Source of the DNA: Natrinema versiforme JCM 10478
GTDB lineage: Archaea > Halobacteriota > Halobacteria > Halobacteriales > Natrialbaceae
DNA: 38,355 bases
Direction: 5' to 3'
NCBI RefSeq assembly: GCF_000337195.1
Contig: NZ_AOID01000027.1
Coordinates: 83,109-121,463, forward strand
Each line of letters opens with the position of its first letter. Position 1 is the stretch's first letter. Made by a program: the position numbers and the translations under genes. Below are positions 1 to 38,355 of this stretch, one piece after another. The notes below the pieces were generated by a model. That model was not told the origin of the DNA and searched no databases. It worked only from the letters and a program-made list of their open reading frames with translations.

Positions 1-25
1 GCTCAGAGATGTGTATAAGAGACAG
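1..25 (+). other. Transposon-library adapter (sequencing artefact)
   Basis: Bases 7-25 are the 19-bp Tn5 mosaic end AGATGTGTATAAGAGACAG, preceded by GCTCAG. As I remember it, this matches the inner end of the early 454-compatible Nextera adapter. It is not genomic; the genome starts at base 26, inside secY. The reverse complement of the same adapter lies at the other end of the window. Confidence 0.97.
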
Positions 26-1173
26 ACCAAGTCCTCTATCAGGGCCTCCAGAAGCTGCTGGTCGTCGCGATGGTGATTCTGACCGGGCTCCCGATGGTGT
101 TCGCCGGCGGCTTCCTGCCAGCCCAGCAGTCGTTGCAACTCGGCGGGTTCGCGCTCGATCAGACGGGCGTCCAGTTGCTGATGTTCGCCCAGATCTTCGT
201 TGGCGGTGTCCTCATCCTCTACATGGACGAGGTCGTCAGCAAGTGGGGCGTCGGCAGCGGGATCGGCCTGTTCATTATCGCCGGCGTGAGCCAGCGACTG
301 GTCACCGGACTCGTCCAGCCCTCTCAGGGAGGGTTCTTCTTCGACTGGTACCGCATTCTGACGGGGCAAGTCGAAGTCGGCTCGCTCATCTCGACGAGCG
401 GTCTGCAAACGCTGCTGATCAACGAGGGCCACATCATCGCCCTGCTGACGACCGTGCTGATCTTCGGGATCGTCGTCTACGCGGAATCTGTCCGCGTCGA
501 GATCCCGCTGAGCCACGCGCGGGTCAAGGGTGCTCGCGGTCGCTTCCCCGTGAAGCTCATCTACGCGAGCGTCCTGCCGATGATCCTCGTTCGCGCTGTG
601 CAGGCGAACGTCCAGTTCATGGGCCAGATCATGAACAGCCAGTGGGCCGGCATGCCCAGCTGGCTCGGGACCTACTCACAGCAGGGCCAGCCAACCGGCG
701 GGTTCTTCTACTACGTGGCCCCGATCTACTCGCCCGATGACTGGATGTGGTTCAGTGCGAACGTCGCTCAGGAGTGGTGGCAAGTGATGATCCGGATCGG
801 CATCGACGTCACCTTCATGGTCGTCGGTGGCGCGATCTTCGCCATCTTCTGGGTCGAGACCACCGATATGGGCCCCGAATCGACGGCAAAGCAGATCCAG
901 AACTCCGGGATGCAGATCCCCGGCTTCCGACAGAACGTCGGCGTCATCGAGAAAGTCATGGAGCGGTACATTCCGCAAGTGACCGTCATCGGCGGCGCAC
1001 TGGTCGGTCTGCTGGCCGTCTGGGCAAACATGCTCGGCACCATCGGCGGTGTGAGCGGAACTGGCCTGCTGCTGGCCGTCTCCATCACGTACAAGCTCTA
1101 CGAGGAGATCGCCGAGGAGCAGATGATGGAAATGCATCCGATGATGCGCCAGATGTTCGGCGGCGGCGAATAA
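26..1173 (+). CDS. secY: Protein translocase subunit SecY, 5'-truncated
   Basis: C-terminal part of the central pore subunit of the SecYE-beta translocon, which moves unfolded proteins across, or inserts them into, the cytoplasmic membrane. The frame is open from the adapter junction; the first full codon is at 28 (QVLYQGLQKLL, a SecY-like stretch). About 381 residues remain. Family members are roughly 470-490 residues, so about 100 N-terminal residues, including TM1 and the plug, are missing. Several hydrophobic segments and the cytoplasmic loop EIPLSHARVKGARGRFPVK are clear, and the tail is Met-rich (QMMEMHPMMRQMFGGGE). In many archaea secY is followed directly by adk at the end of the spc ribosomal operon; here adk is 10.5 kb downstream. 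The truncation is caused by the contig end, not by mutation. Confidence 0.96.
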
Positions 1174-1253
1174 CGGCCATCTGCCATCTCGGTTCTTTTC
1201 CGTTCGCTGTCTCATGAGCGACTGCAGTCGCCACCGAAGTCGGCGACTTACGT

Positions 1254-1415
1254 TCAGTCCGAAACCGATCGTACTTCGGCCCGCTCGCGGACGGCCGCGA
1301 GCCGGCGAGCGACTTCGCGTTGGGTGTGGGAGCCGACGAGATGATCCTCGAGCGTTCGATCGAGGGCGAGGGTTTCCCGGCAGATCGGACACTCGACCGG
1401 CGGCGTGAATGGCAT
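1254..1415 (-). CDS. Small C2H2-like zinc-finger protein (53 aa)
   Basis: A 53-residue protein beginning MPFTPPVECPICRE. C9 and C12 with H25 and H30 form a CxxC-(12)-H-(4)-H zinc finger, followed by a basic/acidic helix (REVARRLAAVRERAEV). Tiny single-finger proteins of this kind are common in haloarchaea and mostly uncharacterised; a DNA/RNA-binding or protein-docking role would be inference. An in-frame ATG at 1460 would add 15 residues. I prefer 1415 because the extra residues look generic and the finger starts soon after M1. The gene converges on secY and is divergent from the uracil-DNA glycosylase gene. Confidence 0.75.
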   Translation of the reverse strand: MPFTPPVECPICRETLALDRTLEDHLVGSHTQREVARRLAAVRERAEVRSVSD

Positions 1416-1624
1416 ATCCGCTCTCTCTGCCCGCTCAAGGGAAACCGTTACCGGGTGCATGTGCGTGGTTCGACTCGAGAACGGATCAGTGAGACTGGTC
1501 GTCGATATCCTGGACAGTACATCGCGACGGGTTCGGCGTTGGCTCTCGATACGTCGACTAGACCGACTGTCTCGTAGAACAAGCAGCAAAAGGGTGTTTC
1601 CCGCGACCGTTGTAGCGCCACACG

Positions 1625-2185
1625 ATGACCGACCAGCCAGCGACCGACTGGGAGTTCGAGACAGTATTCGCGGACGCACTCGAGGCGGTCCCGGACGACC
1701 AGTTCGATCCCGAGCGGTTCGTCCCCGGCGTCGGGCCGGTGTCGGCGGACGTGATGCTCGTCGGCGAGGCACCCGGTGGCCAGGAAGTCACACAGGGCGA
1801 GCCGTTCGTCGGCCAAGCCGGTTCGCAACTGGATCGGGCCCTCGAGTCGATCGGGGCCGATCGGCGGGACTGCTACGTGACCAACCTCGTCAAGGTGCGC
1901 CCGCCGGAGAACCGCGATCCGCACGTCGACGAGATCGAGGCGTGGTGGCCGGTGCTGAACGCCGAAATCGAACGCGTCGATCCGACCGTCCTCGTGCCGA
2001 TGGGGAGTTTCGCGACGGCCGAGATCCTCGACACCGACGAGACGATCACCGACCTGCACGGTGAGGAGTTCGAAGACGACGGACGGATCGTCGTCCCGTC
2101 GTTCCATCCGGCGGCGGCGCTGTACGACCGGAGCAAGGTCGACGCCATCGAATCGGATCTATCGGCGGCCCTCGAGTTGGCGTAG
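1625..2185 (+). CDS. Uracil-DNA glycosylase family protein lacking Fe-S cysteines
   Basis: 186-residue member of the UDG superfamily, closest to family 4, which removes uracil from DNA to start base-excision repair. Motif 1 GEAPGGQEVTQGEPFVGQAG is at residues 47-66, the NLVKVRPPENRDP stretch at 87-99 and motif 2 HPAAALY at 161-167. Classical family 4 enzymes bind a [4Fe-4S] cluster through four cysteines: two near the N-terminus, one in the NxxKCRPP segment and one about 16 residues later. Here there is no N-terminal cysteine, the KCRPP position is V91, and tryptophans (107-108) stand near the fourth. The only cysteine is C83. The fold and active site look intact, so this is probably a cluster-less paralogue. 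It stands alone, divergent from the small zinc-finger gene. Confidence 0.88.
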   Translation: MTDQPATDWEFETVFADALEAVPDDQFDPERFVPGVGPVSADVMLVGEAPGGQEVTQGEPFVGQAGSQLDRALESIGADRRDCYVTNLVKVRPPENRDPHVDEIEAWWPVLNAEIERVDPTVLVPMGSFATAEILDTDETITDLHGEEFEDDGRIVVPSFHPAAALYDRSKVDAIESDLSAALELA

Positions 2186-2277
2186 CACCGCCATCGGTCC
2201 CGTTTCGATCCTCGCCGGTATCGATCCCGGTCCGTGCAGGCAGGGACGGGTTCCCGATCACTGGACTAGCCCCAGGT

Positions 2278-2975
2278 ATGAGTCCGACCTTTACCGACGA
2301 CGAGATCGGCAAGCCCGTCGAGAGCGCGGACGGTGAAACGCTCGGAACCGTCGCCACTGTCGACGGGGAGACCGCACACATCGATCCGGAGCCGGAGCTG
2401 ACGGATTCGATCAAAGCCGTCCTCGACTGGGAGCCCGCATCCGGCGATATCGTGCCGCTCGAGGGCGATGCCGTCGACGAGATCACCGACGACGCCGTCC
2501 TGATCGGCGCGGCGTTTTCGGCCGAGAGCGTCGAACCGGACGACGGATCCGCAGCCGAGGCGGATGACGGCCGTTCGGACGAACGGGGCGACGGCGCAGA
2601 GCCGCGGGTGAGCGGCGATTCGGTCGCCGGGCCGGAATCGGTGATTGACGCGGGGGCGGCAACTGACGTTGCCCGAACGGACCGCGATGCCGACGCCGGC
2701 AGACCCGAGGAGTCGGAATCGATCGTGGACAACGAGTACTACGACACCGTCGAGGGCGGGGCACGCGTCGATCCGACAGGGAGATGGACGAGACCGAGGA
2801 ACCGGCGACGAAGGGGACTGAATCGTCGGAGCGGGTAGCGCGATCGGAGGAGACGGAGCCGAGCGAGGAGCGAACGGCTCGCGATGTCGATGTCGATCCG
2901 GACGACGTGACCGACGGTGATCCGGAAGCCGAGATACGCACTGCGGAGGATGTCGGCGACCGAACGGACTCGTGA
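2278..2975 (+). CDS. PRC-barrel domain protein with acidic tail, frameshifted
   Basis: Residues 1 to about 85 (from MSPTFTDDEIGKPVESADGE) form a PRC-barrel-like beta domain of the type common in haloarchaea, followed by a long, very acidic, probably disordered tail. The frame is good to GARVDPTG (base 2781), then turns into Arg-rich sequence that is not haloarchaeal in character. One extra G in the GGG at 2779-2781 restores GARVDPTGEMDETEEPATKG and continues through the acidic 2784-2975 frame to a TGA, giving about 232 residues. I therefore annotate one gene with a 1-base deletion, more likely a sequencing undercall than a real mutation. PRC barrels act in RNA processing or protein-protein contacts; the role here is unknown. 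Confidence 0.75.
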
Positions 2976-3097
2976 GGCGGAGTGAGAGCCCTCGACGACG
3001 GAAGTCCGCGTAGTAGTCGAAGCAACGAAGACGAGATCGAGAAAGACGGCGAGAGAACGCTTGATTCGATCCGAAAGGGTCGGCGTTGACGAGAGCC

Positions 3098-3364
3098 CTA
3101 CTGGATCGAGTACCCTGCGGCGAGGGTCAGCAGGAACACCATGAACACCGCGGTGAGCATCAGGTAGGTGATCGACCGGGGCTCGTCTTTCAGGTGCTGG
3201 AAGTAGCCGGCGATCAGTGAGACCTTGATGACCGCGAGAATCATCGTCCCGCCGACTGCCATCTGATAGTTGAAGATCTCGGGGAAGTGGAAGAAGACGA
3301 ACTTCCCTGTCGCCAACAGTAACAGTGCCACGTAGATCAGACTGTACGTCCGAATGCTCGCCAT
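3098..3364 (-). CDS. Cytochrome c oxidase subunit IV-like membrane protein
   Basis: 88-residue protein with three hydrophobic helices (about 8-25, 36-54 and 65-86) and the family signature KVSLIAGYFQHLKDEP between TM2 and TM3, typical of prokaryotic haem-copper oxidase subunit IV (COX4_pro/CyoD-like). Such subunits have no redox centre and help assemble or stabilise the oxidase. Subunits I/III and II are encoded at 7324-10799 on the same strand but about 4 kb away, so this accessory subunit is detached from its core operon. The ATG at 3364 is preceded by a TATA-like box 25-33 nt upstream, which supports this start and a leaderless mRNA. Confidence 0.85.
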   Translation of the reverse strand: MASIRTYSLIYVALLLLATGKFVFFHFPEIFNYQMAVGGTMILAVIKVSLIAGYFQHLKDEPRSITYLMLTAVFMVFLLTLAAGYSIQ

Positions 3365-3388
3365 TAGTGGGGAATGTGGGTGACGGAT

Positions 3389-3397
3389 ACTTATACC
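3389..3397 (-). promoter_or_regulatory. TATA-like box of the subunit IV gene
   Basis: On the minus strand this reads GGTATAAGT, centred about 29 nt before the ATG at 3364. That spacing fits an archaeal TATA box driving a leaderless transcript. The assignment rests on composition and spacing only. Confidence 0.55.
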
Positions 3398-3472
3398 TTC
3401 CTCATACGACTTCCGTCGGCCGATCGGCGGCGAAGCGACACGTAGATGGACCCCCGGAACGAAACGCCGACA

Positions 3473-4876
3473 ATGAGTGGACGGTCGGCTCTCGCTCGCC
3501 GAACCGGTATCGTTCTCGCGCTCGCGCTCGTCGCCCTCGCCGCCGGAGCCGGTCTCGCCGCCGCGAGCAACGTCGCGTCCGGCCTCGCCGGCGGCGGCAG
3601 CGACGTCAGCGTCCCGACGTGGCTCTATCTCGCGACCGGCGGCGGTGCCGTCGGTGCCTCGGCGCTGTTGACGATGCTCGTCACCGACCGCGGGATCATC
3701 GGCACCTACCACGACCGCGCGCTCGAGGCCTCCGTCGACCGGCTGCTGGCCGCCGGCTCGCTCCTGTTCGGCGCGATCGGGCTCCTCGGCCTCGCGCTCA
3801 TCTTCGCCGCCGGCGTCGCCGGGCCGAACATCGGACTGGTTAGTGCGACTGTCTTGGTAACCTTCGTCGGCGGGCGCGCACTGCTGACGATCGCTACCTA
3901 CACCGTCGGGAACCCGTGGCCGGCGCTCAATCCGTGGCGACGGATCGCATCGGCGCTGCCCAACGGCTACGAGGAGTATCCGTCGGCCTACAAATCCTGG
4001 CCCGCCGTGGTGGCGCTGCTAACCTTCGTCTGGCTCGAGGTCGTCGCCCCCCTGACATCGTCGCCGCGGGCGCTGTTGGCCATCCTCGTCATGTACTCGC
4101 TGTTTACGATCTCGAGTGCGGTCGTGTTTTCGCCGGAGACGTGGTTCCAACGCGGCGACCCCCTCTCGCTGTGGTTCCGGCTCTACGGGGCCGTCGCCCC
4201 GATTCAGCGGACCGACGACGGGTTCGAGCTCCGGTATCCGGGATCGCGGTTGGGCGAGACAGATCTCGTCACCGACAGCTCGCTCGTGGCCTTCGTACTC
4301 GCGTTGGTCTGGGAACTGACCTACAGCGGCTTTATCGTCACGCCGATCGGCGTCCGGACCATCGAGGCGCTGGTCGGGATCGGACTGCCACCCGTACTCG
4401 TCTACCTGCTCTTGCTCGTCGGCGGCTTCGCCCTGTTTTGGAAGGTGTATTGGATCGCCATCGACCGGACCCGAGAGCGAGCCGAGACGTACCTCTCCCG
4501 CGAGTACCTCGGGTTGAGACTCGCCGCGCCGCTGCTCGCCATCGCGGCCGGCTATCACCTCGCACACTACGTCGGCTTCGGGCTCTCGCTGTCGCCGGCG
4601 CTGTTCGACGCCCTCGCGATGCCGTTGGACCCGCCGCCGAACCCGACTCGGTACGCGCTGCCGGGCTGGTTCGGCTACGTCGAGATCGCGGGTATCCTGC
4701 TCGGGCACGTCCTCGCAGTGTGGGTCGCACACACCGTCTCGTTCGACCTGTTCCCCGGAAAACTCCAGGCGATCAGGAGCCAGTTCCCGCTCATCGTCGT
4801 CATGGTCTTCTTTACGATGGTGAGCCTGTATCTCGTCTCGCAGGGAACGATGGATCCGCCGTACGTTCCGAGCTAA
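3473..4876 (+). CDS. Polytopic membrane protein next to the oxidase locus
   Basis: About 467 residues with a signal-like N-terminus (MSGRSALARR, then an Ala/Leu-rich helix) and roughly ten further hydrophobic segments. I start it at ATG 3473 rather than the in-frame ATG at 3446, because the signal-like segment then begins at once. Recognisable stretches are YTVGNPWPALNPWRRI, KSWPAVVALLTFVWLEVV and SPETWFQRGDPLSLWFRLYGAVAPI. From memory these resemble actinobacterial membrane proteins annotated fenitrothion hydrolase-like (FedA). I do not believe the hydrolase label carries function here. The gene is divergent from subunit IV, with a 108-bp intergenic region, and is followed by a zinc-finger/TM protein. 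A role in oxidase assembly or copper handling is guesswork from position only. Confidence 0.8.
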   Translation: MSGRSALARRTGIVLALALVALAAGAGLAAASNVASGLAGGGSDVSVPTWLYLATGGGAVGASALLTMLVTDRGIIGTYHDRALEASVDRLLAAGSLLFGAIGLLGLALIFAAGVAGPNIGLVSATVLVTFVGGRALLTIATYTVGNPWPALNPWRRIASALPNGYEEYPSAYKSWPAVVALLTFVWLEVVAPLTSSPRALLAILVMYSLFTISSAVVFSPETWFQRGDPLSLWFRLYGAVAPIQRTDDGFELRYPGSRLGETDLVTDSSLVAFVLALVWELTYSGFIVTPIGVRTIEALVGIGLPPVLVYLLLLVGGFALFWKVYWIAIDRTRERAETYLSREYLGLRLAAPLLAIAAGYHLAHYVGFGLSLSPALFDALAMPLDPPPNPTRYALPGWFGYVEIAGILLGHVLAVWVAHTVSFDLFPGKLQAIRSQFPLIVVMVFFTMVSLYLVSQGTMDPPYVPS

Positions 4877-4949
4877 CCTGCCGCCAGCCCGCCGCGGCTC
4901 GAGCCCTAACCGGCAAACACTTCCTCGCGCCGCCATAACGGTCGACCGA

Positions 4950-5237
4950 ATGCCGATCGATCGAACGCTCAAGCGAGAGTACGAGGTTCCCGCGGACGAA
5001 ACTCCCGAGGCGACCTGTCCGTACTGCGGACAGCCGTTCCGAGCCGAGCGATACGCGACCTTTCACATCGGCGTCGACCACCCCGAAGAGCGTTCCGAGG
5101 CCGAACGGGACGCCTTCGACGAGGAACGCGACGACGAGGAGTACGACCTCTTTACGTTCCACTTCAAGGCGGCCATCTCGGTCTTCCTCGTCTATTTCCT
5201 GTTTACGTTCATTTACGCGCTGGTCTGGGCAGGGTAG
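4950..5237 (+). CDS. Zinc-finger protein with C-terminal membrane helix (95 aa)
   Basis: Starts MPIDRTLKREYEVPADETPE, then CPYCGQPF (CxxC, residues 23-26) with H39 and H44 completing a C2H2-like finger in YATFHIGVDHPEE. A very acidic linker (about 45-66) leads to one hydrophobic helix (about 72-94) that ends the protein. The finger is therefore predicted to be cytoplasmic and tethered to the membrane. It is encoded 73 bp after the large membrane protein on the same strand and may be co-transcribed with it. I do not know a function. The neighbourhood suggests a link to the terminal oxidase, which is inference. Confidence 0.8.
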   Translation: MPIDRTLKREYEVPADETPEATCPYCGQPFRAERYATFHIGVDHPEERSEAERDAFDEERDDEEYDLFTFHFKAAISVFLVYFLFTFIYALVWAG

Positions 5238-5309
5238 TCGACGCTCGAGCGGGGAAGTCAGCCATCGCGACGGAAGCGAGGCCCCCGAGTAGTTGGGTCT
5301 CCAGAATCT

Positions 5310-5317
5310 CTTTATTC
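5310..5317 (+). promoter_or_regulatory. TATA-like box of the subtilase gene
   Basis: CTTTATTC centred about 28 nt before the ATG at 5341, the spacing expected for a leaderless haloarchaeal transcript. Supported by composition and distance only. Confidence 0.55.
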
Positions 5318-5340
5318 GGTGACTACCCAGTGACCGTATC

Positions 5341-7005
5341 ATGGCGTCCGATCGCTTCGGTCCGGTATCCCTCTCTGTCCTCGCAGTCGTCGCTGCTCTC
5401 TTGTTCGCGTCCGTTCTCGCACCCGTCGCGCTCGGCGCGGAAGCGGGGGTCGACGCCGAGTCACAGTCGACTACTGCCGACGATTCGATCGTGATCGACG
5501 AGGACCTTCCCGAAAATGGGACGACCGTCGACGTCGTCGTTCGACTCGAGGAGGCGACCGTCCCCGAGACGGCCACCGATGGCGCGGCGGAACGACGGTT
5601 CGAGACCCATGCTGAGACGACGCAGGATCCGCTCCTCGACTACGTTCGGAAGACTGAGGGGGTCTCCATCGAAGAGACGTTCTGGCTGACGAACGCCGTG
5701 CTGATCACCGTCGACACGAGCGAGGTCGAGTACGAGACGTTCGAGCGATTCGACGCGGTCGAGGCGGTCCACGAGAACTTCGCGGTGACCGTTCCCGACC
5801 CGCCGACCCGCGCAAACGCGACGGCGTCGGCGACGGCATCGTCCCCCACGGCGGCCGAACGACGAACGACCAACGGACTTGCACAACTGAACGCGTCCCC
5901 CGTCTGGGACGCCTACGACGCGCGGGGCGAGGGCGTCCGCGTCGCAGTCCTCGATACTGGGATCGATGTCGATCATCCCGACCTCGAGCTCGCGACCGAC
6001 GATCCGTCCGATCCGACGTATCCCGGCGGCTGGGCGGAGTTCAACGCGACCGGCCAGCGCGTCGCGGGGTCGACGCCACACGATACGGGCACGCACGGGA
6101 CGCACGTCAGCGGGACCGTCGCGGGCGGGGCGACGACCGGCACCGCGATCGGCGTCGCCCCCGAGGTGGAGCTGCTTCACGGGCTCGTTCTGAGCGACAC
6201 GAGTGGCTCGTTCGCCCAGATTGTCGCCGGGATGGAATGGGCCGTGCGGGAAGACGCCGACGTGATCAACCTGAGCCTCGGCGCGACGGGAAAACACTCG
6301 CAGTTCATCGATCCGGTCCGAAACGCGCGAGAGAGCGGTGCGATCGTCGTCGCGGCGATCGGGAACGAGGGGGCTGAAACGTCCGGCTCTCCCGGGAACG
6401 TCTACGAGTCAGTCAGCGTGGGCGCAGTCGACCGGAACGGTGCCGTGCCCACGTTCTCCGGCGGACAGCGAGTCAACCGGACCGAATGGGCACGGGCACC
6501 GGACGACTGGGCGGCACCCCCGTCGTACGTCGTTCCCGATGTCGTCGCGCCCGGCGTCGCGATCACGAGCGCCGTCCCGGACGGCGGGTACGAATCGATG
6601 CCGGGAACGTCGATGGCGACGCCGCACGTCTCCGGAACGGCCGCGCTCTTGCTGTCGATCGAACCCGACGCGACGCCCGAGGAGATCGAGGCGGTGCTCA
6701 CGGAAACGGCCCGGGTGCCGGAGGGCTACACGACCGACAGTGAGACGGCCGGAGTCGACGGTGACCTGGTGGATACCCGCTACGGGTACGGCATCGTCGA
6801 CGCGAGCGCTGCCGCCGACGCGCTCGTCGCTGCCCGCACCAGTATCGAACCCGTGACGGCGGACGAGCCGACCGACGATCCATCTGCGAGTACCGACCTC
6901 GGGCCGCCGTCGAGTCCCGTACTCGTCGGGAGCGTCGTCGTCGTTGCCGTCGGCCTCGGCGTGGCTCTTCTCGCTACGCGTCGGGGCCGGCACGGCGGTC
7001 GCTAA
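5341..7005 (+). CDS. Membrane-anchored subtilisin-like serine protease (S8)
   Basis: 554-residue secreted protease. A hydrophobic signal segment (about 8-33) is followed by an inhibitor-I9-like propeptide region (about 60-155) and the S8 catalytic domain (about 180-500). The triad is visible: D205 in VLDTGID, H252 in THGTHVSGT and S424 in GTSMATPHVSG, with the oxyanion-hole N342 in AIGNEG. A low-complexity linker (about 500-528) leads to a C-terminal hydrophobic helix (about 530-547) and a basic end RRGRHGGR, so the mature enzyme should be tethered outside the cell by its C-terminus. Known halolysins usually carry a twin-arginine signal and a soluble C-terminal extension. Here the N-terminus has no RR motif, which suggests Sec export. 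It sits inside the oxidase locus with its own promoter, so a link to respiration is unlikely. Confidence 0.93.
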   Translation: MASDRFGPVSLSVLAVVAALLFASVLAPVALGAEAGVDAESQSTTADDSIVIDEDLPENGTTVDVVVRLEEATVPETATDGAAERRFETHAETTQDPLLDYVRKTEGVSIEETFWLTNAVLITVDTSEVEYETFERFDAVEAVHENFAVTVPDPPTRANATASATASSPTAAERRTTNGLAQLNASPVWDAYDARGEGVRVAVLDTGIDVDHPDLELATDDPSDPTYPGGWAEFNATGQRVAGSTPHDTGTHGTHVSGTVAGGATTGTAIGVAPEVELLHGLVLSDTSGSFAQIVAGMEWAVREDADVINLSLGATGKHSQFIDPVRNARESGAIVVAAIGNEGAETSGSPGNVYESVSVGAVDRNGAVPTFSGGQRVNRTEWARAPDDWAAPPSYVVPDVVAPGVAITSAVPDGGYESMPGTSMATPHVSGTAALLLSIEPDATPEEIEAVLTETARVPEGYTTDSETAGVDGDLVDTRYGYGIVDASAAADALVAARTSIEPVTADEPTDDPSASTDLGPPSSPVLVGSVVVVAVGLGVALLATRRGRHGGR

Positions 7006-7323
7006 CTGAACCGCGTTCTCCGTCGGGCTTCGAAAGCCCGCGTTCCGCCTCGAGCGACAGTTCCTGTGATAGCAGCTGCCTGTTCGGCGTCCCTCTCAAA
7101 GCGTGCCTTCCGATTGGCGACCCGCTTCTGACTGACCCGACTGGCGGGCGATCGTCTAGGGTGTCGATCTCGCTCGAGTCAGTTCAGCTCTAATCCGTGC
7201 GTTCGCTGTCCGATCACGCTGGCTCCCCCACGTGTCGATGTCGACGACTGATGGATCTCTGAGAGCAGTCGAAACGAGGAAAACGACAAAACGATACCGC
7301 GGAATCCGATGCAGCGACGCGCG
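7006..7323 (+). other. Convergent intergenic region, no gene seen
   Basis: 318 bp between the stop codons of the subtilase and the oxidase subunit I/III gene. I see no open frame with haloarchaeal composition, no tRNA-like fold and no strong inverted repeat. It probably contains the transcript ends of both genes. Confidence 0.6.
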
Positions 7324-9813
7324 CTACATCAGGTAGAACAGTGGGAACAGGAAGACCCACACGATGTCGACGAAGTGCCAGTAGAGCCCGAAGTACTCCA
7401 CCGGCATGTGATCCTCGAGGTAGGCGTCGATCGAGACGACCCGGTAGATCATGAACAGCGCGACCAGCAGCCCGAGGATGACGTGCAGGGCGTGCATGCC
7501 GGTCGTCACGAAGTACAGCGAGTATTCGATGCTGCTGAACCAGTAGTGGCCGTCAGCGAACTTGCTGCTGTACTCGAAGGCCTTGACGCCCATGAACACG
7601 AGGCCAAGCAGGACCGTCGCGCTGAGTGCGCCGAGCAGCCCCTTCTTGTTCTCGCGTTCGGCCATCACGTGTGCGAGGATGACCGTGAAACTCGAGGTCA
7701 ACAGCACATACGTGTTGAACAGGCCGGCTTCGGTGATGGCGTCGAGATGCCAGTTGCTCCAGCCCATGTGGATGCGCATGAACACGTACGCCCCGATCGC
7801 GGCACCGAAGACGACGACGTCCGAGGCCAGGAAGACCCAGACGCCCATCTTCTCGTTGCTGACGCCGCCGAACGGCCAGCGTTCGGCGACGGCCATCTCG
7901 GGCGCATCGAACTGCTCGCGGCCGAACTGGAACAGCGTGATGGCGAGCATTCCGAGTCCGAGCACCACGAGCGCTGGATAGATGATGTTCTGTTCGGGTG
8001 CCGACGTCAGGGTCACGAAGTCGCCGACCTCGCTGTGGATGTGCGACTCCACGAACGAGAAGACGTAGGGCGTGATGCCGCTAAGTCCGAGGAAGAAGGT
8101 AAACGTCGCGGCACCGATGCCGAGCGGCCAGATGCTGGCGTGGTCGGCGTGTTCTTCCTCGTGGCTCGCAGCGGACACACCGGCAGCGTCCTGTCCGTGT
8201 GCGACGCCGCCGTCGGTCGCGGCCGGGGTGTCGTCGACGAACTCGAGCTTGCCGCTGGCGTAGCTTGGCCGGTCCGGCCAGTTCTCGAGCGGCGGTGGCG
8301 AGGGAATCGCCCATTCAGCGGTTCGCGAGTACGTCCACGGGTTGTCGGGTGCGTCGGGGCCCGAGACGAGACTCTTGCCGAGCGTGACGAACATGATCAG
8401 GAACGAGGCACCGAACACGAAGGCCCCGACGGTCGCCAGCTGGTGGTAGAGCTGTGCGCTTTCGGCGTAGTGGAAGACCCGTCGCGGCGTCTCCCAGGCC
8501 ATGAACATCGGGAAGTACAGCAGATTGAACCCGATAAAGTAGACCGCGAAGTTGAGTTTGCCGAGCCGCTCGGAATACATCTTCCCGGTGATCTTTGGCC
8601 ACCAGTAGTAGATGCCACCGACCAGTGCGGTAACACCCGAGACCATCACGTAGTGGAAGTGAGCGACGACCCAGTAGGTGCCACGGAACTCGTAGTCAAG
8701 CACGACAGCACCGAGGAACACGCCCGTGATGCCGCCGAGGATGAACAGGACGAGCGCACCCAGCGAGAACAGGAACGGCGTCGTAAACCGAACCCGGCCC
8801 TTGACCATCGTGTAGATCAGCGCGAAGACCATCAGGTCGAAAGGCAGCGAGATCCCGATCGTCGTCGCCATGAACAGGGTCTTGATCGGGAGGTTGATCG
8901 TCGACAGGAACATGTGGTGCATCCAGACGAGGAACGACTGGACCGCCACGAGGACCATCGCGATGATGACCCACTTCCGGCCGACCAGTCGTCGTCCGGT
9001 GAAGGTCTGGAACGTCTCGAACATGATCCCCAGCGCGGGGAAGAAGACGATGTACACCTCCGGATGGCCGAAGAACCAGAATAGGTGCGCCCACAGCAGG
9101 CTCGAGCCCTGATCGGTCGCGAAGTACTGCGTGAGGAACAGCCGGTCGACCGACAGCAACAGGAGCGCTGCCAGCAGGGCTGCAAAGGCAAAGAGCATCA
9201 TCCAGATGGTCAGCAGCCACGACCAGGAGAACATCGGCATGTTCCACAGGCCGAGCCCCTCCGCTCGAGACCGGTGCATGGTCACGAGGAAGTTCACCGA
9301 CCCGATCGTGATCGAGATGACGAACAGGGTCAACGCGAGAACCGTCGCGTTCCCGCCGGTCATCGCCTGCATCGCGCCCGTGTAGGTCGGGACGTTCAGC
9401 GGGGCGTACATCGTCCAGCCGCCGGAGAACGAACCGCCCTGGAAGAACGAGATCCCCATCAGGATCCCCGAGAACAGGTAGAACCAGTAACTCAGGGCGT
9501 TCAGACGGGGGAACGCGAGGTCCTTTGCACCGATCTGGAGCGGGACGAAGTAGTTCGCGAAGCCGCTCGCGATCGGTGACAAGAACCAGAACACCATGAT
9601 GAGTCCGTGTGCGGAGACGGCCTGGTAGAACTGATCGTTCGTGAGCAGTCCCGTACCGCCGGCCTCCCACAGGTGAGTCCGGAACAGCAAGGCGAGGAGG
9701 CCACCGAACAGGAGGAAGAAGATCGACGTCGAGATATAGAGGATCCCAACGTCCTTGTGATTGGTCGTGACCAACCAGCGCTTGACCGATCGCATCGGCG
9801 GAAGGTCACTCAT
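7324..9813 (-). CDS. Cytochrome c oxidase subunit I/III fusion (aa3-type)
   Basis: 829-residue fusion of the catalytic subunit I (about 1-500) and subunit III (about 562-829), joined by a polar His/Glu/Ala-rich linker (about 505-560). It reduces O2 to water and pumps protons across the membrane. Ligands visible: H69 (SAHG) and H387 for the low-spin haem, H385 for haem a3, and H250, H299 and H300 for CuB, with Y254 in GHPEVY as the cross-linking tyrosine. D98 and N105 (GAKDLAFPRLN) mark the D proton channel and K311 the K channel, so this is an A1-type enzyme with E252 in HPEVY. The III part ends in the typical YWHFVDIVWVFLFPLFYL. The start codon overlaps the stop of subunit II by one base (TGATG), implying translational coupling. 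No haem a synthase or farnesyltransferase gene is in the window. Confidence 0.97.
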   Translation of the reverse strand: MSDLPPMRSVKRWLVTTNHKDVGILYISTSIFFLLFGGLLALLFRTHLWEAGGTGLLTNDQFYQAVSAHGLIMVFWFLSPIASGFANYFVPLQIGAKDLAFPRLNALSYWFYLFSGILMGISFFQGGSFSGGWTMYAPLNVPTYTGAMQAMTGGNATVLALTLFVISITIGSVNFLVTMHRSRAEGLGLWNMPMFSWSWLLTIWMMLFAFAALLAALLLLSVDRLFLTQYFATDQGSSLLWAHLFWFFGHPEVYIVFFPALGIMFETFQTFTGRRLVGRKWVIIAMVLVAVQSFLVWMHHMFLSTINLPIKTLFMATTIGISLPFDLMVFALIYTMVKGRVRFTTPFLFSLGALVLFILGGITGVFLGAVVLDYEFRGTYWVVAHFHYVMVSGVTALVGGIYYWWPKITGKMYSERLGKLNFAVYFIGFNLLYFPMFMAWETPRRVFHYAESAQLYHQLATVGAFVFGASFLIMFVTLGKSLVSGPDAPDNPWTYSRTAEWAIPSPPPLENWPDRPSYASGKLEFVDDTPAATDGGVAHGQDAAGVSAASHEEEHADHASIWPLGIGAATFTFFLGLSGITPYVFSFVESHIHSEVGDFVTLTSAPEQNIIYPALVVLGLGMLAITLFQFGREQFDAPEMAVAERWPFGGVSNEKMGVWVFLASDVVVFGAAIGAYVFMRIHMGWSNWHLDAITEAGLFNTYVLLTSSFTVILAHVMAERENKKGLLGALSATVLLGLVFMGVKAFEYSSKFADGHYWFSSIEYSLYFVTTGMHALHVILGLLVALFMIYRVVSIDAYLEDHMPVEYFGLYWHFVDIVWVFLFPLFYLM

Positions 9814-10799
9814 CAGTTCTCGCCTCCGTTGGTGGCGTCGCTTTCGTTGGCATTACTTTCCGTCGCGTTCATCTCGAGCGTGAAGGTGTCGTCGGTCGGA
9901 CTCTTCACGCCGGTTTCCTCGATCGGCTCGAACTGGCCGTCGGTCGGCGTCACCGTCACGTTGTAGGGTCCGGCGTGGTCGAGCTCGTCGATCGTGATCG
10001 ATCCGTTCTCGAACTCGTCGGCCGTGTACGTCTCGTTGAAGTCAGTCTCCTGATGATCGAGCGTGAGTTCGTAGCCCTCGGTGACGCGGGACTCGTTTCC
10101 GTCCTCCATGGTGAACGACATCGTCAACTGGTCGGCCATCCACTGGTCGAACGCGTCGGGTTCCATGACGGTGAGCGTGCTGACCATCGAGGTGTGGTAC
10201 TCGCCACAGAGTTCGTAGCACTGGATCTCGTAGTCACCGGTCTCGTCCGCTTGGAACCATGTTTCATCGTATTCGCCCGGAATAGCGTCGGCTTTCACCC
10301 GTTGCTCGGGTATGCCGAACGCGTGCCAGACGTCGCCCGATGTCACCTGTATCCAGACTCGCTCACCGGCGGGAACGCGGAGGTTAATCGGCTCGACGCC
10401 GTTTTCGTACTCGTAGCTCCACGCGAAGCCGTCACCGACGACTTCGACGTTCAGCGCCTCTTCCTGTGCTGTCTCGCCCTCATCGGCGGGGTCCTCGACG
10501 TACAGGAGCATCCCGTACGTCCAGATCACCAGCGAGATGACGATGATAGCACTGAGACCGAACGAGAGAAACAGTTTCTTACCGCCCTTTCCGCCTGTCG
10601 GTAACTCCCCGACGGATGGCAGATCTTCGTCATCGCTGGCGTCGCCGGTATCACGGTACTTGTACGCGTTGTACAAGGTATACGTGATCACGACGATACC
10701 GACGAGCGCACCCAGTCCGAGGAAGACCAGGAAGATCTGCTCGAACACGTCGACACGTGTCTGCATCGGGGTCGTCAGTAGGTTGATGATTGTATTCAC
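9813..10799 (-). CDS. Cytochrome c oxidase subunit II (CuA), C-terminally extended
   Basis: 328 residues, first codon GTG (10797-10799). Two TM helices (about 22-42 and 80-101) flank a short acidic loop; the cupredoxin domain follows outside the membrane. The CuA site is complete: H159 in DVWHAFGIP and CYELCGEYHTSM, giving C194, C198, H202 and M205. It accepts electrons from a soluble donor, probably halocyanin in haloarchaea, and passes them to haem a in subunit I. Beyond the cupredoxin fold there is an unusual extension of about 115 acidic, Thr/Asn-rich residues (about 212-328) that I do not recognise; it has many NxS/T sequons and may sit on the cell surface. It is the first gene of a two-gene operon with subunit I/III. 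Confidence 0.95.
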   Translation of the reverse strand: MNTIINLLTTPMQTRVDVFEQIFLVFLGLGALVGIVVITYTLYNAYKYRDTGDASDDEDLPSVGELPTGGKGGKKLFLSFGLSAIIVISLVIWTYGMLLYVEDPADEGETAQEEALNVEVVGDGFAWSYEYENGVEPINLRVPAGERVWIQVTSGDVWHAFGIPEQRVKADAIPGEYDETWFQADETGDYEIQCYELCGEYHTSMVSTLTVMEPDAFDQWMADQLTMSFTMEDGNESRVTEGYELTLDHQETDFNETYTADEFENGSITIDELDHAGPYNVTVTPTDGQFEPIEETGVKSPTDDTFTLEMNATESNANESDATNGGEN

Positions 10800-10814
10800 C
10801 TCTTTTGAACTCCA

Positions 10815-10822
10815 GTTATATG
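10815..10822 (-). promoter_or_regulatory. Putative TATA box for the coxB-coxAC operon
   Basis: On the minus strand this reads CATATAAC, centred about 20 nt before the GTG start of subunit II. That is slightly close for a leaderless transcript. A second AT-rich patch at 10845-10858 is an alternative. Position-based assignment only. Confidence 0.4.
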
Positions 10823-11202
10823 TCGGAGGATGATCGCTGGGGCCACTTATCTATTTGGAAACCGCCCGACTGATACCGTCTGTCGGCGACCGTCCGGCGG
10901 ACCACTGTTTTTGCTTCGGGATGGGGTCCGTCTGTGCTGTCCATCACTGTGCTGTTGGTCCCGATGCTCTTTTTTCTGTCGCTGTCACGTCTCTATCGCC
11001 TCTCCGTGGCGACATCTTTGTTCAGCAGATGCGCATTACCCCGAACTAGTTCGGCTCGAGTGAAACACTCTCTCGGATATTAGCCATATTTGTAACATAT
11101 GGCCCGGTGTGCGTTAGCTGTGATGCGCTCGATCACCGACGCGGGATCGTCACGCGATCGCGCTGCTCGTCGTCAGTCACGGGTCGATCGGTCGCCGTCG
11201 AC
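10823..11202 (+). other. Intergenic region upstream of the oxidase operon
   Basis: About 380 bp with lower GC than its surroundings. Short open frames exist on the plus strand (10830-11063, 11107-11403), but they are Cys/Arg-rich or run antisense into the next gene and lack haloarchaeal acidic composition. I see no convincing gene. It may hold regulatory sites for the oxidase operon. Confidence 0.5.
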
Positions 11203-11658
11203 TCACACCTCGACGACCCAGGCGCGAAACGCCGACGGAAGGTCGTAGACCTCACGGAAGATATCGTCGATGAACTGGGCGATCCGGTTGGGGTCCGCTT
11301 TCGCGCTGATCCGGACGTTCACTCCATCTGCCTCTTCGGGCCGATTCAGTTCGTCGATTTTGAACGCCGGGAACTCGCCGAGGACGGTCTTCAACACGTC
11401 TAGCTCTTCGTCGGTGCAGTCGACGTTGATCATTCCATCACCGAACTGAACCCATGGAACGCCCAGTTCGGGTAGGTCACCGTTCGTTTCTTCCTCGGAT
11501 TCGAGTTCGACGGGCTCCTCGGGGTCCGCATTCTCTCGGAGGTCGTTCCCGTCGGCCTCGAGCGTGAGGAATCCGCTCCCGCGCTCGCGATGGGCGGTGA
11601 TAGCGTCGACGTACAGTTTCCGTCGCGCGGCGGGCTCGGCGGCATCAAAGCGAGTCAT
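11203..11658 (-). CDS. Conserved haloarchaeal protein of unknown function (151 aa)
   Basis: 151-residue soluble acidic protein (MTRFDAAEPAARRKLYVDAI at the start, AFRAWVVEV at the end). No membrane helix, signal or catalytic motif is evident. The middle is very acidic (residues about 40-60) and the C-terminal half looks alpha/beta (GMINVDCTDEELDVL, ADPNRIAQFIDDIFREVYDLP). The composition and a good TATA-like box 23-29 nt upstream argue that it is real. It is transcribed divergently from adk across a 59-bp region. I cannot assign a function. Confidence 0.8.
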   Translation of the reverse strand: MTRFDAAEPAARRKLYVDAITAHRERGSGFLTLEADGNDLRENADPEEPVELESEEETNGDLPELGVPWVQFGDGMINVDCTDEELDVLKTVLGEFPAFKIDELNRPEEADGVNVRISAKADPNRIAQFIDDIFREVYDLPSAFRAWVVEV

Positions 11659-11680
11659 AATCGGACGAACGTGCCCGATT

Positions 11681-11695
11681 CTTTAAGCCTTTATG
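11681..11695. promoter_or_regulatory. Compact divergent promoter (hypothetical gene / adk)
   Basis: CTTTAAGCCTTTATG contains two abutting TATA-like boxes. CTTAAAG on the minus strand lies 23-29 nt before the ATG at 11658, and CTTTATG on the plus strand (11689-11695) lies 23-29 nt before the adk ATG at 11718. Both spacings fit leaderless transcription. The boxes are so close that TBP/TFB binding on the two should compete. Confidence 0.6.
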
Positions 11696-11717
11696 TGCCG
11701 GCACTGAACGAGGGCGT

Positions 11718-12353
11718 ATGGCTCAGCCACGAATCCTGATCCTGGGCGCGCCCGGGGCTGGTAAGGGGACTCAGAGTGCAAAGATCACCGAGGAGTTCGA
11801 CGTCGATCATATCACGACCGGCGATGCCCTCCGGAACAACAAGGAGATGGACATCTCCGATATGGACACCGAGTACGACACGCCGGGCGAGTACATGGAT
11901 CAGGGCGAACTCGTCCCCGACGAGGTCGTCAACGCCATCGTCGACGAGGCGCTCAGTCAAGCCGATGGCTTCGTCCTTGACGGCTATCCGCGGAACGTAG
12001 AGCAGGCCGAAGAACTCGAGGACATGACCGACCTCGACGTGGTGCTCTATCTCGATGTCGGTGAAGACGAACTCGTCCACCGCTTGACGGGCCGACGGAT
12101 GGATCCCGAGACGGGCGACATCTACCACGTCGAGTACAACCCGCCGGAAGACCCCGAAGTCGAGGAGCGCCTGGTCCAGCGGGACGACGACACCGAAGAG
12201 ACGGTCAAAGAGCGACTGTCGGTGTTTCGGGAGAACACCGAACCGGTTATCGAGCACTACGAGGACGAGGGCGTCCTCGAGCGAGTCGACGGCGAGCAGG
12301 CACCCGATGCGGTCTGGGAAGACGTGAAGGAAACGATCGACGACGCGGCGTAG
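11718..12353 (+). CDS. adk: Adenylate kinase
   Basis: 211 residues. Converts ATP + AMP to 2 ADP and keeps the adenylate pool balanced. The P-loop [10 protein letters not shown] is at residues 10-19, the AMP-site sequence TTGDALR follows at about 38, and DGYPRN with its conserved Arg is at about 93-98. The LID domain ([19 protein letters not shown]) has no zinc-binding cysteines, so it is the long, non-zinc LID type. In archaeal genomes adk usually follows secY and precedes the DUF106 gene, cmk and truB. The order is kept here, but with large insertions on both sides. Confidence 0.97.
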
Positions 12354-12361
12354 TTCCCTAA

Positions 12362-13909
12362 TTAATTCTGCTCGACATCGACCTTGTGTCGGGCGATATT
12401 GAGGTACGTAATCTTCGGCGGGAAGGAATAATTATCGGGCTCAACGTCAATTCCAGCATTCTTTAGGTCGGTATCGTATTCGAAGTCGTTTCCAGAACCT
12501 CCCTGAAAGTGGACCGAGTTTGCGACGATAGATCCACGGATTGTGGGATTGGAGAGAGAACATACTTGCTCTCCGTTACATTGGCCACCTCCGCCTCCCT
12601 TTTTTTGTATCACCTCATTTGGTCCGTCGAAATCATCACTTGGTGCGTAGAGGGTACCCTCGAATGTACCACCCTTGAACCCGGCCGATAGCGTCGATGT
12701 TCCGTATACTTGGAGTTGTGCAGCGTCGACTTCGTCGATAGAATCAACATGCATCTCCCCACCTTGTAAATTAACATTACCAGTTGTGTATATTTTCAAC
12801 CGGTGGTCTGTACCAGTACTGCTTTCCCAATTTTCGACGCGTAATTCACCACCATCTACCGTGATATTACCATCAACTACGACTGTCGCGTTTCCGTCCT
12901 CGAGATTAAACGTAACCGGATCACCATTTCCGTCCAGATGAATGCCGTCGGCGAAGTAGAGCCCGTCAGAGAACTCCGAGTCGTCTTCATCTTCACCGAT
13001 CGTCCACGGTCCATCAACGTCGTCCGTCGCCCAACTTCGGTTCCCGGTCTCGTTAACATCATCAACCATTTGATCGATGATGTTGTCCATTTCCGGCATC
13101 GATCCGCGTCGCACGTTCTCGTCGACGTGATCTACGCCCCCTTGTTCGCCCGCCGTGTCCGAGATCGTTAGACCAGAGTCGAACGCGCCTTCCGCGTCGA
13201 GGTCGGTCAGCGCGACTTTGACGAACGGCGTATCACTGGTGTGATTCGACTCCTGGACGACTGCACTGCCGACCTGTGTTTCGAAATACGTCTCCCATCC
13301 CTTCGAGTAGTCACTGTAGATCGTCATCGTCACGGTCTCGTTTTCGAGGGGAATGGACCCGTAGGACTCCGTATCAGTATGTGTCAGTCGGATATCGCCC
13401 GATCCGAGCTCCTGATCTTCACTGACGGATGTCACCGGCAGAATGAGCGTCTCGTTTTTGTAGGAAAGCGGCGGTGCGGAGACCATCTGCGTATTCTCAC
13501 CGGTGCCCCGCCATACGCCTCCCGCTTGGTACGCGACTGTCGTCCCCTCCTGACTCTCGTATTCGATCGCACCGATCGGTATCTCGAGCGGATTGCCCGT
13601 TCCATTGTACTCCTCAGACTGATTGAGATACTTGGAATCGATCGTAATGTTGCCGGCTTCTGTTTGCGTAATCGCTCCACTGCTGCCGGCATCGAAATCC
13701 ATCGACTGTGAGACATCGGTCGCGGTCGCCGATGTCGTCATCGTCTGACTGAGTTGGACGAACGACTGCTCGATCCGTTCCTGTTCAGACTGTTGTTCGG
13801 CAGTCGCCATCGCTTCGGTCCCAACAAGCAAAATACCGATACTGCCGATAGCAACCATCCCGATCAGCAGGATCACCGCTAACACGGAGGCTTGCCCTCG
13901 TGCCCCCAT
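12362..13909 (-). CDS. Pilin-like secreted surface protein, short paralogue
   Basis: 515 residues from the ATG at 13909. An in-frame ATG at 13936 would add MNSRCGGCV, but the AT-rich box near 13950 fits the later start better. The N-terminus MGARGQASVLAVILLIGMVAIG looks like an archaeal prepilin or class III-type signal: a short charged head, RGQ, then one hydrophobic helix. The rest is extracellular, acidic and rich in N-glycosylation sequons. Landmarks shared with the next gene are VAYQAGGVWRGTG, LQVYGTSTLSAGFKGGTFEG followed by TLYAP, and a beta-repeat-like end. This resembles haloarchaeal DUF7289/DUF7305-type proteins (names from memory). The C-terminal part has a bactofilin-like beta-solenoid flavour. 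Function unknown; surface attachment or envelope structure is plausible. Confidence 0.8.
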   Translation of the reverse strand: MGARGQASVLAVILLIGMVAIGSIGILLVGTEAMATAEQQSEQERIEQSFVQLSQTMTTSATATDVSQSMDFDAGSSGAITQTEAGNITIDSKYLNQSEEYNGTGNPLEIPIGAIEYESQEGTTVAYQAGGVWRGTGENTQMVSAPPLSYKNETLILPVTSVSEDQELGSGDIRLTHTDTESYGSIPLENETVTMTIYSDYSKGWETYFETQVGSAVVQESNHTSDTPFVKVALTDLDAEGAFDSGLTISDTAGEQGGVDHVDENVRRGSMPEMDNIIDQMVDDVNETGNRSWATDDVDGPWTIGEDEDDSEFSDGLYFADGIHLDGNGDPVTFNLEDGNATVVVDGNITVDGGELRVENWESSTGTDHRLKIYTTGNVNLQGGEMHVDSIDEVDAAQLQVYGTSTLSAGFKGGTFEGTLYAPSDDFDGPNEVIQKKGGGGGQCNGEQVCSLSNPTIRGSIVANSVHFQGGSGNDFEYDTDLKNAGIDVEPDNYSFPPKITYLNIARHKVDVEQN

Positions 13910-14314
13910 CACGCACCCACCGCACCGTGAATTCATGCTCAGAATATTTTCTCTTTAGATGATAAGACGCTCGTCCGATCATATCTTCCAGAATTGTTTA
14001 TCTCTGTTTAGAGTTCCTATTCACTACGAACGCCTACACAGAAAATTTGGTATGTATCCTCTCTATGGTCTATTCTTCTGTTAAACGATAGTAAATTGTT
14101 CAATCATTATCATATGTGTGTTGTCGACGCAATCGGAAGTATAGGAGATGATGTGATTGTGATAGCGACCGGATTCCCTTTGCATCTACGGATACAAAGA
14201 AGGCCTGTTCCACGAACAGCGAAGATCTAGCTGCTCTATCATAATTATCTGGAATTTAATAATACTTGAAACGGTATAATAGCGACGTGAATTGAGTCGG
14301 TATATGCGAGTAGG
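13910..14314 (-). other. AT-rich intergenic spacer between the two pilin-like genes
   Basis: About 400 bp of clearly AT-rich sequence. On the minus strand AAAATATTC near 13945-13953 is a plausible TATA region for the downstream gene, about 40 nt before its ATG at 13909. I see no open frame with coding character and no tRNA-like fold. Confidence 0.5.
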
Positions 14315-16918
14315 TTAATTTTCGATGCGCACCTGCTGAGTCTCGACGTTGACCACGTAATCACTCGAGGATTCACCTGGATTAGGTATATCACCGACGT
14401 TGAACGTGATATCTTCGTCTGCAGTCACCCGATTTGCAATGAGATTGAATTTTTCCTTAAGCTCTTCGTCATCATCTATCGGATAATACTCTCCCCCGGT
14501 ATCAGTCGCAGCTTTTTTCAATAGTGTTTCGTTGAGATCATTTCCGAGACCGATCGTGTAGATGGTTACATCTTTGCTAATTGCATCTTCGATTTTGTCT
14601 TCTGTTCTGGTATTAGCATCCTCATCCGAGTTTTTACCGTCGCTCAAAAGGACCATGACGCGATCATGATTCGGATCATATGGCTGGTTTAGAGCGAGTT
14701 CCATACCCTGAGACATATCTGTCTGTCCACCAGCGCTGACCGTGATACTTTCGTTTACACTATCGAACTCGTCGCTCAAATTGTGGAACGTTTTTCCTCC
14801 AGTATCGAACTCGAATGCTCCGACTCGGTCGGTCGATTCATTCAGACTTCCAATAAAGTCCTTGGTTGCATCAGATCGAAGTTCGTGCGGGTCGTTTCCG
14901 TATTCGACAGTGACAGTGGTACTACTTGAACCATTTTTAACCCGAACATCGTGTGAATAGTCGAATGATTCGCCTGGTTCAATTTCGACCCCCTCACTAT
15001 ATTCCTGACAAGAAATCCAACCCCAACTTATACACTGACGAGCCTCAAGCGAGTGAGTCTCGTTTGAAACAACTGACAAGGTAGACGTACCTGCCCACCT
15101 AGGATCCGGCGGATCCTGCCAATAATCTCCAGTCACCGTTCCAGTGTCTCCCATCGATCCGGAACCGTCAAGGACGAAGGTCACGTCGAGCTCTGATCGT
15201 GCCTCCTCGACCGTAATATCCTGATCTTCGTCCGAAATTGGAACGTCAGTTCGAAGCGACCGATCGAAATTGATCGTCACGTTGTTGCCAATTTTGGTCG
15301 CCCCACCGACGACTGCCCCCGTGATTTCGGCATGGTCCTCTATGTCAAGTTGGCTGCCCGGCGCGTAAATAACGCCTTCAAAGCTGGCGTCGTTTTCGAA
15401 CGTGATCGCCGTGCTGCTCGTTCCGTACAACCAGAACGTCCCCGCTTGATTGTTGGTATCTACCTCGCCTATCGTCACGCTCTCGTCGGTGTAGATGTAC
15501 ACCTGATTTTCCCCCGTGACCGTCAAATCCGAAAGGGTTCCCCCTTTGAATCCACCCACACCGATGTGAACGTCGCCATCCGACGTGTTGATCGAATTGA
15601 CGTTGAACTCGTCCGTGTAATACCGTCCCGATTCATCAATTGAATCCTTCCCACTACCGAAACTGGTCACCTTCTCGTTCGAGTCGTGATCCTTGAGATA
15701 GCTGAGTGCGCTGTCTTCAATCTCACTATCGATACCCTCGTGACTGTCGAACGGTCTCGACATGTTCGCCGCGATCACGGAGTCCGTCAAATGGGCAACG
15801 TCCGTACCGTTTGTCGTGTATCTTCGATTGGCATCACGCGTTTCGAAATTGGGATCCGAGACGTATCCGATCGGAGTGACTGCCGAATCAAATTTTGGAT
15901 CGATCTGTCCGTTGATGACGGGATAGCCTTCGATATCGGCACCATCGCTGAGTTCGAAACCGCTATCGACGGTAAACAGATCATGTGATGCGTTACTTCG
16001 ATTGTGGTTCGAGTATCCCGATACGTTCAGATCGTCCTCGTAACTGCCGCCGTTGATACTATCGATACTGTCGGCGGAGAGTCCGCCGTATATCGTCGGT
16101 TCGATCCCGACGTGGTGTGCGAACGGATTGTTTCCGTCGATCGTTGCGATGACAGTCACCGTTTGGTCGCCCGGATCGTGACAAATGAGGTTCTGATCGA
16201 AGCTAACGTCGACATCGAAATCACAATTGTCACTTTTGGCATCGGTAGCGTTGAACTCGTCGCTCATAAATCGGTACCACCCGTCATGATACTGTGTCCC
16301 TTCGACAGTAATTTCGACGTGACTTACAAACTCTCCTTGGCTAGGGGTATCCACTTCTGAAGTGGTTGATTTCTGGCTTGTCACCGTGTTTTCGCCGGGT
16401 CCAGCGTTTCCGGTCAGGTTCGTAACAGAGAAATCAATCCGACCGTATTCACCGTCTTTGTAGTATCGAAGATCTGGTCTCGAGACCACAGTTGTGCTCC
16501 CGCCGTTGTTTTTCCAAATACCGCCGGCCTGATAGCCGAATATGTTGCCGGATTCTCCTTTCTGGGTAAGCGTTCCCATGGGGATGGTCTCGTTAGAGAG
16601 TTCTTCGAAACCGTTTGAGCTAGTGATACGGATTTGGCTACTGTTCGAGATGTTGTATTCTCCTTCCTCAAGGTATACTGATCCCGTTGCATCGTCGTTC
16701 AACGTCCCTGTCAAATCCTGGTCAAACTGTCGCAGGGTCTGTGTTTCCTGTTCGCCTGTAGCTTGCATCTGAATCGAATCTAAGGCGACCATTCCGACAC
16801 CGATGACGAGCGCAGCACCAATAATAACCAATCCGAATAGAAGTATGAGTCCGACCTGCTGACTCGCACCACGTTCCGTTGACTCGGCCGCTGATGGCCC
16901 CCTCCCTCGTCTATACAT
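14315..16918 (-). CDS. Pilin-like surface protein with C-terminal vWA domain
   Basis: 867 residues. A basic head (MYRRGRGPSAAESTERGAS) precedes a single hydrophobic helix (about 21-46), a prepilin-like or N-anchored arrangement. Residues about 50-560 parallel the neighbouring 515-aa protein: GYQAGGIWKNNGG at 128-140 and FWLYGTSSTAITFENDASFEG at 495-515, followed by VIYAP. A von Willebrand A domain follows (about 577-830) with MIDAS residues D584-S586-S588 (DGSGSM), T733 (GGQTD) and D760 (LLSDGK), so it should bind a divalent cation and a protein ligand. The vWA fold is split by an insert of about 90 residues (590-680) directly after DGSGSM, which carries the two cysteines C629 and C637. Codon use is AT-richer than in flanking genes. 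It probably acts in adhesion or the envelope; no chaperone AAA+ ATPase gene is nearby. Confidence 0.85.
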   Translation of the reverse strand: MYRRGRGPSAAESTERGASQQVGLILLFGLVIIGAALVIGVGMVALDSIQMQATGEQETQTLRQFDQDLTGTLNDDATGSVYLEEGEYNISNSSQIRITSSNGFEELSNETIPMGTLTQKGESGNIFGYQAGGIWKNNGGSTTVVSRPDLRYYKDGEYGRIDFSVTNLTGNAGPGENTVTSQKSTTSEVDTPSQGEFVSHVEITVEGTQYHDGWYRFMSDEFNATDAKSDNCDFDVDVSFDQNLICHDPGDQTVTVIATIDGNNPFAHHVGIEPTIYGGLSADSIDSINGGSYEDDLNVSGYSNHNRSNASHDLFTVDSGFELSDGADIEGYPVINGQIDPKFDSAVTPIGYVSDPNFETRDANRRYTTNGTDVAHLTDSVIAANMSRPFDSHEGIDSEIEDSALSYLKDHDSNEKVTSFGSGKDSIDESGRYYTDEFNVNSINTSDGDVHIGVGGFKGGTLSDLTVTGENQVYIYTDESVTIGEVDTNNQAGTFWLYGTSSTAITFENDASFEGVIYAPGSQLDIEDHAEITGAVVGGATKIGNNVTINFDRSLRTDVPISDEDQDITVEEARSELDVTFVLDGSGSMGDTGTVTGDYWQDPPDPRWAGTSTLSVVSNETHSLEARQCISWGWISCQEYSEGVEIEPGESFDYSHDVRVKNGSSSTTVTVEYGNDPHELRSDATKDFIGSLNESTDRVGAFEFDTGGKTFHNLSDEFDSVNESITVSAGGQTDMSQGMELALNQPYDPNHDRVMVLLSDGKNSDEDANTRTEDKIEDAISKDVTIYTIGLGNDLNETLLKKAATDTGGEYYPIDDDEELKEKFNLIANRVTADEDITFNVGDIPNPGESSSDYVVNVETQQVRIEN

Positions 16919-17166
16919 TCGTTGGCTGATCTATTACTATTCATCTTATAAAAATCTGCGCCCGGTATATTTCTTCTATTGTGAACTATAATAAATTCTC
17001 AAAACAGTACACGACTATCATTTCACAGCAACAAACGGTAATAAACGGTGCCGGAATAGTGTGATGAGTATAGAATTTCTCGATCACATTACAATATAAC
17101 ACTATGTCTGCCGAATATCTGCGGTGACAACCCCTCCGTTTGCGACTGCCGGCCGAAGAAAAACAC

Positions 17167-17173
17167 TTGTATA
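17167..17173 (+). promoter_or_regulatory. TATA-like box of the DUF106 gene
   Basis: TTGTATA ends 25 nt before the ATG at 17199, ideal spacing for a leaderless transcript. It also supports the ATG at 17199 as start rather than the in-frame codon at 17124, which would lie upstream of the box. Confidence 0.6.
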
Positions 17174-17198
17174 CCGGACGACGCCTAGCACAAAGCAG

Positions 17199-18149
17199 AT
17201 GACGCGTACAGCCGAGAAGATCGACGCCCTCGTCCGTGAGGATTCCTCGATGGCGAGCGCCCTCGAGGCGATCCGCGAGGAAGCCGACAGGAACGGTGGC
17301 GAGGTCCAGTGGGCCGACGTCAGCGACGACCTGACGAGCGGACAGTGGGGGAGATTGATCGAGAAAGGAGTGTTAGTCGACGGCGACGAGGGGTTCGAGA
17401 TCGCCGATCGCGAGGCCTACGACCGGGCCCTCGACGGTGACGGCGATGGCAGCGGCGCGGCCGACGTCGATATCGACGAGGAAGAGTCGAGCTGGTCGCA
17501 GTGGGACAAGCTCGCCGGCGTCGGCGCGTTGCTGTTGATGCCCGGCTACTGGTTCGATTCGATCCGGAACGTCGTCGGGAGTACGATTAACGCGGTTCTC
17601 GGGCCGCTCGACGCGGCGTTGCCGTTCTATGGCGTGATTCTCTCGGTCGCGTTGATCACCGGTCTCTACTCGTCGCTGCTGCAGGCGAACCTGATGAACA
17701 CGGAGGTCATGGGGAAGTACCAAGAGCGGATGCAGGCAGTCCAACAGGAGCAAAAGGACCTTCGTCAGGAGAAGAAAGACGCCGAGGAACGCGGGGCGAG
17801 CGAAGCCGAAATCGAGCGTATCGAAAACGAGATCGAACGCGCCCGCGAGGAACAGATGGAGGCCATGGCGGACAACCTCGGGATGTTCAAAGAGCAGTTC
17901 CGGCCGATGGTCTGGATCATGCTGTTGACGATCCCGCTGTTCCTCTGGATGTACTGGAAGATCCAGTCGGTCGGGATCGACGGCGCGGAGGCGACCGTCG
18001 TCATGCCGCTGGTCGGCGAGACCAACTGGCAGTCGGGACTGTTCGGCCCAATGCCGGCCTGGATCGTCTGGTACTTCCTGTGCTCGATGGGGTTCTCCCA
18101 GCTCCTCCGCAAGTCGCTGAACATCGACATGTCGCCGTCGAGTAGCTGA
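17199..18149 (+). CDS. DUF106 / EMC3-like membrane insertase of the YidC/Oxa1 superfamily
   Basis: 316 residues. An N-terminal soluble domain (about 1-80, [20 protein letters not shown] onward, winged-helix-like in pattern) and an acidic linker precede three TM regions (about 140-165, 238-256 and 285-305). These are separated by a long cytoplasmic coiled coil (about 172-226, [18 protein letters not shown] onward). This hairpin-plus-three-helix layout is the archaeal YidC/Get1/EMC3 (Oxa1 superfamily) design, proposed to insert membrane proteins alone or with SecY. In many archaea the gene lies between adk and cmk, as here, although a 4.8-kb insert separates it from adk. Confidence 0.93.
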
Positions 18150-18274
18150 GCCGGCTCGCAGGGCCCCGATTCGATAGCGCTTCTCTCATACTCTACTGCT
18201 CGCGTCCGCAGACGCGGCCGCTGTCGTGCTCGCTGATTCAAAACCCATTTTACCCGGCCCCTCGCAGAGTGAGT

Positions 18275-18853
18275 ATGTTACTCACCGTCTCCGGCCCGCC
18301 GGGAAGCGGGAAGAGCACGACCGCCGAGTTGCTCGCCGAGGCCTTCGATCTCGACCACGTCAGCGGCGGTGACATCTTCCGCGAACTAGCCGACGAGCGT
18401 GGCTATACGCCCCTCGAGTTCAACAAACTGGCCGAAGAGAACGACGAGATCGATCGCGACCTCGACCAGCGACTGCGCGAGATCGCCGTCGAGGACGACG
18501 ATCTGGTCCTCGAGTCCAGACTCGCCGGCTGGTTGGCCGGCGAGCAGGCCGATTTCCGCTTCTGGCTCGATGCGCCGGCACGGGTTCGCGGCGAACGGAT
18601 CGCCGATCGCGAGGACAAAGACCCCGTGCGTGCGACCGAGGAAACGCAGGCACGCGAGGCCAGCGAGGCCCAGCGCTACGAGGAGTACTACGGGATCGAC
18701 ATTCGAGACCTGACAATCTACGATCTTTCGGTTAACACGGCTCGCTGGGAGCCCGACGCCGTTCTCGACATGCTCGTCACCGCCGTCGAGCGCTACGACG
18801 CCGACGGGGACGAAGGGAAGGCACTCGTAACCGGCGTCGAGTACGACTTCTGA
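18275..18853 (+). CDS. cmk: Cytidylate kinase (archaeal type)
   Basis: 192 residues from the ATG at 18275 ([15 protein letters not shown]). A GTG two codons upstream is possible, but the ATG start matches relatives and lies about 26 nt after the TTTTAC box near 18248-18253. P-loop GPPGSGKST is at 8-16. [14 protein letters not shown] and the LID-type [13 protein letters not shown] stretch are typical of the short archaeal CMP/dCMP kinases. It phosphorylates CMP and dCMP with ATP for nucleotide salvage and supply. Its stop overlaps the truB start by one base (TGATG), so the two are translationally coupled. Confidence 0.95.
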
Positions 18854-19761
18854 TGAGCCTACGTGGCCCACCAGCGGACCGGTCGCCCGCCGAGTTGCTC
18901 ACCTTCGGCGTCGTCAACCTCGACAAGCCGCCCGGCCCCTCCTCGCATCAGGTCAGCGGGTGGCTTCGGGACGCCGTCGTCGACACGCTGGCCGAGCGCG
19001 GCGTCGAATCGACGATCGATCGCGCCGCCCACGCCGGCACCCTCGATCCGAAGGTGACCGGCTGTCTCCCGGTCATGCTCGGGGATGCGACCCGGCTCGC
19101 ACAGGTCTTCCTCGAGGGCGGCAAGGAGTACGTCGCCGTCCTCGAGTGTCACGCGCCGGTTCCAGCCGACGCCGAATCGGTCGTCGCGGAGTTCGAGGGA
19201 CCGATCTATCAGAAACCGCCCCGGAAGAGCGCGGTATCCCGTCGCCTGCGCGTGCGCGAACTGTACGATCTCGAGGTGCTCGAGACCGAGGAGCGTCGCC
19301 TCCTCCTGCGTATCCGCTGTGAGAGCGGGACGTACGTCCGCAAACTGTGTCACGACCTCGGGTTGGCGCTGGGAACCGGCGGCCACATGGGACACCTACG
19401 CCGAACCGCGACGGACCCGTTCGACGACAGTACCTTGCACAGCGCTCAGGACTTCCTCGACGCACTCGGGTTCTGGCTCGAGGATGGCGATCCCGGACCG
19501 CTGTACGATGTCGTCGACCCCGCCGAACGGATTCTCGAGGGGATTCCGAGCGTCGTCATCGCGGAGAACGCGGCCCGCGAGGTGGCCCACGGGGCACCCG
19601 TCTACGCACCGGGCGTGCTCGAGGCCGACGACGGGATCGATCACGGGGCGCTGGTGGCCTGTTACACGCCCAATGGCGCGGCGGTCTGTCTGGGGGAACT
19701 CGCCGGCAGCGTCGACGCCGAAAGCGGGGTCGTCGTCGACCTCGAGCGGGTGCTGGTCTGA
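18853..19761 (+). CDS. truB: tRNA/rRNA pseudouridine synthase, archaeal TruB/Cbf5
   Basis: 302 residues. The TruB catalytic motif HAGTLDPKVTGCLPV is at 60-74 with the catalytic aspartate D65. KxxxRxx-type RNA-contact segments (RRLRVRELYDLEVLE, ESGTYVRKLCHDLG) follow, and a C-terminal PUA-like domain (about 230-302). Archaeal Cbf5 is the catalytic subunit of H/ACA RNPs, which modify rRNA under guide RNA together with Nop10, Gar1 and L7Ae; it can also make tRNA Psi55 alone. It starts at the overlapping ATG after cmk, the usual order at the end of this archaeal cluster. Confidence 0.95.
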   Translation: MSLRGPPADRSPAELLTFGVVNLDKPPGPSSHQVSGWLRDAVVDTLAERGVESTIDRAAHAGTLDPKVTGCLPVMLGDATRLAQVFLEGGKEYVAVLECHAPVPADAESVVAEFEGPIYQKPPRKSAVSRRLRVRELYDLEVLETEERRLLLRIRCESGTYVRKLCHDLGLALGTGGHMGHLRRTATDPFDDSTLHSAQDFLDALGFWLEDGDPGPLYDVVDPAERILEGIPSVVIAENAAREVAHGAPVYAPGVLEADDGIDHGALVACYTPNGAAVCLGELAGSVDAESGVVVDLERVLV

Positions 19762-19853
19762 GTAGTGGTCTCGTGCTCGAGGCCGTGAAACCCGGTGACG
19801 AACCGGTAACGAAACGACACCCTTAAGCGGAAGACGACCATCGGTTCACGTGC

Positions 19854-19924
19854 GGGACCGTGGGGTAGTGGTATCCTCTGCGGATGGGGTCCGTAGGACC
19901 CGAGTTCAATTCTCGGCGGTCCCA
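19854..19924 (+). tRNA. tRNA-Pro (anticodon GGG)
   Basis: The cloverleaf folds fully. Acceptor GGGACCG/CGGTCCC with discriminator A at 19924; D arm with AGTGGTA loop; anticodon stem TGCGG/CCGTA around loop ATGGGGT (U33, anticodon GGG at 19886-19888, G37); short variable loop GGAC; T stem CCGAG/CTCGG with loop TTCAATT. CCA is not encoded and there is no intron. CCTTAAG about 32 nt upstream is a plausible promoter element. It reads Pro codons CCC and CCU. The DNA immediately downstream is gene-poor, with unusual small genes, as expected for a tRNA used as an integration site. Confidence 0.95.
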
Positions 19925-20000
19925 CTCGAAATTTTCCAAGTGTTCAACTCTTAACGTCTCATACCCCTGAGACGGCCGAAAATCCAATTCTCGGTTTCGG

Positions 20001-20039
20001 TATATTACCACGTAGTCGACAGACTACTCGGAGGTGGTC
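20001..20039 (+). promoter_or_regulatory. TATA box plus strong Shine-Dalgarno for the CxxC gene cluster
   Basis: TATATTAC at 20001-20008 is a good TATA box. GGAGGTGGTC at 20030-20039 matches the anti-Shine-Dalgarno of haloarchaeal 16S rRNA almost fully and lies 7 nt (from GGAGGT) before the GTG at 20043. This leadered arrangement differs from the leaderless pattern of most genes in the window and selects the GTG at 20043 over the GTG at 20034, which lies inside the Shine-Dalgarno. Confidence 0.6.
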
Positions 20040-20042
20040 GGC

Positions 20043-20273
20043 GTGACGGTCGCTCCGTGGCCGTCAGTCGACCGCTCGACGTGCAAGCATTGTGGAGCCC
20101 ACGTCACCGACCGGTTCCGCCGCGTCTTCGGTGACGACGGCGATCGCGCTCACCGCTACGGGGACTGCGATACCTACGCTCGACTGAGCCGCGGCTCCGC
20201 TGCTGGCATCGACGTTTCAGTTCCGAACCCAGAGACATTGCCCGGCCGTCACGGAGGTGAGGCCGATGTGTGA
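20043..20273 (+). CDS. Small zinc-ribbon-like protein (DUF7563-like, 76 aa)
   Basis: About 76 residues from GTG 20043 (MTVAPWPSVDRSTCKHCGAH). CKHCGAHVTDRFRRVFGDDGD resembles a family of short haloarchaeal CxxC proteins (DUF7563, recalled from memory) often found in proviruses and plasmids. Relatives have a second CxxC about 20 residues later; here that site reads YGDC, so the first cysteine appears replaced by tyrosine, hinting at decay or weak zinc binding. It has a strong Shine-Dalgarno, and its stop overlaps the next start by 8 bases. Confidence 0.6.
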   Translation: MTVAPWPSVDRSTCKHCGAHVTDRFRRVFGDDGDRAHRYGDCDTYARLSRGSAAGIDVSVPNPETLPGRHGGEADV

Positions 20274-20646
20274 TGAGTTCGTTCCCGCGAGTCAGCTGTA
20301 CGATGTCGGGAGTCGGACGCCCATCGCCCATCCGGCCCACCAAGCGACCGGCGAGGACGTTCGTCGCGCTCTCGCTGATCGGGACGTTCTCGCCGATGGT
20401 GGACAGCCCTCGAGCGGTACTGGTCACAGTCCGTCGGCGGTTTTCAGCAGCCGAAGGAGAATACCGAGCGTCAGCACCATCGCGACAACGAATGTAACTG
20501 CGATAATCAGCGTCGCTGTACCGATCATACCTGTACTCGAGCAGTGGCTCTCAATAAGATACCGGCTCGAAAACCCGATTCATTGGGACCATACCGATCG
20601 ATCACTACAGCTGGGAACTGATCGAACAGACGGTGGTTCACGATGA
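20266..20646 (+). CDS. Small protein of unknown function, possibly decayed at the 3' end
   Basis: ATG at 20266, 4 nt after a perfect Shine-Dalgarno GGAGGTGA (20254-20261), overlapping the end of the CxxC gene. The first ~45 residues (MCDEFVPASQLYDVGSRTPI, then AHPAHQATGEDVRRALADRDVLADGG) have normal haloarchaeal composition. After about residue 50 the sequence turns Ser/Arg-rich and runs antisense over a convincing small membrane protein. The true C-terminus may therefore have been lost through a frameshift. I do not recognise the protein. The start is well supported, the end is not. Confidence 0.4.
   Translation: MCDEFVPASQLYDVGSRTPIAHPAHQATGEDVRRALADRDVLADGGQPSSGTGHSPSAVFSSRRRIPSVSTIATTNVTAIISVAVPIIPVLEQWLSIRYRLENPIHWDHTDRSLQLGTDRTDGGSR
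20424..20528 (-). CDS. Single-TM micropeptide (34 aa)
   Basis: Reads M-IGTATLIIAVTFVVAMVLT, then LGILLRLLKTADGL and a TGA stop. This is one clean hydrophobic helix of about 22 residues with a short basic tail (RLLK). The codons have no wasted charged residues, which is unlikely by chance in GC-rich DNA. Short single-helix proteins often modulate membrane complexes or belong to mobile elements. No function can be assigned. It is antisense to the 3' part of the 20266 frame, and I consider it the more likely of the two to be genuine in that overlap. Confidence 0.5.
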   Translation of the reverse strand: MIGTATLIIAVTFVVAMVLTLGILLRLLKTADGL

Positions 20647-20762
20647 GCCGCCTCGTTGAATCCGACGAGTGCGAGCGATGCGGTGATCGCGTCGACGCAC
20701 TTCGCCGGCTCTGCCCGGAGTGTACACGTGCGGTTCGCAATGCACGAGAGGGGCCGCTATGA
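20643..20762 (+). CDS. 39-aa double-CxxC zinc-ribbon protein
   Basis: The frame starts MSRLVESDECERCGDRVDAL and goes on through RRLCPECTRA to a TGA at 20760-20762. C10-C13 and C24-C27 form two CxxC knuckles 10 residues apart, a minimal zinc ribbon. GGTGG about 6 nt upstream is a weak Shine-Dalgarno. An ATG overlaps the stop (ATGA), but the following 36-residue frame is Arg/Ser-rich and unconvincing. Zinc micropeptides like this are frequent in haloarchaeal mobile elements; many remain uncharacterised. Confidence 0.55.
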   Translation: MSRLVESDECERCGDRVDALRRLCPECTRAVRNAREGPL

Positions 20763-21215
20763 GTTCTCGAGCGTCGGAACTCGAGCGCCCGAAGGCCACG
20801 AGAGGCCCTCGAGGTCGTCGGTTACGTCCGTCGCGTCGATCGGTTCGTTCCAGTCGGTCGTGGCCATGATGGACTCGGTGTCGTTCGTGTGAGCGTCTCG
20901 ATAGTCGAGTAGCCCGCCGTCTGCACGCCGCCGATGAAGGTCCGAGCACGACTACCGCAAGCAAGAGCACCCGCACAGGGTGGGCGTAGCCGATCACTCG
21001 ATGTGGATGGCGTCCCGCCGAATGCCGGCGTCCTCGAGAGTCGCCGAATGATGATAGTCCCCCGCTGACCGAGGCTGGAGGACCGATCGTCTCGGATCGG
21101 AACGACGCTCGAGCGATCGCAGCGTCACGACTTCGCAGTCGACTCGCATTCCGACGACCCACCGAAAACGGGGTGACGAGTTCCTCGATGGCGGTGGTCA
21201 GTTACGAACCTCGAG
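20763..21215 (+). other. Gene-poor stretch behind the tRNA-adjacent small genes
   Basis: About 450 bp without a convincing gene. A 44-codon plus frame at 20934-21068 (MKVRARLPQARAPAQGG at its start) is possible but has no Shine-Dalgarno or TATA support that I trust. No copy of the tRNA 3' end (attR-like) was found by eye. Probably decayed sequence. Confidence 0.45.
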
Positions 21216-22511
21216 TCAGTCGTCCGACCCGACGAACGACGTCGCCGGCGTGAACATGTGGTCGTCGAGGTAGCCCCAGTCGTCGAAGTCGCTACTGCCG
21301 TCGCTCGCGGAGAAGCCGTAGTAGTCACGCGGCGCGTTGTAGTTCATCACGCTCGAGTAGCTGCTAAAGCGGTACTCGTCGGTGTCGATTCCCTCGAAAT
21401 CGGTGTTCGAGAGGCCGAGCGAGTGACCCAGTTCGTGCATCGCGGTCGATCCCGTTTGGTCGCGACCCGACTGTGATTCGACCATCATCGTCCCGAGTCC
21501 GGCTTTGCCGATGACGTTCCCCGTGTTCGTATCGCCGGCGACGTCGTCGACGATGACCAGATAGTGATAGCCCAGCCCCTCCTGATCGAAATGCTGCGCC
21601 CGGATCCGGTTGAGGTCGCCGACGTCGGTCTCCGAGTCCCACGGAATCGTCTCGTCGAAGGTCACGTGGAGGTCCGCGCCGGTCGAGCCGTCGGGGTTCT
21701 CGAGCGGGGCGTCCTCGAACTCGCTGGCGATCCGTTCGGCCTCGCGGCGCTCGAGGTCGGTTCGCTCCATGGTGTCGACTTCGACGTAGATGTCCGTTCT
21801 GAGCGGGTCGGCCTCGGGGAAGATATCCCGTCGATTGACTTCCGAACCGTCGGTTAGCCCGTCGCCGTCGGTATCCGCATCGGTCGGGTCGGTGCCGTAC
21901 TCGCGGACCTCCGCGCCGTCGGCGAGCCCGTCGTCGTCCGTATCGGCGACGGTGGGCTGGGTCTCGTGTTCGAGCACTTCCGGGCCGTCCGCGAGGCCGT
22001 CCCCGTCCGTATCAGCGGTCGTGGGCTCGGTCCCGTACTCCTCGAGTTCGTCGAAATCGGATAGGTTATCGTCGTCCGAATCCACCGCGAGCGGATCGGT
22101 GTCGTACTCGCGCACTTCGTCGCCGTCCGCGAGCCCGTCGCCGTCCGTGTCCGCCTCGGTCGGATCGGTGCCGTACTCGCGGACCTCCGTGCCGTCCGCG
22201 AGGCCATCGCCGTCGCTATCTTCCTCGAGCGGGTCCGTTCCGATCTCGTACACCTCCGTACCGTCGTCGAGTCCGTCGCCGTCGGTATCGGCCGCGGTGG
22301 GGTCGGTCCCGTATCGCCGTTCGGCCCCGTCCTCGAGGCCGTCGCCGTCGGTGTCGGCGTCGAAGACCGCGGTCCCGTCGCGGATCTCGGCCACCGGCGC
22401 GACCCCGTCGGAATCGGGATCGACGACCGTCGTTCCCCCGACGAAGCCGACCGTACCGAGTCCGACGAGGAGAACGAGGAGGAGCCCTGCAGTGGACCGC
22501 GACGATACCAT
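21216..22511 (-). CDS. Secreted zinc metalloprotease with thrombospondin-3-like Ca repeats
   Basis: 431 residues. A Sec-type signal (MVSSRSTAGLLLVLLVG, no twin arginine) is followed by eight Asp-rich repeats of about 23 residues (51-236; DxDxDGDGLxDGxE units, TSP3-like, predicted to bind Ca2+) and then a metallopeptidase domain (about 238-425). The zinc motif is HELGHSLGLSNTD: H359, E360 and H363, with a third ligand probably D371 or nearby. A Met-turn-like SVMNYNAP (M389) follows 26 residues after H363, so the fold is metzincin-like. The third-ligand spacing is not the textbook HExxHxxGxxH. It is likely a surface or secreted protease stabilised by calcium in brine. Transcribed divergently from the helicase gene. 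Confidence 0.88.
   Translation of the reverse strand: MVSSRSTAGLLLVLLVGLGTVGFVGGTTVVDPDSDGVAPVAEIRDGTAVFDADTDGDGLEDGAERRYGTDPTAADTDGDGLDDGTEVYEIGTDPLEEDSDGDGLADGTEVREYGTDPTEADTDGDGLADGDEVREYDTDPLAVDSDDDNLSDFDELEEYGTEPTTADTDGDGLADGPEVLEHETQPTVADTDDDGLADGAEVREYGTDPTDADTDGDGLTDGSEVNRRDIFPEADPLRTDIYVEVDTMERTDLERREAERIASEFEDAPLENPDGSTGADLHVTFDETIPWDSETDVGDLNRIRAQHFDQEGLGYHYLVIVDDVAGDTNTGNVIGKAGLGTMMVESQSGRDQTGSTAMHELGHSLGLSNTDFEGIDTDEYRFSSYSSVMNYNAPRDYYGFSASDGSSDFDDWGYLDDHMFTPATSFVGSDD
21804..22361 (-). repeat. Eight in-frame ~69-bp coding repeats (TSP3-like)
   Basis: Tandem units of about 69 bp encode a 23-residue consensus around ADTDGDGLADGxEVREYGTD. Eight units are visible. Units 2-4, 6 and 7 are closest to each other; unit 5 (VDSDDDNLSDFDELEEYGTE) and unit 8 diverge. 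Period and frame are kept throughout, so selection is on the protein. Copy number could vary between strains by slippage or recombination. Confidence 0.85.
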
Positions 22512-22645
22512 TTCCTGAATGTCACGAACGGGGGACTATCTGTATTGTGGCTTCGGTACGGATCGGAGCGAGTTCCGTGATCCGTCGGCCGGACCGATTT
22601 CGATCCCGCTCCCGCCGATTTCACTTTCACCACGCTGTCCAAACC

Positions 22646-22653
22646 CTCTTACA
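22646..22653 (+). promoter_or_regulatory. TATA-like box of the helicase gene
   Basis: CTCTTACA lies 24-31 nt before the ATG at 22677, fitting a leaderless transcript. It is in the 165-bp divergent region shared with the metalloprotease gene. Confidence 0.45.
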
Positions 22654-22676
22654 CGCCGGTCCCCGAGACGACGGTA

Positions 22677-25454
22677 ATGGACGGGAACGAGCGCCTCGAG
22701 TTGCCGGTTTCCGACGATGCCCTTCCGTTCGATCCGGCCGACGCCGCGATCGAGGACGGCGACGTGTTCGAGTTGCTCGAGCCCGCGGTACAGGAGTGGT
22801 GGCTCGAGGAATTCGGCGAGTTCGTTCCCGAGAACGACGGCTTCTTCACGCCGCCACAGCAGGGGGCCATCCCGAAGATCCACGACGGGACGAACACTCT
22901 GGTCTGTGCGCCGACCGGATCGGGGAAGACGATGTCGTCGTTTCTCTCGATCATCAATTACCTCTACGAGCGAGACCGCGAGGAACCCGACGGTCTCGAG
23001 AACTCCGTCTACTGTCTCTACGTCTCGCCGCTGAAATCCCTCGCGAACGACATTCACCGCAATCTCGAGGTCCCCCTCGAGGGAATCGAAGACATCGTCG
23101 CCGAGCGCGACGGCGCGGAGTCGATGGGTGAGATCCGTCACGCGATCCGGCACGGCGACACCTCCTCGAGCGACCGCCAGAAGATGCTCGAGGAGACCCC
23201 CCACATTCTCAATACGACCCCCGAAACCCTCGCGATCCTGCTCAATTCGCCGAAGTTCCGCGAGAAGCTCCGGACCGTCGAGTACGTCATCGTCGACGAA
23301 ATCCACTCGCTGGCGGCGGGCAAACGAGGGACCCACCTCTCGGTCAGTCTCGAGCGACTCGAGGCGATGACCGAGGAGGACATTACACGGATCGGCTGCT
23401 CGGCGACGATCGAGCCCCTCTCCCGGGTCGCGGAGTTCCTCGTCGGCTGCGAGGAAAACGGCGAGCCACGGGACTACGAGATCGTCGACGCTCGCTTCGC
23501 CCGCGAGTTCGACATGCGACTCGAGTGTCCCGCGGACGACCTGATCAACACGCCCCGCGAGGTCGTCCAAGAGCGGTTCTACCGGATGCTTCACGAGCAC
23601 ATCCAGGCACACACGAACACGCTGGTGTTTACCAACACACGCTCCGGGGCCGAACGCGTCCTCCACAACCTCCGGGAGGACTTCGACGCCTACGACGAGG
23701 ACAACTCGGGCTGTCACCACGGCAGCCTCTCGAAGGAGGTAAGACAGGACATCGAGGGTCGACTGAAAGACGGCGACCTCGACGTGGTCACCTCCTCGAC
23801 GAGCCTCGAGTTAGGGATCGACATGCCCCACGTCGACCTCGTCGTGCAGGTCGGCTCGCCGAAGTCCGTCGCCGCCCTCCTCCAGCGGATCGGCCGCGCG
23901 GGCCACCGCGTCGGCCAGACGGTGACCGGCCGGGTCATCGCGCTCGACCGGGACGAACTCCTCGAGTGTGCGGTCATGCTCAAAAAGGCCAAAGACGGGT
24001 TCGTCGACTCGGTGTCGATCCCCGAGAACGCACAGGACGTGGCCGCCCAGCACGTCTACGGAATGGCGATCGCGGAGATCAGGCCCGAAGCCGAACTGAA
24101 GCGAATCCTCCGGCGGGCCTACCCCTACCGGAATTACAGCGAGGACGAGTACGAGTCGCTCATGCGGTATCTCACCGCCGAGTACGCCGGCTTGGAGGAA
24201 AAGAACGTCTACGCGAAGGTCTGGCGCGACGAAAACGACCCGCCCGACGGCCAACACCACCACGAGGAGTTCCCCGTCGGCGAGGTGCTGATCGGGAAAC
24301 GCGGCCGCCTCGCGCGGGTCATCTACATGACCAACATCGGCACGATTCCGGATTCGTTCGCCTGCGACGTGAAGACGCGCGCGAGCGACGAGTGGGTCGG
24401 CCAACTCGACGAGTCCTACCTCGATACCCTCGAGAAGGGCGATGTCTTCGTCCTCGGCGGCGACCACTTCGAGTATCGCTACCGACGCGGGTCGAAGGTC
24501 TACGTCGACCGCACGAGCGCCCGGCCGACGGTCCCCTCGTGGTACTCCGAACGCCTCCCGCTGTCCTACGATCTGGGCTGTGAGATCCTCGCATTTCAGG
24601 GCGAACTCCTCGAGCGATACGCGGCCGGCGGGCCGCCCCGGGTCCGTGCGTGGCTCCGGGAGTTCCCGCTGGACGACGACAGCGTGCGAGCGATTGCCCG
24701 GCTGTTCGACTACCAGTGTCAGTACGCGGGCGCGGAGAGCGTAAGCACGAGCGACCGACTCGCGGTCGAAGTCGTCCGGGACCGCGAGGAGTACGAGCGC
24801 CACTACTACGTCCACTCGACGTACGGCCGCAAGGTCAACGACGGGCTCTCGCGGCTGCTGGCCTACCGCTGTGCCCAGGAGGCGACCGCGAACGTCCGCG
24901 TGGCGGTCGCGGACAACGGCTTCGTCCTCTCGATGCCGCTGAACCGGAAGGTCGATATCGAGGGGATCATCGCGGACCTCGCGGCCGAGGACGTCCGGGA
25001 CGACCTCCGGGCCTCCCTCTCGGGGACCGACCTGCTCCAGCGCTACTTCCGGATCAACGCGACGCGCGCGCTGATGATCCTCAAGCGCTACAAGGGCTAC
25101 GAGAAGTCCGCGGCCGAACAGCAGGTTTCCAGCGAGATGCTACTCGGTTTCGCCGAGGACTTAGAGGAGTTCGCGGTGATCGAGGAGACCTACCGCGAGA
25201 TCCTCGAGGACAAACTGAACGTGAGCGAGATCGAGGACATCGTCGGCGCGATCGACGCGGGCGACCTCGCCGTCTCCCGGCGACTTCTCGATTCGCCGAC
25301 GCCGCGGGCGTTCGGCCTCGCAACCCTGTCGGCCAGCGACGTCGTCCTCGCCGAGGACGAAAGCGCCGCGCTCCAGTCGTTCCACGAGCACGTCCTCGAG
25401 GAGATCGGCGAGGAGTCGCTGGCGGGGCTGACGGCGGGCTCCGAAGACGAGTAG
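22677..25454 (+). CDS. lhr: Lhr-type ATP-dependent DNA helicase
   Basis: 925 residues, the size of an Lhr-core superfamily 2 helicase. Lhr enzymes translocate 3' to 5' on ssDNA and unwind DNA or RNA-DNA hybrids in repair. Motifs: Q-motif FFTPPQQGAIP (56-66), Walker A APTGSGKT (78-85), motif Ib/TPE (TTPETLA, about 180-186), DEIH box D207-H210, and motif III SATIEP. Helicase domain 2 follows: VFTNTRSGAERVLHNL, STSLELGIDMPHVDLVVQVG (motifs IV-V) and QRIGRAGHRVGQ (motif VI). A long C-terminal winged-helix/Lhr-specific region completes it. There is no sign of truncation. It is transcribed away from the protease gene and appears monocistronic. Confidence 0.93.
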   Translation: MDGNERLELPVSDDALPFDPADAAIEDGDVFELLEPAVQEWWLEEFGEFVPENDGFFTPPQQGAIPKIHDGTNTLVCAPTGSGKTMSSFLSIINYLYERDREEPDGLENSVYCLYVSPLKSLANDIHRNLEVPLEGIEDIVAERDGAESMGEIRHAIRHGDTSSSDRQKMLEETPHILNTTPETLAILLNSPKFREKLRTVEYVIVDEIHSLAAGKRGTHLSVSLERLEAMTEEDITRIGCSATIEPLSRVAEFLVGCEENGEPRDYEIVDARFAREFDMRLECPADDLINTPREVVQERFYRMLHEHIQAHTNTLVFTNTRSGAERVLHNLREDFDAYDEDNSGCHHGSLSKEVRQDIEGRLKDGDLDVVTSSTSLELGIDMPHVDLVVQVGSPKSVAALLQRIGRAGHRVGQTVTGRVIALDRDELLECAVMLKKAKDGFVDSVSIPENAQDVAAQHVYGMAIAEIRPEAELKRILRRAYPYRNYSEDEYESLMRYLTAEYAGLEEKNVYAKVWRDENDPPDGQHHHEEFPVGEVLIGKRGRLARVIYMTNIGTIPDSFACDVKTRASDEWVGQLDESYLDTLEKGDVFVLGGDHFEYRYRRGSKVYVDRTSARPTVPSWYSERLPLSYDLGCEILAFQGELLERYAAGGPPRVRAWLREFPLDDDSVRAIARLFDYQCQYAGAESVSTSDRLAVEVVRDREEYERHYYVHSTYGRKVNDGLSRLLAYRCAQEATANVRVAVADNGFVLSMPLNRKVDIEGIIADLAAEDVRDDLRASLSGTDLLQRYFRINATRALMILKRYKGYEKSAAEQQVSSEMLLGFAEDLEEFAVIEETYREILEDKLNVSEIEDIVGAIDAGDLAVSRRLLDSPTPRAFGLATLSASDVVLAEDESAALQSFHEHVLEEIGEESLAGLTAGSEDE

Positions 25455-25538
25455 CTGCCAGTCGCGGTTAACATCGGTAGCCCTCTCCCAAACTGACTTT
25501 ATCTTGGAAGCTGAATCGGTGGTGTGTTACCACTGACT

Positions 25539-25637
25539 ATGAGAGAGAAAACCACGCGGAACGATCGAGTTCAACGGAATCGCCGACTCACCGCCGTCCG
25601 CCGCCGATCGGGGGACGCCGCGAACGGGGGGAGCTGA
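25539..25637 (+). CDS. Possible 32-aa basic leader ORF before the alpha/beta-hydrolase
   Basis: Reads MREKTTRNDRVQRNRRLTAV plus twelve more residues, then a TGA directly abutting the ATG of the hydrolase (TGAATG). It is very basic, unusual for a haloarchaeal protein. The abutting stop/start suggests it could couple or attenuate translation of the downstream gene. A TTTATC element lies about 40 nt before its ATG. There is no family evidence, and it may simply be a 5' leader. Confidence 0.3.
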   Translation: MREKTTRNDRVQRNRRLTAVRRRSGDAANGGS

Positions 25638-26492
25638 ATGGTCGATCACGACGCGTGGAGCGACCAGCAGTCGTCGACGACGGTCTCGGTCGACGGCCAC
25701 GACCTCGCGGTCGCCTATCACGAGGACGGTCCAGATGAGAGCGCGGCCCCGCCGGTCGTCTTCCTTCACGGCATTCCGACGTGGTCGTTCCTCTGGCGCG
25801 ACATCGTCCCGGCAGTCGCCGAGGATCGGCGGACTATCGCGCCCGATCTGGTCGGCTACGGCAACTCCGCAATGGGCGACGGCTTCGACCGCTCGATCCG
25901 CGCACAGGAGGAGATGCTCGAGGCCTTGCTCGACGATCTCGGGCTCGAGGCGATCGCGCTGGTCGCCCACGACATCGGCGGCGGCGTCGCGTTGCGCTTT
26001 GCCGCACACAACCCCGAACGGGTCGAGCAACTCGTCCTCTCGAACGCCGTCTGTTACGACTCGTGGCCGGTTGAGTTCGTCTCGAATCTGGGGCTGCCCT
26101 CGACCGCCGACCTGGAACGTGAAGACCTCGAGGAACAGCTCGATTCGGCGTTCGTCGAGGGTGCCTACGGCGAGGCTGACCCCGAGTTCGTCGCTGGCAT
26201 GAAAGCGCCGTGGCTGACCGACGAGGGTCACCTGTCGTTGGTTCGGGACGCCGTCGCGACGAACACGAACCACACGACCGAGATCGACTACGGCGCGATC
26301 GCCGCCGAGACACTGTTGCTGTGGGGCGAAGACGACGTTATGCAGCCCTACGCCTACGCCGAGCGACTCGCCGAGGACATCGCCGATGCCGAACTCGAAC
26401 CGCTGTCGGACGCCTACCACTGGGTTCCCGAGGACCGGGCGGACGCCTACGCCGACCGCCTCCGTGAATTCCTGACAGGAGCGGAAGTGTAA
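25638..26492 (+). CDS. Alpha/beta-hydrolase of the haloalkane dehalogenase type (Asp nucleophile)
   Basis: 284 residues. HGIPTWSFLWRDIVP (44-58, oxyanion-hole region), APDLVGYGNS (68-77), nucleophile elbow VAHDIGGG (D112), acid GEDD (D232/D233) and catalytic H261 in AYHWVPED give an Asp-Asp/Glu-His triad, as in haloalkane dehalogenases and epoxide hydrolases rather than Ser esterases. Residues that bind the leaving halide in characterised dehalogenases are the Asn/Glu in HG(N/E)P and the Trp after the nucleophile. Here both positions are Ile (I46, I113), so true dehalogenation is doubtful. Substrate unknown. It is followed after 30 bp by a winged-helix regulator and lies next to a beta-oxidation gene group, which suggests a small acyl or hydroxylated metabolite; that is inference. 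Confidence 0.85.
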   Translation: MVDHDAWSDQQSSTTVSVDGHDLAVAYHEDGPDESAAPPVVFLHGIPTWSFLWRDIVPAVAEDRRTIAPDLVGYGNSAMGDGFDRSIRAQEEMLEALLDDLGLEAIALVAHDIGGGVALRFAAHNPERVEQLVLSNAVCYDSWPVEFVSNLGLPSTADLEREDLEEQLDSAFVEGAYGEADPEFVAGMKAPWLTDEGHLSLVRDAVATNTNHTTEIDYGAIAAETLLLWGEDDVMQPYAYAERLAEDIADAELEPLSDAYHWVPEDRADAYADRLREFLTGAEV

Positions 26493-26522
26493 CAATATGT
26501 CAGCCACGACAGTCACGATACC

Positions 26523-27047
26523 ATGAGCGACGAACCACCGAACTGGGATTTCAAGGACCGCGATATCGCGATTCTCTGTGAACTCTCGAACGATCCGCAA
26601 CTCTCCTCGCGGGAACTCACACAGGTGCTCGAGGCGGAGTACGACATCGACGTTTCCCACGTCACCGTCAGCGAGTCGATCAGGCGGATGCGCGACGAGG
26701 GCGTCTTTCGCGAGGCGATCATCCCGAACGAGGAGTACTACATCTTTGCGCTGTTCGAGTTCAAGTTCAACGCGGAGCACTTCGCCGACAACTGGCGGGA
26801 GGCGATGGAGTACATCAAGGCGGACAAGCACACCCTGTTTTTCTTCCTCTCTGACGGGGAGTACCAGTGGAAGACGGTGATGATGTTCCGCGACCGGCAG
26901 GAAGTCTCCCAGTGGATCCACGACTGTTACACGGAGTACGGCAACGTCATCGCGAACATCCGGAACTCGGCCGTCCACAACGTCCTCAAGTTCCAGACCG
27001 ATCCCCGGATCTATGAGGACCTGCGAAAGGAGCGCAACGAGCGATAA
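26523..27047 (+). CDS. Winged-helix transcriptional regulator (Lrp/AsnC-like HTH)
   Basis: 174 residues. The N-terminal winged helix (about 10-68) includes LSSRELTQVLEAEYDIDVSH and ESIRRMRDEGVF, an AsnC/Lrp-like pattern. The C-terminal part (about 70-174) is an alpha/beta domain (YYIFALFEFKFN, TLFFFLSDGEYQW, VIANIRNSAVHNVLKF) that may sense a ligand or dimerise. It lies 30 bp downstream of the hydrolase gene, likely in the same transcript, and next to the convergent thioesterase/beta-oxidation operon. It is the only regulator in the catabolic block and so the natural candidate to bind the shared upstream element of that block (inference). Confidence 0.85.
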   Translation: MSDEPPNWDFKDRDIAILCELSNDPQLSSRELTQVLEAEYDIDVSHVTVSESIRRMRDEGVFREAIIPNEEYYIFALFEFKFNAEHFADNWREAMEYIKADKHTLFFFLSDGEYQWKTVMMFRDRQEVSQWIHDCYTEYGNVIANIRNSAVHNVLKFQTDPRIYEDLRKERNER

Positions 27048-27169
27048 CCGCCACCGCTCGAGCGCTCGAATCTGTGAGGGCGCGGGTGCTCGGACAGTTC
27101 AGACGAACGGAACCGACAGTGTCGGTCGCTACTTTTTCGACTCGAGGGTGCCAACCGAGAGCGGCCGCG

Positions 27170-27625
27170 TTAGGTGCCGTCGATGCCGTCGCGGAACAGC
27201 CGGTAGGTGGTGCGACCGACGGCGGCTTCGCCGTCGGCCCCCTCGACGGTGACGTCCGTGACGCCGGTCGAGCCGCCGGCGCGGAGCACCTCGGCTTCGG
27301 CGCGCAGGTCGCCGGTCGCGGGCCGGAGATACGAGACGTTGAGATCCGTGGTCGTCAGATGGGCCTCGCTGGGGTTCTCGAACGTGCTCCGCAGCGCGAA
27401 CGCGCTCGCGGTGTCGATCAGCGTCGCGACGATCCCGCCGTGGACCGGATCCGGCCCGTCGGTGCCGATCGGGTTCTCGAACTCCTCGTTGCGCTCGATG
27501 ACGATGACTGCTCGGCCGTCCTCGAGAGAGTCGACCTCGATGTCGAGCCACGACAGGTAGCCGTGCTGCTGGACGAACGACGCCCACTCGGGCCACCCCG
27601 ACGCGTCCGACGACCCGCCGGTCAT
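27170..27625 (-). CDS. PaaI-type hotdog thioesterase
   Basis: 151 residues. Single hotdog domain with the PaaI signature VHGGIVATLIDTASAFALRS (about 62-81; HGG plus the catalytic acid in TLID), then TTDLNVSYLRPATGDLRAEA. It hydrolyses acyl-CoA thioesters, probably to recycle CoA from dead-end intermediates. Its start lies one base after the stop of the dehydrogenase/hydratase fusion, so they form an operon with tight coupling. Confidence 0.9.
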   Translation of the reverse strand: MTGGSSDASGWPEWASFVQQHGYLSWLDIEVDSLEDGRAVIVIERNEEFENPIGTDGPDPVHGGIVATLIDTASAFALRSTFENPSEAHLTTTDLNVSYLRPATGDLRAEAEVLRAGGSTGVTDVTVEGADGEAAVGRTTYRLFRDGIDGT

Positions 27626-27626
27626 T

Positions 27627-29579
27627 TCACTCGCCCTCGAACTCGGGCTCGCGGTCCTCGGCGAAGGCCGCGGTGCCTTCCAGCACGTCGTCGGTGCTGA
27701 TCAGGAGGCCGAAGCCCTGACTCTCCATGGCGAGTGCGGCGTCGAGGCTGGCGTCTTGGCCCTCGTTCATGACTTTCTTGGCGACTTTCAGGCCAATCGG
27801 CGGGCCGCTGTGCAGGTCGTCGACGAACTCCTCGACAGTCGCGTCGAAGTCATCCCGCTCGACGGAGCGGTTGATCAGGCCCCAGTCCTCGGCGCGGTCG
27901 GCGTCGATGTGGTTGCCCCGGAAGACCAGTTCCTTCGCGCGGGTCTCCCCGAGGATGCGGGTGAGCCGCTGGGTCCCGCCGCCGCCGGGGATCAGGCCGA
28001 GGCCGATCTCCGGCGCGCCGAAGGAGGAGCGCTCGGTGGCGATCCGCAGGTCACAGGCCAGCGCGAGCTCGAGGCCGCCGCCGAGACAGAAGCCGTCGAT
28101 CTTTGCGAGGACGGGCCGCGGGAAGTCGTTGACCGTCTCGAAGGCGGGCGTGACGTCCATCATGTCGGCCGGGTCCGTATCGCCGAAGCCGGAGATATCC
28201 GCGCCGGCGCTGAACGCGCGGTCGCCCGCACCTTCGATGGTGACACACCGGACTTCGTCGGTGTCGACCGAGGTGAGCAGGTCGTCGATCTCGGCGAGCA
28301 GGTCGTTCGAGAGCGCGTTCATCCGGGACGGTCGGTCGAGTTCGATTGCGAGGAGGCCGTCCTCGAGGTCGTAGTTCAGGTCGTGGTAGGGGCCGAGTTC
28401 GGCGTCGCCGTAGTCGTAGAAGCCCGCGCCGGCGTCCTCGCCGGTCTTGCCCTCTGCGACGAGTTCCTCGAGGTACGGGTGTGGTTCGAAGCGGTCCTCG
28501 CCCGTCTCCTCGTAGAGTTCCTCGAGTTTCTCGAGGACCTTGTCGAGGCCGATCTTGTCGGCGCGTCGGCAGATTCCCTCGGGGAAGCCGAGGCCGAGTT
28601 GGACGCCGGTGTCGACCTCCTCGGGGGTGGCGACGTCCTCGCCGACGAGGAAGGCTGCGCGGTTGATCATGCGGGCCTCGACGCGGAGCCAGTCGAAGTC
28701 GCCCGCGTCCTCGGGCTCGTAGTCCGCGCCGTCACCGTCCTCGTAGTCGTAGAAGCCCTTGCCGGTCTTCTGGCCGAGCTCTTCGGCCTCGACTTTCTCT
28801 TCGGTGATCGGCGGGATCGGGCTGTCGCCCTCCTTGCGGACGTGGTAGCCGACGTCGATCCCGGTGAGGTCGGCGAGTTCGAATGGTCCCATGGGATAGC
28901 CCCGTTCGTGGGCCATCGTCGCGTCGGCCTCGCGGATCGTCGCCTCCCCGTTCGAGACCATAAAGGCGGGTTCGCCGCCGAAGGGACCGACGATCGTGTT
29001 GACGACGAAGCCGCGGACGTCCTTGCGGACGTAGATCGGCGTCTTGCCGACCGATTCGACCCACTCGTAGCCCGCTTCGGCGGCCTCGTCGCTCGTGTCC
29101 TCGCCGTAGATGACCTCGACGAGGTCCATCTTCACCGGCGGGTTGAAAAAGTGCAGGCCGAGCACGCGCTCGGGCGTGTCGACGGCTTCCGCGATGTCCG
29201 AGATCGGCAGGCTCGAGGTGTTCGTCGCGAGCAGCGTGTCCTCGGTCGTGTACTCCTCGAGATCGGTGAAGATGTCGTGTTTCAGGTCGAGGTCCTCGGG
29301 TGCGGCCTCGATGACGAGGTCGGCGTCGGCGACGGCCTCCTCGAGATCCGTCGTCGTGTCGATTCGCGAGAGCACTTCATCGGCGGACTCGTCGATCAGT
29401 TCCTTTTCCTCGAGTTTCTGTAGACTCCACTCGATGGACTCGTAGCCGTCCTCGACGAACTCCGATTTGATGTCCCGCATCGTGACGTCGTAGCCGCCCA
29501 TTGCGGTCACTTCGGTGATCCCGTGTCCCATGTTCCCCGCGCCCAGAACCGCAACGCGGTCGATGCTGTCCAGTGACAT
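27627..29579 (-). CDS. 3-hydroxyacyl-CoA dehydrogenase/enoyl-CoA hydratase fusion
   Basis: 650 residues. The N-terminal Rossmann domain (LGAGNMGHGI, GxGxxG at 13-18) and HACD domains run to about 390, with LHFFNPP carrying the catalytic His. The C-terminal crotonase domain (399-650) keeps both acid residues: E504 in GGGLELALACD and E524 in PEIGLGLIPGGGG. Order is dehydrogenase then hydratase, opposite to bacterial FadB; this archaeal arrangement is known. It hydrates enoyl-CoA and oxidises 3-hydroxyacyl-CoA with NAD+, the middle two steps of beta-oxidation or the crotonyl-CoA/acetoacetyl-CoA interconversion. First gene of an operon with the thioesterase. ATTAAG (29605-29610) lies 26-31 nt before the ATG; a 12-bp element shared with the SDR gene lies further upstream. 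Confidence 0.95.
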   Translation of the reverse strand: MSLDSIDRVAVLGAGNMGHGITEVTAMGGYDVTMRDIKSEFVEDGYESIEWSLQKLEEKELIDESADEVLSRIDTTTDLEEAVADADLVIEAAPEDLDLKHDIFTDLEEYTTEDTLLATNTSSLPISDIAEAVDTPERVLGLHFFNPPVKMDLVEVIYGEDTSDEAAEAGYEWVESVGKTPIYVRKDVRGFVVNTIVGPFGGEPAFMVSNGEATIREADATMAHERGYPMGPFELADLTGIDVGYHVRKEGDSPIPPITEEKVEAEELGQKTGKGFYDYEDGDGADYEPEDAGDFDWLRVEARMINRAAFLVGEDVATPEEVDTGVQLGLGFPEGICRRADKIGLDKVLEKLEELYEETGEDRFEPHPYLEELVAEGKTGEDAGAGFYDYGDAELGPYHDLNYDLEDGLLAIELDRPSRMNALSNDLLAEIDDLLTSVDTDEVRCVTIEGAGDRAFSAGADISGFGDTDPADMMDVTPAFETVNDFPRPVLAKIDGFCLGGGLELALACDLRIATERSSFGAPEIGLGLIPGGGGTQRLTRILGETRAKELVFRGNHIDADRAEDWGLINRSVERDDFDATVEEFVDDLHSGPPIGLKVAKKVMNEGQDASLDAALAMESQGFGLLISTDDVLEGTAAFAEDREPEFEGE

Positions 29580-29624
29580 GGTCGTGCCATCGGGGGGAAA
29601 TGTCTTAATTCCACCGACACTGCT

Positions 29625-29636
29625 TTACCATTGTTA
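29625..29636 (-). promoter_or_regulatory. Shared 12-bp element, copy 1 (dehydrogenase/hydratase gene)
   Basis: On the minus strand this reads TAACAATGGTAA, 45 nt before the ATG at 29579 and just upstream of the TATA-like ATTAAG. The identical 12-mer occurs in the same orientation relative to the SDR gene at 32099-32110. It is an imperfect dyad (TTAC/GTTA arms). A regulator site near the TATA box is a reasonable inference. Confidence 0.5.
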
Positions 29637-29825
29637 AGAGTTGCTTCGGGCCGCTCACAATCCGTATACTGACATCCGGCTGCTGAAACTGTTGTAATGA
29701 TTGCAGGCGTTTATTCGGCAGCGAGACGGTACTTGCCCGACTGCCGGACCGACCCCTGGCACCGATACCGCGTTAGTTCGGACTCGATCGCGGCGCTCAG
29801 TGCTCCAAAATCCGACTGGACCTCC

Positions 29826-30887
29826 TTAGAGCGGCTCGTCGCCCTCGATGATCCGCTTCGCCCGCGCGGCCAGCGCCGGTACTCGATTCCGCATCTTCGG
29901 GTACATCGGATCGTCGCTGTTGCCCTCGAGGTAGCGCCGGAAGAACATCTCGCCGAGGCCCGCCAGCTTGTAGACGGCCAGCGTTCGGTAGAACCGCTCG
30001 TGTTCGAACTCGTAGCCGGTTCCGTCCTCCCAGCGCTCGACCAGTTCGACCCGACTCGAGTACCCCTCCTGTTCCATGAAGCGGGTCGTCAGTTCGGGAA
30101 TCGACGGCTCGGGGTCTTTCGCGTCGCGCCAGTAGGAGAGCATCCAACCCAGATCCGCCCGCGGGTCGCCCAGCGTGGCCATCTCCCAGTCGAAGACGCC
30201 GACGAGTTCCGGCGGCGTTCCGGGGGCGAACATGACGTTGTCAAGCTTGTAGTCCCCGTGGACGAGCGTGTGGGGGTGCTCTTCTGGGACGTTGTCCCGG
30301 AGCCAGTCGCCGACCTCGTGGAGGTCCGGCACTTCCCGTTCGTCCTCGGTGACTTCGAAGGCCCACGAGAGCTGTTTCCCCCAGCGGTCGACCTGCCGTT
30401 GGGTGTACCCCTCGGGGCGGCCGAACTCGCCGAGACCGATCCCCTCGTACTCGAGATCGTGAACCTTCGCCAGCGTATCGACGAGTTCCTCGCCGATCCG
30501 ACGGCGGTGGTCCAGCTCTGCGAACCGGTCGGGTTCGCCCTCGCGGAGGACGTCGCCCTCGAGTCGCTCCATCACGTAGAAGTCGCTCCCGATGACGTCG
30601 TGGTCCTCACAGGCGAGCAACGGGTCCGGAACCGGTACGTCCGTGTCGGCGACGGCATTGGTCACGCGATACTCGCGGAGCACGTCGTGGGCCGTGTCGG
30701 CGGTCTCACCCGGCGGCGGCCGCCGAATCACGAGTTCGCGATCCCCCCACGTGACGAACAGCGTCTCGTTCGAGTGGCCCTCCTGATGGCGGGCGATATC
30801 GTAGTCGTCGGCCTCGCCGAGGTTCGCTTCGAGATACGCGACCAGCGCGTCCTCGTCGACGAGGCGCTCGTAGTAGTTCTCGCTCAT
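29826..30887 (-). CDS. Phosphotransferase of the ACAD10/11 APH-domain type
   Basis: 353 residues from ATG 30887 (MSENYYERLVDEDAL). A longer frame from 30989 adds 34 unremarkable, Arg-rich residues that I reject. Kinase fold: RRPPPG with ELVIRR (Lys/Arg of the N-lobe), ERLEG hinge, catalytic loop LVHGDYKLDNVMF (H210, D212, N217) and the Mg-binding DWE (D233 in VFDWEMATLGDPRADLGWM). HGDyrldN and DWElatlGdP are the signature of the kinase domain of mammalian ACAD10/ACAD11 and bacterial LvaA, which phosphorylate the 4-hydroxyl of 4-hydroxyacyl-CoA. It lies between the HAD gene and the beta-oxidation fusion on the same strand, which supports an acyl-CoA substrate rather than an antibiotic. Confidence 0.88.
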   Translation of the reverse strand: MSENYYERLVDEDALVAYLEANLGEADDYDIARHQEGHSNETLFVTWGDRELVIRRPPPGETADTAHDVLREYRVTNAVADTDVPVPDPLLACEDHDVIGSDFYVMERLEGDVLREGEPDRFAELDHRRRIGEELVDTLAKVHDLEYEGIGLGEFGRPEGYTQRQVDRWGKQLSWAFEVTEDEREVPDLHEVGDWLRDNVPEEHPHTLVHGDYKLDNVMFAPGTPPELVGVFDWEMATLGDPRADLGWMLSYWRDAKDPEPSIPELTTRFMEQEGYSSRVELVERWEDGTGYEFEHERFYRTLAVYKLAGLGEMFFRRYLEGNSDDPMYPKMRNRVPALAARAKRIIEGDEPL

Positions 30888-31140
30888 GGGAGATGCTTGG
30901 TACCGGTCTCTGCGCGAACGGTCGGCCCGGCAGCGGTCGTCGGAGTTCGATTCGCGTTCGGCATTGCTGTGTGCTACTATGTACCCCATTAACGAAAATA
31001 GTTACGACGAGAACACTGTTTTACAATGTTCACAAACATAGGGTTTCGGCTGGCGTGGCCCCAAACTGTCGAGCGGGATACCGACGCTCGACTCGAGGAC
31101 GGCGGAACTGGGTCCGATACGATAGCGGCCGTCTTTCGTA

Positions 31141-31857
31141 CTACCTGCCGCTCTCGACGATCTCGAGGACGTCGTCCGGGGATTCGATTCGGTAGGAGAC
31201 CGCCGGGCCGTCGTCGGCTCCGAACGCGACCCCGTGCAGTCCCGCGTCGGCGGCCCCCTTCACGTCGTGCTCGTAGCGATCGCCGATCATCAGCGACCGC
31301 TCGGGGTCGACGCCGGCCGTCTCGAGCGCCGTTTCGAACATCGCTGGATCGGGTTTGGTCCGACCGACCGCCTCCGAGGTGGTGATCGAATCAAAGCACT
31401 CGCGGATGCCGAACCGCTCGAGCATCGTCCGGCCTTCCGCGTCGTCGACGTCGCTGATGACGCCGACGTGGAGGTCCCGGTCGGCGAGGCGTTCGATCGT
31501 CTCGACGGCACCGGGAACCGGCTCGATCGACGAGCGAACGATCTCGTCGAATCGGGGTTGCCACTCCTCCCGCGGGATCTCCTCGCCGACGACCGCCGCG
31601 ACGCCGCGGTGGTAGCCGTCCCGCGCGGAGCGGAACTCGGTCCCATCGCGCTCGCGAAAGTACTCCCCGACCGCCGTCCGCCACGTCTCGACGGCTTCCT
31701 CGACTGTCGTATCGACGCTATAGCGCTCGCACAGGTCCGCGACGAACTCGGCGTGTGCGCCCTGTACCGACTCGAGCGCGAGGATCACGCCGCCGATGTC
31801 CCAGAAGACCGCCTCCCACTCGTCGGGACCACCGGCTCCCGGCTCGGTCCCGCTCAT
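31141..31857 (-). CDS. HAD-superfamily hydrolase (subclass IA-like)
   Basis: 238 residues. Nucleophile D20 in VFWDIGGVIL. The usual second Asp of DxD is G22, the DxGGV variant seen in the HAD domain of ACAD10-like proteins. Other motifs: VISDVDD (motif II), the lysine in GRTKPDP (motif III) and GDRYEHDVKGA (motif IV). The helical cap lies at about 30-110. A phosphatase on a small phosphorylated metabolite is likely. The start ATG overlaps the stop of the upstream 59-aa gene (ATGA), so translation is coupled. The kinase gene follows 254 bp downstream on the same strand. In human ACAD10 a HAD domain and this kind of kinase domain are one polypeptide. Confidence 0.88.
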   Translation of the reverse strand: MSGTEPGAGGPDEWEAVFWDIGGVILALESVQGAHAEFVADLCERYSVDTTVEEAVETWRTAVGEYFRERDGTEFRSARDGYHRGVAAVVGEEIPREEWQPRFDEIVRSSIEPVPGAVETIERLADRDLHVGVISDVDDAEGRTMLERFGIRECFDSITTSEAVGRTKPDPAMFETALETAGVDPERSLMIGDRYEHDVKGAADAGLHGVAFGADDGPAVSYRIESPDDVLEIVESGR

Positions 31858-32033
31858 CGGTCGGCCCTCCGGACCATCGGTCGATCGGCCGCGTCTCTCG
31901 CGCCACCGTCGCTCTCGAGTCCCCGCTTCGAGTCGTATTCGAGCATGTGTCCAGTCATGAAATCTCTGATTCCCTGCGGCGGCGACCGTTCGGCCGACGC
32001 CGTCGCGTGATTATCTGTGTCAGCTCTTGCCAT
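31854..32033 (-). CDS. 59-aa protein of unknown function, coupled to the HAD gene
   Basis: Reads MARADTDNHATASAERSPPQ, then GIRDFMTGHMLEYDSKRG, and ends RPMVRRADR. The central segment looks like a short folded or docking helix; the flanks are polar and probably disordered. Its TGA overlaps the HAD start (ATGA), and a TTAATAAAG element at about 32064-32072 lies 31-39 nt upstream, so I consider it expressed. I recognise no family. In the bacterial Lva pathway the kinase LvaA needs a small partner LvaB; this protein shows no clear resemblance to it, but the position invites the comparison. Confidence 0.6.
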   Translation of the reverse strand: MARADTDNHATASAERSPPQGIRDFMTGHMLEYDSKRGLESDGGARDAADRPMVRRADR

Positions 32034-32098
32034 TCGCTTAACGGTACGGTATCCATGCCCATCTTTATTAACAGTTGCTACGAATAGGGTAGTGGAAC

Positions 32099-32110
32099 TA
32101 ACAATGGTAA
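32099..32110 (+). promoter_or_regulatory. Shared 12-bp element, copy 2 (SDR gene)
   Basis: TAACAATGGTAA, identical to the element before the dehydrogenase/hydratase gene and in the same orientation to its gene, 37 nt before the SDR start. Depending on where transcription begins it overlaps or just follows the start site. Two copies in functionally related genes suggest a common regulator. Confidence 0.5.
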
Positions 32111-32147
32111 GAGTTCGAACACCGATCACAGTCGCAGGTGATCGCTC

Positions 32148-32924
32148 GTGAGTACCGACCAGTTCAGCGTCGACGGGGACGTCGCCATCGTCACCGGGTC
32201 CTCGAGCGGGATCGGGAAATCGATCGCGGAACGGTTCGCAGACGACGGCGTCGACGTGGTCGTCTGCTCGCGCGAGCAGGACAACGTCGACCCGGTCGCC
32301 GAGGAAATCAACGAGAGCGACAGGCCGGGCCGCGCGCTGGCCGTCGAGTGCGACGTGACCGACCGCGACGCCGTCGAGGCGCTCGTTGAGGCCACCGTCG
32401 AGGAGTTCGGCGGGTTGGACGTGCTTGTCAACAACGCCGGGGCCTCCTTCATGGCCGACTTCGACGACATCTCGCCGAACGGCTGGGAGACGATCATCGA
32501 CATCAACATCAACGGCACCTATCACTGCACCCACGCCGCCGCGGAGTACCTCAAGGACGGCGGCGGCGCGGTGATCAACCTCGCCAGCGTGGCCGGCCAG
32601 CGCGGCTCGCCCCTGATGAGCCCCTACGGTGCGGCCAAGGCGGCAGTAATCAACCTGACGACGACGCTCTCCTACGAGTGGGCCGAGGACGACGTTCGCG
32701 TCAACTGTATCGCGCCGGGCTTCGTCGCGACACCGGGCGTCGAGAGCCAGATGGGCGTCTCCGCGGACAACATCGACCGCGAGGAAGTCGCGCGTCGCAT
32801 CGGCACCGTCGAGGAGATCGCCGACCTCACGCAGTTCCTCGCCAGCCCCGCCTCGTCGTACATCGTCGGCGAGACGGTCACGGCCCAGGGGGTCCCCCAG
32901 ATCAGCGAAGACCGCGAGATCTGA
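32148..32924 (+). CDS. Short-chain dehydrogenase/reductase (SDR)
   Basis: 258 residues, GTG start at 32148 with AGGTGATC (32136-32143) as Shine-Dalgarno; unlike many neighbours it is leadered. Classical SDR: TGSSSGIG (16-23), NNAG (95-98), catalytic Y160 and K164 in SPYGAAKAAV, and the cofactor/substrate segment CIAPGFVATPG. SREQ after beta-2 leaves the NAD(H)/NADP(H) preference open; no Asp is obvious at the end of beta-2, which mildly favours NADP(H). Divergent from the 59-aa/HAD genes. Likely reduces or oxidises a 3- or 4-oxo/hydroxyacyl intermediate of the neighbouring pathway (inference). Confidence 0.92.
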   Translation: MSTDQFSVDGDVAIVTGSSSGIGKSIAERFADDGVDVVVCSREQDNVDPVAEEINESDRPGRALAVECDVTDRDAVEALVEATVEEFGGLDVLVNNAGASFMADFDDISPNGWETIIDININGTYHCTHAAAEYLKDGGGAVINLASVAGQRGSPLMSPYGAAKAAVINLTTTLSYEWAEDDVRVNCIAPGFVATPGVESQMGVSADNIDREEVARRIGTVEEIADLTQFLASPASSYIVGETVTAQGVPQISEDREI

Positions 32925-33019
32925 CCGACCCGGCCTCTCGGCCGACCCCGCGTAAACCCTCGTTCTCACACCGCCAGTTCCCATACACCCAAAAGGCCGC
33001 GTTCCGTCTGTGTCTGACG

Positions 33020-34021
33020 ATGACTGACAGAGATGTCCACCTGCCGGTCGCCGCACAGCCGACGATCGAGTCGATCGTCGACTACGCTCAGACGGCCGAA
33101 GCGGGCGGCTACGACTGCGCGTGGCTCCCCGAGACGTGGGGTCGCGACGGCGTCACCGTCCTCTCCGCGATGGCCGAGCGCACCGAAGAGATCGATATCG
33201 GCTCGAGCATCCTGAACACCTACTCGCGGACGCCGGCCGTGCTGGGCCAGACGGCGGCGACGCTACAGGAGCTCTCGGAGGGTCGGTTCCGGCTCGGACT
33301 CGGCCCGAGCGGGCCCGTCGTGATCGAGAATTGGCACGGCGTCGAGTACGGCAACCCGCTCCGGCGCACCCGCGAGACGGTCGATATCGTCCGGCAGGTG
33401 CTGTCGGGCGAAACCGTCGACTACGACGGCGAGGACTTCGACCTATCCGGGTTCCGCTTGCGCTGTGATCCGCCGGAGACCCCGCCGCCGATCGAGGTCA
33501 CCGGCATGGGACCGAAGGCGGTCGAACTCGCGGGCCGCTTCGCCGACGGCTGGCACGGCATTATGCTCACCCCCGAGGGAATGGCAGAACGCATCGGGGA
33601 CATCGAGCGCGGTGCCGACCTCGGCGACCGCGACCCCGACGACGTCCAGGTCACCGCCGGCGTCACCTGCTGCGTGCTCGACGATCCAGCGGAGGCCCGC
33701 GCACTCGCCCGCCAGCACATCGGCTTCTACGTCGGCGGGATGGGCACGTTCTACCGCGACGCCCTCGAGCGACAGGGCTACGACGAGGCCACGGAAATCT
33801 ACGATTCCTGGCAGGACGGCGACCGCGAGCACGCTCTCGAACTGGTCGACGAGGCCATCCTCGACGACCTCTGTGCGGTCGGCGATCCCGAGACCGCCCG
33901 CGAGCAACTCGAGGCCTACGAGGCGGTCGACGGCCTCGACGCCATCGCGGTCAGCTTCCCGCGCGGCGCGAGCGAAGAGCAGGTCCGCCAGACCATGGAC
34001 GCGGTCGCGCCCGACGCCTGA
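33020..34021 (+). CDS. F420-dependent LLM-class oxidoreductase
   Basis: 333 residues from ATG 33020 (MTDRDVHLPVAAQPTIESIV). Bacterial-luciferase-like TIM barrel of the F420 branch: GYDCAWLPETWGRDG, IGSSILNTYSRTPAVLGQTA, LGLGPSGPVV and GRFADGWHGIML. It resembles the haloarchaeal LLM family usually labelled TIGR04024. F420 is the likely hydride carrier since haloarchaea make it; the substrate is unknown. It lies 95 bp after the SDR on the same strand and may be co-expressed. Confidence 0.88.
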   Translation: MTDRDVHLPVAAQPTIESIVDYAQTAEAGGYDCAWLPETWGRDGVTVLSAMAERTEEIDIGSSILNTYSRTPAVLGQTAATLQELSEGRFRLGLGPSGPVVIENWHGVEYGNPLRRTRETVDIVRQVLSGETVDYDGEDFDLSGFRLRCDPPETPPPIEVTGMGPKAVELAGRFADGWHGIMLTPEGMAERIGDIERGADLGDRDPDDVQVTAGVTCCVLDDPAEARALARQHIGFYVGGMGTFYRDALERQGYDEATEIYDSWQDGDREHALELVDEAILDDLCAVGDPETAREQLEAYEAVDGLDAIAVSFPRGASEEQVRQTMDAVAPDA

Positions 34022-34143
34022 GAGCGCACCAGGCTCGATGCTGGTTTTCCAGCAGTGCGATCCTCCTGTCTGTCCGTAGCGCCGTCTGCTCCGAGCGACA
34101 GTTCTCCGACAGCTACAAACCGCCCATCGTCCCAGTTCGTGGT

Positions 34144-35172
34144 ATGCCCGGCAAAGTGAGTCCGGACGATCTGCTCGCACACGTCTTCGAACGGACGGGT
34201 GCGGCCGAAACGGACGAGGCGATACGACAAGGGCCCGCGGACGGCGAGGACGCCGCCGCGATCGACTGGCCCGACGGCGACGGCACGCTCGTGGTCAGTT
34301 CCGATCCGATCTCGCTCGCCGCCTCGCAGGTCGGCACCCTCGGCGTCGCCGTCGCGTCCAACGACGTCGCGGTCTCGGGGGCCGACCCGCGCTGGCTGAC
34401 GGCCGTCGTCTTACTCCCCGGCGAGGCGGGTGAGGCCAACGCAGCCGGCGACGACGGGAACTCGCTCCTTGAGGAAATCTCCGGCGACCTCGACGCCGCC
34501 GCCCGGGAGATCGGCGCGTCGATCGTCGGCGGCCACTCGGAGTACGTCGACCAACTCGAGCGGCCGATCCTCTCGCTGACGGCGATGGGGATGACCGAGC
34601 GCTTCGTCCCGACCGGCGGTGCAGAGCCCGGCGACGCCGTGATTCTCACCAAGGCCGCAGGAATCGAGGGGTCGGCCATCCTCGCAGCCGACTTCGGCGA
34701 CGATCTCGCGGTCGATCCCGAGACCCGCGAGCGCGCCGAAGGGTTCCTCGAGGAGATCAGCGTCGTCCCGGAGGCCCGGATCGTCCGGGAGTACGCGACG
34801 GCGATGCACGACCCCACCGAAGGCGGCGTCGCGGCCGGCCTGCTCGAGGTCGCCCGCGCGTCGGACGTCCGGCTCGAGGTGGACCGCGACGCGGTTCCGA
34901 TCCGCGAGGAAACCGCGGCGCTGTGCGACGCCGCGGGCGTCGACCCGCTGCGGATCTTCGGCTCCGGGGCGCTGCTCGCGACCGTTCCCGCCGACGCGGT
35001 CGACGACTGTCTCGCGGCGCTCGACGACGCCGGACTCGAGGCCGCGGCGATCGGCACTGTGGGCGACCCCGGGGGCGGCGAGTCCGAACTCGTTCTCGAC
35101 GGTGAGTCGATCACCGGCCCGATCGAGGACGACCTCTACCCGCTCTGGGAGGCGGCCGATGCGGCGGAGTGA
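34144..35172 (+). CDS. AIR synthase-related / HypE-like protein
   Basis: 342 residues with the PurM/HypE/SelD two-domain ATPase layout. N-terminal DGEDAAAIDWPDGDGTLVVS holds the acidic Mg-ATP region and is followed by ASNDVAVSGADPRWLTAVV. GGHSEYVDQLERPILSLTAMG then leads to the C-terminal half with HDPTEGGVAAGLLEVARAS, a hallmark of HypE and AIR synthases. HypE proper ends in a Cys that is modified to thiocyanate; here the C-terminus is WEAADAAE with no Cys, and no hydrogenase genes are in the window. It is therefore not a functional HypE. An ATP-dependent role on an unknown substrate is all I can offer. Confidence 0.85.
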   Translation: MPGKVSPDDLLAHVFERTGAAETDEAIRQGPADGEDAAAIDWPDGDGTLVVSSDPISLAASQVGTLGVAVASNDVAVSGADPRWLTAVVLLPGEAGEANAAGDDGNSLLEEISGDLDAAAREIGASIVGGHSEYVDQLERPILSLTAMGMTERFVPTGGAEPGDAVILTKAAGIEGSAILAADFGDDLAVDPETRERAEGFLEEISVVPEARIVREYATAMHDPTEGGVAAGLLEVARASDVRLEVDRDAVPIREETAALCDAAGVDPLRIFGSGALLATVPADAVDDCLAALDDAGLEAAAIGTVGDPGGGESELVLDGESITGPIEDDLYPLWEAADAAE

Positions 35173-35263
35173 GCCGCAGCTTTCCGGCTCGAGCAACGCG
35201 CCGACGGGTGCGATCGCTGCGAGCGCGACGACTCGCTGCGCGACGGCCGCCGTCCGCCCGCTC

Positions 35264-36433
35264 TCAGGGCGTCATCACGACTTTGATGCAGTCGTCGTCT
35301 TTGTTGTTGAACGTCTCGTACATCTCCGGGCCGTCCTCGAGTCCAACCTGATGGGTGATGACGAAGGAGGGATCGATCTCGCCGTCCTCGATTTGCTCGA
35401 GCAGCGGGTTCAGATAGCGCTGGACGTGGGTCTGGCCGGTCTTGATCGTCAGGGCCTTGTTCATCACCGACCCGAACGGGAGGTTGTCCGACCGCCCGAG
35501 ATAGACGCCGGGGACCGAGAGCGTACCGCCCTTCCGGCAGCACTTGATCGCCTGCCGGAGCACGTGGGGCCGGTCGTCCTCGAGTCGCGCTTCCTGTTTC
35601 GCTTGGTCGGCGATGCCGGTGACGCCCGTGCCGTGGGCCTCCGTTCCGACCGCGTCGATACAGCGATCCGGTCCGCGACCGCCGGTCATATCCATCAGGC
35701 GGTCGTAGACGTCGTCGTTCTCGAAGTCGATGATTTCCGCGTTCCCGTGGTCCATCGCCATCTCGAGTCGCTCCGGAACGCGGTCGATGGCGATCACCCG
35801 GTCCGCGCCGAGCATCCACGCGCTCTGGATGGCGAACTGCCCGACTGGGCCGCATCCCCAGACCGCGACCGTGTCGTTTTCCTCGATGTCCGCGTTCTCG
35901 GCGGCCATGTACCCCGTCGGGAAGATATCGGAGAGGAAGAGGACCTGCTCGTCCGGCAGGTCGGACTCGATCGTGATCGGCCCGACGTCGGCGTAGGGCA
36001 CCCGCAGGTACTCCGCCTGCCCGCCGGCGTAGCCGCCCAACATATGCGAGAAACCGAGCAGGCCGGCCGGCGAGTGCCCCATCATTGTACTCGCCATCTC
36101 GGCGTTCGGGTTCGAGTTGTCACAGAGCGAGTACAGCTCGTTCTCGCAGAACCAACACGAGCCACAGCTGATCGTAAAGGGGACGACGACCCGATCACCG
36201 ACCTCGAGGGTCTCGACCTCGCTGCCGACCTCGATCACCTCGCCCATCGGCTCGTGGCCGAGCACGTCGCCCTCCCGCATGCCGGGCATGTAGCCGTTGT
36301 AGAGGTGGAGATCGGAGCCGCAGATGGCGGTGGCCGTGACCTCAATGATCGCGTCGGTCGGGTTGACGATTTCCGGCTCGGGAACGTCGTCGATGCGAAC
36401 GTCCTGTTCGCCGTGCCACGTGAGCGCTCTCAT
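35264..36433 (-). CDS. Zinc-dependent alcohol dehydrogenase, formaldehyde-dehydrogenase-like
   Basis: 389 residues from ATG 36433; a GTG three codons upstream is in frame, but [20 protein letters not shown] is the usual family start. Catalytic zinc: C38 (CGSDLH) and H60-E61 (GHEP). Structural zinc: C90, C93, C96 and C104 ([15 protein letters not shown]). Rossmann motif WGCGPVGQ. The long insert [20 protein letters not shown] and [21 protein letters not shown] are typical of the glutathione-independent formaldehyde dehydrogenase/threonine-dehydrogenase-like branch of the MDR family. NAD(P)+-dependent oxidation of a small alcohol or aldehyde; exact substrate not evident. Stands alone. Confidence 0.9.
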
Positions 36434-36666
36434 CGATCCCACCCGTCGTTCTCGGTTCGCGCCGATTCGACTGATTTAGCCGCGTGAGTGCCGTCCATTG
36501 TCGAATCCTCGGAACTATGCCACACGAAATAACGCACTAAAGATAGCCCCTGCTTTTGCAACGACACCTGTTGATATTTACACAATTCTGGAGAGGCATC
36601 TGGGAGTCGCCTTCCTGTCGGTGACGCCGAACCCTGGCGGTGTGTTCGGCTCGAGTAGCGGTCAAA

Positions 36667-37512
36667 TTACGTCCGCCGAGACTCGAGGACGCCGATCTCG
36701 AGCCGACCCACTGCGGCCGGGACGAAGAAGATACCCGCCACGAGGATCGCGTACAGCGCCGCGACAAGCGGTTCGATCGACGCGACGGCCGATTCGACCG
36801 TCTGAACGACGCCAACGAACGACCCGCCGAGGACGACGAGCGCGACCCCCTCGAGCCGGGATCGCAGCGCCGGCAGGGCCGAGAGCCGCAGCGAACTCAG
36901 CAGGCCGCCGATCGAGCCGCCGAGGCCGAGGAGCGCGTCCCCTCGCCCGCCGGCGAGTGCGATCGCGGGCACGGAGAGGGCGAGCGCGACCGCGAAGCCG
37001 ATCGTCGGGTCGCCGCGCGTGAGCCGGTCCATCGCGACGACGAACCCGACGCCCAACGCCGCGCCGACGATCACGTCGCCGAGGTAGTGGACACCGAGGA
37101 CGACCCGTGAGAGCGAGACGAGCGCGACCATCACGCCGGCCGCGAGCAACGCCCGCGGGTCTCGTGCCCGGTCGAACGCCGAGACGAGGCCGCCGTAGAC
37201 GACGGCTGCCGCGAACGCGTGCCCGCTAGGGAAGCCGTACCCTTCGCGTTCTCTCTCGAGCGCGATCAGCATGGCATCTTCCGGCGGTCTCGGCAGGGCG
37301 AACAGCGCCTTGAGCGAGAGGAGTAGCGCTAGTCCGGCGATCGCGTAACTGATCACGAGCGCGCTGCGACGGCGGTCGACACACCAGAACAGTACCGCGA
37401 GCAGGAGCATGAGCAGCGTCGTCCCGCCGAGTTCGGTCACGGAGACGACGAGGTCGGCGTACTCGACCGGGACGGCGTCGCGAACGGCCGCACTCTGTTC
37501 CTCGAGTCGCAT
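36667..37512 (-). CDS. PAP2-family membrane phosphatase
   Basis: 281 residues, about 7-8 TM helices. The three PAP2 signature motifs are complete: KALFALPRP (K68, R75, P76), PSGH (95-98) and SRVVLGVHYLGD (S135, R136, H142, D146). It removes phosphate from lipid phosphates or isoprenoid pyrophosphates at the outer face, e.g. polyprenyl/dolichyl pyrophosphate recycling or phosphatidate dephosphorylation. The C-terminal ~120 residues add hydrophobic helices beyond the core. Divergent from the Bat-like regulator. Confidence 0.92.
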   Translation of the reverse strand: MRLEEQSAAVRDAVPVEYADLVVSVTELGGTTLLMLLLAVLFWCVDRRRSALVISYAIAGLALLLSLKALFALPRPPEDAMLIALEREREGYGFPSGHAFAAAVVYGGLVSAFDRARDPRALLAAGVMVALVSLSRVVLGVHYLGDVIVGAALGVGFVVAMDRLTRGDPTIGFAVALALSVPAIALAGGRGDALLGLGGSIGGLLSSLRLSALPALRSRLEGVALVVLGGSFVGVVQTVESAVASIEPLVAALYAILVAGIFFVPAAVGRLEIGVLESRRT

Positions 37513-37675
37513 CTCGGCTGAGACGTGACGCGTCGGCTACCTAAACGTTCGTTTCGACGAGCACGTTCCGCCGGCCGACTCGACGAGAGTCCCCGACGGG
37601 TCCCGCTGTCCGAATCCATCGACACTGCCGGAACCGATTTCCCAATCGGTACCCTTGGAACGGCCAGTTTCCGGT

Positions 37676-38322
37676 ATGAGCGACACACAACAGCGCGAGC
37701 GGTCACCTCGAGTCCGTGAGATCGAATTCGATATCACTGCGCCCGCGTACCCGTTCGTCCAAGTGTCGGTCGAACTCGACTGCCGGATCGAACTGGCGGA
37801 GATGATCCCCCGCGGGAACGGGAGGTACGCCGAGTTCTTCACGGTCTCCGGCGGCGAGCCGTCCCGGGTCGAAGCGCTCGTGTCGGACCACGAGGGTGCC
37901 GACGTTCGCTGTCTGCGCGAACACGAAAACGGCGCGCTCTTGGAGGTTCTCGTCGCCGCGGACTGCCCGGCGGTGGAACTCGCCAAACTCGGGGCGCTCC
38001 CGCGGACCGTTCGGAGCAGCGACGGGACCGGTCGGATCGTCGCCGAAGTGCCGTCGCGCCACGACGCGGGCGAGATTACGAACGCGTTCCTCGAGCGCGT
38101 GCCGGAAGCGGAGTTCGTCGCGAAACGGAAAACCGACACGCTCACGCCGCCGTTCAGTCGGCCCGCGTTCCGACAGGAACTGCGATCGCGACTCACCGAC
38201 GCCAGCTGGAAGTCCTCAAGGCCGCCTTCGAGGCCGGCTACTACGACTGGCCCCGAGGGTGTTCCGGGGAGGAGGTCGCGGCCGAACTCGGCATCGCGTC
38301 GCCGACGTTCTCACAGCACATC
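37676..38322 (+). CDS. Bat-like HTH regulator, truncated by contig end and frameshifted
   Basis: ATG 37676. About 170 residues of the N-terminal domain (MSDTQQRERSPRVREIEFDI onward) typical of haloarchaeal bacterio-opsin-activator-like regulators, up to FRQELRSRLTD near 38198. Then the frame changes. Adding one C at about 38199-38201 gives TDRQLEVLKAAFEAGYYDWP and onward to GIASPTFSQHI, the well-known Bat HTH_10 domain. One base is therefore missing and the last residues of the HTH are lost at the adapter. These proteins regulate transcription through the C-terminal HTH. CCCTTGGAA about 25 nt upstream is the only promoter-like sequence seen. Confidence 0.85.
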
Positions 38323-38355
38323 CTGTCTCTTATACACATCTCTGAGCGGGCTGGC
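38323..38355 (-). other. Transposon-library adapter (sequencing artefact)
   Basis: CTGTCTCTTATACACATCT (38323-38341) is the Tn5 mosaic end in reverse complement, followed by CTGAGCGGGCTGGC. Together they match, from memory, an early Nextera/454 adapter and are the inverse of the first 25 bases. Genomic sequence ends at 38322. Confidence 0.97.

Follow-up and report, generated by a model that had tools for sequence, protein, structure and literature searches.

Sequence analysis of a 38,355-nt stretch of DNA from Natrinema versiforme JCM 10478 suggests, with a probability of roughly 80%, that it carries the kinase–HAD–SDR–β-oxidation part of a haloarchaeal pathway for 4-hydroxyacyl-CoAs. Acyl-CoAs hydroxylated at C4 block β-oxidation. 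In the proposed route, an APH-fold kinase would phosphorylate the 4-hydroxyl of the acyl-CoA, an unlinked flavin dehydrogenase of the ACAD10/11/LvaC type would remove the phosphate to give a 2-enoyl-CoA, and a HACD/ECH fusion would take over and oxidize this enoyl-CoA product; human ACAD10/11 pass hydroxylated acyl-CoAs into β-oxidation by such a route. A HAD protein lacking the second Asp of the DxD motif would most likely restrain the kinase or remove unwanted phospho-acyl-CoA. This reading draws on protein families, diagnostic residues, co-occurrence, gene neighborhood and a shared promoter motif, from which we infer the reactions, the 4-position and the roles of the HAD and SDR proteins.

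The stretch analyzed (hereafter the window) corresponds to positions 83,109 to 121,463 of the forward strand of contig NZ_AOID01000027.1 (assembly GCF_000337195.1), and all coordinates below are window positions. The module locus occupies 27170–32924, where the genes placed there by the initial annotation (thioesterase, HACD/ECH, APH, HAD, 59-aa ORF and SDR) were confirmed, as were the motifs it had quoted, namely HGDYKLDN and DWEMATLGDP in the kinase and DIGGV in the HAD protein. Highly significant domain matches were obtained for the kinase, HAD, HACD/ECH, thioesterase and SDR proteins, and all five are conserved in Natrinema as well as outside the genus. The features are as follows.

26523–27047 (+), small winged-helix protein, candidate regulator (PF13412, weak, below cut-off)
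27170–27625 (−), hotdog-fold (PaaI-like) thioesterase (PF03061, E = 3e-13; TIGR00369 above cut-off)
27627–29579 (−), 3-hydroxyacyl-CoA dehydrogenase/enoyl-CoA hydratase (HACD/ECH) fusion (PF02737, PF00725, PF00378)
29625–29636 (+), motif TTACCATTGTTA upstream of the HACD/ECH gene, exact copy
29826–30887 (−), APH-fold kinase, predicted 4-hydroxyacyl-CoA kinase, 353 aa (PF01636, E = 1e-50)
31020–31029 (−), motif ACATTGTAAA upstream of the kinase gene
31141–31857 (−), stand-alone HAD-IA protein with DxG replacing DxD (PF00702, E = 2e-24)
31854–32033 (−), 59-aa ORF, deletion remnant of a gene for a 401-aa FMN-dependent 2-hydroxyacid dehydrogenase (alignment to intact relatives)
32099–32110 (−), motif TTACCATTGTTA in the divergent SDR/HAD promoter region, invariant in four genus mates
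32148–32924 (+), SDR oxidoreductase, divergent from HAD (PF13561, E = 6e-61)

By sequence, the kinase is homologous to the kinase domain of ACAD11 and groups with ACAD11-type, ACAD-linked kinases. It matched the ACAD11 kinase domain at E = 1.6e-46, whereas the best antibiotic kinase in the PDB reached only E = 2e-4, which bears out its earlier placement with ACAD11-type rather than antibiotic kinases; the match to PDB entry 3dxp gave E = 3e-49. Identity to mouse ACAD11 is 31% over 311 aa, and the homology test for the ACAD10/11–LvaA type rests on the ACAD11 kinase rather than on LvaA itself. When compared with the residues given in PMC12440821, the Natrinema protein keeps the catalytic Asp, the Asn that follows, the Arg beside the αC Glu and, in GYxxRQV, the Arg that contacts CoA; the catalytic D and N, the RE pair and RQV are invariant in 14 kinase orthologues. 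In a tree with the long-branched outgroup 9fsg, the haloarchaeal kinases formed their own clade, apart from the characterized ones. Among the matches listed for a phylum sample, none to the kinase at E ≤ 1e-30 came from outside the class. Structure prediction for the kinase gave a pLDDT of 48.8 and was left out of the evidence. Public records label members of the module "aminoglycoside phosphotransferase" and "isovaleryl-CoA dehydrogenase."

The acyl-CoA dehydrogenase is absent from the window, as had been stated before, and two LvaC/ACAD10/11-type copies lie elsewhere in the same genome, both unlinked to the window. Both carry R626, R631, H634 and R637 together with the catalytic D753, and all five residues were also present in each of 41 further partner ACADs (41/41). 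By comparison, Glu occupies the catalytic position in 15 ordinary haloarchaeal ACAD entries, and none of the 15 has the R626/H634/R637 set. The phospho-acyl type, which includes ACAD11, was split from ordinary ACADs in the tree with a support of 100/100; the haloarchaeal partner ACADs again formed a clade of their own, apart from the characterized enzymes. The ACAD identity to ACAD11 is 34% over 404 aa.

Co-occurrence was surveyed in 292 haloarchaeal genomes. The kinase and dehydrogenase were found together in 144 genomes and were both missing from 148, with no genome holding one alone, so that the predicted co-occurrence with an ACAD partner was borne out. The two genes adjoin in at least 82 genomes, and 68 of the pairs listed are divergent. 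Gene neighbors are conserved in relatives, as had been proposed: Haloarcula species hold the kinase, HACD/ECH, dehydrogenase, HAD and SDR in a single cluster, and Natronococcus likewise holds the module set in one cluster. General fatty-acid catabolism is insufficient as a cause of the kinase–dehydrogenase co-occurrence, because the HACD/ECH fusion is also found in many genomes without the pair. None of the outcomes that the initial annotation had named beforehand as speaking against it (clustering with antibiotic or sugar kinases, unconserved neighbors, a missing ACAD partner) was encountered.

The HAD protein is a true third member of the module, in keeping with its original inclusion: it is present in 101 genomes, 100 of which also have the kinase and dehydrogenase, and the sole exception is a decayed locus. 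In 44 of the 144 kinase–dehydrogenase genomes no HAD was found, which makes it accessory. The second Asp of DxD is the usual acid/base in HAD proteins. The protein is predicted to be either a regulator of the kinase or a phosphatase that counters it. The structure model was closest to PH0459. Against TIGR02247, which we take to be the HAD subfamily of ACAD10, the protein scored 35 bits (cut-off 125), so that membership in the ACAD10-type subfamily was not upheld; orthology with the ACAD10 HAD domain is unsupported by profile scores, despite the common DxG change.

SDR copies 74–79% identical to the Natrinema protein adjoin HAD or the dehydrogenase in other families, which supports its assignment to the module, and it is possibly the counterpart of LvaD. 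HACD/ECH adjoins the kinase in Haloarcula, Natronococcus and others, and the thioesterase neighbors the module in Natrinema, Natronorubrum and Salinarchaeum. The winged-helix gene adjoins the cluster in many relatives, a Haladaptatus plasmid has an Lrp/AsnC regulator annotated at the homologous position, and the protein at 26523–27047 is a candidate regulator of the cluster. Of the three exact copies of TTACCATTGTTA in the 4.19-Mb genome, two lie in the window. The form CATTGTWA precedes 71 of 219 module genes versus 2 of 472 other genes; it also precedes one unlinked dehydrogenase of the Natrinema genome, and a search upstream of the second (L013) did not find it.

The 59-aa ORF, earlier suggested to encode an LvaB-like partner, did not hold up in that role. 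Its frame is open, but it is present in the N. versiforme JCM 10478 genome only, and relatives have an intact PF01070 gene at the same place (L080, L082, L088, L122 and others). The flanks and the last 46 bp align with the intact gene and the middle is absent. Single-genome occurrence and this alignment rule out LvaB identity, and by sequence the ORF is a deletion scar of the FMN-dependent 2-hydroxyacid dehydrogenase gene rather than a functional small partner.

The 4-hydroxyacyl-CoA pathway has to be weighed against other readings of the same genes. That the kinase acts on antibiotics or sugars and sits by chance among β-oxidation genes, as its Pfam APH fold and the public aminoglycoside annotation might suggest, is very improbable: its score of 36 bits against the curated APH(3') profile lies far under the cut-off of 205, the PDB matches given above favor ACAD11, and antibiotic-kinase identity was rejected on these two grounds; its exceptionless pairing with a single kind of ACAD across genomes argues against this reading as well. 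Rather unlikely, too, is that the same kinase-then-phosphate-elimination chemistry acts on another blocked hydroxyacyl-CoA, e.g. a branched, isoprenoid or aromatic one. The substrate may differ from 4-hydroxyacyl-CoA because identities are modest (31–38% to the relatives compared) and the haloarchaeal kinases and ACADs stand in clades apart from the characterized ones, and in some genomes the neighbors include MaoC hydratases, branched-chain-type ABC transporters and the FMN 2-hydroxyacid dehydrogenase gene. Against this, all partner ACADs examined keep both the catalytic Asp and the residues with which ACAD11 grips the 4-phosphate. Also weighed against the 4-hydroxyacyl-CoA pathway were the unlinked dehydrogenase, for which there are two candidates here, and the accessory status of the HAD; nor was an acyl-CoA ligase dedicated to its substrate identified.

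For the HAD protein, a role as a working phosphatase, recycling stray 4-phosphoacyl-CoA or some side product, in place of one as a kinase regulator, is a serious possibility, if a little short of an even chance. The nucleophile D20, S135, K168 and the metal-binding D193 and D198 are invariant in the orthologues, and in Deinococcus and Streptomyces the homologous kinase genes are followed by a histidine phosphatase gene, which implies that a phosphatase may be useful in the haloarchaeal module. However, every orthologue has Gly in place of the second DxD Asp, and the HAD of ACAD10, which is incomplete as well, showed negligible activity as a phosphatase and instead held the kinase in check (PMC11342911). 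We put forward tentatively, with somewhat less than even confidence, a complete, co-regulated haloarchaeal 4-hydroxyacyl-CoA pathway whose kinase, the same as in ACAD10, is controlled by a stand-alone HAD that joined it separately from the HAD domain of ACAD10. On this view the kinase would have gained partners of phosphatase fold several times, a HAD in haloarchaea and in ACAD10 and a histidine phosphatase in Deinococcus and Streptomyces.

Mammalian ACAD10 is a single-chain fusion of HAD, kinase and ACAD, whereas haloarchaea have three matching kinds of protein from separate genes; the kinase and ACAD are homologous and both HADs have an incomplete DxD, but the haloarchaeal HAD lies outside TIGR02247, and the kinase and ACAD identities of 31–34% were measured against ACAD11. 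With ACAD11, a kinase–ACAD fusion, both parts are homologous and all diagnostic residues are kept, but in Natrinema they are two unlinked genes with a HAD partner that ACAD11 lacks. The Pseudomonas lva system likewise has separate genes for a kinase (LvaA), an LvaC-type ACAD and an SDR (LvaD), a likeness of gene content; it includes LvaB, whereas Natrinema has no LvaB-like protein but a HAD partner. Plasmid sets of Massilia, Caulobacter, Deinococcus and Streptomyces have an adjacent homologous kinase, an ACAD with the same residues and an SDR; no HAD was seen in these sets, and a histidine phosphatase occurs in those of Deinococcus and Streptomyces.

In the literature searched, the ACAD10/11 and LvaA/LvaC route is described from mammals and bacteria only, and none of it dealt with an LvaC or ACAD10 system in archaea, which does not prove absence. 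If the reading is true, the route would extend to a third domain of life, with the module in about half of the haloarchaeal genomes sampled. The HAD, kinase and ACAD gene trio mirrors the three domains of human ACAD10, in which the role of the HAD is unsettled. Separate genes allow piecewise study, of the kinase with and without HAD and of HAD loss in the living cell, and the separate haloarchaeal HAD gene may help to explain the HAD part of human ACAD10.

The window (C27:83109-121463, in a haloarchaeal genome of 4.19 Mb) was found to hold all six ORFs named in the initial annotation, which had read the cluster as a split archaeal counterpart of the ACAD10/Lva system:

27170-27625, minus strand, hotdog thioesterase
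27627-29579, minus strand, HACD/ECH fusion
29826-30887, minus strand, APH kinase
31141-31857, minus strand, HAD-IA protein
31854-32033, minus strand, 59-aa ORF
32148-32924, plus strand, SDR

Pfam and NCBIfam supported all of these assignments except the 59-aa ORF, which had no match in either. The closest named relatives of the window genes are Natrinema species, the HAD protein being 87% identical to that of N. zhouii.

Co-occurrence of the kinase with an ACAD partner, proposed as a check of that reading, was borne out in a sample of 292 haloarchaeal genomes: a close kinase (E<1e-80) and a close dehydrogenase (E<=1e-85) were each present in 144, and these were the identical 144, although, with scoring limited to the best candidates in each genome, some absences could be misses. 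The Fisher value for this pairing (3e-87) ignores kinship, yet against that caveat can be set the pattern within several genera (e.g. g1, g2, g4, g6, g26, g34, g36 and g57), where some genomes have the genes and others do not, kinase and dehydrogenase always being gained or missing as a pair. As a control, the HACD/ECH fusion was present in 171 genomes, many without the pair, and the SDR, at the threshold used, in 153, some without it.

For the characterization of the kinase, solved structures were compared, giving matches to 9o56 (E=3.6e-62), to 3dxp, which carries the label "putative acyl-CoA dehydrogenase" (3e-49), and to mouse ACAD11 (1.6e-46); among antibiotic kinases no match was better than 2e-4. 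The ACAD11 kinase uses D220, N225 and an Arg adjoining the alpha-C Glu, and its R176, in a long loop, touches CoA (PMC12440821). HGDYKLDN, LRE and GYTQRQVDRW of the window kinase occupy the matching positions; as R86 in that paper's numbering does not fall on an Arg (R84 by our count), the Arg was matched by description rather than by number. The catalytic D and N, like the RE pair and RQV, did not vary among 14 aligned haloarchaeal orthologues, one of which has Q in place of the H of HGD. In the kinase tree the haloarchaeal sequences formed one group, apart from the ACAD11/3dxp group, and most bacterial kinases adjoin ACAD genes. Genomes that lack an LvaC-type dehydrogenase (G127, G045, G273 and G207) carry kinases of a second haloarchaeal clade (L118-L121), which share 36-45% identity with the window kinase.

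The Natrinema genome contains 11 ACAD genes. As the initial annotation had stated, the dehydrogenase lies outside the window, and LvaC-type candidates were located on contigs C13 (L013) and C48 (L014), 61% identical to each other. Both have R626, R631, H634, R637 and catalytic D753 of ACAD11, in which H634, R637 and R626 form salt bridges with the 4-phosphate and are absent from conventional ACADs (PMC12440821). Every haloarchaeal partner entry had this residue set, as did 11 bacterial homologues, against 0 of 15 ordinary haloarchaeal ACAD entries; 41 further haloarchaeal partner entries, some sharing a genome, also carry it. The ACAD tree split the phospho-acyl type from ordinary ACADs at 100/100 and grouped 14 haloarchaeal partners at 99/99. 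L013 lies directly downstream of another SDR gene on the same strand (L016:8395-10573), an arrangement resembling bacterial SDR-ACAD-kinase operons.

Among the positions listed, kinase and dehydrogenase lie within 4 kb in 82 genomes, and 68 of 83 pairs are divergent, with a median gap of 184 bp. Haloarcula has kinase, HACD/ECH, dehydrogenase, HAD and SDR, in that order, in ~6.5 kb; the Natronococcus order runs SDR, FMN dehydrogenase, HAD, dehydrogenase, kinase, HACD/ECH. The window cluster resembles the latter, but lacks the dehydrogenase and has a deletion of the FMN gene, and we infer that rearrangement ran from a Natronococcus-like order. Haladaptatus and Salinarchaeum have branched-chain-amino-acid-type ABC transporter genes close to the module (L103:14846-17056, L145:8749-12636), and these transporters may import its substrate.

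The 59-aa ORF, initially a possible LvaB, proved to be a deletion scar. Several relatives, among them N. zhouii (L122) and N. salsiterrestre (L126), have an FMN-dependent dehydrogenase gene (PF01070, ~400 aa) between the SDR and HAD genes, and an intact FMN-dependent 2-hydroxyacid dehydrogenase gene is found at L080:11778-12980. The window region aligns with the upstream flank of the PF01070 gene and its last 46 bp, the middle being absent, and the ATG of the ORF is seen in the window sequence only; LvaB was therefore ruled out for this ORF, and the locus offers no evidence for it. At least three Natrinema genomes have lost the gene, with differing scars, G004 (L079) and G144 (L081) having their own, separate remnants.

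The HAD protein was present in 101 genomes, 100 of them within the 144 with kinase and dehydrogenase. The lone exception, Natrialba chahannaoensis (G262; L155/L193), has undergone decay of the module as a whole: its HAD is truncated, a deletion junction joins kinase residue 64 to HACD/ECH residue 232, SDR matches are split over two frames, and a search of its genome gave no LvaC-type dehydrogenase. The predicted HAD model (pLDDT 90.6) was nearest to PH0459 and PH0459-based designs. Nucleophile D20, S135, K168 and D193/D198 are kept in the orthologues examined, and the second Asp of DxD is Gly in every one. The ACAD10 HAD also has a single Asp of DxD; its phosphatase activity is negligible, and mutating that Asp gives higher kinase output (PMC11342911). 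The incomplete DxD common to both proteins may be convergent. Profile comparison placed the window HAD outside TIGR02247, the subfamily to which we take the ACAD10 HAD to belong. A histidine phosphatase gene follows the homologous kinase in Deinococcus and Streptomyces plasmids (L107:7047-7742, L116:6016-6663), so a phosphatase-fold partner recurs.

Three copies of TTACCATTGTTA occur in the genome, before the window HACD/ECH fusion, before the window SDR and just upstream of a 281-aa SDR gene (L196, C48:84667) that has an acyl-CoA dehydrogenase gene a few kb away; this SDR is a further candidate regulon member. The core, CATTGTWA, also precedes the window kinase and lies 32 bp before L014; it was sought upstream of L013 and was absent. 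Genome-wide it occurs 39 times and is not commoner than a reversed control. Over 62 loci it preceded 71 of 219 module genes versus 2 of 472 other genes, a contrast that is large despite related genomes and divergent gene pairs entering more than once, and despite the pattern being found first on the window and counted in relatives afterwards. As a putative promoter element, the core ties L014 to the window cluster despite its separate location.

The literature searched gave no account of the archaeal module, its HAD partner or the shared promoter motif; the chemistry itself is already known from ACAD10/11 and Lva, and from homology to these we infer every reaction of the haloarchaeal pathway. 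The kinase would convert 4-hydroxyacyl-CoA and ATP to 4-phosphoacyl-CoA, the FAD dehydrogenase would eliminate phosphate from this to give 2-enoyl-CoA, and the HACD/ECH fusion with thiolase would complete breakdown. LvaD reduces a 4-keto precursor; the haloarchaeal SDR could do the same or act at another step, and the HAD protein probably restricts phospho-acyl-CoA.
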